Shown: in pieces, positions 1-64,000 of the stretch | Numbering within the stretch: the first letter of the stretch is position 1 | Layout of the letters: every line of letters begins with the position of its first letter | NCBI GenBank assembly: GCA_958295955.1 | Contig: OY282420.1 | Span: forward strand, 2,928,435 to 2,992,434 | Length of the DNA stretch: 64,000 nucleotides | Origin: an uncultured Bryobacterales bacterium | GTDB taxonomy: Bacteria > Acidobacteriota > Terriglobia > Bryobacterales > UBA6623 | Direction of reading: 5' to 3' | The notes under the pieces: model-generated | Database searches by the model: none | Seen by the model: the letters and a program-made list of their open reading frames with translations, nothing else | What the model was told of the DNA's origin: nothing | Program-made: the position numbers and the translations under genes

Positions 1-978
1 GCTTTTGCCGCGGCCGCGGCCGAAACCGGAACGGTCGAGCGCATCGCGCTCCGCGGCCGCAGCCTCGAAGGCAACCTCTCCGGCGACTCGCCCGTGCGCG
101 ATACGGCCGTTTACCTCCCTCCAGGCTATGCGGCGGATACGGACCGGCGCTACCCGGTCGTGTACATGCTGCACGGCTTTACCGACAGCGTGGCGAAGTG
201 GTTCAGCAAGGAGCACTGGATCACGCTGCCCGACGTACTCGACCGCAGCCTCGCCCGCGGCGATACCCGGGAGGTCATCGTCGTTATGCCGGATGCGTTC
301 ACGCGCTTCCACGGCAGCTTCTACTCGAGCTCGGCGGTCACGGGCGATTGGGAGCGGTTCGTGAGCGAGGAACTGCCGGCCTATATCGATGCGCGCTACC
401 GCACCATCCCCAAGCGGGAGGCGCGCGGGCTTGCCGGGCATTCGATGGGCGGCTACGGCGCGATGCGCATCGGAGCGAAGCATGCGGATGTCTTCTCCGC
501 CGTTTACTTGCTCAGCCCCTGCTGCCTGCAGCCGCGGGGAACTCGCGGCGGCACGCCCGATTGGGAGAAGGTCCAAACGATCGAAGAATTCGAAAAAGCC
601 GGCTTCGGGGTCAAGGCCGTCATCTCGACCGCGGCCGCTTGGGCGCCGAACCCCGAAAACCCGCCGTTTTATCTGGATCTGCCGACAAAGGACGGCGAGC
701 CGCAGCCGGCCGTCCTGGCAAAAATTACGGCGAACGCGCCGCTGGCGTTCCTCGACCAGCGCATCGACGCTTTGCGCAGCCTGAGCGGCATTGCCTTCGA
801 CGCGGGCGACGCCGACCGCTCCATCGCCGCTGCGATTCGCGTGCTCGACAAGACGCTCGACCGATATGGCATCGCCCACGACTTCGAGATCTACGAGGGC
901 AATCACATCAACCGCGTGGCGGCCCGCATCGAGACCAAGGCCATGCCGTTCTTCAGCGCAAAACTGGCCTTCGAGTAA
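1..978 (+). CDS. Secreted esterase-family alpha/beta hydrolase (5'-partial)
   Basis: The reading frame is open to the left edge, so the true start lies outside. The first visible residues (AFAAAAAETG) look like the end of a signal peptide with an A-x-A type cleavage site, which suggests a periplasmic or secreted protein. The oxyanion-side motif VVYMLHGF lies near residue 55 of the visible part, and the nucleophile elbow GLAGHSMGGYGA follows about 85 residues later. This is the esterase D / S-formylglutathione hydrolase / antigen-85-like fold. A late EGNHINR segment may carry the catalytic histidine. A GTG at 94 could start translation but would remove the signal peptide and the first strand. 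The substrate cannot be read from sequence. It is followed by 132 bases without a gene and then a convergent PQQ-propeller gene. Confidence 0.8.
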   Translation, partial: AFAAAAAETGTVERIALRGRSLEGNLSGDSPVRDTAVYLPPGYAADTDRRYPVVYMLHGFTDSVAKWFSKEHWITLPDVLDRSLARGDTREVIVVMPDAFTRFHGSFYSSSAVTGDWERFVSEELPAYIDARYRTIPKREARGLAGHSMGGYGAMRIGAKHADVFSAVYLLSPCCLQPRGTRGGTPDWEKVQTIEEFEKAGFGVKAVISTAAAWAPNPENPPFYLDLPTKDGEPQPAVLAKITANAPLAFLDQRIDALRSLSGIAFDAGDADRSIAAAIRVLDKTLDRYGIAHDFEIYEGNHINRVAARIETKAMPFFSAKLAFE

Positions 979-1110
979 AGCGCTGCGTTCTCCGCAACCG
1001 CAGGCAGACCGTCAAGTCGAACCTACGAAAATTTCAGATGGGACTTGCCGGGCGCGCCTAACGCTTGGGCGCCGCGCGCATGGCGGCGAGCCGGCGTTGT
1101 CGCAAGGCGG
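979..1110. repeat. Intergenic 16-bp direct repeat copying the 3' end of the PQQ gene
   Basis: The 16 bases at 995-1010 (caaccgcaggcagacc) recur exactly at 1123-1138, where they encode part of the C-terminal VCLRLWKE of the neighbouring PQQ-propeller protein. Flanking bases are also similar. This looks like a short duplicated and decayed tail of that gene. No other gene or clear terminator is seen in the gap. Confidence 0.5.
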
Positions 1111-2343
1111 TTACTCTTTCCACAACCGCAGGCAGACCAGCGTGTTCTTGTCGCGGGCGAAGAAAAGCCCGTCCGCGAGCGCCGGGTAAGCTCGGGTTTC
1201 GGCAGGCAGGATTTGCGCCCGCGAGACCGAGCGAAACGCTTCCGGCGAGACCGCGAGCAGGTCGAGCTCGCCCGATTCCCGCAAGACCAGCAGGCGGTCG
1301 CCGACCCGCGTCACCGTGCCCGCGCCGTATTGGTCTGCGGACCAGAGCACCTTGCCGCTCGCCAATTCCACCGCGCGGAAACTCTGGCCGTATTCCTGGC
1401 GGCCGTGAAATCCGTAGAGTACGCCGCCGGCCAAAACGCCGGCCGCGTAGTGGTTGTTGAGGGAATCCCCGCCCGACCAGAGGTCCTCGAGAGCGCCGCC
1501 GCGCACGCGCAGCGCGACCGCGCCCGTGCCGTACGAGGCCGAAAGAAAGATCGTGCCGCCGGAGACGATGGGCGTTGCGGCGTTTACCGATGCCCTGCTG
1601 CGCGACCGCCAGCGCCGCTCGAAGCGCACCTCGCCGCTTGACGGATCGAGCGCGGCCAGACCTTCGCGGGTAAAGAAAACGACGAGCGTTTCGCCCTCGA
1701 ATTCGGCGGCGACCGGCGAGGAGTAGCTTGCTTCGTGGTCGGTGGCCTTCCACAGCAGCCGGCCGGTGTCTTTGTCGAGCGCGACGATGCCCGCGCCGCC
1801 GCTTCCGCCGACATTGGCGAACAGCCGGCTGCCCAGCACCAGCGGTGTCGAGGCCGCGCCGAAGAAGCCCTTGCGGACTCCGAACTCGCGATGCGTGTCG
1901 AGGCTCCAGACCGTGCGTCCGGTGGCGAATTCCAGGCAGCGCAGCACTCCTTGGGCGCCGAAAGTATAAATCTGCCCGCCGGCGACGACCGGCGTCGCGC
2001 GCGGACCTTCGTCGAAGCCGAAATCGTCTCGGTAAGTGGTGGCGTCCGCGGATTTCCAGACCGTCTCGCCGCCGCCGGCGGCGATCGACTCGACCACTTC
2101 GTTGCCGCCCAGACGGTGAAACAGAATCACGCGGCCGCGAGCCGCCGCCGGTCCGCTGAAACCCGCGCCGACCGGCCTTTCCCAAACGACGGGCGGCCCA
2201 TCCGCGGGAAAATCCGGAAGGGTGGCGCGCCCCGGATAGACGCCGTCTCGATCGGGGCCGCGGAACTGCGGCCAATCGGCTGCCGGCGCGGCGCCCGCGG
2301 CGGCGAGCAAGAGCGCGGCTGCCGGCGCAAACGAATGTTTCAT
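1111..2343 (-). CDS. Secreted PQQ-type beta-propeller repeat protein
   Basis: About 410 residues. The ATG at 2343 is preferred because it puts a clean signal peptide (MKHSFAPAAALLLAAAGAAP) at the N-terminus; an in-frame ATG at 2361 adds only six residues. The mature protein opens with DWPQFRGPDRDGV, the usual start of acidobacterial and planctomycete PQQ/quinoprotein-like propellers. Repeated blade motifs follow, such as GRLLWKAT, GKVLWSAD and GETVWKS, spaced about 45 residues apart as in BamB-like folds. No quinoprotein dehydrogenase catalytic residues can be assigned, so the role may be binding or scaffolding rather than oxidation. A paralogous protein is at 58149-59444. Confidence 0.85.
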   Translation of the reverse strand: MKHSFAPAAALLLAAAGAAPAADWPQFRGPDRDGVYPGRATLPDFPADGPPVVWERPVGAGFSGPAAARGRVILFHRLGGNEVVESIAAGGGETVWKSADATTYRDDFGFDEGPRATPVVAGGQIYTFGAQGVLRCLEFATGRTVWSLDTHREFGVRKGFFGAASTPLVLGSRLFANVGGSGGAGIVALDKDTGRLLWKATDHEASYSSPVAAEFEGETLVVFFTREGLAALDPSSGEVRFERRWRSRSRASVNAATPIVSGGTIFLSASYGTGAVALRVRGGALEDLWSGGDSLNNHYAAGVLAGGVLYGFHGRQEYGQSFRAVELASGKVLWSADQYGAGTVTRVGDRLLVLRESGELDLLAVSPEAFRSVSRAQILPAETRAYPALADGLFFARDKNTLVCLRLWKE

Positions 2344-2403
2344 GGCGAATCCGAATCCCATACTAACGTGCCGCCAATCGAGAGCGGGCGATGCGGCGGC
2401 GCT

Positions 2404-3087
2404 TCAGAAGAGTTGCTGCAAGTCGCAAAACCGCTCGCGCACGTGGAAGCGTTCGTGCGGTTCGGGAACGTCCTCGTGCTCCAACGACCACGTTTGCGCA
2501 TGAGGAATCCACACGGCGCCGATGCCGGCGGCCAGCGCCGGATTGATGTCGGATTTCGGACTGTTGCCCACCATCCATGTCCGCGAAGGCTCGGCGCGCG
2601 ATTGCCGCAGCACGGCTCGGTAGGAATCTGCGTTCTTTTCTCTGACGATCGAGCAGTCGTCGAACAAGGCGCCCAGACCGGAGCGCTCGATTTTCGCCGC
2701 TTGCTCGGCGCGGCGCCCCTTGGTGACCAGCCGCAGGGAGTGCCGCCCGCGAAGATACCGCAACGTTTCCTCCACGCCGTCGAAAGGCTCGACCGGGTGA
2801 TTCCGAACCCGCTCCGTCATGCCGTCGATGCGCTGCCTTTCGCCCGGGCTGCAAGGCCGCCCGCGAAGCTCCGCAAAACACTGTTCGAGGTTTTGCGTGA
2901 AGTTGGCCGTGCCGTACCCGCGCGTTTTGATGTTTTCGATCTCGATGGCGTCCAGATGTTCGCGGACGGCCGCGGCGCTCAGCGCCGGATGGTCGAGGTA
3001 GGCGATGAATTCGGCGATCGTTTCCTCGAAATAGACGCCGTTGTCCCATAGCGTATCGTCCGCGTCGATCCAAAGAGTGAGTCGCAT
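2404..3087 (-). CDS. HAD-superfamily hydrolase
   Basis: 227 residues. The N-terminal LWIDADDTLWDN is HAD motif I (DxDxT type, nucleophile Asp8). Motif II/III equivalents are LRLVTKGRRAEQ in the middle and MVGNSPKSDINPALAAGIGAVWIP near the C-terminus, where the GNSxxxD loop supplies the acidic magnesium ligands. The helical cap between residues 15 and 110 fits the phosphoglycolate-phosphatase-like C1 group. The phosphorylated substrate is not predictable. A GATAAT hexamer lies 19 bases upstream of the ATG. The gene ends 60 bases before the start of the PQQ gene on the same strand, so co-transcription is possible. Confidence 0.85.
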   Translation of the reverse strand: MRLTLWIDADDTLWDNGVYFEETIAEFIAYLDHPALSAAAVREHLDAIEIENIKTRGYGTANFTQNLEQCFAELRGRPCSPGERQRIDGMTERVRNHPVEPFDGVEETLRYLRGRHSLRLVTKGRRAEQAAKIERSGLGALFDDCSIVREKNADSYRAVLRQSRAEPSRTWMVGNSPKSDINPALAAGIGAVWIPHAQTWSLEHEDVPEPHERFHVRERFCDLQQLF

Positions 3088-3107
3088 GGCCCGGGGTTAA
3101 GCGACTA

Positions 3108-5216
3108 TTATCGCCGAACGGCCGGCGGAGTGAGCCGGAACGGGATGCGCACCACGGCTTCGACCGCTACCGGCCGGCCGTATTTTCGAGCGGGGTCGAA
3201 GCGCCACTTCGAGAGCGCCGCCAGAGCGCCGGCGTCCAGCCGGTCGTCGAGGCCGCGGATCACTTGCAGCTTGTCCATGGCGCCGTCCGGTTGAATGATG
3301 CCGTGGAGGATGACCTCGCCTTCGATTTTTTCCTCGACCGCTTCGCGGATGTAGCGCGGATCGACCTTCACGCGGGGGACGGGCGCGGCCAGCTTGCCCT
3401 GCTCGGTTTCCCTGCCGATTTCGGCGAATTGCAGTTCCCAGCTTCCCGATGCGCTGGTGATGTTGGGCATGTTGATCGCCAGCGAGTAAGACGGTCTGCC
3501 GCGGAACGGGCGGTCGGGGTCGATCTCTTCCGGTTTTTCTGCGGCGTCGGCCGCGGCCGCTCGCAGTGGCCGCAGGGCGGACGGGCTGCGGAAGGCGGCA
3601 AGGCGCTGCAGGTCTTCTACCGCGCTTCCCGCGGGGCCGGCCGCAATCGCCGCCTCGGTTCGCGGGCGGCCGCCGATGGTGAGGTTGGGCACATGCAGCT
3701 TGGCGGTCTGCGTTCCGCCGCCGCCGGAGCCGTCGCCTTGTTCCGGGCCTCCGGAAAAACTTCCCGCCCGTTGCCCGCGGGGGATTTCTTGCGGTATGCG
3801 CTCGCCGGGTTTCACGCCGACGACGACCAGGTTGCGCTCCGCCGTCCCGCCTCCCCCCGGAGGCGGCGGCAGTCCGCCGCCCGCAAGCGCCGGACCCGAG
3901 CCCGTCGTCTGTCCGAGACCGTAAGGAATTCCGCTCGAGGCCGGCGGCGGCCGGCCGAGAAGCTGCTGCGGCGGGGCGCTTGCCGCCCCGACCGTCCCGA
4001 CCGCGCGCCTGCCCGGCGCCTGTCCGTTTCCGACCGCGCCCCATTGCTCGAAGCGCAGCCGCGCAATGCGTTGGAAGCTCGATGGAGCGGCGCCCGCGCC
4101 GGCGGGTCCGGCAGGATGATCGGACGGCAATCCGGCGCGGATATCGGGAGCCGCGGGATCGCCGGCAACCTCTCCGATCGCCTTGCGGACGACGGCCGCG
4201 CGGCTCGCGCCCGCGTCTTCCACGCCGCCGCCGATTGCGTAACGCAACGGGCTGACGTGCTGGAACACCGCCGTGTCTATCCCCGCGCCCGCCGCGCCCG
4301 AGATCTGCGGAGCCTCCGAGGCAACGGGCAGCGCCCCGCGGGACGGCGCCGCGGCCCGAGACTCGGCGGCCATGTAGCGTAATTGCCGCATCCGCTGAAA
4401 AGCCGTCAGATCGACTCCCTGAACCGCTTGGGCTTGAACATCCGGCGGCGCGGCGGCGACCGCCTGTCTTTCGGGGCGGGCGTTCGTTGCTGCGCCGGGT
4501 TCGTAGCGCAAAGGCGCAACGATGCCCAACGCCGCCAGCCTTGCAGCCGGAGCCGCGGACTCGATGTCGGGCGCCCGAACGGCTTCGAGAGCTGCGCGCG
4601 CCGGTTCCGGTTGCTCTTCCTCTGCGGGCAGGTAGCGCAGGCGTTCGAGTTCCCGCATCGCGGCCAACTCGCCGTAAGCCGCCTGAACGTCGATTCGCGG
4701 GGCATCGAGCGCGGGCAGCGCATGAGGCTTGCGCGCTTCCCTCGGCCGGCTGCGCAACTCGAACCGTTGGCGCTCGACGATGGGCCCCAATGCCAGCATG
4801 TTCGCCGTCTCGATGTCCCGTTCAATGCGGATATCAGGAGGCCCGTTGACGATCATTTGCCGCAGGCTGTCGGGTTCCGGGCTTGCCGCCTCGATTCTCT
4901 GCTTCAGCTTGAAGCGGTCTTGCGCCTCCGGGCGCGGCGGCCCATCGACCGCCGCCGCGGGGGCCACGGCGGGCAGCAGTTCTTCGGGCCGGTACCAGGT
5001 GATCTTGAGGCCCTCGGCCGCGGCCGCTTCGGCGACGGTCGGCGGAGAGTAGGGTTCGCCGGCGGTCGAGCGGTCAAGCGCGAGCGCGGTCAGAACGGCG
5101 AGCAGGTGCAGCCCGAGAGATCCTGCAAACGTGCGCCAGCGCACGGGTTGCGGGACGAGTTGCCCGCCGACCGTGAACGCGGCCCCGCTGCCCGTCTCGC
5201 GGATGGATTGCGGCAT
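3108..5216 (-). CDS. Energy transducer TonB-like protein with very long periplasmic linker
   Basis: 702 residues, roughly three times the length of classical TonB. A single membrane helix spans about residues 28-47. The C-terminal domain (about 620-697) is a TonB_C fold: YIREAVEEKIEGEVILHGII, then KWRFDPARKYGRPVAVEAVV. It would transmit proton-motive force to outer-membrane receptors such as the one at 48166-51408. The 560-residue linker is Ala/Pro/Gly rich and holds five degenerate motifs ending in LRY or LRF, near residues 185-196, 226-239, 270-283, 314-327 and 379-391. No exbB or exbD gene lies nearby. The exact start is plausible but no strong ribosome site is visible. Confidence 0.75.
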   Translation of the reverse strand: MPQSIRETGSGAAFTVGGQLVPQPVRWRTFAGSLGLHLLAVLTALALDRSTAGEPYSPPTVAEAAAAEGLKITWYRPEELLPAVAPAAAVDGPPRPEAQDRFKLKQRIEAASPEPDSLRQMIVNGPPDIRIERDIETANMLALGPIVERQRFELRSRPREARKPHALPALDAPRIDVQAAYGELAAMRELERLRYLPAEEEQPEPARAALEAVRAPDIESAAPAARLAALGIVAPLRYEPGAATNARPERQAVAAAPPDVQAQAVQGVDLTAFQRMRQLRYMAAESRAAAPSRGALPVASEAPQISGAAGAGIDTAVFQHVSPLRYAIGGGVEDAGASRAAVVRKAIGEVAGDPAAPDIRAGLPSDHPAGPAGAGAAPSSFQRIARLRFEQWGAVGNGQAPGRRAVGTVGAASAPPQQLLGRPPPASSGIPYGLGQTTGSGPALAGGGLPPPPGGGGTAERNLVVVGVKPGERIPQEIPRGQRAGSFSGGPEQGDGSGGGGTQTAKLHVPNLTIGGRPRTEAAIAAGPAGSAVEDLQRLAAFRSPSALRPLRAAAADAAEKPEEIDPDRPFRGRPSYSLAINMPNITSASGSWELQFAEIGRETEQGKLAAPVPRVKVDPRYIREAVEEKIEGEVILHGIIQPDGAMDKLQVIRGLDDRLDAGALAALSKWRFDPARKYGRPVAVEAVVRIPFRLTPPAVRR

Positions 5217-5247
5217 CTTGTTCCTCGACGCGACACGCGGCCCGCTT

Positions 5248-5775
5248 TCAGAAAAACAAGTATTTCTTCCAGCCTTCTTGCTGCGTTCCTAATTGTCGCA
5301 TCAGGCTGCGGCTGGTGTGTAAATTGAACGCCTTCGGACGCCGTTTCAGTTTCATGCCGGCCTCGTCGGGAAGGCGGTCGCCTTTGCGGTTATTGCAGCG
5401 CCGGCAGCAGGCCACGAGATTTTCCCAACTGTTGCTGCCCTCGCGCGAGCGTGGAATCACATGGTCGAGCGTCAACTCCGCCGCGCCGAACCGTTTGTTG
5501 CAGTACTGGCAGGTGTGATGGTCGCGGACCAGGATGTTTTTCCGGGAAAGCGCCCGCGTTTGCCGCGGAATGCGGCGGTACTCCAGCAGCCGGATCACCG
5601 ACGGAAGCGGGTGGCTGCGGGTAGGCGAATGCACCCGTTCCGCCGCGGCCTCTTCGGTGGCCGCGAGGCCCTTGAACAGGAGCACCAGAGCGCGCCGGGC
5701 GGCGCAGACGTGGATCGGCTCGTAACTGGCGTTCAATACGAGTACGGGCTTCCGTAACAGGCTGATGGGTTCCAT
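5248..5775 (-). CDS. HNH endonuclease family protein
   Basis: About 175 residues. The ATG at 5775 is preferred over the GTG at 5781 because GGAG sits five bases ahead of it. The C-terminal half has the HNH core [20 protein letters not shown] framed by two zinc-binding pairs, CQYC and CCRRC, which gives a zinc-stabilised beta-beta-alpha metal nuclease. The N-terminal [21 protein letters not shown] is the segment typical of a widespread chromosomal HNH family found outside restriction systems. Its cellular role is unknown. It lies between the TonB-like gene and comF, on the same strand. Confidence 0.85.
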
Positions 5776-5808
5776 GCTCACTCCGTGCTCGTGTTTCTTG
5801 CGGGCGGC

Positions 5809-6498
5809 TCAACTCACCGGACGCCGGCGGTGCGCGCGGGCCAGCACGGCGGCCGCCACGCTTTCCGCGCCCGCCCGCTTGACGGCTCGGGCGCAGGCGG
5901 CGAGCGTCGAACCGGTCGTCATCACGTCGTCGACGAGCAGCACCCGCTTGCCGCGCAGTTTCTCGCGCGCGGCAACGCGGAAGGCGCCGCGCATGTTGCG
6001 CTGCCGCTCCTCGTCGGTCAGGCCGGCCTGCGCGGCGGTTGCTTTCGACCGCCGCACCCAGGAGGGACGGCAGGGAACGTCGATTACGGCGGCGAGACCG
6101 CGCGCGATCAACGCCGCCTGATTGAACTCGCGCGATAACCGGCGGCGCCAATGGAGCGGCGCCGGAATCACCACGTCGGCCTCGACGCCGGCCGCGGCAA
6201 CCCGTTTGCCGAGAGAGCGGCCCAGCCGGGCGCCGAGCGGCCGCATCCGTTCGTACTTGAGCAGATGGATCAGCGCGCGCAGACCGCCTTCGTAGGCGCC
6301 CAGAGGCACTACGCGCTCGAACGGCGGAGGCTCGCGCAGACATGCGCCGCACAGCGGCTCGCTCTCGTCCGGCGCGATGGATTCAATGCGCTGCGCGCAG
6401 CGCCGGCAACTGTGCTTGGGCAGCCGGGCGGGAATCGGGTCGAGGCAACGCGGGCATACCGGCGCCCGCGTCCAGTGGCGGAGGGGCGCCGCGCACAA
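5809..6498 (-). CDS. comF: ComF-family phosphoribosyltransferase-like protein
   Basis: ComF proteins are linked to DNA uptake and share the type I phosphoribosyltransferase fold. The PRPP loop VLLVDDVMTTGSTLAACARA is near the C-terminus, and DVVIPAPLHWRRRLSREFNQAALIA is the usual central region. The N-terminus carries zinc pairs (CPRC, CRRC, CGAC). The 6498 start is a TTG that falls inside what should be the first zinc pair (CLLC). The frame continues upstream without a stop for about 100 bases as VFAVLFPADCLLC, a normal ComF beginning, but it contains no ATG, GTG or TTG. A CTG at 6519 is the only near-start codon. The true N-terminus is therefore uncertain. Confidence 0.85.
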   Translation of the reverse strand: MCAAPLRHWTRAPVCPRCLDPIPARLPKHSCRRCAQRIESIAPDESEPLCGACLREPPPFERVVPLGAYEGGLRALIHLLKYERMRPLGARLGRSLGKRVAAAGVEADVVIPAPLHWRRRLSREFNQAALIARGLAAVIDVPCRPSWVRRSKATAAQAGLTDEERQRNMRGAFRVAAREKLRGKRVLLVDDVMTTGSTLAACARAVKRAGAESVAAAVLARAHRRRPVS

Positions 6499-6620
6499 GA
6501 GGCAATCGGCCGGGAACAGGACCGCAAAAACCGGGGCGGTCCACTCAACGAGCGAGCGAACTGCTTGCGGAGAAGAGTAGCTCGGGGGGCTGCTGCGGAA
6601 GAAAGCTCACCTCGCGACGG

Positions 6621-6980
6621 TCAGGACGCTCCTGCCTCTTGCTCCACCTCTTCTTGACAATCTCGGCAGTAGCGGGTCCACGGAACCGCATCGAGCCGTT
6701 TCAGCTTGATCGCGTCCCCGCATAATATACAAATACCAAATTCGTCGCTGTCAAGTCTTTTGAGCGCCTCGGTCACCATGTTCAGGTGAGTCCGCTCGCC
6801 GTCGCTTTGGCTGAAGAGGATTTCCCGGTCATAGGACTTCGCCGCTTCCTCGCCCTCGTCGCCGCGGGTCTTGTCGCCGACGTTGCGGCCGGCCTGCTCG
6901 GTGCGTTCGAGAAGCGCCCGCAGCTCCGACAACTCGGCGTTCAGCCGCTTGCGGTACGTATCTTGCCGCCTCCTGTCCAT
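6621..6980 (-). CDS. DksA/TraR-family zinc-finger regulator
   Basis: 119 residues, similar in size to short DksA-like proteins. The N-terminal 70 residues are charged and helical (coiled coil). The C-terminus has the four-cysteine zinc finger CILC...CRDC and the following helix. Members bind RNA polymerase near its secondary channel and tune promoters, often together with ppGpp. The acidic coiled-coil tip of true DksA is not clearly conserved, so the family is safer than the name. A strong promoter lies just upstream (7050-7079). A (p)ppGpp-hydrolase-like gene is elsewhere in the window at 26492-27067. Confidence 0.85.
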   Translation of the reverse strand: MDRRRQDTYRKRLNAELSELRALLERTEQAGRNVGDKTRGDEGEEAAKSYDREILFSQSDGERTHLNMVTEALKRLDSDEFGICILCGDAIKLKRLDAVPWTRYCRDCQEEVEQEAGAS

Positions 6981-7049
6981 GCCCTGACTCCGACTCCCGA
7001 CAACGGAACCCCGCGGCGCAGGCAGCGCTCCGCGGCGCGTCGGGCAATT

Positions 7050-7079
7050 ATTTTAGAGACGCGGGCGAGAATCTGTCAA
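7050..7079 (-). promoter_or_regulatory. Sigma-70-type promoter of the DksA/TraR-like gene
   Basis: On the minus strand TTGACA (7079-7074) is followed after 18 bases by TAAAAT (7055-7050). The -35 is perfect and the -10 matches at five of six positions. Transcription would begin near 7043 and give a leader of about 60 bases. Confidence 0.6.
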
Positions 7080-7260
7080 GCTGAAAAGCGGCTGCGCCGG
7101 GACTGTGCGGGAAAATCCTCCCGCCTTCGGCGCAAAGCAGAGCGCGCTCGCCTTCGAGCGGAAAAGTTTGGAAAGATGGTGAGTGCAGGCGTTCCGGCCG
7201 ATCTTACGACTCGGCAGGGAAATTCTCCATGTTTATTATCGAGACGAGTGAAGTGTTGAC

Positions 7261-9513
7261 ATGAGTAACAGGGTTTTCACTGAAGTCCAGTACACACTGG
7301 GAGCTTTGGTCAAGAACATCGAATTAGGCGCAATTGGCTTGCCTAACATCCAGCGGCCGTTTGTCTGGAGGAACGTGAAGGTTCGTGACCTGTTCGATTC
7401 GATGTACAAGGGATATCCGGTTGGCTACTTGCTGTTCTGGAAGAACGGCGCGGTCGATGATCGTACTATCGGCGTAGCAAGGAAACAGAAACCGCCGCAA
7501 CTGGTAATCGTGGATGGCCAACAACGGCTCACATCGCTGTACGCGGTAATCGCAGGCGTGCCCGTAGTACGAGACAACTACGAGAGTGAAAAGATATTCA
7601 TCGCTTTCAATCCCTTGGAGGAACGGTTTGAGGTTGCTGATGCAGCCATCCGTCGCGACAAGGCGTTTATTCCTGATATTTCATGTATCTGGAGTAGCGC
7701 CGCTAACATATTCACGGTTGCTGAAAACTATCTAAATGAGCTCTGTGTGTCTCGCGAGGTTAGCAAGGAAGAGATCAAGAAAATTCAGAACGCAATCGTA
7801 AAACTGCAATCTCTGCTGGACTTCCCGTTCACGGCGTTGGAGTTGGATGCGAACATCTCCGAGGAAAATGTCTCCGATGTCTTCGTTCGCATCAACAGCA
7901 AAGGTACGCCGCTGAATCAAGCTGACTTCATCTTGACCTTGATGTCGGTTTTCTGGGATGAAGGCCGGACTGAGTTGGAGCGCTTTTGCCAAGGCGCTCG
8001 TAAACCCGCTAAAGGCGCTGCATCGCCATTCAATCATTTCATTGAGCCGAGCCCCGATCAACTACTGCGCGTAGATGTAGGCGTAGCTTTCAAACGTGCC
8101 CGTCTGCAATACGTCTATTCAATCCTGAGGGGCAAGGATTTGGAGACGGGCAAGTTCAGCACTCAACGACGGATTGATCAGTTCGTTGTATTGAAGAAGT
8201 CCCAAGTGCGCACACTCAACCTCCAGCACTGGCACGATTTCATGAACTGCCTCCGAATGGCGGGCTTCCGTAGCAGAAAGATGATCAGTTCGCAGAATAA
8301 CTTGCTGTTTTCCTATATGCTTTACCTGATTGGCAGGACTGAATATGGCGTAGAGGAGTCCGCATTGCGAAAAGCGATTGCGCAGTGGTTTTTCATGTCT
8401 GCTGTTACCGGTCGTTTCACTGGTTCACCGGAATCGACGATGGAGTTCGATTTGGCCAGGCTGCGCGACATAAATCAGGCGGACCAGTTTGTTAGCCGAC
8501 TCCGGCAAGTTTGTGATATAACGCTGACCAACGATTTCTGGAGTGTTACTCTACCCAATGATCTTGCAACCTCGTCACCTCGTAGTCCATCGTTGCTTGC
8601 TTACAATGCCGCCTTGGTGCTATTGGACGCACGAGTGTTGTTTTCCGGGGTCAAATTAGCCGATTTAATGGATCCAGCTATCCATGCCGGACACTCGTTG
8701 ATAGAACGGCATCACTTGTTTCCGAAGGGTTATTTGAAAACGCAGATGATCTCGGGTACGCGCGAGATAAACCAAATCGCCAACTACGCCTATGTAGAAT
8801 GGGCAGATAATATGAAGATTTCTGATCGCCCACCATTAGAATATATACCTCAGTTGAAGGCGCGATTTAGTCAAGTCGAACTGACAAGGATGTACCGTTG
8901 CCATGCGTTGCCCGAAAACTGGGAGCGGATGGAATATCAGACTTTCCTGAAAGAACGCCGGGGTTTGATGGCGCAGATCATCTTCGAAGGTTATCGGGCG
9001 CTGATGTCCGGACCAGAGTCTCCCGTTTCTCAAATCGAGGAATTCGATCTAGGGATGATATTGGACGGCGGTGAGTCCGAAGCGGTAGAATTCAAATCTA
9101 CGTTAAGGATCAATCTGCATACGGGACGAGAAGACAAACGAATGGAATTGGCGGTTCTCAAGACTTTGGCGGGCTTTCTGAATACTCATGGCGGGACGTT
9201 GATTGTAGGTGTATCGGATGACGGCGCTCCGGTAGGAGTCGAAGCCGACAAGTTCTCGAGCGAAGACAAGATGAGCTTGCATCTGGTCAACATCGTCAAA
9301 GCCCGAATGGGTGCGCAAGCGATGATTCCGTTGCACATGCGCTTTGAAGACCATGAGGGCCGCCGGGTGTTGGCGGTACGTTGCATGCAATCGCCTGTTC
9401 CGGTCTTTGTTAAGGATGGCGAGATAGAGCGATTCTACATACGCACCGGCCCAGCCACGACAGAACTGAGGGCAGGTCAGACCCAGGCTTTCATCAAGCA
9501 AAGATTCAAGTAG
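7261..9513 (+). CDS. DUF262/GmrSD-type nuclease fused to an AlbA_2 (Schlafen-type) domain
   Basis: 750 residues. Residues 1-230 are DUF262 (the GmrS/ParB-like NTPase fold): LPNIQRPFVW, GYPVGYLLFW, IVDGQQRLTSL and DVFVRINSKGTPLNQADF. Around 478-530 an HNH-like DUF1524-type segment reads ERHHLFPKGYL followed by NYAYVEWADNMKISDRPP. From about 596 to the end is an AlbA_2 domain: ESEAVEFKSTL, LAGFLNTHGGTLIVGV and FYIRTGPATTEL. Known DUF262-DUF1524 proteins (GmrSD, BrxU) are NTP-dependent nucleases against modified phage DNA, so a defence role is inferred. Codons are clearly AT-richer than in neighbouring genes, which suggests transfer. TATTAT at 7234-7239 may be the -10. No partner gene is adjacent. 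Confidence 0.8.
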   Translation: MSNRVFTEVQYTLGALVKNIELGAIGLPNIQRPFVWRNVKVRDLFDSMYKGYPVGYLLFWKNGAVDDRTIGVARKQKPPQLVIVDGQQRLTSLYAVIAGVPVVRDNYESEKIFIAFNPLEERFEVADAAIRRDKAFIPDISCIWSSAANIFTVAENYLNELCVSREVSKEEIKKIQNAIVKLQSLLDFPFTALELDANISEENVSDVFVRINSKGTPLNQADFILTLMSVFWDEGRTELERFCQGARKPAKGAASPFNHFIEPSPDQLLRVDVGVAFKRARLQYVYSILRGKDLETGKFSTQRRIDQFVVLKKSQVRTLNLQHWHDFMNCLRMAGFRSRKMISSQNNLLFSYMLYLIGRTEYGVEESALRKAIAQWFFMSAVTGRFTGSPESTMEFDLARLRDINQADQFVSRLRQVCDITLTNDFWSVTLPNDLATSSPRSPSLLAYNAALVLLDARVLFSGVKLADLMDPAIHAGHSLIERHHLFPKGYLKTQMISGTREINQIANYAYVEWADNMKISDRPPLEYIPQLKARFSQVELTRMYRCHALPENWERMEYQTFLKERRGLMAQIIFEGYRALMSGPESPVSQIEEFDLGMILDGGESEAVEFKSTLRINLHTGREDKRMELAVLKTLAGFLNTHGGTLIVGVSDDGAPVGVEADKFSSEDKMSLHLVNIVKARMGAQAMIPLHMRFEDHEGRRVLAVRCMQSPVPVFVKDGEIERFYIRTGPATTELRAGQTQAFIKQRFK

Positions 9514-9586
9514 GGCGATACCCGTCATTGGAGTTGCGCATGCCTGCGGCATAGCGTAGGGCAGTTTCTTTGCTTGGAGAATAGCG

Positions 9587-9768
9587 ATGACCCTCCGCAT
9601 CGAGAACGAAGAGACCTGTGGCTCGCCGGCGAGTCGGCCCGGTTGACCGGCGCGATTGCCGTTGCGTCGCGTGAACGTCCGGGGCGCTGCGCCAAGCTGC
9701 CGGGTCCGGGGCCTTCGGCCGCGGCGCATGGCGATATGTTCTACGACGAGCGGGGATTGCCCAAGTGA
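9587..9768 (+). pseudogene. Decayed VapB antitoxin (PSK/Rv0623-like) with a frameshift
   Basis: The ATG at 9587, preceded by a GGAG seven bases upstream, starts MTLRIENEETC, the classic opening of Rv0623-like VapB antitoxins. After the TGT at 9617-9619 one base appears to be missing. The next frame continues LAGESARLTG and ends with HGDMFYDERGLPK at the TGA of 9766-9768, again typical of this family. In the original frame translation stops about nine codons after the shift. The middle is also shorter than in intact members (about 84 residues). The gene is therefore a remnant, joined to a toxin remnant by a GTGA overlap. Confidence 0.7.
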
Positions 9769-9827
9769 TCGTCGATAGCTCGGCGGCAGGCGTCGCTGCA
9801 AGCACGCCGGGGCGTTCAGTCTTCTGA
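9765..9827 (+). pseudogene. Truncated VapC toxin start
   Basis: A GTG overlapping the antitoxin stop (GTGA) begins MIVDSSA, the conserved first strand of PIN-domain VapC toxins with the first catalytic Asp. Similarity ends after about eight residues and a stop follows at 9825-9827. It overlaps the 3' end of the convergent acetyl-CoA synthetase gene (stop at 9816). The toxin is non-functional. Confidence 0.6.
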
Positions 9828-11741
9828 CTGCCCGGCCGCGAGGCGGTCGATGACCGACAGATCTTCGAGCGTCGTAATATCGCCGCTGACCTTTTGGGTC
9901 GTGACGATTTCGCGCAAGAGGCGGCGCATGATCTTGCCCGAGCGCGTTTTCGGCAGCGCGTCGCTGAAACGAATCTGCTTCGGCCGGGCGAACTTGCCGA
10001 TTTCTTTCGCCACCCATCCGCGCAGTTCGGCGGCCAGGTCGTCCCCGGCCTCCACGCCCTGTTTCGGCGTGACGAACGCCGCTACCGCTTGGCCGGTCAA
10101 CTCGTCGGGTATGCCGACCACGGCGGCCTCGGCCACGGACGGATGGCGCACCAGCGAAGATTCCAACTCCGCCGTCGAAAGCCGATGGCCGCTGACGTTC
10201 ATCACGTCGTCCACGCGGCCCAGCACCCAGATATACCCGTCTTTGTCCTTGCGCGCCGCGTCTCCGACGAGATAGACGCCCGGGATTTGGCTCCAGTAAG
10301 TTTGCCGGAAGCGGTCCGGGTCGCCCCACAAGGTGCGGAACATCGATGGCCACGGCTTGCGCACCACGAGATAGCCCTCGCTGCCGGGAGCGACCGAAGC
10401 GCCGTCTCCGTCGACCACGTCGGCGGCGACGCCGGGCAGCGGGAAGGCGCCCGACCCCGGCTTCAACGGCGTCGCTCCGGGGAGCGGCGAAATCATGATC
10501 GAACCCGTTTCGGTTTGCCACCAGGTGTCGACGATGGGGCAGCGCCCGCCGCCGATGACGTTGTAGTACCACTCCCAAGCCGAAGGGTTGATCGGCTCGC
10601 CGACGGAACCCAGCAGCCGCAGGCTCGACAGATCGTGTTTCTCGGGATGCTCGACGCCGGAGCGGATAAACGCCCGGACCGCGGTGGGCGAGGTATAGAA
10701 CACGTTGACCTTGTACTTGTCCACGATGCGCCAGAAACGATCCGGTCCCGGGAAATCCGGCGCGCCCTCGTACATGACGGTGGTCGCGCCGGCCAGCAGC
10801 GGCCCGTAAACGATATAGCTGTGGCCGGTGACCCAGCCGATATCGGCGGCGCACCAGTAGGTGTCCTCTTCCTTGATGTCGAAGACCCAGCGCATCGCCA
10901 TCGAGACCTGCAGTTGATATCCGCCGGTCGCGTGGACAATTCCCTTGGGCTTGCCCGTCGTCCCGGAGGTGTACAGCACATACAGCGGATGCTCGGAATC
11001 GAGCTCTTCCGCCGGACACGAGTCGTCCGCGCCGGCGTTCAGATCGTGCCACCAGTGATCGCGCCCGGCAACGAGCTCGACCTCGTTGCCCGCCCGCTTG
11101 TAAACCACGACATTGCGCACGCCCGGACAGTCGGCCAACGCCTCGTCAACCGCCGGCTTGAGCGGAACGATCTTGCCCCGCCGCCAACCGCCGTCGGCCG
11201 TAATCACGGCGCCCGCGTCCAGGTCGAGAATGCGGGTCTTGAGCGCCTCTGCCGAAAACCCGCCGAAAACCACGCTGTGCGTAATGCCCAGCCGCGCGCA
11301 AGCCAGCATGGCGACCGGCAACTCCGGGATCATCGGCATGTAGATGATCGCCCGGTCGCCGGCCTTGTAGCCGCGATTCTTGAGCACGTTGGCGAACCGC
11401 TCCACGAGCCGCGCAAGCTCCCGGTAAGTCAGCATCCGCTGATCGCCGGGCTCGCCTTCCCAAATGATCGCCGCCTTGTTCTTGCGCCAAGTCTTGCAGT
11501 GGCGGTCGAGACAGTTGTGCGTCATGTTGGTGCGACCGCCGACGAACCATTTGTAAAAGGGAGCCTGCGAGCTGTCGAGCACTCGGTCCCACTTCTTGAA
11601 CCAGTCGAGATGCTCCTCGGCGAGCTCGGCCCAAAAACCTTCGGGGTCGTCCCGCGCGCGCTCGTAAAGCGCCCGGTAAGCGTCCATTCCGGACACATTG
11701 GCTTGGGAAACGAATTCTTCGGATGGATGGTAAAGCGGCAT
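9816..11741 (-). CDS. acs: Acetyl-CoA synthetase (AMP-forming)
   Basis: About 641 residues, the usual length. It activates acetate with ATP to acetyl-AMP and then acetyl-CoA in the cytoplasm. The start [11 protein letters not shown] at 11741 is chosen; an upstream in-frame start at 11792 would add an atypical Gly/Arg-rich leader. Visible motifs are the P-loop [14 protein letters not shown], the adenylate site WWQTETG, and the hinge and CoA region [20 protein letters not shown]. The C-terminal [14 protein letters not shown] contains the lysine that in known Acs enzymes is acetylated to switch activity off. No linked regulator or acetate transporter is seen. Confidence 0.95.
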
Positions 11742-11820
11742 GATGCGATGACTCCGGGCGCGGCCGCCGGCGAGCGGCCCGCGAAACTCCAAAGATATTA
11801 CAACAAGGGGAGAATGTGTT

Positions 11821-12102
11821 CTATTGCCAAGCGCGCCCGGCCTGCTCGGAGGTGATCAGCGAATCGAAAATCGCCAGCACGCGCTTGCGGTAGATATACA
11901 CCCGCTTGAGTTGCTCGCGGAAATTGGGGTCGTACTCCCGCGCGCGCATCCATTTTCGGAACACTTTCGGGGGAATGTCGATCTGGCGGCGGAGCGAATC
12001 CGCGGAATGCCCGCGCAGGAACATGCCGTAGAACATCGCCGCTTCGTTCTGCGGCGAATGAAACTCGTTCTCGTGCGCTTGCATCGCGGTTCTCTGCGCC
12101 AT
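11821..12102 (-). CDS. Small conserved protein of unknown function
   Basis: 93 residues, no signal peptide or membrane helix. The sequence [20 protein letters not shown], followed by [21 protein letters not shown], reads like a short helix-turn-helix resembling transposase-type or RNA-polymerase-associated HTHs. The C-terminus is basic and helical. A DNA-binding role is only a guess. It is transcribed divergently from the polysaccharide deacetylase gene, and both promoters fit in the 88-base gap. Confidence 0.6.
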
Positions 12103-12131
12103 TTCACAATGGGGAGTGCGTCAAGAACATC

Positions 12132-12160
12132 AGTATAGTCGCGCTTCCCCGCACGGGCAA
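12132..12160 (-). promoter_or_regulatory. Promoter of the small HTH-like gene
   Basis: On the minus strand TTGCCC (12160-12155), 17 bases, then TATACT (12137-12132). The leader to the ATG at 12102 would be about 23 bases. The site lies back-to-back with the -10 box of the deacetylase gene. Confidence 0.4.
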
Positions 12161-12177
12161 GAACGCTTTGCAGACGA

Positions 12178-12183
12178 TAGAAT
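12178..12183 (+). promoter_or_regulatory. -10-like box seven bases before the deacetylase start
   Basis: TAGAAT ends seven bases before the ATG at 12191, which predicts a transcription start at or next to the start codon. No Shine-Dalgarno sequence is visible, consistent with a leaderless message. No good -35 is present. Confidence 0.45.
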
Positions 12184-12190
12184 CGTCGCT

Positions 12191-12829
12191 ATGCGGCTTT
12201 TGGCTTCCCTCCGGGGCGGGGGCATGCGCCGGCTCGCGGCCGGCGGCCGCCGCATCGCGCTGACGTTCGACGACGGACCCGGCAACGAGACCCACCGCTT
12301 CCTCGAATTGCTCGAGCGGTTTGACATTCCCGCGGCATTTTTCGTTTGCGGGAAAAACGTTGCGCGGCGGCCGGCAACCGCCCGCGCGATCGCCGCGGCC
12401 GGTCATGAAATCGGCAACCACACGTACTCGCACCCCCGGCTGCTCGCATGCGGCCCGCGGCGCGTCCGCGAGGAGATCGTGCGCACGCAGCGCCTGATCG
12501 AAGATGCAACCGGCGTAAGCCCCGGTCTGTTCCGCGCCCCTTACGGCTTGCGCTCGCCGTTCCTGGCGCCCGTTCTGGCCGATCTCGGGCTGCTCGACGT
12601 CCACTGGACCGTCATTGGCAACGATTGGAAATGGAACGCATCGAAAATCGCCGGGCGCGTGCTCGCCGCCGCCTGCCCCGGAGCCATCGTCTGCCTGCAC
12701 GACGGCTGCGCGACGCGCCCCGCCGCCGACCGCGCGGAGACGCTGCAAGCCGTCCGCAAAATCGTTCCCGAATTGAGGGCGGCGGGCTACGCATTCGCCG
12801 CGGTGCAGGCGGACCGCCGGCGGCGGTAA
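12191..12829 (+). CDS. Polysaccharide deacetylase (NodB-type, CE4)
   Basis: 212 residues. The ATG at 12191 is chosen from the close -10-like box. Motif 1 IALTFDDGPG supplies the catalytic Asp and a metal Asp. Motif 2 HEIGNHTYSHP supplies the two metal-binding histidines. Motif 3 FRAPYGLRSPFL and the late VCLHDG complete the CE4 core. The family removes N-acetyl groups from chitin-like sugars or peptidoglycan. There is no obvious signal peptide, though the short N-terminus MRLLASLRGGGMRRLA could be a poor anchor. The natural substrate is unknown. Confidence 0.88.
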   Translation: MRLLASLRGGGMRRLAAGGRRIALTFDDGPGNETHRFLELLERFDIPAAFFVCGKNVARRPATARAIAAAGHEIGNHTYSHPRLLACGPRRVREEIVRTQRLIEDATGVSPGLFRAPYGLRSPFLAPVLADLGLLDVHWTVIGNDWKWNASKIAGRVLAAACPGAIVCLHDGCATRPAADRAETLQAVRKIVPELRAAGYAFAAVQADRRRR

Positions 12830-12853
12830 GCCCGCCGCGCGAAGCGGACGCGC

Positions 12854-13612
12854 TTACTGGGCCGTCCAGCCGCCGTCGATCACGATGTCCGCGCCGGTGA
12901 TAAAACCCGCGTCCTCCGAGCACAGGTACACGGCAAGCCGGCCGATTTCCTCGACCTTGCCCCAGCGGCCGAGCGGCAGCCGCTCCAGAAATTGCCGGTT
13001 CTTCTCCGGGTCCTGGATCAGGGGCTTGTTCATCTCGGTGGCGAACGGCCCCGGGCTGATGCCGTTTACGGTGATGTCGTGCGCCGCCAACTCCAGCGCC
13101 AGGGAGCGCGTGAAGCCCAGCAGCCCGGCCTTCGTCGTGGAATATCCGGTGCGGTTCGGCAAGGATACGTGAGACATGATCGACGTCATGTTGACGATGC
13201 GCCCCCAGCCTTTTTCCTTCATGCCGGGCACGAATGCCCGCGACATGAGGAACGGTCCCGTCAAATTCACGGCCAGGATTTCGTTCCATTCCTCGAGCGT
13301 GAAATCTTCGATTGACTTGCGGTTGTTGATGCCGGCGTTGTTGATCAGGATGTCGCAGCCGCCCAGGGATTCCGTAACGGTTTGCACAACCTCCGCCGCC
13401 GCCGGTTCGTCGGTCACATCGGCAACGATAGGCTCGGCGGCGCCGCCTTTTTCGCGGATGCCCGCGGCTACTTCGTCCAGCAGCGCTTTGTTGCGCGCGA
13501 CCAACGCAACGGCCGCGCCCGACGCGGCGAGCGCTTCGGCCATCTGCCGGCCCAGGCCCCTGCTCGCCCCGGTGATGACGGCGACATGGCCGGAAAGTGA
13601 AATTTTGTTCAC
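12854..13612 (-). CDS. SDR-family oxidoreductase (gluconate 5-dehydrogenase/FabG-like)
   Basis: 252 residues. The GTG at 13612 is chosen because AGGAGG lies about ten bases upstream and the protein then begins at its first strand (NKISLSGHVAVITGASRGLG). The TGxxxGxG cofactor motif, the NNAGINN strand and the active-site YSTTK with an upstream Ser (NMTSIMS) are all present. The C-terminal GADIVIDGGW is the usual SDR ending. The enzyme is an NAD(P)-dependent alcohol/ketone oxidoreductase; the substrate is not determinable. Its start is about 80 bases downstream of the stop of the NHL-repeat gene on the same strand. Confidence 0.88.
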   Translation of the reverse strand: MNKISLSGHVAVITGASRGLGRQMAEALAASGAAVALVARNKALLDEVAAGIREKGGAAEPIVADVTDEPAAAEVVQTVTESLGGCDILINNAGINNRKSIEDFTLEEWNEILAVNLTGPFLMSRAFVPGMKEKGWGRIVNMTSIMSHVSLPNRTGYSTTKAGLLGFTRSLALELAAHDITVNGISPGPFATEMNKPLIQDPEKNRQFLERLPLGRWGKVEEIGRLAVYLCSEDAGFITGADIVIDGGWTAQ

Positions 13613-13694
13613 GGGTCGAAGTCCTCCTGCGGGCGGAACCTCCGCCGCAACCGCCAGGATACCAATGGTCGAGGGCCGCGGCGGACGACGCCCG

Positions 13695-16010
13695 TTATTC
13701 GACCGCAATCGTGACGCCGCGAGGACTCTCCCGGCCGCCGACAGCGATCGTGACCGCCACCGCGTCGGACGGCGCGAATCTTTGCGGCGGCACTTTCACC
13801 ACGACCACGTTCACGCCGGCCAGCGTCGGCGCCGGTCCGGAGAAGAGCACGTCCTCTTCGGCCACCCAAGCGCCCCCGATGCGCACCCGCGGCTGCTCGA
13901 CCGTGCGCCGCAGCACGACATTCGAGAAGTCCGCCAGACAGATGCCGTCGGGCTCGCACGAGTTCATGCCGTCGGCCAGAGGCGGCTCCACCGGCCCCAG
14001 TCCCGTGGCGTAAATTTCCACCACATCTCCGGTCCGCGCCGGGCGGCTCTCCGCGCCGTACCCCCGCGGCGCCGCGGGCGCCGCGGCGCCCGCGAACAAC
14101 ACCGCCCCCTGGCCCTTGCCGGTTCCCGACATCGTGAAGATGCCCGGGGCATGCGCGCTCACGTGGAATGGCCGCGGATAGCTGCGCGCCTCGGCCGTCT
14201 CCACCACCGCCGTTACCGTCACGGCTCGACCCGCTTCGAGGGCGCCCGCGCCCAGCGCGGACGGCAACTGCGCGTCGATGCGATTCGGTCCCACAGCGAA
14301 CAGCCGCGCCGCCAAGCCGCCGCTCCGGCCGGCAACGTCGTCGAATATCACCCGCACGCCGCCCAGGCTCGTCGGCAGGGGAAAGCCCGCGGCCTCGATG
14401 CGCCCGCCTTCGGTGAAGTTCAGCCCCAGCACCGTAACCATCGACCCCGGCGCCACGGACAGCGTCGCCGGGCCGAACAGCCCCGGATTGCCGAGAGCGC
14501 TCATCACCGCCGCGTTCACCACGCCGCTTTCCGACACTGCCGGCCCCAGCGGCGGCAGCACTTCCAACACGACCGTCACCAGCGCCGTGACGCTCCCCCC
14601 GGAGCGGATGTACAGTTGCCCGCGGTGCGGCCCTACCCGCAGCCCGAGCGGATTCACCGTGACTTCGACCGCAGCCTCTCCGTCCTCGGCCAGGCTGCCG
14701 CTCTCCGGCGCCGCCGTTATCCAGCGCGGCCCCGGCCGCACCTCGAAGTCCGTGTCCCCGCTGACGACATACAAAGCGACCGTTTGGGAAGCCGGAGCGG
14801 CATCCTGCGGCAGCGCAAAGGATATTTCGGAGGAGCTCGTGCATACCCCGGAAGCCTGTCCGCCGTTCGACTCGCGCTCTCCGCGCCCCGCGACCGTGGC
14901 GATCTTCCCCTTCAAGTCGATCTTGCGAATGCGGCGGTTGCCCTGGTCGGCGATGTAAATGTTGTACGCTGCGTCCACCGCTACGCCGGTGGGTTGGTTG
15001 AGTTGCGCCTCGGCCGCCGGACCGTTTTCCCCGCCGAATCCGCCCGTCCCGGTTCCCGCGATTGTGGCGATCGTTCCCCGGCGGCGGTCGATCCTGCGGA
15101 TGCGGTGGTTGTCCCGGTCGGCGATGTAAACGTTGCCTGAGCGGTCCACCGCCACGTCTTGGGGGTGGTTCAGCCGCGACGCAACCGCCGGACCGCCGTC
15201 TCCGCCGTAGCCGGGGGTCCCATCCCCGGCGACCGTGTCGATCAGCTTGCGCTCGGGATTGTCAGGGTCAGGATAAACCTTGCGGATGCGGTGGTTGGCG
15301 GTATCGGCGATATACACGGCGCCCCAGCGGTCCGCCGCCACGCCTTGGGGGCGGTTCAACTGCGCCGCGTCCGCCGGCCCGCCGTCCCCGCCGTCGCCTC
15401 CGGTCGCGCGCCACGCGGCGGCGCTCCCCGCGACCGTGTCGATGATCCCCGCAGAGACCTTGCGCACGCGGTGATGGAAAGTATCGGCAATATAGATATC
15501 GCCGTCCTCGTCCACGGCTACGCCGTAGGGGGAACGCAACACGGCATTGACCGCCTCGCCGCCGTCGCCGCAGACCGTAGTCAGGGCGAAGCAGAAGTCC
15601 TCGGAACCGGCAATCGTAGCGATCGTTCCCGCGGCGGCATCGACCTTGCGAATGCGGTCGTTGTAAACGTCGGCAATATAGACGTTGCCCGCCGCGTCCG
15701 TGGCCACGCCGTGGGGAGAGTTCAGCCGCGCCTCGACCGCCGGACCGCCGTCGCCGCGGAATCCGAAAAACCCGGCGCCGGCGATCGCGGTCATTCTCTT
15801 GGTGAGGGCATCGACTCGGCGAACGCGGTTGTCGTCCGGGTCGGCGATGTAAACATTGCCCGCGCCGTCCACCGCCACGCCGTGCGGATTGTTGAGAAAC
15901 GCCTGGGTCGCCGCGCAGGCGTCGATTTCTTCGGTCTCGTCAACTTCCTGCGCCGGCAGCGGGACCCCGAGACCGAGCAGCATCAAGCCCCAAATCAGGC
16001 GCGGAAACAT
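13695..16010 (-). CDS. Secreted NHL-repeat propeller with Solibacter-type C-terminal domain
   Basis: About 771 residues. An ATG at 16028 is an alternative, but the 16010 start gives a tidy signal peptide (MFPRLIWGLMLLGLGVPLPA). Six NHL repeats run to about residue 380, each with the form G-x-V/I-YIAD-x3-HRIRK followed by TIATIAG and GDGGPA...LN-P-GVAVD. Together they would form one six-bladed propeller. A BACON/Ig-like region follows. The last 250 residues (VVNAAV...SLGGVRVIFDD...APGIFT...VEIYATGLGPV) match the uncharacterised C-terminal domain common in Solibacter-type acidobacteria. It is probably a cell-surface or secreted binding protein; the ligand is unknown. Confidence 0.85.
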   Translation of the reverse strand: MFPRLIWGLMLLGLGVPLPAQEVDETEEIDACAATQAFLNNPHGVAVDGAGNVYIADPDDNRVRRVDALTKRMTAIAGAGFFGFRGDGGPAVEARLNSPHGVATDAAGNVYIADVYNDRIRKVDAAAGTIATIAGSEDFCFALTTVCGDGGEAVNAVLRSPYGVAVDEDGDIYIADTFHHRVRKVSAGIIDTVAGSAAAWRATGGDGGDGGPADAAQLNRPQGVAADRWGAVYIADTANHRIRKVYPDPDNPERKLIDTVAGDGTPGYGGDGGPAVASRLNHPQDVAVDRSGNVYIADRDNHRIRRIDRRRGTIATIAGTGTGGFGGENGPAAEAQLNQPTGVAVDAAYNIYIADQGNRRIRKIDLKGKIATVAGRGERESNGGQASGVCTSSSEISFALPQDAAPASQTVALYVVSGDTDFEVRPGPRWITAAPESGSLAEDGEAAVEVTVNPLGLRVGPHRGQLYIRSGGSVTALVTVVLEVLPPLGPAVSESGVVNAAVMSALGNPGLFGPATLSVAPGSMVTVLGLNFTEGGRIEAAGFPLPTSLGGVRVIFDDVAGRSGGLAARLFAVGPNRIDAQLPSALGAGALEAGRAVTVTAVVETAEARSYPRPFHVSAHAPGIFTMSGTGKGQGAVLFAGAAAPAAPRGYGAESRPARTGDVVEIYATGLGPVEPPLADGMNSCEPDGICLADFSNVVLRRTVEQPRVRIGGAWVAEEDVLFSGPAPTLAGVNVVVVKVPPQRFAPSDAVAVTIAVGGRESPRGVTIAVE

Positions 16011-16063
16011 GGCGTGGGCAGTTCGCATCGTAGTCTAGCACGCAGTTCCCGTGAACAGCAGGC

Positions 16064-16127
16064 AAAAGGGGACTGTTTCTTACACGGGGCGGGGTTCTTC
16101 CGCCCGAAGTCCTTGCCGGCAGGCAAG
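16064..16127. repeat. REP-like intergenic element: conserved-looking tag plus two hairpins
   Basis: Between the divergent NHL and DUF885 genes, aaaaggggactgtttctt (16064-16081) precedes two adjacent perfect six-bp stems: gggcgg/ccgccc (16087-16105) and cttgcc/ggcaag (16112-16127). An AAAAGGGGAC tag of this sort resembles sequences bordering REP/RAYT-associated elements in other bacteria. Only one copy is present here, so the assignment is tentative. Confidence 0.35.
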
Positions 16128-16232
16128 AAAGCGAGAGGGCCGCCGGGCTTGTCAGCGCGCCGGCCGCGCCTGTGTACAATGGCGCGTGTGCATACGGCAA
16201 ATCGTTTACGCGCCCCCTGTCGCCGCCAGGCT

Positions 16233-17939
16233 ATGCGCCTGTGCGCAGCCGTCTTCTGCTTGATCTCAACCATGTCCGCTCAGCCTGCCGACGAGAGGCT
16301 TCACGCCCTGTTCGACGAGTATCACGAAGCATATCTTCGGGAGAATCCGGAAGAAGCGACTTCGCTCGGCCGCAACGAGCACAACGACCGCTGGCGGGAC
16401 TGGTCGCAGTCCGGACGCGGCCGTTGGCTTGCCGCAATGCGCGGTTTTCTGTCGCGGCTCGACGCCTTTCAGCCGGATGCCCTGAACGAGCAGGACCGCA
16501 TCGGCTTGCAGTTGCTCAAGGGCAAGCTGGAACGCGAGATTGCGGGCCTGCCCTACGAAGTCTATTTAACCCGCGTGAACCAATTGTTCGGAATGCATAC
16601 GGTCGTTTATCTGACGGTCAGAGAAATGCCCGCCCGGACTGCGGCGGATTACGAAAACATTCTGGCGCGTCTGCGGGCGGTTCCCCGGTACGTCGAGCAC
16701 AACATCGCCGCTTTGCGCGAGGGCATGCAAAAGGGAATCGTGCAGCCGAAGCTGGTCGTCGACCGCATCGTGAAGCAGCTTCGGGCGCAGGCCGCGCAGC
16801 CGCCCGGCGAATCGAGCCTGCTCGCCGCTTTCCGCAAGTTTCCCGAGGCGGTCGGCGCCGCGGACCGCCGCCGGTTCAGCGGCGAGGCCGAACGCATCTA
16901 CGAGCAGGACTTTCTGCCCGCCTGGGAAAAGCTGCGGAAGTTTTTCGCCGAAGAGTACTTGCCGAAAGCACGCGCCGCGATCGCCGCGGCCGCCTTGCCC
17001 GAGGGGCAAAACGCTTACAAGTTTTTCATTGCATACCACACGACAACCGACCTGACCGCCGCGCAAATCCACGAGATCGGCAAACGCGAGGTCGAGCGCA
17101 TCGAAAGGGAAATGGCCGCAATCGCCCGCGAAGTCGGGTTCGAGGGCACGGTCGCGGAGTTCGAGGAGAGCTTGCGCTCTTCGCCCCGGCGCCTGTTTTC
17201 GAGCAAGGAAGAAATGCTGGTCTATCACCGAGATATCGCCATGCGCGTGCAGCCGGAGTTGCCCCGGCTGTTCTCAAAACTGCCGCGCATGCCGGTGGGC
17301 ATCCGGCCGATCCCCGCCGACCGCGAAGCGGAGTCGGCGTCGAACTACAACAGCCCCGCCGCGGACGGCTCGAGACCGGGCTGGTTCAACTTGAAGACCT
17401 ATCGCCCGGAAACGGAGACGAAATACGACAAGGCGGCGCTGGTGCTGCACGAAACCAACCCGGGACACCATTTGCAGATCGCGCTGCAACTCGAACTCGC
17501 GGCGTTGCCCGAGTTCCGCAAAATCTACCGCGCGACCGCCTACACGGAAGGTTGGGCGCTGTACGCGGAATCGCTGGGCGGCGAGCTCGGCGTTTACGAC
17601 GACCCCTACAGTCGGTTCGGCGCGCTCGACAGCGAGCGCTTCCGCGCGCGGCGGCTGGTCGTCGATACCGGCATCCATGCCTTCGGCTGGAACCGCGAGC
17701 AGGCGATCGAGTATTTGGGCGACGTCAGCGAAGTGGAGCGCTACATTGCTTGGCCGGGGCAGGCGCTGGCCTACAAGATGGGGCAGCTCAAGATACTCGA
17801 ACTGAAGGCGAAAGCCCGCGAGCGGCTCGGCGGCAGGTTCGACATCCGCGAATTCCACGACGCCGTTCTGCGTAACGGAGCGCTGCCCTTGGACTTATTG
17901 GAAGCGCAGGTCGAGCGTTACATCGCGGGGCGGCGCTGA
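16233..17939 (+). CDS. Secreted DUF885 protein (putative metallopeptidase)
   Basis: 568 residues. The ATG at 16233 gives a signal peptide [17 protein letters not shown]. An in-frame ATG at 16179 overlaps a TACAAT that may itself be the -10 (16175-16180), which argues for the later start. The core motif [20 protein letters not shown] carries the HExxPGHH-like metal site typical of DUF885, and [17 protein letters not shown] and [17 protein letters not shown] are further conserved blocks. The fold is related to M2/M3-like zinc peptidases, but the activity of this family is poorly defined. The gene is monocistronic, followed closely by apt. Confidence 0.85.
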
Positions 17940-18000
17940 GCGGGCGCGGCCTGCGCTTTCCCGCGGCTCGGTTATCATGGACGCTGCGGGCCGAAGCGCT

Positions 18001-18522
18001 ATGGACGAACTGAAATCTCTGATTCGCGAGGTGCCGGACTTCCCCAAGCCGGGCATTTTGTTTTACGACATCACCACCGCTCTGAAAAGCGCGAGGGGGC
18101 TCAAGCTCATCACTGGTTCGTTGGCCGAGAAAGCGGACGGGCGGCATGTCGACGTGGTCGCCGGGATCGAATCCCGCGGCTTTTTGTTCGGCCTGCCGCT
18201 GGCGTCCGAACTCGGCGTGGGGTTCGTGCCGGTGCGCAAGCCCGGCAAGCTCCCGGCGGAAACAACGAAAGTCAGTTACGATCTCGAATACGGCAGCGAT
18301 ACGCTGGAGATTCACACCGACGCCGTGCAGCCCGGACAGCGGGTGCTCATCGTGGACGACCTGCTGGCGACCGGCGGAACCGCCGCCGCCTGCGTCCAAT
18401 TGATCGAAGACCTGGGCGGGACGATCGCGGGGCTGTCTTTCGTGATCGAGCTCGGTTTCTTGAACGGCCGCGGCAAACTGGCGAACTACGATGTCGCCGC
18501 ATTGTTGAACTACGACTCGTAG
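18001..18522 (+). CDS. apt: Adenine phosphoribosyltransferase
   Basis: 173 residues, standard length. It converts adenine and PRPP to AMP in purine salvage. The start at 18001 gives [19 protein letters not shown], the typical Apt opening. TATCAT at 17973-17978 would start transcription after an alternative ATG at 17977, so that one is rejected. The adenine-side loop [14 protein letters not shown] and the PRPP loop [17 protein letters not shown] are intact. It starts a run of same-strand genes that also includes ispE and prs, which makes the PRPP substrate. Confidence 0.95.
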
Positions 18523-18544
18523 GCAGGCGCCCGGGCGGACCCTC

Positions 18545-19468
18545 ATGCCGACGATCATCCGGCAGGCCCCGGCTAAAATCAACCTGGGCCTGCGCATACT
18601 GGGACGCCGTCCCGACGGCTATCACGAGCTGCGCACGGTTTTTCAGACGATTTCGCTCGCGGACCGGGTGGAAGTCTCCTGCGAACCGGCCGCCGCAACC
18701 TGCATTGAGTTGCGCTGCAACCGCCCCGACCTGGAGAACGACGACAATCTCGCCGTGCGCGCGGCGCGCGCCTTGTTGGAGCGCCTGGGACTGACCGCCC
18801 GCATCGGCATCCGCCTGCAGAAAAATATCCCGGCCGGCGCCGGCTTGGGCGGCGGATCGAGCGACGCGGCGGCCGTTCTGACGGCGCTCAGCGAACTGGC
18901 TCGCCCCCCCCTCGACGAGGCGGCCCTCCATGAAATCGCCGCCGGCCTGGGCAGCGACGTTCCGTTTTTCCTCGTCGGCGGCACGGCGCTCGGCATCGGC
19001 CGCGGAGAGGAGGTCTATCCGCTCGCGGACCGGCCCGCCGGCCCCGTCGTGGTCGTTGCTCCCGGCATCGCCGTCTCGACCCCCTGGGCCTATCGGCAGT
19101 TCGCCCGGCAGGCCGCCGGAAAATTGACACCCGCAGCGCAGCGCAGTATCATAAATAGTTTCCGTTCAGCGATTCGCGCATACGATGCCGGGGGCGCCAT
19201 GAACCTTGCCGGGGCGCTCGCCAACGACTTCGAGCAGGTTGTTTTCGGTCAATTCCCGCAACTCGAAACCCTCAAGCAACAACTGCCGGCCGCCGGGGCG
19301 CGCCTCGCGCTGATGTCCGGCAGCGGCTCGGCTTTGTTCGGAGTCTTCGAGTCCGGGAAGGAAGCGGACGCCGCCGTTCGATCGTTCGCGGCGCAGGGGC
19401 TCGAGGCCGTCGCCTGCCGGTTCCTGCCGCGCGCCGAATACCGCGGCGCGCAGCAGCCGATTGCCTGA
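18545..19468 (+). CDS. ispE: 4-diphosphocytidyl-2-C-methyl-D-erythritol kinase
   Basis: 307 residues. A GHMP kinase that phosphorylates CDP-ME in the MEP pathway of isoprenoid synthesis. The substrate motif PAKINLGLRILGRRPDGYHE, the ATP loop NIPAGAGLGGGSSDAAAVL and the C-terminal LMSGSGSALFG are all present. It lies 22 bases after apt and 23 before prs, in the order ispE-prs found in many bacteria. A near-consensus promoter is embedded in its coding sequence at 19124-19152. Confidence 0.95.
   Translation: MPTIIRQAPAKINLGLRILGRRPDGYHELRTVFQTISLADRVEVSCEPAAATCIELRCNRPDLENDDNLAVRAARALLERLGLTARIGIRLQKNIPAGAGLGGGSSDAAAVLTALSELARPPLDEAALHEIAAGLGSDVPFFLVGGTALGIGRGEEVYPLADRPAGPVVVVAPGIAVSTPWAYRQFARQAAGKLTPAAQRSIINSFRSAIRAYDAGGAMNLAGALANDFEQVVFGQFPQLETLKQQLPAAGARLALMSGSGSALFGVFESGKEADAAVRSFAAQGLEAVACRFLPRAEYRGAQQPIA
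19124..19152 (+). promoter_or_regulatory. Sigma-70-like promoter inside ispE, upstream of prs
   Basis: TTGACA (19124-19129), exactly 17 bases, then TATCAT (19147-19152) followed by AAAT. The -35 is perfect and the -10 matches five of six positions, which is unusual inside GC-rich coding sequence. It would start an mRNA near 19159, about 330 bases ahead of prs, and could supply the prs-rplY-pth-ribosomal protein run. Confidence 0.45.
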
Positions 19469-19491
19469 ACGCCGAGCGGGAGTTTTGCGCC

Positions 19492-20439
19492 ATGGTAGAT
19501 CGCAATCGTCTGACCGTCTTCAGCGGCTCCGCCAATCCGGAGTTGACCCAAAGCATCTGCGATTGCCTGCAGATCGAGCAAGGCAGGCATCTGCTGCGGA
19601 CATTTTCCGACGGTGAAATCTATCTGCAGATTAAGGAAAACGTCCGCGGCAGGGACGTTTTCGTCGTCCAATCGACCTGCACGCCCGTGGATAGGAACTT
19701 GATGGAACTGCTGCTGATGCTCGACGCGCTGCGCCGGGCCTCGGCGAAACGCATCACGGCGGTGCTGCCTTACTACGGATATTCGCGGCAGGACCGCAAA
19801 GACAGGCCGCGCGTTCCGATTTCGGCAAAGCTGGTGGCCGCTCTGCTGGTGACGGCCGGTGCGGACCGGCTATTGACGCTCGACCTGCATGCGGCGCAGA
19901 TCCAGGGGTTCTTCGATATTCCGGTGGATCACCTTTACGGTCGCCCGGTAATGGTGGATTACCTGTCGCAACTCAACCTGCCGCATTTGACGGTGGTTTC
20001 TCCCGACGCCGGGGGCACGCGGCGCGCCCGCGCAACCGCGGCGCGCCTCAAGGCGCCGCTGGCGATCATCGACAAGCGCCGCGAGGAAGCCAACGTCGCC
20101 GATGTGATGCACGTCATCGGCAAGGTCAAGGGACGCACCTGTCTGATCGTGGACGACCTGGTCGATACCGCCGGCACTCTGGTGAAGGGCGTCGAAGCGC
20201 TGTTTGAAAAAGGGGCGGATGCGGTTTACGCAAGTTGCACGCATGCCGTGCTTTCAGGCGCCGCAGTCGCTAGAATTGAAGAATCGGGACTGACCGAGCT
20301 TGTGGTTACCGACTCGGTCCCACTGGCCAAGCAGGCCGAGGAATGCGGCAAGATCCGCCGGTTGAGCGTAGCCCCGCTGCTGGCGAAAGCGATCGCATCG
20401 ATCCACGACGAGACCTCGATCAGCGTATTGTTCGAATGA
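19492..20439 (+). CDS. prs: Ribose-phosphate pyrophosphokinase
   Basis: 315 residues, class I length. It makes PRPP from ribose 5-phosphate and ATP for nucleotide, His and Trp synthesis. Visible motifs are the opening FSGSANPELTQSICD, the catalytic flexible-loop region YYGYSRQDRKDRPRVPI, the metal and allosteric-side DLHAAQIQGFFDIPVDHL, VSPDAGGTRRA, and the PRPP loop CLIVDDLVDTAGTL. A GGGAG-type site precedes the ATG. It is placed just ahead of rplY, an arrangement common in proteobacteria and acidobacteria. Confidence 0.97.
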   Translation: MVDRNRLTVFSGSANPELTQSICDCLQIEQGRHLLRTFSDGEIYLQIKENVRGRDVFVVQSTCTPVDRNLMELLLMLDALRRASAKRITAVLPYYGYSRQDRKDRPRVPISAKLVAALLVTAGADRLLTLDLHAAQIQGFFDIPVDHLYGRPVMVDYLSQLNLPHLTVVSPDAGGTRRARATAARLKAPLAIIDKRREEANVADVMHVIGKVKGRTCLIVDDLVDTAGTLVKGVEALFEKGADAVYASCTHAVLSGAAVARIEESGLTELVVTDSVPLAKQAEECGKIRRLSVAPLLAKAIASIHDETSISVLFE

Positions 20440-20503
20440 AGATTTCGGCGGGCGGTCCGCTTGCGGGCGGCCGTTGCGCCCGACAAGATTGAGACGAATT
20501 GAG

Positions 20504-21154
20504 ATGCAACAACAAGTCGATTTTGAAGTTTCTGAGCGCGGCGCGCGCGGCAAGAACGAAGCGCGGCGCCTGCGTTCTTCGGGGCGGACGCCCGGCATCG
20601 TTTACGGTTTGGGCAAGGAGCCGCGCGCGGTCGCCGTCGATACCAAGCGCATGACCCGGCTGCTGCAAAGCTCCGCCGGCCGGAACAGCATTTTGAATTT
20701 GCAGGGCGGCGACGGCAATGAATCCGCGATGGCGGTCGACTACCAGATCGACCCCGTGAATCACGCGTTGCTGCACGTCGATCTGCGGCGGGTCGATCTG
20801 GAAAAGGCCGTCATGGCGGCGGTCCCCGTCGTTCCTGTCGGAGTGGCCTTCGGCGTCAAGAATCAGGGCGGCTTCGAGGAAATGATCAGCCGCGAAGTCA
20901 CGGTCGAGTGCCTGCCGCTCGATATTCCGGAAAAAATCGAGGTGGACATCGCCGCTCTGCACGTCGGCCAGGCGATCCGCGCCGGCGACATCCCGGCAAG
21001 CGACAAGTACAGGTTGGCGGAGGACGAGGACAGGTTGATCCTGCACATCATGGCCGCGAAGACAAGCGCCGCCGCTGCCTCCGACGAGGAAGGCGGCGGG
21101 CAGGAAGAGGCAGCCGAGGGCGACGGGGCGGCAAAGGCCAAGAAGGATGACTGA
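20504..21154 (+). CDS. rplY: 50S ribosomal protein L25 (Ctc-type, long form)
   Basis: 216 residues. The ATG at 20504 (MQQQVDFEVSERGARGKNEAR) fits the family start; an upstream GTG-type start at 20474 would add ten unlikely residues. The N-terminal half is the 5S-rRNA-binding L25 domain with RRLRSSGRTPGIVYG. The C-terminal half is the TL5/Ctc beta domain. The end is an acidic Glu/Ala/Gly tail of about 30 residues. It is followed by pth in the usual order. Confidence 0.93.
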   Translation: MQQQVDFEVSERGARGKNEARRLRSSGRTPGIVYGLGKEPRAVAVDTKRMTRLLQSSAGRNSILNLQGGDGNESAMAVDYQIDPVNHALLHVDLRRVDLEKAVMAAVPVVPVGVAFGVKNQGGFEEMISREVTVECLPLDIPEKIEVDIAALHVGQAIRAGDIPASDKYRLAEDEDRLILHIMAAKTSAAAASDEEGGGQEEAAEGDGAAKAKKDD

Positions 21155-21190
21155 TAGCCCCGAGGCCGGCTTTCGCTGCCGGAGTCGATC

Positions 21191-21814
21191 ATGTTATGGC
21201 GGCGCAGAAAAAAGACCGGCGCGGAATTTCTTGTCGTCGGTTTGGGGAATCCGGGCGAAGAGTATCGGCAGACGCCCCATAATCTGGGGTATATGACGAT
21301 CGACCGCTTGGCGGAGGACGAAGGCATTCGGGTGACCCGCCCCGAGGAAAATGCCCTCGTCGGACTCGGCGCGATCGGCGGCAAATCCGTCGTTCTCGCC
21401 AAACCGCTCTCGTTCATGAACTTGAGCGGCGGACCGGTCAAGGGGCTGTTGCGGCGTTACGACCTGACGCTCGACCGGCTCTTGATCGTTTACGACGACC
21501 TGGACTTGCCGTGGGAGACTTTGCGCATCAAGCTCAAGGGTTCGTCCGCGGGGCATAACGGCATGAAGTCCATCATCGGCTCGTTGGGTTCGTCGGATTT
21601 CGCGCGTTTGCGCATCGGCATTCACCCCGGCCGCCGCCTCGCAAGCGGCGCCGATTTTCTACTGCGTCCGTTGCGTCGAGAGCAACTCGACGAGGCGGAT
21701 GCGATCGTCAACCGAGCGGCGGGCTTTGTCCGCCGGTTACTTGCCAAGGGCGCCGAAAAGGCCATGGCGGATTGCAACCGCCGCGCCCGCGGGCAACAAA
21801 CAGAGGAACAATGA
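21191..21814 (+). CDS. pth: Peptidyl-tRNA hydrolase
   Basis: 207 residues. It recycles peptidyl-tRNAs released from ribosomes. The core begins FLVVGLGNPGEEYRQTPHNL, with the catalytic His in TPHN. KPLSFMNLSGGPVKGLL, VYDDLDLPW and SSAGHNGMKSI are the other signature blocks. A ten-residue basic leader MLWRRRKKTG precedes the usual start, so an internal start cannot be excluded. Its TGA overlaps the ATG of rpsF (ATGA at 21811-21814), which implies translational coupling. Confidence 0.95.
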   Translation: MLWRRRKKTGAEFLVVGLGNPGEEYRQTPHNLGYMTIDRLAEDEGIRVTRPEENALVGLGAIGGKSVVLAKPLSFMNLSGGPVKGLLRRYDLTLDRLLIVYDDLDLPWETLRIKLKGSSAGHNGMKSIIGSLGSSDFARLRIGIHPGRRLASGADFLLRPLRREQLDEADAIVNRAAGFVRRLLAKGAEKAMADCNRRARGQQTEEQ

Positions 21815-22287
21815 GAATCTACGAATTGGTGTTTATCGTCAAGCCCGATCTTCCCGAAGAGGAGACGCAGGCCGCTGTCGAGCAAGTCAAGACGGCGCTG
21901 GCGGAAGGCGGCGCCGCTGTCGACAAGGTGGATGAGTGGGGCAAGCGCCGGTTGGCCTACCCCGTCCGCGGCTTTGCCGACGGCCACTACGTTTTCATGC
22001 AATACTCGGCGGAAGACAAGTCTTCGCTGCCGCGCGAAATCGAGCGCCGGCTGCGCGTCTCCGATAGCGTCATCAAGTTCATGACCATCCGCATAGACGA
22101 AGACCTGCGGCGGCTCGAAAAGCTGAAGAAACGCAGGGAGAAAAGAGCGGCGCGGGCTCCGCAGAGATCCCCGCGCCCGGCGAACGCCCGCCCGGACGCC
22201 CCTGCCGCTCCGAGCGCGCCGGTCCCGGCGCAACCGGGCAGCGCTCCCGACCAAGCGGCGGCAGCGCAAACGAGCATTGAGAATTAG
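21811..22287 (+). CDS. rpsF: 30S ribosomal protein S6
   Basis: 158 residues against about 100-135 in most bacteria. The S6 core covers residues 1-105: [38 protein letters not shown] and [11 protein letters not shown]. The remaining 50 residues are an Ala/Pro/Arg-rich tail. The ATG overlaps the pth stop. AGAGGAACA lies ahead as a ribosome site. S6 pairs with S18 in the small-subunit platform, and rpsR is the next gene. Confidence 0.96.
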
Positions 22288-22304
22288 GAATCGGGAGAAA
22301 CGAA

Positions 22305-22727
22305 ATGGCTGAGAATCAGGAATCCACCGCATCGCCGGCCACCGAGGAATCTGCGGCAAGCGCGGCGCCCGGCGGAGCACAACCCGCCGCCGCGCCGCGC
22401 CCGGAGCAGGCATCCGGCGAACGCCCCGCCGCCCGCGCCGCGAGACCGGGGGGCGACCGCCGTCCGCGGCAGGGGAACGCCGGCGGCAAACGGTTTTTCC
22501 GGCGCCGCAAAGTCGACTTTTTCAGTGTCAACAAGATCGACGACATCAATTACAAAGATGTCGACAACCTGAAGCAGTTCCTGGGCGACCGCGGCAAAAT
22601 CCTGCCCCGCCGCCACACGGGATTGAGCTCCCACCACCAGCGCCGGTTGCGGCTGGCGGTCAAACGCGCGCGCAACATTGCGTTGCTGCCGTTCGCCGGC
22701 GAAATCAAGAAGGGCAAGCAGGGGTAA
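22305..22727 (+). CDS. rpsR: 30S ribosomal protein S18 with long N-terminal extension
   Basis: 140 residues, almost twice the usual 75. The conserved S18 part starts near residue 62: [20 protein letters not shown], then [20 protein letters not shown] and [20 protein letters not shown]. The first 60 residues are Ala/Pro/Glu-rich and low complexity. The ribosome site GGGAGAAACG precedes the ATG. It is followed after six bases by rplI. Confidence 0.95.
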
Positions 22728-22733
22728 GCCGCG

Positions 22734-23297
22734 ATGCTCGAAGTCATTCTCAAAAAAGACATCTACAAGCTGGGCGACCGCGGCCAGGTGGTCAAGGTCG
22801 CCGACGGTTACGCCCGCAACTTCCTCTATCCGCAGAAGCTGGCCATCCCCGTCACCAAAGGCAGCCTCAAGCAGCTTGAAGAGATGCGGTCGGCGGCGCT
22901 GCGCGAGGCGGTTCGTCTGCGCGGCGACGCCGAGAAGCAGGCTGCGGCGCTCGAAGGCGTCGTCGTCCGCATCGTCGCCCGCGCCGGGCAGAAAGATCAA
23001 CTCTTCGGTTCGGTCACCAACCGCCAGATCGCCGCCGCGCTCGCCGAGCAGGGGATCGCCATCGACCGCCACCGCATCGACCTGAAAACGCCTCTGCGCG
23101 TCGTCGGCGACTACGACATTCCCATTCGCTTCTACAAGGACGTGGAGACGACGGTCAAAGTCGAAGTCCGCGCCGAAGGGCGCGAAGACGAACCGCTGAC
23201 TCCCGAGGAAGAGCCGGACGCCGCCGCCGCGCAAGCCGAGGCAGCGGAAGAAGCCGCGGGGGCTGCCGAGAGCGACGGCGCCGCAACGGAAGGTTAG
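22734..23297 (+). CDS. rplI: 50S ribosomal protein L9 with acidic tail
   Basis: 187 residues against about 150. The N-terminal rRNA-binding domain MLEVILKKDIYKLGDRGQVV with YARNFLYPQKLAIP is typical, followed by the long connecting helix and the C-terminal globular domain (QLFGSVTNRQIAAALAEQGI). The last 40 residues are Glu/Ala-rich. In many bacteria dnaB follows rplI; here an SDR gene starts only six bases later. Confidence 0.95.
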   Translation: MLEVILKKDIYKLGDRGQVVKVADGYARNFLYPQKLAIPVTKGSLKQLEEMRSAALREAVRLRGDAEKQAAALEGVVVRIVARAGQKDQLFGSVTNRQIAAALAEQGIAIDRHRIDLKTPLRVVGDYDIPIRFYKDVETTVKVEVRAEGREDEPLTPEEEPDAAAAQAEAAEEAAGAAESDGAATEG

Positions 23298-23303
23298 CGC
23301 GTC

Positions 23304-24065
23304 GTGAACGGCGGCTTCTTCGATCTGTCCGGCCAGACGGCCGTGGTCACCGGCGCCGCCCGCGGCATCGGCGCCGGCATCGCCCGCCGGCTGGCGCGGG
23401 CCGGAGCGCAAGCCGTCGTTGCGGACCGCAACCTTGCGGGCGCGGAAGCGACCGCCGCGGCGTTGCGCGCCGAAGGCTTGCAGGCCGAGGCGGCCGCGCT
23501 CGACGTCGCCGACAGCGCGGCCGTTGCGGGCGCATTCGATAATCTGACCGCGGCCCACGGGCAAATCCACATCCTCGTCAATTGCGCCGGCATCGCTGGG
23601 AAAGCCGCGCCCGTCCAGGAACAGAGCGACGCGGATTGGCATTCCGTCCTCGACGTCAATCTCAGCGGCGTCTTCTATTGCTGCCGAGCCGTCATGCCGC
23701 ACATGATCGCCAACAACTACGGCCGGATCGTCAACATCGCCTCGCTGGCCGGCAAGGAAGGCAACCCCAACATGGCGGCCTACTCGGCGTCCAAGTCCGG
23801 GGTCATCGCCCTCTCCAAGTCGTTGGGAAAAGAAACCGCCGGCGGCGATATCTGCGTCAACGCCGTCAGCCCGACGGTGATCCGCACGCCGATACTCGAT
23901 CAGATCACCCCGCAGCAGGTCGAGTACATGACCTCGAAGATACCCAGAGGCCGCACGGGCACGATCGAAGAAGTCGCGGCGGTCGTGCATTTCCTGGCCA
24001 GTCCCGACTGTTCTTTCGTGACGGGCCAGTGCTACGATGTCAGCGGCGGCCGCGCGACCTACTAG
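23304..24065 (+). CDS. SDR-family oxidoreductase (FabG-like)
   Basis: 253 residues. The GTG at 23304 is six bases after rplI. The cofactor site VVTGAARGIGAGIARRLA, the NCAGIAG strand, the active-site Ser in NIASLAGKEG and YSASK (Tyr/Lys) are intact, and the C-terminus is QCYDVSGGRATY. It is similar to 3-oxoacyl-ACP reductases and sugar or alcohol dehydrogenases; the substrate is not set by sequence. Its place directly behind ribosomal-protein genes suggests read-through expression. Confidence 0.87.
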   Translation: MNGGFFDLSGQTAVVTGAARGIGAGIARRLARAGAQAVVADRNLAGAEATAAALRAEGLQAEAAALDVADSAAVAGAFDNLTAAHGQIHILVNCAGIAGKAAPVQEQSDADWHSVLDVNLSGVFYCCRAVMPHMIANNYGRIVNIASLAGKEGNPNMAAYSASKSGVIALSKSLGKETAGGDICVNAVSPTVIRTPILDQITPQQVEYMTSKIPRGRTGTIEEVAAVVHFLASPDCSFVTGQCYDVSGGRATY

Positions 24066-24075
24066 CCGATTTGCC

Positions 24076-25047
24076 GTGAGACCGAGAATTTTCCTTCTTT
24101 TCCTCCTGCTTCCAACGCTTGCCGGCGCACCGCTCATGGCTGCCGTGACCATCGAAAAAACCGCATACCGAGGTTGGCCGAACTGCTACCGCATCGCCAA
24201 CGGCGAGGTCGAGTTGATCGTGACCGCGGACGTCGGCCCGCGCATCATCCGCTACGGCTTTGTCGGCGGCCGCAACATGTTCGTCGAGCTTGCGGAAGAC
24301 CTCGGCAAGACCGGCGGCGGGCAGTGGCGCTTATTCGGCGGCAGCCGGCTCTGGGTCGCCCCCGAAGACCCGGTTTACAGCTACGGCGCCGACAACGAGC
24401 CGGTGGATATCCGCATCGCGGGGAACGTCTTGACGGCGCGCGCGCCCGTCGAGCATACCGGCGTCCAAAAACAGATCGAGGTCGAGCTCGCGGAGACGGG
24501 CAGCGTGGTTCAGGTGCGCCACCGGCTTACCAACAAGACGATCTGGCCGCTGCGCATCGCCCCCTGGGTGCTCTCGATGATGGCGCCGGGCGGGGCCGCG
24601 GTGACCACGCTGCCGCCGCGCGGAACCCATCCCGAAGTGCTGGCGCCGACGAATCCGCTGATCGTTTTCGCCTTTACGAACATGAGCGATCCGCGCTGGA
24701 GTTGGCTCGAAAAGTACATCGTCCTGCGGCAGGACGCGAACAATGCCGACCCCGAAAAGATCGGCCTGTTCAACCCCGAGACGCGGGGCGCCTACCTGCT
24801 CGACGGCAACCTGTTCGTCAAGAAATACCAGGCGCCGGCCGGCCGGGAGTACCCCGACATGGGGGCGTCGTACGAGACTTTCGCAAACGAGCGGTTTCTG
24901 GAGCTCGAGACGCTGGGGCCGCTGCGCACGCTGCAGCCCGGCGAGTTCAGCGACCACCTCGAGGTCTGGTCGCTGCACCGGGGCATTGCCGTCAACGAAT
25001 GGACCGACGCCGAGATCGACCGCGTTCTCGGCGCCTATTTGCAGTAG
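24076..25047 (+). CDS. Secreted DUF4380-like protein
   Basis: 323 residues from the GTG at 24076, which yields the signal peptide RPRIFLLFLLLPTLAGAPLM. An ATG at 24037 overlapping the SDR gene is possible but gives a longer, less hydrophobic leader. The mature part begins VTIEKTAYRGWPNCYRIANG and has VELIVTADVGPRIIRYGF and GGSRLWVAPEDP, as in DUF4380 proteins, whose galactose-mutarotase-like beta fold suggests carbohydrate binding. No catalytic role is established. Its TAG overlaps the GTG of the next gene by one base. Confidence 0.7.
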   Translation: MRPRIFLLFLLLPTLAGAPLMAAVTIEKTAYRGWPNCYRIANGEVELIVTADVGPRIIRYGFVGGRNMFVELAEDLGKTGGGQWRLFGGSRLWVAPEDPVYSYGADNEPVDIRIAGNVLTARAPVEHTGVQKQIEVELAETGSVVQVRHRLTNKTIWPLRIAPWVLSMMAPGGAAVTTLPPRGTHPEVLAPTNPLIVFAFTNMSDPRWSWLEKYIVLRQDANNADPEKIGLFNPETRGAYLLDGNLFVKKYQAPAGREYPDMGASYETFANERFLELETLGPLRTLQPGEFSDHLEVWSLHRGIAVNEWTDAEIDRVLGAYLQ

Positions 25048-25652
25048 TGATCCGCTTCGTCGAGGGGAAATTGACGGCGCAAGCGCGTCTGGGCATTCTG
25101 CCCGCGGCGTTCAACCCGCCGACCGTCGCCCACGTCGCTTTGGCCGATGCCGCGCAAGAGCGGTTCGCGCTGGATCAGGTGGCGTTCGTGCTGCCGGAAA
25201 CCTTACCCCACAAGAAGCTCGACGGCAACGGGTTCGCGCAGCGCCTGGAGTGGATCGGGCGGCTCGCCCGGGGCAATGCCGCCCGGCTTGCCGCCTGCTG
25301 CGAGCGCGGACTGGTCGGCGAGATCGCGCAGGAGTTTCGCGGACAGGTCCCCGCATCCGTCGAGCTGTACGTCATCGGCGGCCGCGACGCAGCCGAGCGC
25401 TTCATATCCTGGGACTACGCCGGCGCGCCTTCGTTCGACGAGCAGTTGCGGCATTTTCAGCTTTTGGTCGGCTCGCGCGCGGGAACGTATGCGCCGGCGC
25501 CGCGCCACGCCGGACGGATTCATCCCTTCGAGATTGCAGCGCATTACGACACCGTATCGGCGACCGCCGTGCGCGAGCGGCGCGCGTGGAGCGCCGTGCC
25601 CCGCGTCATCCGCGATTCCGTGCGCCGGGCGCTCGCAGGAGGCGCGGCGTGA
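25047..25652 (+). CDS. Nucleotidyltransferase of the NadD-like (HIGH) superfamily
   Basis: 201 residues from the GTG at 25047. LGILPAAFNPPTVAHVALAD is the nucleotide-binding motif (GxFNPxxxxH type, with the second His of the HxGH pair in VAH). YVIGGRDAAERFISW and the late SATAVRERR (the ISSTxIR-equivalent) support adenylyltransferase chemistry. A true NadD would show a more canonical GSFNPVHxGH, so the substrate (NaMN or another mononucleotide) is open. It overlaps both neighbours by 1 and 4 bases, a translationally coupled trio. Confidence 0.7.
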   Translation: MIRFVEGKLTAQARLGILPAAFNPPTVAHVALADAAQERFALDQVAFVLPETLPHKKLDGNGFAQRLEWIGRLARGNAARLAACCERGLVGEIAQEFRGQVPASVELYVIGGRDAAERFISWDYAGAPSFDEQLRHFQLLVGSRAGTYAPAPRHAGRIHPFEIAAHYDTVSATAVRERRAWSAVPRVIRDSVRRALAGGAA

Positions 25653-26425
25653 CCACGGCCCTGGTCCGCTACGAGCCCCCGCTCGGCGATACTCTGTTCG
25701 CGCGCCGCGGCCTGCTGCTCGATTTGCGCCGCAAGCTGCGCGCTCTCGAAGACGAGTACAACGCCGAAGCCGCCGCGCTGCAGCAGTTCGAGCGCCGCTA
25801 CAAGCCCGCCGTCGGCGCGCGCTACGACGAGTTGGAACGGCTCCGCGGGAAGATCGACCGCGCCTGGGACGCCCTGCGCCGCGGCCGCGCCCCGCAAGCG
25901 GAGAGCGCGCCGCCGGAAGAGCCGGAAACCGACATATTTCGGCCCGGCGGCGAGTTGCGCCGTCTGTTCCGCGCCCTTGCCCGCCGCATCCATCCCGACT
26001 TGGCCGTGGACGACGAAGACCGCGTGCGGCGCCACGAGTTCATGGCCGAAGCCACGCTGGCCTACCGGGCGAACGACGCGCGGCGGCTGCAATGGCTGCT
26101 CGAGCATTGGGAGGCGCAGCGCAGCTCGATTTCCGGGAACGATCCTCATGCGCTGCTGTCCCGAACCGACCGGCAAATCGCCTGGACGCGCTACCGCGTC
26201 CGCGAAATGCACGCCGCGATCGGCGAGTTGCACGCTTCGTCTCTGGCCGAGATCAAGCGCGAAGCGGAAGCGGCCCGCGGCATGGGCCGCAACTTGATCC
26301 TCGAATTGCGCAAGCGGGTCAGCAGCGAGATCGACGCCGCGCGCCGCGAGTTGGAGCGCGTGCGCCAAGCCCTCGCCGACCTCGACCCGGAACTCCTGCG
26401 CATGGTGGAGGAGAACCAGGTTTGA
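25649..26425 (+). CDS. J-domain-like coiled-coil protein of unknown function
   Basis: 258 residues from the GTG at 25649, in a GTGA overlap with the previous stop. The N-terminal 90 residues are helical and coiled-coil prone. Around residues 105-145, LFRALARRIHPDLAVDDEDR with EFMAEATLAYRANDARRLQ reads like a DnaJ J-domain with its HPD tripeptide. The rest is again long charged helix. It could recruit DnaK or only resemble a J-domain. The tight coupling to the nucleotidyltransferase suggests a shared process, not yet identified. Confidence 0.65.
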   Translation: MTTALVRYEPPLGDTLFARRGLLLDLRRKLRALEDEYNAEAAALQQFERRYKPAVGARYDELERLRGKIDRAWDALRRGRAPQAESAPPEEPETDIFRPGGELRRLFRALARRIHPDLAVDDEDRVRRHEFMAEATLAYRANDARRLQWLLEHWEAQRSSISGNDPHALLSRTDRQIAWTRYRVREMHAAIGELHASSLAEIKREAEAARGMGRNLILELRKRVSSEIDAARRELERVRQALADLDPELLRMVEENQV

Positions 26426-26491
26426 CGCCTCTCCTCCCCGAACGGCCGCGGGAGTCCGCCGCTCCGTCTTCGTGATTTTCACTACGGGCGG

Positions 26492-27067
26492 TTAGCGCTT
26501 GACCGAAGAGCCGGCGGCGTGCTCCAGATCGGCGACGGTCCGCTCCAACGCGGCGGAGAGCGGCGTGCCGCCCGCGGCCCGAATCGCATCGGCCGCGGCG
26601 CGGTAGTACCACAGCGTCCCCTGCCGTCCGCCCCTGAACTGCTTCCAGATTGCTTCGCCGGTTTCGCGGTACGCAGCGAGCAGCGATCGGGCGTTGTGCA
26701 GCTTGTCGGCGGATACGACCAGCAGCACGGAAGGGCCGGCGTCCGCGAGGCCGGCGACGTGGGCGCGCTTGCGCTGCTTCCAGGGCGGCTTGGGCATGCG
26801 GTCGGTGTCCGAGCAGCCGTCGACAATTGCGGCGACTCTTGCGCCGAAGCGGGCGCGTATTTTCTCCCGCGTCGCGGCGCCGCCCTGATCCTCGACGGCA
26901 TCGTGCAGCAGCGCGGCGATCGCCTCGTCTTCATCGCCTCCGGCCTCGATCGCCAGCGCGGCGACGGCCAGCAGATGAGATATGTAAGCAACGCCCGACA
27001 CCTTGCGCGCTTGTCCGCGATGCAAGCGGCAGGCAAAGACAAGGGCGTTGTCAAATCGCTCGGTCAT
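26492..27067 (-). CDS. Stand-alone HD hydrolase, (p)ppGpp-hydrolase-like
   Basis: 191 residues. The pattern HRGQARKVSGVAYISHLLAV, then AIAALLHDAVEDQGG and later SADKLHNARSLL, follows the metal-binding H...HD...D scheme of the SpoT/RelA hydrolase domain. It lacks synthetase, TGS and ACT domains, so it resembles small alarmone hydrolases (SAH, animal MESH1). The inferred activity is removal of the 3'-pyrophosphate from (p)ppGpp; other phosphohydrolase substrates are possible. It is the upstream gene of a two-gene minus-strand group only if transcription continues from the hypothetical gene at 27086-27427. Confidence 0.75.
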   Translation of the reverse strand: MTERFDNALVFACRLHRGQARKVSGVAYISHLLAVAALAIEAGGDEDEAIAALLHDAVEDQGGAATREKIRARFGARVAAIVDGCSDTDRMPKPPWKQRKRAHVAGLADAGPSVLLVVSADKLHNARSLLAAYRETGEAIWKQFRGGRQGTLWYYRAAADAIRAAGGTPLSAALERTVADLEHAAGSSVKR

Positions 27068-27085
27068 CTGCGGTCTCCGCGTCTC

Positions 27086-27427
27086 TCAGGGACGCTGCCG
27101 CAGGCGCGCGATCTGGCGTTCCAGCGAACGGATGCGCGCTTCCATTTGCCGGCCGGGCGAGTTGGCCCCGGCCCACGGGGACGGACTCTCTTCCAGGCGG
27201 ATCACGCGTACTTCGAGCCGGTCAAGCTTCGCTTCGGCCGAGTTGCCGAGCGCCGCCGGCGGAGACAACTCCGCGACGCGTTTTTCCATCGTATCGAGGC
27301 GGGCTTCGATGGCTTCGAGCCGCCTGTCGAGCGTCATTCGCGGCGGCCCGGCCTGTTGCCCCCGAAGCGAGTAGAACAGCGGCAGAGACACGGCGGCAAC
27401 GAGCAACCAGGCAGTTCTATGGGTCAT
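27086..27427 (-). CDS. Small exported coiled-coil protein
   Basis: 113 residues from the ATG at 27427. MTHRTAWLLVAAVSLPLFYS is a signal peptide or N-terminal anchor. The rest (RRLEAIEARLDTMEKRVAEL, RLEVRVIRLEES, MEARIRSLERQIARLRQR) has heptad spacing and should form coiled coil. The function is unknown. It sits 18 bases upstream of the HD hydrolase gene on the same strand. Confidence 0.6.
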   Translation of the reverse strand: MTHRTAWLLVAAVSLPLFYSLRGQQAGPPRMTLDRRLEAIEARLDTMEKRVAELSPPAALGNSAEAKLDRLEVRVIRLEESPSPWAGANSPGRQMEARIRSLERQIARLRQRP

Positions 27428-27568
27428 GATCGGCACGCTCCACAATACCACTCGTCGGCAGGCGGCCTCAGGCGTTCCCGCTCGACGGGAAGGAGAGCCG
27501 TCGATGCGCCCCGGACGCCGTTTCGAGCGCTTGGAGCGCATCGTCATTGAGCGATGAACCTGCGAAAT

Positions 27569-30500
27569 TCAGTCGCGGCGCAACCCCTCGAGCAACGGCA
27601 GGCGCAGGCTGACCGCCGCCGCGCCGGCTCCGGCGAGCAGCCCGGCGGCGGCAATGCCGGCCAGCATCGCCACAAACGAAAGCCACGGCGGATCGGCCGC
27701 GCCGCCGAGCAGATGCGGCGTCACGGCAAGCAACCCGGACAGGCTCCCGGCGGCCATGCCGAAGAAGAGCAGAAATGAGTTTTCCGACAAGACCAGCTTG
27801 GCGATCGAGCGCTCCCCGAAGCCGACCGCCCGGAGCAGCGCCAACTCGCCGCGCCGCTCCAGAACGTTGCGGATCATGACCACGGCAAGCCCGAGGACGC
27901 CGAGCAGCAACCCCAACCCGCCAAGCGTCTGGAACGTGCTGAGATAAGTATTCTGCACCACCAGGAAACCGGCGAGGCGGTCGGCCGTGCGCACGGCGTC
28001 GAGACCGCGGTCGGCAAACGCCTCTTCGAGCGCGAGCGCCGCATCGTCCGCATCGGTTTCGACCAGGAGCGTGTGAAATCCGCTGTGTCCGGGCGCCATG
28101 CGCAGAAAGTTTTCCTCCGACAGGATCAATTCCGACTGAAAGACGCTGTGCGCGAGCAGCCCGGCGATCAGCAGGCGCCTGTCCTGCCCGGAGTCGTCGG
28201 TAACGGTCAATTCTTGGCCGAGCGCGAGGTGCAGGATCCACATGACCGAGTTCATATCGCCGAAAACGGGGATCGCGCCGTCGAAATCCTTTTCGAGAAG
28301 CAGCCAGGGGTTTTCTTTCTCGGCCTCCGTTTCGGCCAGCGTGCCTTGAAAGGCAAAGCCGCCGCGGGCGATGAACTCTTGCGGCGCGCCCAGCAGGGTC
28401 GGCTTCGACGGTTGGTACAGGTTCAGGCAACTCGCGTCTTCCCCCGGCTTGCGGCGGAGGGGAAACACGGTCATGGAATCGAGAGCATCCGCCTGAAGCT
28501 GTCCGCGGAAAATCGGCAGGTCCGACTCGGCGATCAGGCGGAATCCTCCGTCTCCGGAATTGCGCGCCGGCTCTTGGGCCGTCACGTCCTGGCGGTACAT
28601 GGAGACCGTCGCGATCAGAAACGCGGCGCAGGCCACCAAGGCGACCGAGAGCACGCTGCGCGTCGGGTGGCGCGCGCCGTTGCGGATGCCCAGCCGGCGG
28701 ATGCCGGACGCCGCCTCGGCGGAGCGCGCCGGAGCGAGCAGCATGTAACGGAAATACGCTACGGCGGCCACCAGGGCGAGGGTCCCCGCGCCGAAGAACG
28801 CCCCCAGCCGGGCGCTCGCGCCGGAGCCGAAAGACCCCGCCAACATGCCGAGTCCGAGCAGGGAGGCGGCAAGCACGATCCATTTCAGGCGCCTGACGCT
28901 CTTGCGGCGGCCTTCACCCCATGCCGAGGCTTCCGCGGCGCCCGACAGCAGCGACCGCGGCGAAAGGCGTTTCAGCTTGCGCACCGAAAGCCAAACGGAA
29001 AGAACCATCAGCAGGAACGCGCCCGCCGCGCCGAACGCCAGGCTGCCGGGCTCGACGTGCAACTCGAGAAACGAGCCGCCGACGGCGGCGCTCCACCACG
29101 TGCGCAGGCCGTACACCATCAGCGCCGCATAGGCGACGGCCCCGGGAATCCCGATCAGGCAGCCCGCCGCGGCGATCAGCGCGCCTTCCGCGAGCAGCAG
29201 CCGTTGTATGCGTCCCGGCTTTTGCCCGGCGGCCAGCAGCAAGCCGACCTCTTTCGCCCTGCGCTCGACGCCGAGCCGGAAGAGCAGCGCCACGAGCATC
29301 GCCGCCGAAGCGATGAGAAAGATGCTGAAGCCGATGAACAGTCCCGAGAAATCGGTCGCGCCCGACGACGCTTCGAGCCCCTGTTGCTTCACCGGCTGAA
29401 ACTCCAGCCCGAACGCCGCCGGGTCGATGCGCTTCCGCGCTTCGTCCCGAAACCGCGCGGCGGCTTGGGCGAGGCTTACGCCGGCGGCGGGGGCAAGCCG
29501 GAGCGAGGTGAGTTGTCCGAAGCGGTTCGACCACAATTGCTTCGCCGTCTCCAACGCTGCGTAAGCCTTGGGCGCGGCGCGGTATCTGTCCCAATAGTCC
29601 TCGTCCTTGTCCCGGATCCGGCCGAGATCGACCGGAAACGGCGGATTCCAATCGCCGATGCGCTCGGCGTCGGACATGCCCTTGTACTGCGGGGCGAGAT
29701 CGCGGTCGAGCGCCGGGCCGGACATGGCGACGATGCCCTTGAGCCGGAACCGCCGCCGCCCCGTGACCAGCGCCCCATCGGGGCCCAGCTCGTAGTAGCT
29801 CAGAGCAATTTCGTCGCCGGGTTTCGCCTGCAGATCGTCCGCCGCCCAGCGGTTGAGCAACAGGTCGTTGCCGGCAAGCGCGGGCGGGGCCGCTCCTCCG
29901 GCGAGACGCAGACCTGCGGGCAAGCGTTCAAGCGCCGTTACGGTCGAATAGGGGATCGAGCGACCGCCCGAATCGATGGCGTTCGCCAAGTAGGTGAGCG
30001 CCTGTACGGAATCGAGTTCCGCCGCCTCGGCCGCGTCTGCGATCCATTCGGCGGCATGCCGCTCGAGGACGATGCGCCCGGTCTGCACCGCGAGTTGCCG
30101 CCGGCCGTCGAGCGGGCGAACCTCGATTTCCAGATCGTCGAAAGAAACCGCCTCGGCGAACGACGCGCGGAGGTCTTCGGCGTTGCCGCCCGCGGCAAAA
30201 AGCGCATTGACGCGCCCCGGCCGGTCCAGACCCTGCTGCAGAACGCCGCGGCTGACGAAAACGTTGAACGGCAACTGCTGATTCGGCGAGAGGCCGAAAC
30301 GGCCCGGCCCGCGGTTGTCCAGAATCTTCACGACCTTCAGCCGCAGCAGGCGGACGTTATCCGTCTTGCGCCCCATCACCGATTCGGCCGGAACCAGCGT
30401 GTCGGTCTGAAAGCGCAACAGGATCGCGTCGCCGTCCGCCGCGCCCAACTCGCGGGCCAGCATCGCGTTGATGACGATCTCCCGCGTCCCGATCTCAGGC

Positions 30501-30859
30501 GTCGGCAGATCGTAGAAACCCCAGAACGTTTCGTCCACGCCGTGGATATTGACTTTGGAAGCGCGTGCGCCCGTCTGCGCGTTCTCGACGCTGCCGCGAA
30601 TCAGAACGCCGGCGGAAACGCGGTCGAATCCGGCGATCTCGGAGGCCAGCTCCGGGCGGAAATAACGCTCGGCGACCAGCGCGTGATCGATTGCTCCGAG
30701 CCGGTCGAGCGTCAAGCCGCGCAGGCTGCCGCGCACCGAATCGCCGACCAGCAGCGCGCCCGCCAACACCGCCGCGCCGACCGCAACGCCGCAAGCGACC
30801 GCGGCATGGAGCGAACGGTAATGGACCAGCGACCGGAACAGCAATTTCCGCAAAGACAT
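27569..30859 (-). CDS. Large FtsX/MacB-type ABC transporter permease
   Basis: 1096 residues from the ATG at 30859 (MSLRKLLFRSLVHYRSLHAA). An N-terminal membrane helix is followed by a MacB-like periplasmic domain with GDSVRGSLRGLTLDRLG. Hydrophobic FtsX cores lie near residues 500-660 (FIGFSIFLIASAAMLVALLF) and at the C-terminus (GVLGLAVVMIRNVLERRGEL, then helices). The duplicated permease layout is typical of acidobacterial exporters and lipoprotein-release or mechanotransmission systems. No ATPase gene is adjacent, so the partner must be elsewhere. A weak TACACT box lies ten bases before the start. Confidence 0.82.
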   Translation of the reverse strand: MSLRKLLFRSLVHYRSLHAAVACGVAVGAAVLAGALLVGDSVRGSLRGLTLDRLGAIDHALVAERYFRPELASEIAGFDRVSAGVLIRGSVENAQTGARASKVNIHGVDETFWGFYDLPTPEIGTREIVINAMLARELGAADGDAILLRFQTDTLVPAESVMGRKTDNVRLLRLKVVKILDNRGPGRFGLSPNQQLPFNVFVSRGVLQQGLDRPGRVNALFAAGGNAEDLRASFAEAVSFDDLEIEVRPLDGRRQLAVQTGRIVLERHAAEWIADAAEAAELDSVQALTYLANAIDSGGRSIPYSTVTALERLPAGLRLAGGAAPPALAGNDLLLNRWAADDLQAKPGDEIALSYYELGPDGALVTGRRRFRLKGIVAMSGPALDRDLAPQYKGMSDAERIGDWNPPFPVDLGRIRDKDEDYWDRYRAAPKAYAALETAKQLWSNRFGQLTSLRLAPAAGVSLAQAAARFRDEARKRIDPAAFGLEFQPVKQQGLEASSGATDFSGLFIGFSIFLIASAAMLVALLFRLGVERRAKEVGLLLAAGQKPGRIQRLLLAEGALIAAAGCLIGIPGAVAYAALMVYGLRTWWSAAVGGSFLELHVEPGSLAFGAAGAFLLMVLSVWLSVRKLKRLSPRSLLSGAAEASAWGEGRRKSVRRLKWIVLAASLLGLGMLAGSFGSGASARLGAFFGAGTLALVAAVAYFRYMLLAPARSAEAASGIRRLGIRNGARHPTRSVLSVALVACAAFLIATVSMYRQDVTAQEPARNSGDGGFRLIAESDLPIFRGQLQADALDSMTVFPLRRKPGEDASCLNLYQPSKPTLLGAPQEFIARGGFAFQGTLAETEAEKENPWLLLEKDFDGAIPVFGDMNSVMWILHLALGQELTVTDDSGQDRRLLIAGLLAHSVFQSELILSEENFLRMAPGHSGFHTLLVETDADDAALALEEAFADRGLDAVRTADRLAGFLVVQNTYLSTFQTLGGLGLLLGVLGLAVVMIRNVLERRGELALLRAVGFGERSIAKLVLSENSFLLFFGMAAGSLSGLLAVTPHLLGGAADPPWLSFVAMLAGIAAAGLLAGAGAAAVSLRLPLLEGLRRD

Positions 30860-30919
30860 GGCTTGTGCCAGTGTAGCCGGGCTTCGCCGGTGAATAGTGG
30901 ATCGCAAAGAGTTGCGGAT

Positions 30920-31387
30920 TTACGGCGCGGTATCCGCAGTCTCAACGCCGGAGCCGGCCGGCGGAAGCTCTTCGACCGCTTTCTCCAATTCCGCCACCCG
31001 CCTGCGAACCTGCTTCGCCCGGCTGCCCACGCTCTCCAGTCCCAGAAACGTCTTGTACGCCTCCAGAGCCTGCGCCGGCTGATCGAGCTTTTCGCGCGAC
31101 CGCCCGAGCTTCCAGAACGCCAGGGCGAAGGAGGGGTTCCAGCGGGTCGCCTCGATATAGCGGCCGACGGCGGCGCGGTGGCTGCCCTTCCCGGCGTAGT
31201 GATCGCCGACCTTCATCTCGTATTGCGCTTGAATCGGGTTGAAGACGTATTCGGTTGGAGCGACGAATTCTTCGTCTTCGTCGATCATTGCCGGCGCCTC
31301 CGCCGCCGGCCGCTCGTCCGGGCTCTTGAGTTGCGCGGAAGCGGTTGCGCAGAGCGCCGGCACGACGGCGATCCAAACAGCGCGCAT
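30920..31387 (-). CDS. Exported TPR-like protein
   Basis: 155 residues. MRAVWIAVVPALCATASAQ is a signal peptide. The mature part has about one and a half tetratricopeptide repeats (GDHYAGKGSHRAAVGRYIEA, then LGRSREKLDQPAQALEAYKT), then a charged helix. It is probably a periplasmic scaffold related to BamD-like or lipoprotein TPR proteins. TATACT ends six bases before the ATG and may drive a leaderless message. It lies upstream of, and on the same strand as, the large permease. Confidence 0.7.
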   Translation of the reverse strand: MRAVWIAVVPALCATASAQLKSPDERPAAEAPAMIDEDEEFVAPTEYVFNPIQAQYEMKVGDHYAGKGSHRAAVGRYIEATRWNPSFALAFWKLGRSREKLDQPAQALEAYKTFLGLESVGSRAKQVRRRVAELEKAVEELPPAGSGVETADTAP

Positions 31388-31393
31388 GTCAAG

Positions 31394-31399
31394 AGTATA
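31394..31399 (-). promoter_or_regulatory. -10-like box six bases before the TPR gene
   Basis: On the minus strand TATACT is followed by six bases and the ATG at 31387. No ribosome-binding site fits between them. This is part of a recurring arrangement in the window. Confidence 0.45.
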
Positions 31400-31498
31400 T
31401 CCTTGTCATCGAGACAACTTTGTATGTACGGCGACGCGCGGCCGCCCGGAGCGGACCGCCGCGGCCCGCGGGACTGACGGCCGGCCCGCCTTTTCCTT

Positions 31499-31504
31499 TA
31501 CAAT
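31499..31504 (+). promoter_or_regulatory. -10-like box six bases before the PhoD gene
   Basis: TACAAT followed by gctccc and the ATG at 31511. It predicts transcription starting at or within the start codon. A weak -35 (CTGACG) lies 19 bases upstream. Confidence 0.45.
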
Positions 31505-31510
31505 GCTCCC

Positions 31511-32950
31511 ATGCGCTACCTGTCGGCAATCGTCGTTCCCCTCGTTTTGGGAGCCGGCTGCGGCGCCGATGTCGAGTACCTGCCGGAATCGCGGCAGGCG
31601 ACCGGAATCAAGGTCGGCGAGGTGACGTCGACCACCGCGGTCGTCTGGACGCGGATTACCGCAGCCGCAAGCCGCCGCGCCGACGGGATCGCCATCCGCG
31701 CCCGCGCGGTCAAACCAAAATCGGGGGAGCCGGTCGCGCAACTCGACCCGAACGACCTGCAAAACTCCGTGCCCGGCGCCCCCGGCCGCGTGCGTTTGCG
31801 TTACGCGGACAACGTCAATTTCTTCGATCCCGTCGAGAGCGAATGGTTCGCGGTTAACGCCGAAGACGACTACACGCACCACTTCAAGCTCAGCGGCCTG
31901 AAGCCGTCAACCGTTTATTACGTCGAGACCGAAACTTCCAACGTCGAGGGCAGCGTGCTGCACGAGCCGCTGAACGGACGCTTCGAGACCGCGCCGCCCG
32001 AGAACGAATACGCAACCGTCACATTCACCGTGGTTACGGGGCAAGCCAACCGCGACCACGACCATCCCGACGGCTACAAGATATATCCGGCCATGCTGAA
32101 GCTCGGGCCGAAATTCATCGTGCCGACGGGCGACACGGTTTACTACGACAGCGACGCGCCGCTCGCGACCTCCATCGACTTGGCGCGGTTCCACTGGCAC
32201 CGCATGTACAGCTTTCCGACGATCTTGAAGTTTCATCTCAGCGTGCCGGGCTACTGGGAGAAAGACGACCACGACTCGTACCACAACGACAACTGGCCGG
32301 GAATGAGCCGCGAGTACATGGGGACCTTCAGTTGGGAGCAAGGACTGAAAGTTTACAGCGAACAGGCGCCGATGAGCGACGCGCCGTACCGCACCTTCCG
32401 CTGGGGCAAGGGGCTGCAAGTCTGGGTTGTCGAGGGGCGCGATTTTCGTTCACCCAACAACATGGAAGACGGCCCCGGCAAAAGCATTTGGGGAGAAGCG
32501 CAAAAACGCTGGCTCAAGCAAACGCTGTCGGCAAGCGACGCGGATTGGAAAGTGCTCGTGAGCCCGACGCCGATCGTCGGTCCCGACCGCAGCAAAAAAA
32601 ACGACAACCACGCCAATGCGGGCTTTACCCATGAAGGCGACGAAATCCGCCGCTGGTTCGCCGACAACCTGCCGGACAATTTCTTTATCGCCTGCGGCGA
32701 CCGGCACTGGCAGTATCATTCGGTTCATCCGACAACGGGCGTCCACGAATTCTCCTCCGGGCCGGCGACGGACGAGCACGCCGGCGGCAGCCCGGGCGAA
32801 GACCGCCGCTACCACCGCTTTCACCGCGTGGCCGGAGGGTTCCTGTCGGTAACGACCGAGAAGATGCTGGGCAAAAGCGAGATTACTTTCCGACACCATG
32901 ACGTGGACGGCAACGTCGTCTATGAGTTGGGGCGGGAAAAAACGCTGTAG
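31511..32950 (+). CDS. PhoD-like alkaline phosphatase, probable lipoprotein
   Basis: 479 residues. The signal ends in LGAGC (Cys17), a lipobox, so the protein is probably membrane-anchored on the periplasmic side. An N-terminal fibronectin-like domain (VGEVTSTTAVVWTRIT) precedes the metallophosphoesterase core: PTGDTVYYDSDAP, EKDDHDSYHNDNWPG and CGDRHWQYHSVHP. PhoD enzymes cleave phosphodiesters and monoesters using iron and calcium. Individual metal ligands fit the family but were not modelled. The gene appears monocistronic. Confidence 0.85.
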   Translation: MRYLSAIVVPLVLGAGCGADVEYLPESRQATGIKVGEVTSTTAVVWTRITAAASRRADGIAIRARAVKPKSGEPVAQLDPNDLQNSVPGAPGRVRLRYADNVNFFDPVESEWFAVNAEDDYTHHFKLSGLKPSTVYYVETETSNVEGSVLHEPLNGRFETAPPENEYATVTFTVVTGQANRDHDHPDGYKIYPAMLKLGPKFIVPTGDTVYYDSDAPLATSIDLARFHWHRMYSFPTILKFHLSVPGYWEKDDHDSYHNDNWPGMSREYMGTFSWEQGLKVYSEQAPMSDAPYRTFRWGKGLQVWVVEGRDFRSPNNMEDGPGKSIWGEAQKRWLKQTLSASDADWKVLVSPTPIVGPDRSKKNDNHANAGFTHEGDEIRRWFADNLPDNFFIACGDRHWQYHSVHPTTGVHEFSSGPATDEHAGGSPGEDRRYHRFHRVAGGFLSVTTEKMLGKSEITFRHHDVDGNVVYELGREKTL

Positions 32951-32998
32951 AACCGCGGCTGCGCCGGCGGCGCGCTATCATAAGCGGCGGAAACTCGC

Positions 32999-33841
32999 AT
33001 GAAACTTCGAGCCGTTCCGGCAGCGCTGCTCGCTGCCGCAGTTTTGGCTTGGGCCGCTTCTCACGACGGAAGAGGCGCGCTGCCGGCCGATGCCGAATCC
33101 GCCGCCGCGAAATTGAACGCATCCCCGCGCCACGGCGAATGGATCGAAATCGGCGAAGGGCGCAACGATTCGTGGAGCGACTCGGTTCACGCCTGGGTGT
33201 CGTATCCCGAGCGGGCGACCCGCGCCCCGACCGTCATCGTGATCCATGAGATCTTCGGCCTGACGGACTGGGTCCGCGCCGTGGCCGACCAACTCGCCGC
33301 CGAAGGCTTCATCGCCGTCGCGCCCGATCTGTTGAGCGGCTACGGCCCCGCCGGCCGCACGCCCGAAGATCCGCAGGAAGCGGTCAAGCTGATCCGCGAG
33401 CGCCGCACCGAAGACGTTGTCCGCAGACTGACTTCGACGGCGCGTTACGCGACTTCCTTGCCCGCCTCCAACGGCAAGTACGGCTGCATCGGCTTCTGCT
33501 GGGGCGGGGCGGCGAGCTTCGAATTCGCCGGAAACGAAGACCGCTTGGCCGCCGCGGTCGTCTATTACGGAACGTCGCCGGAGCGCAAGACCCTGGGGCG
33601 GATACGAGCGCCCGTGCTCGGCCTCTACGGCGCGGACGACGCCCGCGTCAATGCGACGATCCCTGACGCGGCGCGCCTGATGCGGCAATTCGGCAAGAGC
33701 TACGCCCCGCATGTTTTCGACGGCGCGGGCCACGCCTTCCTGCGGCAGCAAAAGGCCCGTGACGGGGCGAACCTGGCTGCCGCCAAAGCGGCCTGGCCGC
33801 TTACGATCGACTTTCTACGCGAGCATCTGGAGAGCCGTTAA
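32999..33841 (+). CDS. Exported dienelactone-hydrolase-family protein
   Basis: 280 residues with the signal peptide MKLRAVPAALLAAAVLAWAA. The alpha/beta-hydrolase core has VIVIHEIFGLTDWVRAVADQ, the nucleophile elbow GCIGFCWGGAAS with Cys in place of Ser as in dienelactone hydrolases, an Asp strand VLGLYGADDARVN, and a catalytic His in FDGAGHAFL. The natural ester or lactone is unknown. TATCAT (32976-32981) may be its -10. The next gene, the YHYH protein, starts two bases after its stop, so the two are an operon. Confidence 0.87.
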   Translation: MKLRAVPAALLAAAVLAWAASHDGRGALPADAESAAAKLNASPRHGEWIEIGEGRNDSWSDSVHAWVSYPERATRAPTVIVIHEIFGLTDWVRAVADQLAAEGFIAVAPDLLSGYGPAGRTPEDPQEAVKLIRERRTEDVVRRLTSTARYATSLPASNGKYGCIGFCWGGAASFEFAGNEDRLAAAVVYYGTSPERKTLGRIRAPVLGLYGADDARVNATIPDAARLMRQFGKSYAPHVFDGAGHAFLRQQKARDGANLAAAKAAWPLTIDFLREHLESR

Positions 33842-33843
33842 CC

Positions 33844-35025
33844 ATGAGACTTCGACTGAGCGTTTTCTTGACCTTTGCCGCGGCCGCGGGCTTGGCGCAG
33901 CAAAAACCCTGCCCGATCGACGTATTCCTCGACGTCTCGCAATACGAGGGCGCCGGCGCCGAGTACCCCAAACCGCGCCTCGAAGCCGCTTGCGAAGGCG
34001 ACGAGCTGGTCGTCCGCTCGAACGGCATTCCACATTACGAGTTCATTCAAGTCACGCCGAACCCTCTGCTGGAACAGGACTACGAATTCCGTGTTCCGCT
34101 GAATCCGAAGAAGGCCGACAAACCGACCCCCATACCGCTGCTGGGCAGCGAAGGCTTCAGCGTCGGCGGGCTGGCGATCTTTGGGCCGAATGAAGGCCCG
34201 GTTCCGCAAGAAGCCGAGTTCGGCGATCCGGTGATGCACTCCATCATGGATGCCTGCATGGGGCACACGGCGCTCGAATATCACTACCATGCGCTGGTCC
34301 AGCGCTGCCTGAGCGACGTGAAAGACGGCGAGCGCTCGCCGGTCCTCGGCTTCGCCTACGACGGTTTCGCCATCCGCGGGCCTTGGGGCTGCCTCGACGC
34401 CGAATGCGCGGATGTCGTGAAATTCAAGAGCAGTTGGGAAAAAGTCGGCAACCCCGACACCGATTCCTGGGACGCCTTCGATTACGTAGCCAAGGAAGGA
34501 CCCGAGTACCTCGACCAGTGCAACGGCCACACCGATGAATCGGGCGACTATCACTATCACGCCACCGAAACGTGGCCCTACATCATCGGCTGCTATGCGG
34601 GCGAGCCGCTGGGGATGCGCAACCGCGGACGGCCGCGGCGTCAAGTCAGCGAGAACCGGTCCGGCCGCCGGCCGCGGCGGGGCCCGGGCGGCGGGCGTCC
34701 CGGCCCGGAGCAAGTCTCCCAGGCAGCGGCGGCCTTGGGCATGGACGCGGGCAAAGTCGCCGAGGCTTTGCGCGTCGAGCCCGGAAGCATCAAACCGGTG
34801 AACCCGGCCGCCGCCGCGCGCACGCTGGGCGTCGCCGAAACCGCGCTGCGGGAAGCCTTGGGCGGCGGCGGCAACCGCCCCCCGCGCGCCAACCAGAACC
34901 CGGCCGGCGAGCCGGAATGCTTCTTCCGCTGCGGCCAGAGCGACGAAGACGCGGTGGGCTGCACGTTGACGCCCGAGCACAAGGTCGTCTGCCACCGCCC
35001 CTGCGACGACAACAAGTGCGGGTAG
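33844..35025 (+). CDS. Secreted YHYH-domain protein with repeat and Cys-rich tail
   Basis: 393 residues with the signal peptide MRLRLSVFLTFAAAAGLAQQ. The YHYH domain (about residues 40-260) contains the name motif twice: ALEYHYHALV and GDYHYHATETWPYIIGCYAG. GFAYDGFAIRGPWG is another conserved block. Residues 260-345 are Arg/Gly/Pro-rich and include two related helices (LGMDAGKVAEALRV and LGVAETALREALGG). The last 35 residues hold six cysteines, suggesting disulfides or a metal site. YHYH proteins have no established activity. The short spacing to the dienelactone hydrolase suggests joint action on a substrate outside the cytoplasm. Confidence 0.8.
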   Translation: MRLRLSVFLTFAAAAGLAQQKPCPIDVFLDVSQYEGAGAEYPKPRLEAACEGDELVVRSNGIPHYEFIQVTPNPLLEQDYEFRVPLNPKKADKPTPIPLLGSEGFSVGGLAIFGPNEGPVPQEAEFGDPVMHSIMDACMGHTALEYHYHALVQRCLSDVKDGERSPVLGFAYDGFAIRGPWGCLDAECADVVKFKSSWEKVGNPDTDSWDAFDYVAKEGPEYLDQCNGHTDESGDYHYHATETWPYIIGCYAGEPLGMRNRGRPRRQVSENRSGRRPRRGPGGGRPGPEQVSQAAAALGMDAGKVAEALRVEPGSIKPVNPAAAARTLGVAETALREALGGGGNRPPRANQNPAGEPECFFRCGQSDEDAVGCTLTPEHKVVCHRPCDDNKCG

Positions 35026-35040
35026 CCTGAGGAATCGCCG

Positions 35041-37491
35041 CTAAGGCCGGTAGTCCACCCAGATCGGCGAAGCCCAGGCCATCTGCCCGTCCGTCTGCTG
35101 CAGCCGCACGTAGTAGTAGCTCTCGCCCGGCTCGGCAGTGTCGTCTCTGTAAGCGAAGGCGACATTGCGGGCGCCGGGGAGGCGCGAATAAAGGTATTCG
35201 TTGTTTTTGATGATCTGAATGTTGTCGATCGGCGCCGTGCCGCGCACGGCAATGCGTATCACCGGCGGCTCCGACACGGTGACCTCATCGCCCATAATCG
35301 CCTCGCCCAGGCGAACGTCGACAACGATGTTGTCCGTCGCGGCATAGGCATGGCGTTGCCGGAGCGCCCGGAAAATCCCTTGCCGGGTAGGCTCCTCGGC
35401 ATAAACGGCCGCATAGGAGACATGGGTCGAGCGGTGGTCGGACGAGGCGATGAAACCCATCTTGTAGCCTTTGGCCAAGGCGTTCTGCGCATACCCGACC
35501 TCGTACCGCTCGGCGGAATTGACGCGGGGAGCGCCCCGGCCTTCATAGCTCAAGCGGCAGCCCTGGTAGATTTCCAGCAGCGTTTGAAACGCCGGGTCGT
35601 GATAGCTCCAATCCGTACCGCCACCGGAGGCGATCGTGTGCGGGATCGTGATCGCGTCGGAACCCTTGAGCGCTTTCCACAAAGCCAACTCGTCCGGCCG
35701 GCGGGGGAACCTGGTATTGCGCTCTTCGCGCGGGACGGTGATCGGAACCGCCACCGCGCCGCGGTTCGGCGAAATCACGTTGCGGTGGCCGTAAGGAAAC
35801 GTGGGCGTGCGCTCGTAGCCGAACAGCGGCATGAAAACGCCCGGCAGGTGAAAGACATCGGCGAGTTTTTGCGTCCGCCACCAGTCGTAGGTTTCCAGCA
35901 GGCCGTCCTTGCCGGCGCCGCCGTAGGAGTGGTCGGTCGAAGCGATGAAGTCGAGTTCGGCGACGTCGATGGCGTAGCGGTACATGTCCCACAAGGTGCC
36001 GTCGTAGCCGCCGTCGCTTGAGATTTCGGTATGGCGGTGGAGATCGCCCCAATAAAGTCGATAGCGCTTCGTGCCCGCGGCAACCTCGTTGCGGCGGTCG
36101 CCGGCGGCCGTGTGGCGGTGGCCGCGCAGCGCTCCGGGCGCGATCGGATGCAACTCCGGCGGAGGCTGCGCCGACGTTCCGCGCAGCGGTTCGATTTTCC
36201 GGTGGGCGACAAAGCCGTGGCGCTGCTCGATGGGCTTGACCCGGTTCGCCGCGGCGTCGTAACGCCCGTCGGCCGCGAAAAAGACATCCAGCGATTCTCC
36301 GTCCTGCAGCACGACGGCAGGGCGGTTGTCGTTGCTGCCCGCGCTGTCTTCCAGCACGATCGGCTCGGTCCAGCGGTCGGTTGCATAAGCCGAAGCGTAA
36401 ATGCGCCAACCCAGCGGGCGCTCGGCCATGCCGCCGCCGTCGTTGCGCCGCAGCCAGCGCCGGAAGAACAGCCAGGGAACGCCCGCGCCGTCGACGGCAA
36501 AGTGGGGAATCTCCAGAACCCCCGCGGGCGGGTCGTCGGGCAGGACCGCGGCGATCGACGCCCGCGGCGTCCAGCGGCGGCCTTGCGCATAGACCGCGAT
36601 GCCGATGCCTTGGTCGTAGCGCAGGCTGACCTTTTGGCCGACGCGCCCGCGCGGGTCGGGCGCGCTCCAGTCGGCCGGCTCGCCCCAGTCGCCCTCGGTG
36701 CTGTCGATATTCCAGTGCGGCATGTCGAGCGCCCAGTTGGGGCCCTGGTTGTCCCAGGCGATCCAGGCGCGGTCCTCTTTGTCGATGGCGATTGCGGCTC
36801 TGGCTTCGAAATCCGGTGAGTCGGCAATCGGAATTTCGGGACCCATCTCGCCGTTCTCGAAAATGCGCAGGAACACGTCGTAGTCGCCGTGCCGATAGGT
36901 GTCGTAAGCGATATGGAGACGGTCTTGAGAGTCCAAGGCGATCGCCGGCTCCCATTCGCCGGCCTCGTGGCTGCTGACGGCGATCGCAGCGGACCAGCGG
37001 ACGCCGTCAAAAACCTTCAAATAGATATTCCCGTCGCCGGTGCGGAACGATTGCCACGCCAGATACAGATTGCCATTTGAATCCGCCGCGAGGCGGTGGT
37101 GAAAATCCGCTCCCGGCGCTTCGGTGAGGCGGTAGATCGGCGACCAGCGCTTGCCGTCGAACTTGCGCGCGTAAATGTCGAAGTTCCCCTCGACCTGCGC
37201 GGCCCAGGCGATCCACAGCGCGCCGTCGGGCGTCGCCGCCGCCGCCGTCTTCAAGAAGTCTCCGGGCGTCGGGGTGATCGTCTCGGCGGGCTGCCAGCCG
37301 GCGGCGGTCCGCCGGCGAACTTTGACCACGTCGCTGCCGTGCTGGTCGTAACTGAGAAACGCCAGCCACAGATCGCCGTTCGCAGCGACCGCCGCCGCGG
37401 GGTAGTCGGCATAGTCCTCGGGGGAAGAGAGACGCTCGGCGGGCGCGGTCGCCGCGATCGCCGGAACAAAAAGAAGCGCAAAAATTTTCAC
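35041..37491 (-). CDS. Secreted propeller-PHP fusion (DUF3604-like)
   Basis: 816 residues from the GTG at 37491. MKIFALLFVPAIAATAP is the signal peptide. Residues 20-440 contain repeated blades of the kind GDLWLAFLSYD, GALWIAWAAQ and GNLYLAWQSF, probably a sialidase-like beta-propeller. From about residue 485 a PHP-type metal site follows: LYWGDLHRHTEISSDGGYDG, ASTDHSYGG, TIPHTIASGGG and IASSDHRSTH. The histidines and aspartates of that site are intact. The C-terminal 100 residues look Ig-like. Activity is unknown; PHP domains commonly hydrolyse phosphoesters. TACAAT lies six bases before the start. Confidence 0.78.
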   Translation of the reverse strand: MKIFALLFVPAIAATAPAERLSSPEDYADYPAAAVAANGDLWLAFLSYDQHGSDVVKVRRRTAAGWQPAETITPTPGDFLKTAAAATPDGALWIAWAAQVEGNFDIYARKFDGKRWSPIYRLTEAPGADFHHRLAADSNGNLYLAWQSFRTGDGNIYLKVFDGVRWSAAIAVSSHEAGEWEPAIALDSQDRLHIAYDTYRHGDYDVFLRIFENGEMGPEIPIADSPDFEARAAIAIDKEDRAWIAWDNQGPNWALDMPHWNIDSTEGDWGEPADWSAPDPRGRVGQKVSLRYDQGIGIAVYAQGRRWTPRASIAAVLPDDPPAGVLEIPHFAVDGAGVPWLFFRRWLRRNDGGGMAERPLGWRIYASAYATDRWTEPIVLEDSAGSNDNRPAVVLQDGESLDVFFAADGRYDAAANRVKPIEQRHGFVAHRKIEPLRGTSAQPPPELHPIAPGALRGHRHTAAGDRRNEVAAGTKRYRLYWGDLHRHTEISSDGGYDGTLWDMYRYAIDVAELDFIASTDHSYGGAGKDGLLETYDWWRTQKLADVFHLPGVFMPLFGYERTPTFPYGHRNVISPNRGAVAVPITVPREERNTRFPRRPDELALWKALKGSDAITIPHTIASGGGTDWSYHDPAFQTLLEIYQGCRLSYEGRGAPRVNSAERYEVGYAQNALAKGYKMGFIASSDHRSTHVSYAAVYAEEPTRQGIFRALRQRHAYAATDNIVVDVRLGEAIMGDEVTVSEPPVIRIAVRGTAPIDNIQIIKNNEYLYSRLPGARNVAFAYRDDTAEPGESYYYVRLQQTDGQMAWASPIWVDYRP

Positions 37492-37497
37492 GCTCGG

Positions 37498-37503
37498 ATT
37501 GTA
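37498..37503 (-). promoter_or_regulatory. -10-like box six bases before the propeller-PHP gene
   Basis: On the minus strand TACAAT, then ccgagc, then the GTG at 37491. No Shine-Dalgarno sequence or consensus -35 is present. Confidence 0.45.
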
Positions 37504-37531
37504 GCGGAAAATTACGCTGGGCAGCGAAGCT

Positions 37532-37768
37532 TCAGAATATGCGAACTTTACGATTCTGGAGGTAGGCGAACAGCGCCGCCAAGCCGCCGAGCAGGAAGAT
37601 CGCCTTCAAAACGCGGAGCAGACTGAAGAACCAGCCAATGCCGATGCCCAAGGCCGCCCATTGAACCCACCAGTGCCCGGGCGTCGTCATCCAGTTGATG
37701 ACGGCCGGCATGACGAGCAGCATGGGACCCACAAACAAAAACTTTACGGATTCCAACGTTCCTTTCAC
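37532..37768 (-). CDS. Small membrane protein of unknown function
   Basis: 78 residues from the GTG at 37768. Two or three hydrophobic segments are present (FLFVGPMLLVMPAVI, WAALGIGIGWFFSLL and AIFLLGGLAALFAYL), and the C-terminal NRKVRIF is basic, suggesting a cytoplasmic end. A perfect TATAAT (37791-37786) lies 17 bases upstream and GGGAGAG serves as ribosome site. That combination supports a real gene. No family is recognised. Confidence 0.6.
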   Translation of the reverse strand: MKGTLESVKFLFVGPMLLVMPAVINWMTTPGHWWVQWAALGIGIGWFFSLLRVLKAIFLLGGLAALFAYLQNRKVRIF

Positions 37769-37785
37769 TGCACTCTCCCGTCAGC

Positions 37786-37791
37786 ATTATA
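37786..37791 (-). promoter_or_regulatory. -10 box of the small membrane-protein gene
   Basis: Perfect TATAAT on the minus strand, 17 bases before the GTG at 37768. A clear -35 is not seen. Confidence 0.45.
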
Positions 37792-37862
37792 GTACGAGAA
37801 TTCGGTTCCGGTTGTTCCGGAAAAATTCCTGAAAAAACGCGGACGGTCCTGCGGATATGCCT

Positions 37863-39197
37863 CTACGGAACCGGCCACCAGCGATCGAGCGCCGCTCGCA
37901 GCCGGCGGGCAATCTCCGGGCGGTCCGCCGCGCGATCCTCTGCTTCCAGCGGGTCGTCGATCACGTTGTAAAGCTCCGGCTCGCTGCGCATCCAATCGGG
38001 AAAGCGGCCCCTGATGGTCAGAGCGACATCTTCGTTGGGCGCGTAGGGAACGATCAGCTTCCAGCCGTCTGCGCGCACGACGGAGCGGTACTTCAGGTTG
38101 CGCAGCGGAACGTTGACATCCACTGCGGTATGCGCGAAGAGGGCGCCGAATACTTGCTTCCGCCGGGCCAGCCGGGCCGTATCGCGCAGGTCAATGCCCG
38201 GCATACGCGGCGGCGGCTCGATCCCGGCAATGCTCAGGATCGTCGGGGCCGGGTCGATGCTGCTGACCAGGGTCCGTTCGTCGCGGCCGGGCGCGATCTT
38301 TCCGGGCCAGCGCACCATGATCGGCGTGCGGACTCCGGCATCGTACGGCGAAATTTTCGCCCGGCTCTCGTACCATGCCTGCCGCTCGCGGTCGGTCTGA
38401 ATCCAACCGTTGTCTTGCAGGTACAGCACGACGGTGTTCTCGCGCAGTCCTTGCGCGTCAAGGCGGCCGAGCAGCGCGCCGACCGTTTCGTCGAACCACT
38501 CGCACATCGCGTAGTATTTCGCCACCGCCTCCGATCTGCCGGGCGCGCGGTACGCCGCCAGCAGCCGTTCGGGCGGATTGTGCGGCGTATGCGGCAGGAA
38601 CGGCGCGTACCACAGGAAGAACGGCTTTTCGCCCGCTTCCGCGATGAAGTCGTAAATCGGCTGCATCGTCTCGCGGCCGATCTTGAGACCCTCGTCGCCG
38701 TGCCGCCCGCCGCGCTCGACGTCCCCGTGGGTCATGCAATGGGTGAACCCGCCGCAGCGGCACTGCCCTTCCCACCACTTGCCGGACTGGTGGCTGAGGT
38801 ATCCCCGTTGCTGCAGCAAAGCGGCGACCGTCTCCGACTTCGTAAAAACATCCACCATGCGGGCGCGGTTCTCGGCGTCCCGCGCCGCGCCGTCCGGATC
38901 GTTGCCCGTAATCCCGTGTTGGTGCGGGTAAAGCCCGGTCATGATTGTGGCCAGACTCGGACGGCATAACGCCGTGGGCACGTAACCGCGGGTGTACACC
39001 ATGCTCTCCGCGGCCAGTTTGTCGAGGTGCGGGGTGCGGATCGCTTCGTGTCCCATGAACGAATAGTCCGTCCATGCCTGATCGTCGGAAATAATCAGTA
39101 CGATATTCGGCGGCCGCTCGGTCTTTTGGCTGCAGGCGGCAAGAGCGGACAGGACCGCCATCAGGGCGCCGGCAAGCCGGCCTTGTTGCAAGATCAT
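37863..39197 (-). CDS. Sulfatase-family lipoprotein with altered signature
   Basis: About 444 residues from the ATG at 39197, giving the lipoprotein signal MILQQGRLAGALMAVLSALA with the lipobox AAC. Earlier in-frame starts give a non-coding-like leader. RPPNIVLIISDDQAWTDYSF has the metal-binding Asp pair. ALCRPSLATIMTGLYPHQHG is the active-site region. Standard type I sulfatases need C/S-x-P-x-R for formylglycine formation; here the Arg is Leu (CRPSL). It may rely on variant maturation or have phosphohydrolase activity. No maturase gene (FGE or anSME) is adjacent. Confidence 0.82.
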   Translation of the reverse strand: MILQQGRLAGALMAVLSALAACSQKTERPPNIVLIISDDQAWTDYSFMGHEAIRTPHLDKLAAESMVYTRGYVPTALCRPSLATIMTGLYPHQHGITGNDPDGAARDAENRARMVDVFTKSETVAALLQQRGYLSHQSGKWWEGQCRCGGFTHCMTHGDVERGGRHGDEGLKIGRETMQPIYDFIAEAGEKPFFLWYAPFLPHTPHNPPERLLAAYRAPGRSEAVAKYYAMCEWFDETVGALLGRLDAQGLRENTVVLYLQDNGWIQTDRERQAWYESRAKISPYDAGVRTPIMVRWPGKIAPGRDERTLVSSIDPAPTILSIAGIEPPPRMPGIDLRDTARLARRKQVFGALFAHTAVDVNVPLRNLKYRSVVRADGWKLIVPYAPNEDVALTIRGRFPDWMRSEPELYNVIDDPLEAEDRAADRPEIARRLRAALDRWWPVP

Positions 39198-39435
39198 CGG
39201 TCCGGATCCACTCGAAAATTTCTTTGAAGATGCGCCGTTGCGGGTTCCGGCGGCAAGACTGACGCGCTCAATGGTATCAGGATTTTCAGACGCCGCTCGG
39301 GTCGGAGTTTTGTCCAAAGAGAGCTGGGATTGAAAGAGGGGCGGATTCCAGGCAGAGATGAATCTGAGGAAGATGCGGGCAACGATCGACAGGCAGGCCC
39401 CGCCGCGGCGCGCGAGCAAGACAGGTCGACGATAA
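39198..39435. other. Gene-free gap between tRNA-Glu and the sulfatase gene
   Basis: 238 bases separate the tRNA 3' end from the sulfatase start. The open frames extending upstream of the sulfatase look non-coding (mixed composition, no ribosome site). No hairpin with a T-run or clear promoter was seen. Confidence 0.4.
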
Positions 39436-39513
39436 TGGCGTCCCCAGCGGGATTCGAACCCGCGTTGCCGCCGTGAAAGGGCGGTGTCCTAGGCCGGGCT
39501 AGACGATGGGGAC
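39436..39513 (-). tRNA. tRNA-Glu (anticodon UUC)
   Basis: On the minus strand the acceptor GTCCCCA pairs with TGGGGAC. The anticodon stem-loop CCGCC-CTTTCAC-GGCGG carries TTC, and the T arm GCGGG-TTCGAAT-CCCGC is perfect. The 3' end encodes GCCA. TAAAAT at 39560-39555 may be the -10 about 40 bases upstream, without a convincing -35. Confidence 0.95.
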
Positions 39514-39601
39514 TCGCTGCGTCGAGACGCCGGACGGCATCCGACCTACGTTTGATTTTATCACGGCCTGCTCGACCGCTCCGGTGCGCAAGATCTCCGC
39601 T

Positions 39602-41068
39602 CTAACGTTTTGCCAATCCGGCTTCGACCGCGATCGGCTGGGCGGCGATCTCTTCGCCTTCGCTCAGGCCGTCCAGAACGACGGCTTGCGTATCGCTGAT
39701 GGAGCCGATTCGCACTTCTCTTTCAGAGAAAGAATCGCCGTCACGCACCCAGACGACCCGGCTGTCGCCGCGCTCTTCCATTGCCGCCCGCGGGATGACG
39801 AGTGCCGAGTCCGACTCTTCCACGAGGATGTCGGCGCTCGCCGAAAGATCGGGGCTGACCCGCTCGTCTTGGCTCAGGATTTCGATTTCGATGGCAACCT
39901 GCTTGACCCACTGATCGCGGGAACCGGACGAGCCGGGGGGGCCGCGCCCGCCGCTGCTCCCTCCTGATTTGGCCATCGCGCCGACCGAAGCCACGCGGCC
40001 TTTGAACGTAACTTCAGGATACGCATCGAGTTGGACCGCAACGGGCGACCCCATCCGCACCATCTGGCTATCCACCTGGTTGAGATTGGCAAAAACCGCC
40101 ATCTTCGACAGATCGACTACCCTCATGAAATAAGAACCGGGGCGCACCTCGTCTCCGGGGGAGGCTTGGGCAAGGCTCCCGCGCTGAAATACGGTTTCGA
40201 TGACGACCAAGCCCGCTACGGGACTGCGCAGTTGCATCTTTTGCATGTCGAATTGCGTGCGTTCGAGACGCTTCTCTTCCTGGGAGACGCCGAGATCCAG
40301 ACTGCGCAACTCGGCCGCATCCGCAATCTCTTGCAGGCGGACCTGCTCTGCAAGCTGCTCGATCGTGACTTGGCCTTCTTCGGCCAAGAGACGCAATATC
40401 TCCGCTTCGATATCCGACCTGACCTCGGACGTGCGGACATCGAGCTCGGCCTTGCCGGCGTCTCCTTTGGCCGTGCGGTATTCCTGCCGCAGAGTCTCGG
40501 TGGCGATCATGATCTCGCCCTTGCGCGTGCCGACCTGCGCGCGCGTCTGCGCCAGCATCGATTCAAAATCGTCCAGGATGTCCGCCGTCCGCTTGGATTC
40601 GAACTCGGCGACGATATCGTCTTTTTCCACTATGCTTCCCGGCTCGGCGAGAGTGGCGATGATCAGGCCGCCGCCGCCCGCGCCGCCGCCGCGGTCGCGG
40701 CCGCCGCGCATTTGCGGTGTGCGGATCATGGCGAAATTCTTGGCGCCGATCGTTCCGCCGATGCGGATGGTTCTGGCGAATCGGGTTTTTTCGACTTTTA
40801 CCGTCTCGACCGTCCCGGCGGTGACCTGGGCGGTCTCGGCGCCGCTCTCGGCGGCGCTCCAAACAGCCGCGCCGACCGCGGCCCCGAGCGCCAGCATCAG
40901 CCCCGCCGCCCACAACGGAAACCGCGGCGGTTTTTCGGCGGGGGGATCGGGTATAAGCTGCGGGCCGGGCTGCTCCGACGGCGGCCGAGCCGGCGCCGGC
41001 TCGGGCAACCCGCTGTCGAACTGCCACGGTAGAATGCGCATTGCCGGGAACCAAGCTGTCGTGCCCAT
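39602..41068 (-). CDS. RND/HlyD-type periplasmic adaptor (orphan)
   Basis: 488 residues. A cytoplasmic Pro-rich N-terminus of about 50 residues precedes a membrane anchor (LWAAGLMLALGAAVGAAVW). A lipoyl/barrel-sandwich half follows (IATLAEPGSIVEKDDIVAEF), then a long coiled-coil hairpin, the second lipoyl half (MQLRSPVAGLVVIETVFQRG) and beta-barrel domains. Such adaptors link an inner-membrane pump to an outer-membrane channel. No pump or TolC-like gene is adjacent. A Gly-rich insert (RGGRDRGGGAGGGG) in the first lipoyl half is unusual. A perfect TATAAT (41102-41097) lies 28 bases upstream. Confidence 0.82.
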   Translation of the reverse strand: MGTTAWFPAMRILPWQFDSGLPEPAPARPPSEQPGPQLIPDPPAEKPPRFPLWAAGLMLALGAAVGAAVWSAAESGAETAQVTAGTVETVKVEKTRFARTIRIGGTIGAKNFAMIRTPQMRGGRDRGGGAGGGGLIIATLAEPGSIVEKDDIVAEFESKRTADILDDFESMLAQTRAQVGTRKGEIMIATETLRQEYRTAKGDAGKAELDVRTSEVRSDIEAEILRLLAEEGQVTIEQLAEQVRLQEIADAAELRSLDLGVSQEEKRLERTQFDMQKMQLRSPVAGLVVIETVFQRGSLAQASPGDEVRPGSYFMRVVDLSKMAVFANLNQVDSQMVRMGSPVAVQLDAYPEVTFKGRVASVGAMAKSGGSSGGRGPPGSSGSRDQWVKQVAIEIEILSQDERVSPDLSASADILVEESDSALVIPRAAMEERGDSRVVWVRDGDSFSEREVRIGSISDTQAVVLDGLSEGEEIAAQPIAVEAGLAKR

Positions 41069-41096
41069 CGGTCTGCCTCTCGAACGAACTGTAACG

Positions 41097-41102
41097 ATTA
41101 TA
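41097..41102 (-). promoter_or_regulatory. -10 box of the adaptor gene
   Basis: TATAAT on the minus strand, 28 bases before the ATG at 41068. It lies in the 164-base divergent gap shared with the DsbA-like gene. Confidence 0.4.
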
Positions 41103-41219
41103 TGGCGTCACCCGAGAGACGCGGGGTTATTCCCGCGGATGGCATTTACTTAGTTTTAACAATTCCCCGCGAGGCCGCGGCGGTGCGGACAACGGCAACG
41201 AGAAGCGGCAAGCCGCGCG

Positions 41220-41225
41220 TACAAT
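41220..41225 (+). promoter_or_regulatory. -10-like box seven bases before the DsbA-like gene
   Basis: TACAAT followed by aaaaact and the ATG at 41233. No ribosome-binding sequence is present, which predicts a leaderless or near-leaderless message. Confidence 0.45.
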
Positions 41226-41232
41226 AAAAACT

Positions 41233-42207
41233 ATGCGCCGCTTGTCGCCTCTGCTCTTCGCATCGATCCTCGCCTTCGCGCCGGCCGCCCGCGGCCAAGA
41301 GCTGTCGCCTCTGGACGAGCCGCAAGCAAAAGCGTCAAAACCCGTCCCCCCCACGAATGCGCGCGACAAGGCGGATCTCGAGTTTTACGTCAGGCACCTG
41401 TTCGTCTGGGGCCCGCAGGTCGCGGTTGCGGTGGGCGAATACAAGGAATCGGCGATCCCGGGAATGCTGGAGGTCGAAGTCACCGCAAGCTTCCGGCAGT
41501 CTTCCCAGAAGAAAACCTTTTACGTATCGCAGGACGGACAACACGTCGTCCAGGGGACGGTTTACAAGATCGACGACAACCCCTTTCGGCCGGTTCTCGA
41601 CACGATCGACAACACGGGCGCGCCTGCATTCGGAACCGAAGGGGCTGCGGTGGTCGTCACCGTGTTCAGCGATTTTCAATGCCCCTATTGCGCCCGGGAA
41701 GCCAAGGTTTTGCGCACGCAACTCAAGGACGAATACGGCGGCAAGGCGCGCGTCTATTTTCGAGACTTCCCGCTGACTCAGAAACACGACTGGGCGCTGG
41801 CGGCCGCCGTCGCCGGCCAATGCGTGCAGGCTCAATCGCCCGAGGCATTCTGGACGTACCACGACCGGGTATTCGAAAACCAGAGAACGCTCACTGCCAA
41901 GAACCTGGTTGACAAGACGCTGGAGTTCATGGCCGGCAGCGGAATCGACAGCGCAAAGCTGAAGTCCTGCATCGACTCTCGCGAGACGTTGAAAGTCGTC
42001 GAAATGTCGCTCGCCGAGGGGCGGGCGGCCGGGGTCAATTCCACGCCGACGGTTTTCGTGAACGGGCGGAAAATGCCGGGCACGCCGCAATGGACGCAGT
42101 TGAAAGCGGTGATCGACTACGAGTTGGAGTACCAGCAGGTGACGCACAACTCCGGCGACGATTGCGGCTGCGCGTTGAACATCACGCTGCCGGGGTTTGA
42201 GAACTAA
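41233..42207 (+). CDS. Exported DsbA-like thiol oxidoreductase
   Basis: 324 residues. MRRLSPLLFASILAFAPAAR is the signal peptide. Residues 45-120 form an extra N-terminal domain. The thioredoxin-like part has VFSDFQCPYCAREAKVL with the redox pair Cys150-Cys153 (CPYC), and the cis-proline loop NSTPTVFVNGRKMPGTP. It resembles the DsbA/BdbD-like Thioredoxin_4 group, which introduces or isomerises disulfides in exported proteins. Further cysteines near the C-terminus (DDCGCA) may be structural or redox-active. The M28 peptidase gene starts three bases after its stop, so the two are co-expressed. Confidence 0.88.
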   Translation: MRRLSPLLFASILAFAPAARGQELSPLDEPQAKASKPVPPTNARDKADLEFYVRHLFVWGPQVAVAVGEYKESAIPGMLEVEVTASFRQSSQKKTFYVSQDGQHVVQGTVYKIDDNPFRPVLDTIDNTGAPAFGTEGAAVVVTVFSDFQCPYCAREAKVLRTQLKDEYGGKARVYFRDFPLTQKHDWALAAAVAGQCVQAQSPEAFWTYHDRVFENQRTLTAKNLVDKTLEFMAGSGIDSAKLKSCIDSRETLKVVEMSLAEGRAAGVNSTPTVFVNGRKMPGTPQWTQLKAVIDYELEYQQVTHNSGDDCGCALNITLPGFEN

Positions 42208-42210
42208 CCG

Positions 42211-44085
42211 ATGCCGTACCGAACGCCTGCTCGGGTCTGCGCCCGCCTGCTGCTCGCTCTGCTTTCCGCCGCGGCGGCCGCGCTCGCCGCGCCGGGAGCG
42301 TTTCGGCAAGACGACCCCGCCAGCTATATGCGGCACGTCGAGTTTCTGGCGTCGCCCGCGATGAAGGGGCGCGGCGCCGGAACGCCGGAACTGGACCGGG
42401 CCGCTGCATATATCGCCGATCGTTTCCAGGAAGCCGGCCTGCAGCCCGCCGGAGACGCAGGATCGTATTTCCAAAAGCTCACGGTGACGACGGGCGCGAA
42501 GATGGGCGCGGACAACCGGCTCGAGGCCGCCCGCAACCGGGGCGTCGAGAAACTCGAACCCGGCGCGGATTACATCCCCATCAACTTCTCCGGCAGCGGA
42601 GAGGTCAGCGGCCCGGTCGTGTTCGCCGGTTACGGCATTTCGGCCGACGAGCTCGGCTACGACGACTATGCGCACTTCGACGTCAAAGACAAGATCGTCA
42701 TTGTCATGCGCTACGAGCCCGATTTTTTCGAAGAAGAGCAGCAGCGCGGGCGGCGCGGGAGACGGCGCCGCTTCACCCGCCATTCGCATTTGATTGCCAA
42801 GGCGATCAACGCGCGGAACCGCGGGGCAAAGGCCGTGATCCTGGTCGAAGGCTCCCCGGCGCGGCGGGGCGGCGGCGACTCGCTGATCAAGTTCGGCAGC
42901 ATTTCCGGCCCGGCGGACGCCGGCATACCGATGGTTCAGGCCAAGCATTCCGTTGTGGAGAAATGGCTGCGCGGCTCCGGCCGCTCGCTGCGCATCCTGC
43001 GCAAGGACATCAACGGCAAGCAGGAACCCCACTCGTTTGCGCTTGCGGAATCGCTGCGCATCGCTCTCAGCGTCGACGTCGACCGCGAGCAGGCGGCGGT
43101 CAGCAACGTGGCCGGCTATCTTCCCGGCGCAACCGAGGAGTTCGTGGTGGTCGGCGCCCACTACGACCACCTCGGGCTGGGCGATCAAAGCTCGCTCGCT
43201 CCGTCCCGCATCGGCGACGTTCACCACGGCGCGGACGACAACGCATCCGGCACGGCCGGGCTGATCGAATTGGCGCGCCACTACGCGGCGGAGCAACGGA
43301 CAACCGGCGAAAAACCGCGCCGGGGCTTGCTCTTTCTGGCGTTTGCCGCCGAGGAGATCGGGCTGCTGGGCTCGCGCCATTGGGTCGAAAACCCGACGCT
43401 GCCGCTGGAAAACGTCGCCGCCATGCTCAATATGGACATGGTGGGCCGGGTTGACAACGGCAAAGTCTATGTCGGCGGCATCGGCACGGCCAAGCCCTTC
43501 GAGGGAATGCTCGACGACGTCAAGGGCGACTACTCGTTCGAGATCGACGTTTCGCGCAGTGGCTACAGCGCGAGCGATCACAGCTCGTTCGTCGGCAAGA
43601 AGATTCCGGTGCTGTTCTTTTTCTCGGGGCTGCATGCGGACTACCACAAGCCCTCGGATACCGCCGACAAGATCGATGCCGAGTCCGCGGTCGAGTTGCT
43701 GGCGCTCGTCTCCGAGTTGACCGGCAGCCTGCTCGAAGCCGAGGCGCGGCTGGCTTTTCTCGAAGGGTCGCCGGAATCGTCTCACGGGCAGGTTTCAGCG
43801 ACCGGCGGAGGCGGCGGATACGGGCCCTGGTTCGGGTCGATACCGGATTTCGGCGAAGTTCCCGAAGGGGTGCGCTTCGCGGACATCCGCCCCGGCTCTC
43901 CGGCGGAAAAGGCGGGGCTGCAAGCGGGCGACGTCCTTACCCAATGGAACGACAAGCCCATCCGGAACCTGTACGACTTCACCTATGCGCTGCGCGCCGG
44001 CGCCGTCGGCGACGTGGTGAAGGTGCGCTTTCTGCGGGGCGGCGCCGAACGGACCGCCGACGTGAAGCTCGCGCCGCGGCCATAG
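42211..44085 (+). CDS. Secreted M28 aminopeptidase with PA and PDZ domains
   Basis: 624 residues with a signal peptide at the N-terminus. A PA-type insert covers about residues 130-270. The M28 zinc site is complete: VVGAHYDHLGLG (His, Asp), HHGADDNASGTAG (bridging Asp), FAAEEIGLLGSRHW (catalytic Glu pair), MDMVGR (Asp) and HADYHKPSDT (His). A C-terminal PDZ domain follows (GSPAEKAGLQAGDVLTQWND). The order PA-M28-PDZ is known in bacterial metallo-aminopeptidases that digest exported peptides. It is coupled to the DsbA-like gene, which may help its folding. Confidence 0.9.
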   Translation: MPYRTPARVCARLLLALLSAAAAALAAPGAFRQDDPASYMRHVEFLASPAMKGRGAGTPELDRAAAYIADRFQEAGLQPAGDAGSYFQKLTVTTGAKMGADNRLEAARNRGVEKLEPGADYIPINFSGSGEVSGPVVFAGYGISADELGYDDYAHFDVKDKIVIVMRYEPDFFEEEQQRGRRGRRRRFTRHSHLIAKAINARNRGAKAVILVEGSPARRGGGDSLIKFGSISGPADAGIPMVQAKHSVVEKWLRGSGRSLRILRKDINGKQEPHSFALAESLRIALSVDVDREQAAVSNVAGYLPGATEEFVVVGAHYDHLGLGDQSSLAPSRIGDVHHGADDNASGTAGLIELARHYAAEQRTTGEKPRRGLLFLAFAAEEIGLLGSRHWVENPTLPLENVAAMLNMDMVGRVDNGKVYVGGIGTAKPFEGMLDDVKGDYSFEIDVSRSGYSASDHSSFVGKKIPVLFFFSGLHADYHKPSDTADKIDAESAVELLALVSELTGSLLEAEARLAFLEGSPESSHGQVSATGGGGGYGPWFGSIPDFGEVPEGVRFADIRPGSPAEKAGLQAGDVLTQWNDKPIRNLYDFTYALRAGAVGDVVKVRFLRGGAERTADVKLAPRP

Positions 44086-44160
44086 CCGCCTGCTTGCGCG
44101 GGCAGCGGAGAGCAAGACCGCCGCGGACTTGTCTGTTGCAACTGCTGCTAACCGCCCGGA

Positions 44161-45609
44161 TCAAGCCAGCATTTCCTCAACGACCCGCCCGCCTACGTCG
44201 GTCAGGCGGAAGTCGCGGCCCATGTGGCGGTAGGTCAGCTTCGCGTGGTCGAGGCCGAGGCAGTGCAGCAGGGTTGCCTGCAGGTCGTGGATATGCACGG
44301 GGTTTTCGGCGACCGTGACGCCCAACTCGTCGGTCTTGCCGATGACTTGGCCGCCTTTGACGCCGCCGCCCGCAACCCACAAGCTGAAGCCGTCGGCGTG
44401 ATGATCGCGGCCGATGTTGGCCGGGTCGGAGGGGTTGCGCCATTCCGACAGCGAGGTGCGTCCGAACTCACCCGCCCAGACGACCAGCGTTTCATCGAGC
44501 AGCCCGCGCTGCTTGAGGTCTTTGACCAGAGCGGCAACGGGCTTGTCGGTCGTGCGGCATTTCTGGCTGAGACCCTTATCGAGGTTCGAGTGGTGATCCC
44601 ATTGGGCGTGCTGGTTGAGAACGAAACGCACGCCCCGCTCGACCAGGCGGCGCGCCAACAGACACGAGGCGCCGTATTCGCTCGTAGCCTTGTCGTTCAG
44701 TCCGTACATCTCGCGGACGCGCTCGGGTTCGTCGGAGATGTCGATCAGCCCCGGCGCCGCCGCCTGCATGCGGTAAGCCAATTCGTAAGCGGCGATACGC
44801 GAGGCGATTTCGCGGTCGCCGGTGCGCTCGAGATGGGCTTGGTTGAGATCGCGGATGACGTCGAGATCGCGCCGCTGCATCGCTCCGCTGACGCCCTGCG
44901 GGTTCGACAGGTGCAAGATGGCGTCGCCTTGGCTGCGGAACATTACCCCCTGATAGGAAGACGGCAGGAAGCCGTTCGACCAGTTGCCCGTGCTGCCCTG
45001 AGTCGAGCTGCCCGTCTTGAGCACGACGAACCCGGGAAGTTCCCGGGATTCGCTGCCCAGTCCGTAGGTCGCCCAGGCGCCTACGGTCGGACGCCCCAGC
45101 AGCGGGCTGCCGGTCATCAGCAGCGACTGGCCCGGATGGTGGTTGACCGACTCGCCGCGCATCGAGCGGATCAGGCAGATGTCGTCGGCGATCTCGGCCG
45201 TATGCGGCAGCCATTCGGAGAGCTGCGTGCCGCAACGGCCCGCGGGCTGAAATTTGCGGCGGCTGGCGAGCACCTTCGCGGTCGGCTTGATGAAAGCCAG
45301 GCGGAGGCTTTTGGCTATGGAATCGGGCAGCGGCTTGCCGTTCCACTTGTGCAACTCGGGCTTGGGGTCGAAAAGGTCGATCTGACTCGGCGCCCCTCCC
45401 ATGAACAGGAAGATGACGTTTTTCGCGCGCGGAGCGAAGTGCGGGGCGCGGGGCGCCATCGGATTCGCGCCCATTGGGTCGGTTGCGGCTGCGCCCGAAC
45501 GGCCTTCGACGGCGAGCAGGTGGGCGAGCGCGGCCGAGCCGAGCCCGCCGAGGACGTTGTCCAGAAAGCGGCGGCGCGTCCGGATGCGCAGGAAGTCGTG
45601 GAAGTTCAT
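44161..45609 (-). CDS. DUF1501 Tat-exported protein
   Basis: 482 residues. MNFHDFLRIRTRRRFLDNVL shows a twin-arginine signal (RRRFL). KNVIFLFMGGAPSQIDLFDP and GRTSLSEWRNPSDPANIGRD, with DHHADGFSLWVAGGGVKGGQ, are typical DUF1501 blocks and place the protein near the alkaline-phosphatase/sulfatase fold. No function is proven. Its ATG overlaps the stop of the DUF1549/DUF1553 gene (ATGA at 45606-45609). Such pairs are very common in planctomycetes and also in Solibacter-type acidobacteria, where they are thought to act on complex sugars. Confidence 0.9.
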   Translation of the reverse strand: MNFHDFLRIRTRRRFLDNVLGGLGSAALAHLLAVEGRSGAAATDPMGANPMAPRAPHFAPRAKNVIFLFMGGAPSQIDLFDPKPELHKWNGKPLPDSIAKSLRLAFIKPTAKVLASRRKFQPAGRCGTQLSEWLPHTAEIADDICLIRSMRGESVNHHPGQSLLMTGSPLLGRPTVGAWATYGLGSESRELPGFVVLKTGSSTQGSTGNWSNGFLPSSYQGVMFRSQGDAILHLSNPQGVSGAMQRRDLDVIRDLNQAHLERTGDREIASRIAAYELAYRMQAAAPGLIDISDEPERVREMYGLNDKATSEYGASCLLARRLVERGVRFVLNQHAQWDHHSNLDKGLSQKCRTTDKPVAALVKDLKQRGLLDETLVVWAGEFGRTSLSEWRNPSDPANIGRDHHADGFSLWVAGGGVKGGQVIGKTDELGVTVAENPVHIHDLQATLLHCLGLDHAKLTYRHMGRDFRLTDVGGRVVEEMLA

Positions 45610-48137
45610 GGCCGGGTCACAAATTCGTCCAGGTTGATCAGAATGCGCGCGATGCCGCTCCAGGCGGGGATATCGCCCGGGGCGACGCCTTCCACCCAAG
45701 GCAGCGCCGGGCCGTTTTCGACCTGCCCGCGGCGCATGGTCAGGTAAGCGAGAAAACGTTCTTCTTCGTCGGCATGAGGCTCTCGGCCCAGCGCCAGCCG
45801 ATAGCCGAAGCGCAGCCGCTCGGCGAAACTGCCGCCCGGCGCCTCGGTCAGAATGCGCACGGCGAGGGCGCGGGCGGCTTCGGCGAATGTCGGGTCGTTC
45901 AACAGATTGAGCGCCTGCAGCGGCGTGTTCGAGCGCTCGCGGCGACAGACGGCGGCGCGGAATTCCGGCGAGTCGAAGTTCATCAGGAACGGATACGGCT
46001 TGTTGCGCTGGAATTGAATGTACATGCCGCGCTTGAAACGCTCTTTTCCTTCGGCAGGCGGCCATTGGGCGGAGCCGAAGCCGGCGGTTCCCGCGGGCAT
46101 TCTCGGCCGGAAGCTGCGCCCGCCGACGTCGTGATGGATCAGTCCGGAGACCGCCAGCGCCTGGTCCCAGATGAGCTCGGCCGGCAGGCGCAGGCGGGAC
46201 TGCCGCGCCCGCAGCGCGTTGGCGGGATCGCGCCGGGCAAGCTCCCCGCTCGCGTCGGAAGACCGGCGGTAGGCAGCGGAATTGACGATCAGGCGGTGCA
46301 TGCGCTTGACGTTCCAACCGGAATCGCGGAACTCGGCGGCGAGCAGGTCGAGCAGCTCGGGGTGGCTGGGCGGCTCGCCCTGGGAGCCGAAGTCGTCGGA
46401 AGTCGCCACCAAGCCGCGGCCGAAGTACTCCTGCCAGATGCGGTTGACGGCCACGCGCGCGGTCAACGGGTTGTCGGCGGAAAACAGCCACTTGGCGAGG
46501 TCGAGCCGGGTCGGCCGCTGCGCGCCCTCGAGCGCGGGCAAGACCGCCGGCGGCGACGGCCGCACCTCGATGCCGCGGCGGTCCCAGCTTCCGCGCACCC
46601 GCAGGAACGTCGGCTGCGGCTCGGGGCGTTCGGCAACGACGCGCGCCTCGCTCAACAGCGGATACGACTCGTTCAACTCCGCGAGCTCGGCGAGCGCCTC
46701 GCCGAATTGCAACTCCTTGGACTTTTCGTTGCCGACGACCAGCTTGTAGGCGCGTAGAAAGTAATAGGTGACCATGTTGGCCTGACGCCAAGCGCGCCGC
46801 TCGGGCGGGATGCGGATAATCTGTTGGCCGCCGTCGGTGTTGAGTCCCAACTCCTGCCAAGCCAGGTCCCAATCGAGATAAACGCCGGGGTCGGCGCCGG
46901 CTTTGAGGCAGTTTTTCTCCCAGTCGGCTTGCAACGCGGGAACGCCGTAGCGGTCGAGGATCTCCCGATGCTTGGCGCGGTATTCGTTGACCTTCGCCAG
47001 GTGCGGGCCGATCTCGCCGGGAATCGGCGCGTAGATGTGTCTTTCCTCAATGTTGTCGAAAAAGGCGAACAACTCGTAGAAATCCCTTTGGGAGATGGGG
47101 TCGTATTTGTGGTCGTGGCATTGCGCGCAACCGACGGTCAGACCCAGCCAGACCGTTCCCAGCGTGCTCGCGCGGTCAACCGTTTCCTCGAACAGGTACT
47201 CCGCGGGGTTGACGCCGCCTTCGCGGTTCTTGAGCGTGTTGCGGTGGAAGCCGGTCGCCACGCGCTGCTCGACGGTGGCGTTCGGCAGCAGGTCGCCGGC
47301 GATCTGCTCGGTCGAGAAGCGGTCGAAGGGCATATTGCGGTTGAAGGCGTCGATGACCCAGCGCCGGTAGCGCCAGGCGTGCGGGCGGAAGTAGTCTTTC
47401 GCATAGCCGTCCGAGTCCGCGTAGCGCGCCTGGTCGAGCCAGTGCAACGCCTGCTTCTCGCCGAAGTGCGGCGATGCGAGCAGCCGCTCGACAAGCCGCT
47501 CGTAGGCCCCCGGCCGCTCGTCGTTCAGGAAGGCAAGCTGCTCGTCGAGCGTCGGCGGCAGGCCGGTCAGATCGAGCGATAGCCGGCGGATCAGCGCGGC
47601 GCTGCCGGCCGGCGGCGCGGGTTCGAGTCCTTCGGCGGCGAGCCGCTTGCCTATGAAGTAATCGATTGCGTTGACGCCCGGCGGAACATCGGGGCGGACG
47701 ATCGGCTGAAACGACCAGTGGCCTTGCCGCGCGGCCGGCGTTTCCTCTCGAACGCGCTGCTCCGGCCGGTCCGCGCCCTGGTCGATCCAGGCGCGCAGCA
47801 GCCCGATTTGTTCGTCCGTGAGCGGCTCGCCGACCGGAGGCATCCTGGTTTTCGTCAAATGCCCCGCAACCATTTGGATCAGGCGGCTGCCGGCGGAATC
47901 TCCGGGCAGGATTGCCGGCCCGGAGTGCCCGCCTTTGAGCGCCGCGGCCGGCGCATCGAGCCGCAAACCGTTCATCTGGTTGCCGGCGCCGTGGCAGGCG
48001 TAACAGCGTTGCGCGAACAGCGGTTGAATCTGCCGCTCGAAATCGACCGCTTCGCTCGCGGCCGGCGGCAGTTGGGCCGGCGCGGGGGCGCAGAAGCCGC
48101 ACGCAGCCAGAACCGCTGCTGCCCGAAGCGTTCGCAT
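45606..48137 (-). CDS. Planctomycete-type cytochrome c / DUF1549 / DUF1553 protein
   Basis: 843 residues with a signal peptide (MRTLRAAAVLAACGFCAPAP). Residues 30-110 contain the haem motif CYACH in QPLFAQRCYACHGAGNQMNG (PSCyt1). DUF1549 follows (IDYFIGKRLAAEGL, LTGLPPTLDEQLAFL, HWLDQARYADSDGYAKD) and then DUF1553 (RLDLAKWLFSADNPLTARVA, YFGRGLVATSDDFGSQGEPP, ERSNTPLQALNLLND). It probably transfers electrons in an extracellular oxidation together with the DUF1501 partner; the substrate is unknown. GGGAGG lies upstream of the ATG. Confidence 0.92.
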   Translation of the reverse strand: MRTLRAAAVLAACGFCAPAPAQLPPAASEAVDFERQIQPLFAQRCYACHGAGNQMNGLRLDAPAAALKGGHSGPAILPGDSAGSRLIQMVAGHLTKTRMPPVGEPLTDEQIGLLRAWIDQGADRPEQRVREETPAARQGHWSFQPIVRPDVPPGVNAIDYFIGKRLAAEGLEPAPPAGSAALIRRLSLDLTGLPPTLDEQLAFLNDERPGAYERLVERLLASPHFGEKQALHWLDQARYADSDGYAKDYFRPHAWRYRRWVIDAFNRNMPFDRFSTEQIAGDLLPNATVEQRVATGFHRNTLKNREGGVNPAEYLFEETVDRASTLGTVWLGLTVGCAQCHDHKYDPISQRDFYELFAFFDNIEERHIYAPIPGEIGPHLAKVNEYRAKHREILDRYGVPALQADWEKNCLKAGADPGVYLDWDLAWQELGLNTDGGQQIIRIPPERRAWRQANMVTYYFLRAYKLVVGNEKSKELQFGEALAELAELNESYPLLSEARVVAERPEPQPTFLRVRGSWDRRGIEVRPSPPAVLPALEGAQRPTRLDLAKWLFSADNPLTARVAVNRIWQEYFGRGLVATSDDFGSQGEPPSHPELLDLLAAEFRDSGWNVKRMHRLIVNSAAYRRSSDASGELARRDPANALRARQSRLRLPAELIWDQALAVSGLIHHDVGGRSFRPRMPAGTAGFGSAQWPPAEGKERFKRGMYIQFQRNKPYPFLMNFDSPEFRAAVCRRERSNTPLQALNLLNDPTFAEAARALAVRILTEAPGGSFAERLRFGYRLALGREPHADEEERFLAYLTMRRGQVENGPALPWVEGVAPGDIPAWSGIARILINLDEFVTRP

Positions 48138-48165
48138 CGATGTTTTCAGCTACCTCCCGCCGGGT

Positions 48166-51100
48166 TTAGAAGATAAACTTCAGACCGAGTTGGACCAAGC
48201 GCGGCAAGCGGGCGCCGCCGACCAGCCCGAAGTTGCGGTTCCCCACCTGGCCGTTGGGTTGGCCGAACTGCGCGTGGTTGAAGGCGTTGAACATCTCCGC
48301 GCGGAACTGCACCCGCCGCGTCTCGTCGATGTTGAAGTGCTTCTGGATGCCGATGTCGAAATTGTTCAGGCCCGGTCCGTGGATGGGCACGCGGGCGGAG
48401 TTGCCGAAGAAGCCTTGCTGCGTGTCTTCGAAGCAGTCTCTATCGATGAACAGGCGGTCGCGGCGGATATCCGCGCCGCTCAGGTCGCCGGCGCACAGGC
48501 GGTTCGGACGGTGGCCGACAAAGGGGCTGCCCGTGCGGTTGGGAACGGTGATGAAGACCGGCAATCCGTTCGAGAACGTGGCGATGGTCGTGACCGTCCA
48601 ACCGCCGACGACGGCATCCAGCGCCCTCGACATGTCCGCGCCCAAGATGCGGCCGCGGCCGAAGGGCAACTCCCAGATCGCGCTGGCCACCACGCGGTTG
48701 CGCACGTCGAACGACGTAGGCCCCTTGTCGGCGGCGCGGTTGTTGGCGATCTGGTTGCTGGTCGCGCCGCCCAGTTCCCAGCCGTCGTAGAGCCCCTTGG
48801 AGAAGGTGTACTCAAAGCGGAAGTCGAGTCCGCGCGCCGCGCGGTGGTGGTATTTGGCGATCAGCGCGTTGTAGTTGGAGTTCGCATTGAAATCCGACTG
48901 CAGGATGGCCCGATAGCGCGGATAGGGACGGGTCGAGCGGTCGCAGCGCAGGTCGGAACCGACGATGCATTGATTGTTGTCGTAGCGGTTCTGCTGGCGG
49001 TGCGCACTGTTGCCCAGGTAGGTCAATTCGAACAAATCGTTCTCGCCGACCGTGCGCTGGAGCGAGAAGTTCCACTGCTGCACGTAGGGCGTCCGCCCTT
49101 CCTCGTTGAGCGTGAAGGGCGTGATCCCGCTGGGCAGATCGCGCGCGAAGTTTTCGTCGATCGGCGGCAGCGGGGTCACTGGAAAGACGTTGACGCCGGG
49201 AACGAACTCGGGCAGCAGCTTGCCTCGATTGATCACATCGACGCTGTTGGTAAAAGGCGGACCGACAGCGGCGAACTGCAATTCGATCAACTGCATATCG
49301 GAGAAGTACGCGCCGGCGCCGGCGCGCACCACCGTCTTGTCGTTGAGTTGCCAGGCCAGCCCCAGGCGGGGCGCGATATTGTCGCTGTCGGGCTGCACGA
49401 CCCGCGGGTCGACTTGGCCCAGCACGGCGAACTCCAGCAAGCCGGTCGCCGGGTCGAAGCCGTGCGGGTAGTCGGCGGCGCGGCCCCGCGGATTCGGAAT
49501 CGTGTCCTTGAACCAGGAAACGCCCCAGTTCATCGTCAGATTGCGCCGTATTTTCCAGGTGTCCTGCACATAGGGCATATATTGCGTGTGGCGGTACTGC
49601 AGCATCGGCAAGCCGCGCGTGCTGCCCTGGACCGGGGCGCCGAGCAGATAGTCGGCAAAGGCGTTGCCCGACCCCGCGGCGGGAACCAGGGCGCCGCCGG
49701 CGTTGCGCGTCAACTGCGCGCTGTAATAGCGCTGATATTGCAGGTTGCCGTGAGCGCCGGCGTTGGCGTTCTGCTGCCAGGTGCGGCGGTAACGGATGCT
49801 TGTGCCGAAGCGGTACTGATGATTGCCCTTGATATAGCTCATGCCGTAATCGAGCTGGTAGTTGTTGTCGATGTTGCCCAGGTCGCCGTTCGAGCGCCCG
49901 AAGCCGCTGAAACCCTGAATCCTCTGCGCGAACACGCCGCGCGTGTCGAACGTGCCGGTAATGCCCAGCGGCGTCAGGATGTCGCCGACCTCGCGAGCCT
50001 CGTTGCTGAACAGCGCCTGGTTCCGAGAAACTCCGAGGCGGAAGGTCGAAACCAGGCTGGGCGAGAGAGTATAGGTATGCTGCGCCATCCACATCGCGAA
50101 CTGGTTCGGATAAAACGCGCCGCTCAGCGGAAAATTGCCCGGCCGCACCGCGGACGAGTCGTTCCAAATGTACTGGGTGAAGAGATTTTGCTTGGGGGTA
50201 AGCTGCGTATCGACGCGCGCGTTGAACTGGTCGTCGTCCACGGTGTTGCGCGGATTGACGAAAAGGTTGTTCGGCCGCGCATTGAAGCTCGATCCGGGCA
50301 GGTAGTACTGCAGCAGGTTCTCCGACACCGAATTGAAGCGGTTGCGGGGAACGGTTTGATTGGGGAACGGCTCGCGCGTTCCGGCCTCCTCGTCGAGCGT
50401 CAGCGGGTCATGGATGATATCGGGAACCTCGCTGAAGTCGCCGCCGAACATGGCCTGCGTCGGCGTGAACACGCCGCGGGTGAAGCCGGCGCGCTCGCGC
50501 TGCCCCTCGTAGCCGCCGCGGAACCACATCTTGTCGCGCACGATGGGTCCGCCGAGGGCGAAGCCGAACTGGTTGCGCTTGAGCTCTTCCGGCCCCGGCG
50601 AAAAGAAGTTCCGCGCGTCGAGCTCGGTGTTGCGCAGGAACTCGAAAACCTGGCCGTGGAAGTCGTTCGTGCCGCCGTTGGTGCTCACGTTGACCATGGC
50701 CGGGTTCGGCCCCTGATCGGGCATGAAGAAGCTCGATTGCACCTTGAACTGGTCGATGTTGGCCACCGAGAGGTTGACCGCCAACTCGCCGCCGCGCGCG
50801 CCGCGCACCTGGATGCCGTTGATCGTGTAGCTGTTGTTCGCTGCCTTGACGCCGCCGATCACGACGAAACGACCGGCATGACCGATCTGGCCCTGAAACG
50901 AGGCGCGGCCCTCGGCGGGCGCGACGCCGCCGGCCAGCAAGGCGAGCTGCAGGAAGTTGCGGCCGTTCAGCGGCAATTCGTTGACGCGCTCGCGGTTGAC
51001 TACGGTGCCGATCGCGTTCGATTCGGTTTCCAGCAAGACGGCCGCGGCCTCGACGGTGACGACGTTGGTGACTTGCCCGACCGCCAACTCGACGTTGACC

Positions 51101-51408
51101 GCGGCGCGCTGCCCTACGGCCACTTGCAGGTCGGTAATCTCTTGCGTCTCGAAGCCTTCGCTCGAAACGCGCACCGTGTAAACGCCGGGCGTGATGTCCG
51201 GGTAGGCATAGTTGCCGGCCTCGTTGGTGGAGACTTCCTGCTGCGATCCTCTCTCCACGTTGATCAGAGTGACCGCGGCGCCGGGGATGACCGCGCCGGT
51301 CGCATCGCTAACCGTGCCGGCAACGGATGCGCTGCCGGAGACCCCCTGCCCGTAAACAACCGGGAGCAGGCAAAAGGCCGCTATAAAAATTCGCGCTACC
51401 CTGCGCAT
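48166..51408 (-). CDS. Oar-like TonB-dependent outer-membrane receptor
   Basis: 1080 residues. MRRVARIFIAAFCLLPVVYG is the signal peptide. A carboxypeptidase-regulatory-like domain (about 25-110: VAGTVSDATGAVIPGAAVTL...VRVSSEGFE) precedes the plug (about 125-235: VVNRERVNELPLNGRNFLQL). A long 22-stranded-type barrel then runs to the terminal aromatic (LVQLGLKFIF). It would import a large substrate using TonB energy; acidobacteria use many such receptors for oligosaccharides or other polymers. It lies just downstream of the DUF1549/DUF1501 pair in genome order and upstream in transcription, so the three may form one uptake-and-oxidation unit. AGGAGG precedes the ATG. Confidence 0.92.
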   Translation of the reverse strand: MRRVARIFIAAFCLLPVVYGQGVSGSASVAGTVSDATGAVIPGAAVTLINVERGSQQEVSTNEAGNYAYPDITPGVYTVRVSSEGFETQEITDLQVAVGQRAAVNVELAVGQVTNVVTVEAAAVLLETESNAIGTVVNRERVNELPLNGRNFLQLALLAGGVAPAEGRASFQGQIGHAGRFVVIGGVKAANNSYTINGIQVRGARGGELAVNLSVANIDQFKVQSSFFMPDQGPNPAMVNVSTNGGTNDFHGQVFEFLRNTELDARNFFSPGPEELKRNQFGFALGGPIVRDKMWFRGGYEGQRERAGFTRGVFTPTQAMFGGDFSEVPDIIHDPLTLDEEAGTREPFPNQTVPRNRFNSVSENLLQYYLPGSSFNARPNNLFVNPRNTVDDDQFNARVDTQLTPKQNLFTQYIWNDSSAVRPGNFPLSGAFYPNQFAMWMAQHTYTLSPSLVSTFRLGVSRNQALFSNEAREVGDILTPLGITGTFDTRGVFAQRIQGFSGFGRSNGDLGNIDNNYQLDYGMSYIKGNHQYRFGTSIRYRRTWQQNANAGAHGNLQYQRYYSAQLTRNAGGALVPAAGSGNAFADYLLGAPVQGSTRGLPMLQYRHTQYMPYVQDTWKIRRNLTMNWGVSWFKDTIPNPRGRAADYPHGFDPATGLLEFAVLGQVDPRVVQPDSDNIAPRLGLAWQLNDKTVVRAGAGAYFSDMQLIELQFAAVGPPFTNSVDVINRGKLLPEFVPGVNVFPVTPLPPIDENFARDLPSGITPFTLNEEGRTPYVQQWNFSLQRTVGENDLFELTYLGNSAHRQQNRYDNNQCIVGSDLRCDRSTRPYPRYRAILQSDFNANSNYNALIAKYHHRAARGLDFRFEYTFSKGLYDGWELGGATSNQIANNRAADKGPTSFDVRNRVVASAIWELPFGRGRILGADMSRALDAVVGGWTVTTIATFSNGLPVFITVPNRTGSPFVGHRPNRLCAGDLSGADIRRDRLFIDRDCFEDTQQGFFGNSARVPIHGPGLNNFDIGIQKHFNIDETRRVQFRAEMFNAFNHAQFGQPNGQVGNRNFGLVGGARLPRLVQLGLKFIF

Positions 51409-51465
51409 TGGATTCCTCCTCGGTATTCAAGGGAGATGCGTGCGCATACCCTCTCGCCCATTGGT

Positions 51466-51494
51466 AATATACGCGCTATGCCGCTCGGTTGCAA
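51466..51494 (-). promoter_or_regulatory. Promoter of the TonB-dependent receptor gene
   Basis: On the minus strand TTGCAA (51494-51489), exactly 17 bases, then TATATT (51471-51466). Transcription would start near 51459 with a leader of about 50 bases that includes the AGGAGG ribosome site. The -35 is the centre of a perfect palindrome. Confidence 0.55.
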
Positions 51495-51502
51495 CCGAGC
51501 GG
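51481..51502. promoter_or_regulatory. Perfect 22-bp palindrome over the -35 box (putative operator)
   Basis: Two 11-base half-sites, ccgctcggttg and caaccgagcgg, form an uninterrupted inverted repeat. A dimeric regulator bound here would cover the -35 of the receptor promoter. It could also form a hairpin behind the convergent-reading end of the ABC importer gene (stop at 51518), but no T-run follows. Confidence 0.5.
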
Positions 51503-51517
51503 GACGGCCGCGGAATT

Positions 51518-53134
51518 TTATTCGCCGCCGTCGGGCGACGCTATTGGCGGCGCTATTGGCGAACGCAGTTGGCCCCAAAGGAAGGCCGCGGCGGCTTCGG
51601 GCGTCTCGCCGTCCACGTCCACCGCGCGGTTCGCATCGCGTATGAGCGTCTCGTCCACTCGATTGACCAGATTCGCCAGAACGTCGATCAGCGCCGCGTT
51701 CTCGGCCGCTTGGGGCGAAACCAGCAGGATGGCGTCGTAAGGCGGAAAGACCTGCTTGGGATCGTCGAGCAGCAAGAGATCGTACAAGGTGATGCGGCCG
51801 TCGGTCGAGTAAGCGACGATCGCATCGACCTGGTCGTTCATCACGGCGTCGAACATGTAAATCTTTTGCATGCCGACGGTGGAAAGCGATTCGAGATCGT
51901 AAGCCTCGCGGACGCGCCGCCATTCGGGGCGTCCGAAAACCTCGGGGTCGCCGGCGATTTTCAAGTTGCGGTCCGTCAGATCGGCGATCGAGCGAATGCC
52001 CAGCCGCGCGGCATGGCCGCGGCGCATGGCGAAGCTGTAGTCGTTTTGATAGCCCAGCGGCCCGACCGTCACGATGCCGTGCTCGCGGAGCAGATAGCCG
52101 GCGACCTCGAGCAGCGTTACGATGCGCGATGCCGGTTCCTCGCGCTTCATGATCGTCGCCCAGATCGTGCCGCTGTAATCGACGTAGCAATCGACGGCGT
52201 TGCTGCGCAGCGCGTCGAAGAGGATCGTCGAGCCCATATTGGGACGGTTGTCCACGCTTGCGCCGGCATTTTCAAGCTCCAGCGCAAGCAACTCCGCCTG
52301 AATATAGCTTTCGATGAACGGCTTCGAACCGGTGGTCAGCGCCAGCCCCTGCAGCGGCCGCCGCGGCGCCGCGGGGTTCGCCGACTCGTCCGCCGGCGGT
52401 AGAGAGGCGGCCGGCCCTTCCCGCTCCGATTCGAACGTGGGCTCCCAGGCTGTAAAGACCGCCAGCAGCGCGGCGGCGCCGAACCAGAAGGCAATGGCTC
52501 GCGCTGCGCCGCGGTGGCGGTTGCGCAAGGCGCGTTCCAGCAGACCGAGCGCTTGGTCGAGCACGATCGCCAAGGCGGCCGCAAAGAAGCAGCCGAACAG
52601 CATCATGCCGTTATTGCGCGTCTGCAGGCCGGTGAAAATGTACGTTCCCAGTCCGCTGGCGCCGACCGCCGTCGCCAGCGTGGTCAGGCCGACCACCCAG
52701 ATCGTGGCCGTGCGCAGGCCGGCGATGATGACCGGAAAAGCGAGCGGAAAACGGACGCGCCGCAGGATTTGCCGCTCGCTCATGCCCAACCCGCGCGCGG
52801 CTTCGATCAAGCTGCCGTCGATCGAATCGAGGCCCGTGATCGTGTTTTGCAACATCGGCAGAACCCCGTAAAGCGTCAGCGCCGCATAGGCCGGAGCAAA
52901 GCCGATCGCCCCGCCGAGCAACGGAACCATCATCGCCAGCAGCGCCAGACTCGGGATGGTCTGCACCGTTCCGGCCAGGTCCAGGGCGATGCGCTTGATT
53001 TTTTCGCTGCGGTCTGCCGCGATCGCGAGGATCAGCGTCAGCGTCGCGGCCGTGGTCAGAGCGCAAAGCGAAAGCAACAGATGCCAGGAAAGCAGTTCCG
53101 GCAAGTCGCGCAAGTTTTCGGCCAAGCTGCTCAT
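51518..53134 (-). CDS. Osmoprotectant ABC importer: permease fused to substrate-binding domain
   Basis: 538 residues. Residues 1-230 are an ABC permease of the OpuCB/ProW type with about six helices and the EAA loop (EAARGLGMSERQILRRVRFP). The C-terminal 270 residues are an OpuAC/ProX-like binding domain (LTTGSKPFIESYIQAELLAL, VDCYVDYSGTIWATI, VVAYSTDGRITLYDL). The likely substrate is glycine betaine, choline or a similar quaternary amine. The ATG at 53134 overlaps the ATPase stop by four bases. Permease-receptor fusions are known in this family, so no separate binding protein is needed. Confidence 0.9.
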   Translation of the reverse strand: MSSLAENLRDLPELLSWHLLLSLCALTTAATLTLILAIAADRSEKIKRIALDLAGTVQTIPSLALLAMMVPLLGGAIGFAPAYAALTLYGVLPMLQNTITGLDSIDGSLIEAARGLGMSERQILRRVRFPLAFPVIIAGLRTATIWVVGLTTLATAVGASGLGTYIFTGLQTRNNGMMLFGCFFAAALAIVLDQALGLLERALRNRHRGAARAIAFWFGAAALLAVFTAWEPTFESEREGPAASLPPADESANPAAPRRPLQGLALTTGSKPFIESYIQAELLALELENAGASVDNRPNMGSTILFDALRSNAVDCYVDYSGTIWATIMKREEPASRIVTLLEVAGYLLREHGIVTVGPLGYQNDYSFAMRRGHAARLGIRSIADLTDRNLKIAGDPEVFGRPEWRRVREAYDLESLSTVGMQKIYMFDAVMNDQVDAIVAYSTDGRITLYDLLLLDDPKQVFPPYDAILLVSPQAAENAALIDVLANLVNRVDETLIRDANRAVDVDGETPEAAAAFLWGQLRSPIAPPIASPDGGE

Positions 53135-53901
53135 GAAGTGAACAATCCTTTCAATTCGGCGGCCTGGCGGCGGGGCGTCGTCAGCAGTTCTTCGATGTAC
53201 GCGCTGGCCGGTCGGTTGAGAATTTCCGCCGGGGTTCCGATCTGCGCCACGTCGCCGGAGGCAAGAATCGCAATCCGGTCCGCGAGCAGCAGCGCTTCGG
53301 TCATGTCGTGCGTGACCAGAACGGTGGTCAGCGACAGCGACCGCTGAAGATTCTTGAACTCGTCCTGAAGCTGCACGCGCGTCACCGGGTCGAGCGCGCC
53401 GAAAGGCTCGTCCATGAGCATCATGCATGGTTCGGCGGCAAGCGCGCGGGCCACGCCGACGCGCTGCGCCTGCCCCCCGGAAAGCTCGGCGGGCATGCGG
53501 TCTCGGTAGTCGTCCGGCTCGAGCTGCACGAGTTGCAGCAGCTCGTCGACGCGCGCGGCGGTGCGCTCCGGCGGCCATTCGCGCAGGTTGGGGACGATGC
53601 CGACGTTTTCCGCGACCGTCATGTGCGGAAACAGCGCTGCCCCCTGGATGACGTAACCGATGGTGCGTCTGAGCGCCGTCGCATCGAGCGTTGCGATGTC
53701 GTCTCCGCCCACCGTGACGCGCCCCGCGTCGGGTTGGATGAGGCCGTTGATCGCTCGCAGCAGCGTGGTCTTGCCCGAACCGGAACTTCCCAGCAAAACG
53801 AGGATTTCACCGTCGTTTACGACCAGGTCGATTCCTTCCAGGGCGAAGCTCTCGCCGCCGTCGAAGCTCTTGGCGAAGCCGGTTATGGCAACTTCACTCA
53901 T
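53131..53901 (-). CDS. ATPase of the osmoprotectant ABC importer
   Basis: 256 residues. Walker A GSSGSGKTTLLRAINGL, signature LSGGQAQRVGVARALAA, Walker B MMLMDEPFGALDP and the H-loop VTHDMTEALLL are intact. It is similar to OpuCA/ProV ATPases but lacks the C-terminal CBS pair that many of these carry, so osmotic sensing through CBS domains is not expected. It overlaps the permease/receptor gene and lies 33 bases behind the symporter gene, all on one strand. Confidence 0.93.
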   Translation of the reverse strand: MSEVAITGFAKSFDGGESFALEGIDLVVNDGEILVLLGSSGSGKTTLLRAINGLIQPDAGRVTVGGDDIATLDATALRRTIGYVIQGAALFPHMTVAENVGIVPNLREWPPERTAARVDELLQLVQLEPDDYRDRMPAELSGGQAQRVGVARALAAEPCMMLMDEPFGALDPVTRVQLQDEFKNLQRSLSLTTVLVTHDMTEALLLADRIAILASGDVAQIGTPAEILNRPASAYIEELLTTPRRQAAELKGLFTS

Positions 53902-53934
53902 GCGTGGGGTTCCTTTATCGCGGCGGCGTCCGTT

Positions 53935-55626
53935 TCAAGCGAAGTATATCAGCATGGCCAGCGTTAGCGCGCCGAGCGCCCAGGCCCAGGGGCGCTCGCT
54001 GCGCCAAAACGGCCGCTCCGCTGCGGACGCTTCCGCGCGGCGGAGGCCCGCCCGCGTGTAGGCATTGACGCCGTCCGCGCGGCGCGGACCGAAACGGCTC
54101 AGCACGATCAACAAAACCAGCGCAAACACTGCGGTCAACGCCGTGCGGTGCAAAAAATTCAATTCGGCGCCCAGCGCCGAGGCCGCCGACTGCGCAAGCG
54201 GAGAGCCGCCGGCGACCCATGCGCCGTAGCCCCACTGGATTGTAAACGAGAACAGCGGCGACAGCAGCATCGCCCAGAATGCCCCCGCCGCGCCGGCGCC
54301 GCGCCACAGCACGCCGGCCAGAAACGCCGCGGCAATGCCGGGCACGACGTGGCCGATCTGCGAGGGCACTTTCAGGAAGAAATTGTCCGCGGCGTCTTCC
54401 GTGTAAATCCCGGCGGCGATGCCGGCGGCGACGACGACAAACGCAAGGATGGTCAGGCGTCCGACCAGGACCAGCCTGCTTTCGCTTGCCGCGGGGTTCC
54501 AATAGCGCTTGTAGAAATCGAACGTGAACAACGTCGCGCCGGAGTTCATCATCGAATCGATGCTCGACAGAATCGCGCCGATCAGCCCCGCGGTAATGAT
54601 TCCCGCCAAGCCGTATCCGGCCGGTACGACCAGTTTCACCAATAGAGGAAAAGCGTCGTCGGGCAGCGGCAGGGCGCCGATTTCCCCGGTCTTCAGGCGG
54701 GCTTGAAAAAGGTGTCCGGCGGCGATGCCCGCGGCGACCGACACGAAGGGCACGAGCAGCTTCAGATAGCCCGCCGCGACGATGCCCATCTTGGCGTCGA
54801 AATCGCTGCGCGCGGCCAGCGCGCGCTGGGCGATGAATTGATTCGTCGCCCAGTAGAAGATGTGGATGATCAGCAGCCCCGAGAACACGCCGGTCCAGGG
54901 CAGTTGCGGGTGGTCGGTGGGCAGATACAGATGGAATTTCTGTTCGGCCGCCGGCAGCGCGGCGTCAGCGGCGAGCAGGCCGCCGAGACCGCCGACCTCG
55001 GGCTGCGCGAAGACGAGAACGGCGACCACGATGCCTGCCGTCAAGAGCATGAAAGATTGGATGACGTCGGTCCAGATGACGGCCTTCAAGCCGCCCAGGA
55101 TCGTATAGACGCAGGTGACGACCGCGAATACGAGAATCCCCGCGGCGTAGCTTATTTCGAAGTCCGTGCCGCGCAGCAGGTAGCTCAAGGCGCGCGCGCC
55201 GATGTAGAAACCCAAGGCCATGCGCACGATCACGATGGTGACGATGGTGAACGCCGAATAGAGAAAGCCGCTGCGCGCGTCGTAGCGCTTCGTCAGGTAT
55301 TCCGACAGGGTATAGAGCCCCATCTTGCGGTAGAGCGGCAGGAACACGAAGGCCAGAATCAGCAGCCCGGCGATCGCGCCGTATTCGAAGTGCGATTGCG
55401 CGAAGCCGATCGAATAGCCGATGCCGAGCATGCCGACGAGATGCTCCGCGCTGACGTTGGTGCCGAAAATCGAGCCGGCCACGCCCCACCAGGGGACGCT
55501 CTTGCCGGCCAGGAAAAAATCCTCCGCGCCCTCTTCCTTGCGGCCCGTCCACAGCCCGACCGCCATGACCACGATCAAGCTCGCCAGAAAAATCGCAAAA
55601 TCGAAGGAGCCGAGCGCAACGGGCAC
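53935..55626 (-). CDS. Sodium/solute symporter (SSS/SGLT family)
   Basis: 563 residues, about 13-14 hydrophobic helices. The GTG at 55626 is used. The core GMLGIGYSIGFAQSHFEYGA, YTLSEYLTKRYDARSGFLYS and GAILSSIDSMMNSGATLFTF (sodium-site region of helix 8) place it near the SGLT branch, which carries sugars, though other solutes are possible. The C-terminus has extra helices. It is the first gene of a same-strand group with the osmoprotectant importer, which suggests co-regulated solute uptake. Confidence 0.9.
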   Translation of the reverse strand: MPVALGSFDFAIFLASLIVVMAVGLWTGRKEEGAEDFFLAGKSVPWWGVAGSIFGTNVSAEHLVGMLGIGYSIGFAQSHFEYGAIAGLLILAFVFLPLYRKMGLYTLSEYLTKRYDARSGFLYSAFTIVTIVIVRMALGFYIGARALSYLLRGTDFEISYAAGILVFAVVTCVYTILGGLKAVIWTDVIQSFMLLTAGIVVAVLVFAQPEVGGLGGLLAADAALPAAEQKFHLYLPTDHPQLPWTGVFSGLLIIHIFYWATNQFIAQRALAARSDFDAKMGIVAAGYLKLLVPFVSVAAGIAAGHLFQARLKTGEIGALPLPDDAFPLLVKLVVPAGYGLAGIITAGLIGAILSSIDSMMNSGATLFTFDFYKRYWNPAASESRLVLVGRLTILAFVVVAAGIAAGIYTEDAADNFFLKVPSQIGHVVPGIAAAFLAGVLWRGAGAAGAFWAMLLSPLFSFTIQWGYGAWVAGGSPLAQSAASALGAELNFLHRTALTAVFALVLLIVLSRFGPRRADGVNAYTRAGLRRAEASAAERPFWRSERPWAWALGALTLAMLIYFA

Positions 55627-55717
55627 GGCTCACAGGGTAGCGCACTGCCGGGGTCTTGCCGGGCGGCGTCCGGTTAGAATGCGGGGAGTGCGCCGCGGCG
55701 CTCCTTGAAGTACAACG

Positions 55718-56281
55718 ATGAATCCGGTATCCGATGAAGTGATTCGCGTACTCACGTTTCTTCTGCCGGGATTTGTGGCGGCCGCGGTTTTCTATTCGCT
55801 CACTTCACACCCCAAACCCGGCACGTTCGACCGCGTCATTCACGCCCTGATATTCACGGTCATCGTGCAAGCGGCAACAGCGGGATTCCCCTTGAGTAAA
55901 GACCGGGAACTTCTCTTGGCCGTGCCGGCTGCGGTCGTGCTGGGGTTGATAGCCGTTATCCTTTCGAATAAGGACTGGATACACCGCTTCCTCCGCTGGC
56001 TTCGCATCACCAAGGAAACATCCTACCCATCCGAGTGGTATTCCTCTTTTTCTCGCGATAGCTGCTATGTGGTCTTGCATCTGAAAGGGCAACGCCGTCT
56101 TTACGGCTGGCCCCAAGAGTGGCCCAGTCGTCCGGATCAAGGCCATTTCCGAATCAAAGATGCCGAATGGCTGGTTGAGCACGACAGAACGTCCGCAACG
56201 GGGGTTTCTGATATTCTGATACCCGTTAGCGAAGTCGAAATGGTGGAGTTTCTGAAACCCCACGAAAAATCCAAGGAGTAA
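55718..56281 (+). CDS. DUF6338-like membrane protein, first gene of a three-gene cassette
   Basis: 187 residues. Two or three membrane helices lie between residues 5 and 85 (VLTFLLPGFVAAAVFYSL, and LLLAVPAAVVLGLIAVILS). A cytoplasmic beta-rich domain of about 100 residues follows (CYVVLHLKGQRRLYGWPQEW, FRIKDAEWL, VSEVEMVEFL). The layout resembles DUF6338 proteins, whose role is unknown; the match is from memory. Base use is visibly AT-richer than in the flanking transporters. Its final codons and stop (aaggagtaa) create the ribosome site for the microprotein gene starting three bases later. TAGAAT at 55675-55680 may be the -10. Confidence 0.65.
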   Translation: MNPVSDEVIRVLTFLLPGFVAAAVFYSLTSHPKPGTFDRVIHALIFTVIVQAATAGFPLSKDRELLLAVPAAVVLGLIAVILSNKDWIHRFLRWLRITKETSYPSEWYSSFSRDSCYVVLHLKGQRRLYGWPQEWPSRPDQGHFRIKDAEWLVEHDRTSATGVSDILIPVSEVEMVEFLKPHEKSKE

Positions 56282-56284
56282 GAC

Positions 56285-56368
56285 ATGGCCAAGCAACCGA
56301 CACTGCCGCCCCCAAACGCCCGCAAACCCCCGCCGCCGCCTGCCCCGCCTCCGAAAGTAAAGGAGTAA
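56285..56368 (+). CDS. 27-residue proline-rich microprotein
   Basis: The ATG at 56285 lies three bases after the DUF6338-like stop and seven bases after its AGGAG. The peptide starts MAKQPTLPPPNARK and ends KPPPPPAPPPKVKE. That tail is repeated almost exactly in the next gene (KPPPPPAPPPKLKD), with different codons, so the peptide ending seems to be under selection. It also ends in aaggagtaa, which forms the next ribosome site. No known family is recognised. Polyproline peptides can bind SH3-, EVH1- or profilin-like surfaces, but nothing here shows a partner beyond the upstream membrane protein. Confidence 0.6.
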   Translation: MAKQPTLPPPNARKPPPPPAPPPKVKE

Positions 56369-56371
56369 ATC

Positions 56372-56515
56372 GTGGCCGAAGAACCAAAATCAGCGCCATC
56401 GAAACGACAGGTTAATGGGCAGCGGGTGAGTGTGCAAGATGGCATGTCGCCAAAACCGACCAACGTGGCCAAACCGCCGCCCCCGCCCGCCCCGCCGCCG
56501 AAATTAAAGGATTAA
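56372..56515 (+). CDS. 47-residue proline-rich microprotein, tail paralogue
   Basis: The GTG at 56372 follows the previous stop after three bases, with AAGGAG seven bases ahead. The N-terminal 32 residues (MAEEPKSAPSKRQVNGQRVS and on to PTNVA) are hydrophilic and unlike the first microprotein. The C-terminal KPPPPPAPPPKLKD matches its tail at 12 of 14 positions. No signal peptide or membrane segment is seen. It overlaps by three bases a convergent gene fragment. The function is unknown; the conserved tail and coupling suggest that both peptides serve the same partner. Confidence 0.6.
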   Translation: MAEEPKSAPSKRQVNGQRVSVQDGMSPKPTNVAKPPPPPAPPPKLKD

Positions 56516-56652
56516 CAGCCGGTCTCGAAATAGCAGCCATCCCGGCCGCAAAGCAAGACCGCCGCGATGCGCCGGGCGGTGTCGGTGAAGCGCCGGACTT
56601 CCTCGGGGCGCAGGTACCGGCCGAGGATGGGGCGCTCGCGGCCCCGCGCCGC
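56512..56652 (-). pseudogene. C-terminal fragment, possibly of an adenine-specific DNA methyltransferase
   Basis: 46 codons ending at the TAA of 56514-56512. The peptide includes RPILGRYLRPEEVRRFTDTA and RRIAAVLL, which resembles the C-terminal helices of large N6-adenine/Eco57I-like methylases (LGRYL-x-PEE...RRIAA-LL pattern, from memory). An in-frame stop at 56655-56653 cuts it off and no start codon exists. The SLC13 gene begins immediately beyond. It is most likely a leftover from an excised or deleted restriction-type gene. Confidence 0.35.
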
Positions 56653-56657
56653 TCAAG

Positions 56658-58088
56658 TTACCAGATGCCGATGAGCTTCCACCAGGCCGGGCCGGCCGTA
56701 CACCAGACGAGCAGGTTCCAGAGCGAGACCAGGAAGCCCACGCGCCACCAGTCGGCAAAGCTGACGTAGCCCTGCGAAAAGAAGATCGGCGAGGGCACGG
56801 TACCGTAGTGCGTCAACCCGGCCGAGAGGTTCGCCAGGCAGGCGAACAGAAATACGGCCAGCCCCAGCGGGGCGTCGTGCGCCAGCAGCAAGAGCAAAAA
56901 CGGCGGCAGCATGGTCAGCATGTGCATGGTGATGCTGGCCAACCCGTAGTGCGCGTAGAAATAGACCAGCAGCGTAGCGGCCAGCAGCGGCAGCCAGTGA
57001 AGCTCGCCCAGCGCCCCGCTGACGGCCGCGGCGAAGGCGGATGGAACTCCCGCTTCGGTAAGCGCGTTGCCCAGAGTGATGACGCCGCCGTACCAGATGA
57101 ATATGTCCCAGGTGGATGCCTGCCCGACGACGTCGTCCCAGCTCAGCACGCCGCTGACGAGCAGCGCCGCCGCGCCTGCAAGCGAAGCCGCCGCGACCGG
57201 AATCGAGTGCAGGGTCGAGGTCATCCACAGGCTGCAAACGCAGATGAAAACGCCGACGGTGATCCACTGCCTGGAGCCCATGGCCCCCAGCTTGACGATC
57301 TCTTCCCGGGCGAATTCCGTGGCGCGGGGGGTGTGCCGAATCTCCGGGGGCAGCAGGCGCGAGACGATCCAGACGAGGCCGGCGATGCTCAGCAGTCCGG
57401 GCACGATTCCGGCCAGCGCCCAAAGCCCCCACGACAACTCGTAGCCGGTGAGCGATTTCACGATGTCGGCGGCGATGAAGTTGCTCGCCTGCCCGGTGAG
57501 AAACATCGCGCTGGCGACAACTTCGCCCTGATAGACCGCGGCCATGAGGAAGGTTCCCAGCAAGCCCGCGGTCTTCGCTGGCAGAGAGCCGTAAAGCTCG
57601 GCAAGGCTGCGCGTGATGGGCATGATGACGCCGCCCGCGCGGGACGTGTTCGAGGGGATCATGGTCGCCAGGGTCACGTCGCTGAAGATCAGCGCATAGG
57701 CGATGCCGTTCGACCGCGAGCCGAAATGCTGCACGAACCAGAGGGCGATGCGCTTGGCCAGTCCGGTTTCGATCAGGGCGCGGGCGATCAACAGGGCGCC
57801 GGCGACGAGCCAGACGGCGGGAGCGCCGTACCCCGAAACCGCCTGCTCGATTTCCAGCGCGCCCGACAACGTCGCGGCGACCAGACTCAGCAGAATGACC
57901 GCGCCGCCGGGCAAGGGCCGCAGCGCCAGCCCGGCGATCGCCGCGGCAAAAATCGCCAGCAGCAGCCGGCCCTCGGGCGCGACGCTTGACGAGCGCGGGA
58001 GCAGCCAATAGACGGCAAACCCGAAGAGGACAGCGGCGCCCAGGCGCTTGAGATCGGGACGCGCTGCCGCGCCCGCCGATTTCGACAT
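56658..58088 (-). CDS. SLC13/DASS-family anion symporter
   Basis: 476 residues, 11-12 helices. AVSGYGAPAVWLVAGALLIA and AYALIFSDVTLATMIPSNTS (the serine-asparagine-threonine sodium/carboxylate motif), repeated as AHYGLASITMHM in the second half, identify the DASS fold. Members take up dicarboxylates, citrate or sulfate with sodium. It is similar to the 2-oxoglutarate/malate translocator group. TACAAT lies nine bases before the ATG. It is divergent from the PQQ gene at 58149. Confidence 0.9.
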   Translation of the reverse strand: MSKSAGAAARPDLKRLGAAVLFGFAVYWLLPRSSSVAPEGRLLLAIFAAAIAGLALRPLPGGAVILLSLVAATLSGALEIEQAVSGYGAPAVWLVAGALLIARALIETGLAKRIALWFVQHFGSRSNGIAYALIFSDVTLATMIPSNTSRAGGVIMPITRSLAELYGSLPAKTAGLLGTFLMAAVYQGEVVASAMFLTGQASNFIAADIVKSLTGYELSWGLWALAGIVPGLLSIAGLVWIVSRLLPPEIRHTPRATEFAREEIVKLGAMGSRQWITVGVFICVCSLWMTSTLHSIPVAAASLAGAAALLVSGVLSWDDVVGQASTWDIFIWYGGVITLGNALTEAGVPSAFAAAVSGALGELHWLPLLAATLLVYFYAHYGLASITMHMLTMLPPFLLLLLAHDAPLGLAVFLFACLANLSAGLTHYGTVPSPIFFSQGYVSFADWWRVGFLVSLWNLLVWCTAGPAWWKLIGIW

Positions 58089-58097
58089 GAAACGGGT

Positions 58098-58103
58098 ATT
58101 GTA
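58098..58103 (-). promoter_or_regulatory. -10-like box nine bases before the SLC13 gene
   Basis: TACAAT on the minus strand, then acccgtttc, then the ATG at 58088. No Shine-Dalgarno sequence is present. It is divergent from an equivalent box for the PQQ gene, with 30 bases between them. Confidence 0.45.
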
Positions 58104-58133
58104 GCCGCTTCGCGGCCGACGCCCGCGGGCTTT

Positions 58134-58139
58134 TACAAT
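58134..58139 (+). promoter_or_regulatory. -10-like box nine bases before the PQQ gene
   Basis: tttTACAAT, then nine bases including ggggac, then the ATG at 58149. The gggg could be a weak ribosome site, but transcription from this box would start at or beyond it. Confidence 0.45.
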
Positions 58140-58148
58140 GGTGGGGAC

Positions 58149-59444
58149 ATGCGCCGAATACTACTGCTCGTCCTGGCGACCGCCGTTCTGCAGGCCGAGG
58201 ACTGGCCGCAATGGCGCGGCAAAGACCGGCTGGGAGTATGGGACGAGACGGGCATCCTTAGCAAATTCCCCGCAGGCGGGCCGCAGCGCGTCTGGAGCGC
58301 GCCGATCGCCGACGGCTACGCCGGGCCGGCCGTAGCCGATGCGCGCGTCTTCGCCACCGACTACCGCAGAGCAGAAGGCCGCCGCGGGACCGAGCGGGTT
58401 CTGTGCCTCGACGAGCGGACGGGCAAGCTGCTCTGGCAGAAGGAATGGGCCGTCGATTACAGCGGTCTGCAATACGCCCTCGGCCCGCGGGCCACGCCGA
58501 CCGTGGACGGCGACAGGGTTTACGTCTTGGGGGCGATGGGCGACTTGTTCTGCCTGCGGGTGCAGGACGGCGCGGAGATATGGCGTCGCGATTACCAGAA
58601 AGATTACAACGCCGAGCTGCCGACTTGGGGATTCGTCGCCGCTCCGCTGGTGGACGGGCCGCGGCTGGTCGCGCTGGTCGGCGGCTCGCCGGACGCAAAA
58701 GTCGTAGCGTTCGACAAGATGACCGGCAAGGAGCTCTGGCGGGCGCTCGACGCCTCGTCGGAGCCGGGCTACGATCCGCCGATTATTTTCGAGGCGGGCG
58801 GGGTCAGGCAGTTGATCGTCTGGCATCCGACCGACGTGGCCTCTCTGAACCCCGAAACCGGGGCGGTTTACTGGCGGCAGCCGTTCAAGATACAGGCCGG
58901 CCTGACTGTAGCCACGCCGGTATTGAGCAAGCACGGCCTGCTGGTTTCGGCCTTCTACAACGGTTCGCGGATGTACCGGCTGCTCGACGACCGTCCGGCG
59001 GCCGAGTTGATCTGGAAGGGCGGCAGCGACAGCGAAATCGACACCGACGGCCTGCACTCGCTGGTGACGACGCCGGTGGTGGACGGCGATTACATCTACG
59101 GAATCGGCAGTTACGGGCATCTGCGCTGCCTTGACGCGCGCACCGGCAAGCGCGTCTGGGAAAGCCTTGCGCTGACCAACGAAAACGCCCGCTGGGCTTC
59201 GGGGCAAATCGTGCGCAACGGCGGCCGCTACTTCATCAACAACGACCGCGGCGATCTGATCATCGCCAAATTCAGCCCGCGGGGCTACGAGGAAATCGAC
59301 CGCGCGCGGGTGATGGAAGCCACGAATCCCCTGAACCGCCGCCGGGAGTTGGGCGCCGTGCATTGGACGCATCCGGCCTACGCCAACCGCCACGTGATTA
59401 TCCGCAACGACAAAGAGATCGTGCGCTTCTCGCTGGAAGAATAG
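58149..59444 (+). CDS. Secreted PQQ-type beta-propeller repeat protein
   Basis: 431 residues with the signal peptide MRRILLLVLATAVLQAE, then DWPQWRGKDRLGVWDE, the same opening as the protein at 1111-2343. Blade motifs GKLLWQKE, GAEIWRRD, GKELWRALD, GAVYWRQP and GKRVWES are regularly spaced. No catalytic residues of quinoprotein dehydrogenases can be assigned. The role is unknown; such proteins are frequent in acidobacteria and planctomycetes. Confidence 0.85.
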   Translation: MRRILLLVLATAVLQAEDWPQWRGKDRLGVWDETGILSKFPAGGPQRVWSAPIADGYAGPAVADARVFATDYRRAEGRRGTERVLCLDERTGKLLWQKEWAVDYSGLQYALGPRATPTVDGDRVYVLGAMGDLFCLRVQDGAEIWRRDYQKDYNAELPTWGFVAAPLVDGPRLVALVGGSPDAKVVAFDKMTGKELWRALDASSEPGYDPPIIFEAGGVRQLIVWHPTDVASLNPETGAVYWRQPFKIQAGLTVATPVLSKHGLLVSAFYNGSRMYRLLDDRPAAELIWKGGSDSEIDTDGLHSLVTTPVVDGDYIYGIGSYGHLRCLDARTGKRVWESLALTNENARWASGQIVRNGGRYFINNDRGDLIIAKFSPRGYEEIDRARVMEATNPLNRRRELGAVHWTHPAYANRHVIIRNDKEIVRFSLEE

Positions 59445-59499
59445 TTGGCGGCCCGCGGCAAAAGTCACGCCCGCGGCGCTTCCGCCCCAAGCTGCCGGG

Positions 59500-60441
59500 C
59501 TATGTCGCGAAGCGGCGCTTGCGGGCTTCGTCGAGGGCGACGGCCATGATGATGATGGCGCCGATGATCGCCTGCTGCCAGTAGGGGTTGACGCCGAGCA
59601 AGTCGCTGCCGTTCGACAACAGGCCCATGATGAATGCGCCGATCAGCGTGCCGATGACCGTGCCCTCGCCTCCGGTCAGGCTGCCGCCGCCGATGACCAC
59701 GGCCGCGATGACCTGAAGCTCGTAGGCGACTCCGGCCGTCGGCTGTCCGGTCATCAATCTCGACGTCTCGATCATGGCCGCCAATCCGGTCAACATGCCG
59801 CTGATGGCATAGATCGCGATTTTGTAACGGCCGACCGGGATGCCGGCGTAAACCGCGGCCTCCTCGTTGCTGCCGATGGCATAGGTATAGCGGCCCAGCT
59901 TCGTGGAGTGCAGCGCCACGTGTACGATTGCGGCGCAGACGACGAGCACGATCAGCACGAACGGCGCAGGGCCGACGGTTCCCTCGCCGAGGAAGCTGTG
60001 CTCCTTGGGCAGCCCGACCACGGGCAACCCGTCGGTAACGACGAGCGTCAGGCCGCGAACGATGCCCAAAGTGCCCAACGTCACGATGAACGGCGGGATT
60101 TTCAGGCTGGTGATCATGAAGCCGTTGGCGAATCCCCAAACGAAGCCGGCGAGCACTCCGGCGGCGATGCCGAGCAGCACGGACCCGCTGCCGACCATCG
60201 TCATCGTGCCCATGACGCCGGCGAACGCCAGGATCGAGCCGACCGACAAGTCGATGCCGCCGGCAACGATGACCAGGGTCATGCCCAGGGCCATGATGTT
60301 GATCACCGCCGTTTGCCTCACGACGCTCGACAGGTTGGTCGCCGTCAGGAAATACGGCGAGGCGATCGACAGGATCAGGAAGAGCGCAATCAGGCTGAAA
60401 AAGGGCAGCAGCCGTTGCAACATTCCGCTTTGAAGCTTCAT
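59500..60441 (-). CDS. Ribose-type ABC transporter permease
   Basis: 313 residues, eight to ten helices. TAVINIMALGMTLVIVAGGI with DLSVGSILAF is the signature of RbsC-like permeases, and the C-terminal LLGVNPYWQQAIIGAIIIMA is also typical. The ATG at 60441 is 17 bases after the ATPase stop. It carries a sugar or sugar-like solute inward. No periplasmic binding protein gene is adjacent. Confidence 0.92.
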   Translation of the reverse strand: MKLQSGMLQRLLPFFSLIALFLILSIASPYFLTATNLSSVVRQTAVINIMALGMTLVIVAGGIDLSVGSILAFAGVMGTMTMVGSGSVLLGIAAGVLAGFVWGFANGFMITSLKIPPFIVTLGTLGIVRGLTLVVTDGLPVVGLPKEHSFLGEGTVGPAPFVLIVLVVCAAIVHVALHSTKLGRYTYAIGSNEEAAVYAGIPVGRYKIAIYAISGMLTGLAAMIETSRLMTGQPTAGVAYELQVIAAVVIGGGSLTGGEGTVIGTLIGAFIMGLLSNGSDLLGVNPYWQQAIIGAIIIMAVALDEARKRRFAT

Positions 60442-60458
60442 TTCGTATTTGTCCGCTC

Positions 60459-61913
60459 TCAGGCGCCTACCGCCGCATGGTGCATGATTTCCTGCTGCGT
60501 CGTCTCGCGGGGAAGCTCTGCAACGATGGCCCCGTTGCGCATGACCAGGATGCGGTCGGCCACTTGCAGCAACTCGGGCAACTCCGAGCTCACCATCAGC
60601 AGCGCTTTGCCTTCCGCGGCCATTTCTTCCATCAGGGCGAAGACCTCCGCTTTGGCGCCGACGTCTATGCCTCGGGTCGGCTCGTCGAACAATACCACGC
60701 CGGTATCGCGGAACAGCCACTTGGCGATCACGACCTTCTGCTGGTTGCCGCCGCTGAGTTGGCGGGCCCGCCGGCGGATCGACTCCGCCCGTATCTGCAG
60801 GCGCGCGCGGTAGCGCTCGGCAACCTCTTCCTCCGCGCCGGCCTGCACCAACCCGCCGGAGCATATCGCATCGAGATGCGCCATGACGATGTTGGCGCAT
60901 ATGGGCAGATCGAGGGCCAATCCGGTCTGCTGGCGGTCTTCCGTAACCAGAGCGATGCCGGCGGCCACCGCCTCCCGCGGCGAGCCGATGGCGCGTTTTT
61001 CACCGTCCACCTCGATCGAACCCTCATGCGCCGGAGTGATGCCGAAGAGCGTCTGACACAATTCGGTGCGGCCGGCGCCCATCAACCCCGCAATGCCGAC
61101 GATCTCGCCGGCGCGGAGCTCGAACGCGGCGCCGGGCAAGTCCGCCTTGAGCTTGACTTTGCCCGGCGCAAGCTGCCCGCGCTCGTAGATTGCCGAGACT
61201 TCGCGGCCCACCATGTGATGCACGATCTCCCGCGTCGTGATCTCCGCCCGCGGGCAGGAATGCACGGTCTCGCCGTCGCGCAGGATGGTGACGCGGTCGG
61301 CTATTTCGTCCAGTTCGACCAGGCGGTGCGTGATGTAAATAATGCCCTTGCCGCGGTCGCGCAATTGGCGGACGATCTTGAACACCTCGACGGTCTCCGA
61401 CTCGGACAGCGAAGACGTGGGCTCGTCGAAGATCAACAGCGAGGCGTCGCTTTGCAGGGCGCGGACAATCTCGACGAGTTGTTTCTGCGCCGGACTCAGC
61501 GTCTCGACGCGCCGGCCGGCATCGAGAGGGAAGCGGTGCTCGGCGATCAGCCGCGCGGTTTTCTCGTCCATCGCCCGCCGGTCCGCGAGCGGTCCGCGCA
61601 AAAGCTCGTGTCCGAGGAATACGTTTTCGGCGACGGTCAGATGCGGCGCCAGCAGCGATTCCTGATGCACCATCGAAATGCCGCTGCGGTGCGCCTCGGC
61701 AGGTCTGGCGAAGTCGACCGCCGCGCCTTTCAAGCGCATTTCCCCCCCATCGCGCCGGTGCATGCCGGCGACGATTTTCATCAAGGTGGACTTTCCCGCT
61801 CCGTTCTCGCCGATCAGGGCGTGAACCTGCCCCGCATCGACGTGCAGGTCTCCCCCGGTCAGCGCGTGAACGCCGCCGAACGATTTGCGAATGCCGTTCA
61901 ATTCAAGAAGCAC
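60459..61913 (-). CDS. Ribose-type ABC transporter ATPase (two nucleotide-binding domains)
   Basis: 484 residues. First domain: Walker A GENGAGKSTLMKIVAG, signature LSPAQKQLVEIVRAL (variant), Walker B LLIFDEPTSSL. Second domain: degenerate P-loop GLMGAGRTELCQTLFG, signature LSGGNQQKVVIAKWL, Walker B VVLFDEPTRGID. This asymmetry is normal for RbsA/MglA proteins. It starts six bases after the VWFA gene and precedes the permease. Confidence 0.93.
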   Translation of the reverse strand: MLLELNGIRKSFGGVHALTGGDLHVDAGQVHALIGENGAGKSTLMKIVAGMHRRDGGEMRLKGAAVDFARPAEAHRSGISMVHQESLLAPHLTVAENVFLGHELLRGPLADRRAMDEKTARLIAEHRFPLDAGRRVETLSPAQKQLVEIVRALQSDASLLIFDEPTSSLSESETVEVFKIVRQLRDRGKGIIYITHRLVELDEIADRVTILRDGETVHSCPRAEITTREIVHHMVGREVSAIYERGQLAPGKVKLKADLPGAAFELRAGEIVGIAGLMGAGRTELCQTLFGITPAHEGSIEVDGEKRAIGSPREAVAAGIALVTEDRQQTGLALDLPICANIVMAHLDAICSGGLVQAGAEEEVAERYRARLQIRAESIRRRARQLSGGNQQKVVIAKWLFRDTGVVLFDEPTRGIDVGAKAEVFALMEEMAAEGKALLMVSSELPELLQVADRILVMRNGAIVAELPRETTQQEIMHHAAVGA

Positions 61914-61919
61914 AGGGAG

Positions 61920-63374
61920 TTACCGCGATGGGGGCAAGGGCGCGGCGGGGCCGCGCCGCAGGCGCAAGTTCCGCCCTCGTACTTTAACAACCAGGCGGCC
62001 GGGCGTCGTCCCCGCGGGAACTTTGGAGTTGTAGGTCACGGCGTACCACGTCGCCAGATCGGCGGTCAAGCGGTCGGCGACAGCCTCCGCTGCGCCCGGC
62101 TTGAGAGCGAGGGAGCGTCCGCCCGAGCGCTTCGCCAGACGGTCGAAGTCGTTGCAGTCGCCTCCCACCGCGTAAAACGGCACGCCCGTCCGCGCCAGCG
62201 CCTCGACCGCGCCCGCGATCTCTTCGTCGGGGACGCGGGTCAGACAGTTGAAGTCGCCGGCTGCGTTGACGACGACGACAACGTTTTTTTCGCCGAGGCC
62301 GCCCAGCGCGAACGCCTTGTGCGCCAGCACGCTCGCCGCCAGCAACTCGCTGCCGCTCTTCGACCGGTCGGCGCCGTCGTACGCCTCGAGCAGTCGGCTG
62401 TGTTCCGTCGTCGCCCGGGCGAGCACCCTGAGGAATCCTCCCTCGGCTTGCGCCAGGGCAATGCGGTCGGCATCGCGGGCGCGGGCGATCAGCCGCCGCA
62501 AGAACGCCCGGTCGCGCCGCGACCTCGAAAATCCGAAACTGAAACTCGGCGGCTCGATCTTCTGAAAAATCAGAACGGCATTGACCCCGAGCGCTGCCGG
62601 CTGCACCCTGGTAACGGGGCGCGGCTCGCCGTTCTCGATGACCGCGATGTCGCCGGGCTTGGGCTTGGCGGCGTCGGGATTCGCGCGGATCGAAACCATT
62701 ACGCGGCGCTCGCCGGCAGGCCCGGCGCGCTTTTGCTCCGCCCGCAGCGAGCGCAAGAGCGGCCGCGCAAGATCGAGCGGTATTGGCTTGTCCGACTCGA
62801 AATCGTGGGCGGGAAGATAATCCTGCACGGAAAGACGGCTGGGCGAGAATCCCTGAATTTCGATCGTCCCGGCGCGCTTTTGCTCGGTCTCGATAAGAAA
62901 GCCCTTCTTGGCGTCGGTTGTCTGCCGGTAGCCGCTGTCGGCGGGGAGCGACAGGTCGCCGGGCCGTTCCTCGCTCTTTACGAATAGAGCCGTCGTTTTT
63001 ATCGGAACCGACAGGTTGACCGCCCCCGTGCCCGTTTCGATCGAGGCGGAGGCGACGTTGCCGCTGAGCGTGACGTTCCCCGAAAGCGTCTTGATCGCAA
63101 GCGGCCAAGCGTAAGGCACGCGGATGAACAGATTGATCCGGGCCAAGTCCGGGGGGATCACGTCGATGAAAAACGTGTCGTCGATCTTTTCGATGCGGAC
63201 GTCTTCTTTCGTCAGCTCTCTTGCGGCGACTTGGCCGTCCACCGAAACGGCTTGGCCGGGGATCACGAGGACATGAACGCCGCCTTCCGGATTTTCAATC
63301 GCGAGCGTCTCGCCCCCGGCGGAATCGACGCCGGCGCCGATCAGCCCGGCGAGTACGATGGCGGCGGCGCGCAT
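61920..63374 (-). CDS. Secreted acidobacterial VWFA-related protein
   Basis: 484 residues from the ATG at 63374, giving a signal peptide (MRAAAIVLAGLIGAGVDSAG). Residues 25-150 contain a beta-helix-like part (LSGNVTLSGNVASASIETGT) similar to DUF4097 adhesin-like domains. From about residue 225 a VWA-type domain follows (VMVSIRANPDAAKP, VIENGEPRPVTRV, VVVVVNAAGDFN, VPFYAVGGDCNDFDRLAKRS). The strict DxSxS metal site is not visible, as in many acidobacterial VWFA-related proteins. The function is unknown. It lies where a binding protein would be expected in the sugar ABC operon, but it does not resemble one. Confidence 0.75.
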   Translation of the reverse strand: MRAAAIVLAGLIGAGVDSAGGETLAIENPEGGVHVLVIPGQAVSVDGQVAARELTKEDVRIEKIDDTFFIDVIPPDLARINLFIRVPYAWPLAIKTLSGNVTLSGNVASASIETGTGAVNLSVPIKTTALFVKSEERPGDLSLPADSGYRQTTDAKKGFLIETEQKRAGTIEIQGFSPSRLSVQDYLPAHDFESDKPIPLDLARPLLRSLRAEQKRAGPAGERRVMVSIRANPDAAKPKPGDIAVIENGEPRPVTRVQPAALGVNAVLIFQKIEPPSFSFGFSRSRRDRAFLRRLIARARDADRIALAQAEGGFLRVLARATTEHSRLLEAYDGADRSKSGSELLAASVLAHKAFALGGLGEKNVVVVVNAAGDFNCLTRVPDEEIAGAVEALARTGVPFYAVGGDCNDFDRLAKRSGGRSLALKPGAAEAVADRLTADLATWYAVTYNSKVPAGTTPGRLVVKVRGRNLRLRRGPAAPLPPSR

Positions 63375-63430
63375 TCCTTTCTTCGAGCGGATCACAACAG
63401 CATCGCACGCCGCGCCGGTCGGCCGCACGC

Positions 63431-64000
63431 TCAGGGCAGCAACTCCAGCAGGCGGTCGATCTCCCCGCTCGTGTTGTAAACGTGGGGCGCCACGCGGATG
63501 CGGCCCATGCGCAGCGCCGTCGAAATGCGGTTTTTGTTGAGCATTTTCACTGTTTCCCCCGAGTCGACGCCGGTTTTGCTGAGCGATACGATCCCCGAAC
63601 CCGTTGCGCGGCTGCGCTCGGCGGCCGGGGCATAGCCCTTTTGCCGGGCGCCCGCGAGCAAGCGCTCAACGAGCGCATGGATGCGGGCCGACGCCGCGGC
63701 GGGGCCGATGGCGTTCAAAAATTCGATGGAAGCCCTCATGCCGGCGCAGCCTACCGAATTCAGAGTGCCGCATTCGTAGCGGCCTGCGTCGGCCCGCAAG
63801 ACTCTGTCCCGGCAGTAGTCTTCGAAACCCTGCGTGTTGGTCCAGCCGAACTCCATCGGCTCCACGTCGGCCATGAAATCCCTGTCGATATGGAAAACCG
63901 CGCAGCCCTCGGGCCCGAGCAGCCATTTATGCGCGGAAGCCGAGAGCGCATGGATGCCCGCTTGCTTGACGTCGATCGGGAAGGGACCCATGCCCTGCAC
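63431..64000 (-). CDS. Class V aminotransferase / cysteine desulfurase-like (N-terminus outside window)
   Basis: 189 visible residues, open to the right edge. IHALSASAHKWLLGPEGCAV contains the PLP lysine (AHKW) and the flanking residues of the SufS/selenocysteine-lyase/kynureninase-like group. The C-terminal domain TGSGIVSLSKTGVDSGETVK and RISTALRMGRIRVAPHVYNT ends in the substrate-carboxylate Arg region. It could desulfurate cysteine or act as an amino-acid lyase or epimerase. No suf or isc gene is visible. Confidence 0.85.
   Translation of the reverse strand: MQGMGPFPIDVKQAGIHALSASAHKWLLGPEGCAVFHIDRDFMADVEPMEFGWTNTQGFEDYCRDRVLRADAGRYECGTLNSVGCAGMRASIEFLNAIGPAAASARIHALVERLLAGARQKGYAPAAERSRATGSGIVSLSKTGVDSGETVKMLNKNRISTALRMGRIRVAPHVYNTSGEIDRLLELLP

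Follow-up and report, generated by a model that had tools for sequence, protein, structure and literature searches.

DUF6338 membrane proteins and the proline-rich microproteins encoded beside them probably constitute a widespread, mobile two-component module in which the tails of the dedicated microproteins bind a predicted Sm-type domain, most likely in the service of phage defence. One such cassette is present in the window, the 64,000-nucleotide stretch of DNA from an uncultured Bryobacterales bacterium that was analyzed here, and it contains the following features:

55718..56281, plus strand: DUF6338 gene, 187 amino acids (open reading frame and Pfam PF19865)
56273..56278, plus strand: AAGGAG Shine-Dalgarno sequence for microprotein 1, within the final Lys-Glu codons of DUF6338 (from the sequence; relatives are alike)
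56285..56368, plus strand: microprotein 1, 27 amino acids, MAKQPTLPPPNARKPPPPPAPPPKVKE (open reading frame; member of the companion family)
56360..56365, plus strand: AAGGAG Shine-Dalgarno sequence for microprotein 2, within the final Lys-Glu codons of microprotein 1 (from the sequence; direct repeat D2)
56372..56515, plus strand: microprotein 2, 47 amino acids, GTG start, tail KPPPPPAPPPKLKD (open reading frame; aligns with the companions of L022 and L023)

The three genes share a single frame and are separated by gaps of exactly 3 nt. Genes 1 and 2 both terminate in aag-gag-taa, which places AAGGAG at Shine-Dalgarno distance from the next start, and this arrangement is present just as the initial annotation of the region described it. 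That annotation also held that the two microproteins have matching tails beyond chance expectation, and the tails (KPPPPPAPPPKVKE and KPPPPPAPPPKLKD) are identical at 12 of 14 residues, a value reached in 0 of 200,000 composition shuffles, the best of which gave 9. They are encoded with different codons, as had been noticed, with four synonymous and two non-synonymous differences, and the layout recurs in dozens of independent genomes. The block is indeed AT-richer than its neighbors, with a GC content of 56% for the cassette compared to 65% for the window, and a GC3 of 62% for the DUF6338 gene compared to 84-88% in neighboring genes. A promoter and terminator scan gave no signal exceeding that of shuffles, and no NCBIfam model was matched by any of the three cassette proteins.

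Small companion genes are found beside DUF6338 throughout the family. A genome scan identified 39 loci encoding DUF6338 relatives, from Acidobacteriota, Pseudomonadota, Chloroflexota, Binatota, Bacteroidota, Planctomycetota, Armatimonadota, Spirochaetota, Nitrospinota, Cyanobacteriota and others. More distant members came from family searches, and further annotated DUF6338 records from protein searches covering plasmids, phages and E. coli. Under a strict rule, which was formulated after examples had been viewed, a companion was located 3′ of 52 of the 65 non-redundant DUF6338 genes and of 12 of 398 other genes. Two of these 12 control genes correspond to true companions upstream of DUF6338, one is a DUF6338 copy that had not been excluded, and nine pass by accident. 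The 13 genes missed by the rule were inspected by eye and companions were seen in most, giving a companion beside approximately 64 of 65 genes by reading (>10 phyla), with two cyanobacterial cases being less sure. The initial annotation had named a lack of proline-rich short ORFs beside other DUF6338 genes as the observation that would count against it, and such ORFs accompany the family as a whole. In a set of viral contigs collected after the main set (31 loci, 28 non-redundant), companions were present in 28 of 28 loci by reading and in 17 of 28 by the strict rule. A viral scan using the Acinetobacter DUF6338 as query gave no matches. At one viral locus (L147) the companion gene has an internal stop while DUF6338 is intact, making it a natural microprotein-broken variant. 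A script also suggested natural fusions of DUF6338 with its companion at viral loci L148 and L170, which were rejected: in one of them the stop is immediately followed by an ATG, and the other differs by an apparent frameshift from the near-identical sister locus L169.

Companions are of more than one kind. The poly-P kind (MAKEPNPPPS...KPPPPPPPPPKK) is encoded immediately after DUF6338 by a single short ORF or by several, and the second kind, found in distant members from Enterobacteriaceae, Acinetobacter and others, contains GYQP repeats and usually ends in PPPKKR or PPPKKP. At least four different proline-rich microprotein genes lie in tandem behind a single DUF6338 gene in Serratia quinivorans (L050, 3′ of 3645). 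In E. coli (L104 and L105, 8270-8530) the companion is an 86-amino acid protein with several GYQP-type repeats, the number of which differs among relatives. In three Acidobacteria the small gene is located upstream of DUF6338 with gaps of 6, 7 and 20 nt; thus the order relative to DUF6338 changes and the adjacency stays. In another acidobacterial relative (L006), the DUF6338 protein is on a long branch and is extended at its C-terminus by a low-complexity segment; a proline-rich frame overlaps the gene and is a questionable companion.

Comparison of synonymous and non-synonymous changes, which the initial annotation had called for in the tails, indicated purifying selection on the small genes. 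For most close pairs their pN/pS was 0.10-0.20, rising to as much as 0.41 between distant ones, close to the DUF6338 value in the same pairs, and they are therefore protein-coding. For microprotein 2 compared to the companions of L022 and L023, pN/pS was 0.41 and 0.36, respectively, at near-saturated distance. The position of the companions is also conserved, as 38 of the 43 located starts fall within -40 to +20 nt of the DUF6338 stop, with a median of +3, and a Shine-Dalgarno-like 4-mer precedes 37 of the 43, mostly inside the last DUF6338 codons. The small companions are therefore positioned for translational coupling to DUF6338. Expression of such genes has been detected in Pseudomonas stutzeri, where mass spectrometry identified three novel proline-rich proteins of <50 amino acids encoded in a DUF6338 operon, with 44-114 spectra each, while DUF6338 itself was undetected (PMC10433244). 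The authors of that study saw no relatives beyond the species and proposed that these are de novo genes (PMC10433244). A de novo origin of the companions is contradicted by their spread over phyla in the DUF6338 tree, and the conservation of the pairing across phyla makes it unlikely for the P. stutzeri proteins as well, if they belong to this family. Small companion genes of this type are often missed by annotation or judged to be species-specific.

Companion type follows DUF6338 phylogeny. When 62 DUF6338 proteins were placed in a tree, each of the three companion types (poly-P, GYQP and upstream) occupied one side of one branch, and companion type changes only twice in all, which is the minimum, compared to a shuffle mean of 18. 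The root of the tree is unsure because the deep branches are long; the two main clades matched each other with a probability of 97% in hhalign. Within the poly-P clade, different phyla are intermingled, suggesting horizontal transfer.

In the window the cassette was inserted, as a segment of ~1 kb, between two transporter genes that are conserved, and the following features surround it:

55650..56655, no strand assigned: ~1-kb insertion containing the cassette (empty site in six relatives; end points approximate)
53935..55626, minus strand: sodium:solute symporter (SSF), flank outside the cassette (Pfam PF00474, E 3e-60)
56554..56640, minus strand: C-terminal remnant of a type ISP restriction-modification enzyme (blastp against the enzyme of the same genome, E 3e-9; DNA match E 1.7e-7)
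56658..58088, minus strand: sodium:sulfate/dicarboxylate symporter, flank outside the cassette (Pfam PF00939, E 2e-112)

The two symporter genes are ~36-42 nt apart in six relatives of the same family and 1,031 nt apart here. This empty site, together with the presence of related cassettes on prophages, plasmids and Tn7-like elements, supports the proposal that the cassette is mobile, and the adjoining gene remnant that had been suspected is the type ISP C-terminus, which is convergent with the cassette. The intact type ISP homolog in the same genome matches Pfam Type_ISP_C (E 4e-40) and lies ~0.7 kb from a DUF6338 fragment (L139, G000:C1:1311146-1311211 and 1311869-1314472), and its C-terminus matches the remnant in the window. 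Between this fragment and the type ISP gene is a 205-amino acid ORF with a possible membrane helix (L139:2761-3378) and without a Pfam match. A whole DUF6338 cassette is also found tail-to-tail with a type ISP enzyme at L027. Taken together, the window remnant, L139 and L027 indicate that the DUF6338/type ISP pair recurs. The large convergent neighbor at L028 was considered as a restriction enzyme and, unlike the L027 neighbor, was rejected by PADLOC.

Carriers of DUF6338 elsewhere include E. coli prophages, plasmids and a phage-plasmid, and a relative occurs in a Klebsiella phage record. The E. coli cassettes are cargo of P2-like prophages, and anti-phage genes are known to concentrate in P2-like phages and P4-like satellites (PMC9122126). 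One kind of cassette is located in a prophage-like element with TIR and SIR2 genes. On the Proteus penneri plasmid pPp47 (L097, 7001-9221), Tn7-like cargo directly after TnsE comprises DUF6338, a 59-amino acid companion with an acidic end, a ThsB-like TIR protein and a caspase. Acinetobacter plasmids (L106 and L108) encode a WYL protein, a metallohydrolase with weak LmuA and RTasMBL matches, one or more E2-E1-JAB genes, DUF6338 and two microproteins, a gene set that is possibly a larger ubiquitin-like system. Other neighbors of DUF6338 include BrxC, located before it, with PglX in the neighbor set (BREX, L045); IetA and IetS directly before it in Paludisphaera (L101); an MmeI-type enzyme (L048); a caspase (L043); and RelA/SpoT with an OLD/AriA-like ATPase (L042). 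In many relatives that come from sponge and marine symbionts, by contrast, the neighbors are housekeeping genes. A role in defense had been suggested from the window, and this is supported in part, by the defense-type neighbors at several loci; for the window's own clade no clear enrichment of defense genes was seen with a rough PADLOC control that also held defense genes (24 families/110 proteins versus 87/135, where distinct proteins are not counted by the tool). PADLOC is without a model for DUF6338; the window protein matched only the generic Mem_01 (E 2e-5), over its membrane helices, and the E. coli relative gave no match in PADLOC.

The window protein had been described as DUF6338-like, and it matches PF19865 at residues 11-183 (E 2e-10, 40.9 bits compared to the curated cut-off of 26.5). 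The membrane helices and cytoplasmic beta domain attributed to it are matched by a confident AlphaFold model (mean pLDDT 86.6), which predicts membrane helices at residues 3-28, 36-55 and 61-84, a short helix at 87-94, and a cytoplasmic six-strand barrel of the Sm/LSm fold at approximately 106-179. When the model was compared to the PDB, 48 matches were obtained at E <= 0.001 (best E 9e-5), and all of the 50 matches listed are Sm/LSm proteins or spliceosome/snRNP entries, with TM scores of 0.53-0.78 (normalized to the target). DUF6338 is thus predicted to consist of three membrane helices and a cytoplasmic Sm/LSm-fold barrel. At the sequence level, the window protein did not match the LSM family of Pfam, even with E values of up to 1 allowed, and a PDB profile search retrieved no Sm protein. 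Alignment of 17 representatives identified Pro17-Gly18, Trp107, Phe111, Gly130 and Trp151 as conserved across the family. The usual RNA-binding residues of Sm proteins are DxMN between strands 2 and 3 and RG in the last turn; in the same alignment, DUF6338 has WPSxPxxGHF or SFASSxPEPEQI at the Sm1 position, and ILIP or IIIL at the Sm2 position. An in-frame read-through of the three genes folded with 17 relatives gave a pLDDT of 74-75 for the poly-Pro tail of microprotein 2 and 41-45 for the linker, a weak hint from modeling that this tail may be docked on DUF6338.

We propose that the module would comprise a membrane-anchored Sm-fold DUF6338 protein and one to several proline-rich microproteins produced by translational coupling. 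Anchored in the inner membrane, DUF6338 would expose its Sm-type barrel to the cytoplasm and, like most Sm proteins, would probably be oligomeric. The microproteins, which are disordered, may bind the Sm-type domain by the Pro-rich Lys/Arg tail conserved at their C-terminus and, once bound, could act as a gate, inhibitor or adaptor of DUF6338, with their variable front parts potentially setting specificity. Such a module would most likely serve phage defense or exclusion, either as an accessory or as a membrane effector. In a more specific version, which we regard as rather unlikely, DUF6338 would be a minimal Sm-domain membrane pore with a layout like that of the MscS core, shut or opened by the polyproline microproteins and depolarizing phage-infected cells. 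If true, it would represent a membrane immune effector gated by microproteins and spread by mobile elements across bacterial phyla.

A toxin-antitoxin form of the same model is possible, though we would not expect it to be the correct one. Here, DUF6338 alone would harm the membrane and an excess of tandem microproteins would restrain it until phage infection removes them. The tandem array of four or more microprotein genes that follows a single DUF6338 gene at L050 is consistent with this, as are the abundance of the microproteins in P. stutzeri where DUF6338 was undetected (PMC10433244) and the belief that known anti-phage membrane proteins are suicide effectors (PMC9122126). However, toxicity of DUF6338 is hypothetical and membrane proteins are often under-detected by mass spectrometry. 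Less likely still, DUF6338 could be a membrane-bound, Sm-like RNA-binding ring, with the cationic microproteins as co-factors that bring phage or host RNA to the membrane. Sm-fold proteins commonly bind RNA, and the strong PDB matches of the Sm/LSm fold and the Lys/Arg-rich tails would fit such a tether, but the usual RNA-binding residues are replaced in the aligned DUF6338 clades and there is no Pfam LSM match.

It is quite improbable that the microproteins are proline-rich antimicrobial peptides or bacteriocins, with DUF6338 as their immunity or export protein. They are small, rich in Pro and Lys, and encoded beside a membrane protein on plasmids and phages, and antimicrobial roles were named as an option for those of P. 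stutzeri (PMC10433244). Against this, no leader or signal peptide, ABC exporter or peptidase was present beside the annotated loci (elsewhere, short flanks were examined), the P. stutzeri microproteins were detected in cell samples, it is their C-terminal tail that is conserved, and companion type follows the DUF6338 clade. Finally, accidental low-complexity frames in GC-rich DNA, which yields proline-rich frames since proline codons are CCN, would account for control genes such as the nine of 398 that pass the strict rule, but as an explanation of the companions they are ruled out by purifying selection, conserved start spacing, mass spectrometry in P. stutzeri, and recurrence in unrelated genomes including E. 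coli and Acinetobacter.

With the module reading, a domain of unknown function from many phyla becomes a two-component system with a testable partner, and proline-rich microproteins that were judged species-specific or left unannotated are seen to be conserved with a membrane protein across phyla. Since E. coli prophages, plasmids and a phage-plasmid carry the cassette, its function is directly testable in laboratory strains. More generally, the bases beside DUF genes in mobile elements are worth scanning for coupled microproteins.

We know of no activity test of DUF6338 cassettes, and to our knowledge no described system has the anatomy of a membrane-anchored Sm-fold domain with its own proline-rich microproteins. 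The literature searched contained no description of the family-wide pairing, the two companion types, the membrane-Sm architecture or the mobile context. Sm/LSm proteins (archaeal SmAP, Hfq-type fold) share the fold predicted for the cytoplasmic domain of DUF6338, which differs from them in being joined to three membrane helices, in lacking the typical RNA-binding residues and in having no sequence-level Pfam match. MscS-type channels such as YnaI share the general order of membrane helices followed by an Sm-like beta domain (the beta domain of MscS is Sm-like by SCOP assignment), and the PDB profile search returned a weak match of DUF6338 to YnaI (E 0.04). However, DUF6338 is without the C-terminal alpha-beta domain of MscS, and membership in the MscS family found no support in hhalign against 20 MscS proteins (probability <1%). 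The window protein belongs to Pfam family PF19865, to which no function is assigned and whose description does not include small companions. What was already known is DUF6338 as a domain of unknown function and the operon of one strain, P. stutzeri ATCC 14405, in which Pstu14405_RS12030 is accompanied by three proline-rich SEPs (PMC10433244). DUF6338 and the operon idea are common to that case and to the window cassette, which also encodes proline-rich proteins of <50 amino acids in an operon with DUF6338; the P. stutzeri SEPs were reported as species-only, whereas the window-type pairing spans phyla, a comparison made from descriptions and not from sequences. Lastly, the module has a parallel in the anti-phage genes that P2-like phages and P4-like satellites carry as cargo (PMC9122126), as the DUF6338 cassettes of E. 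coli are likewise carried by P2-like prophages.
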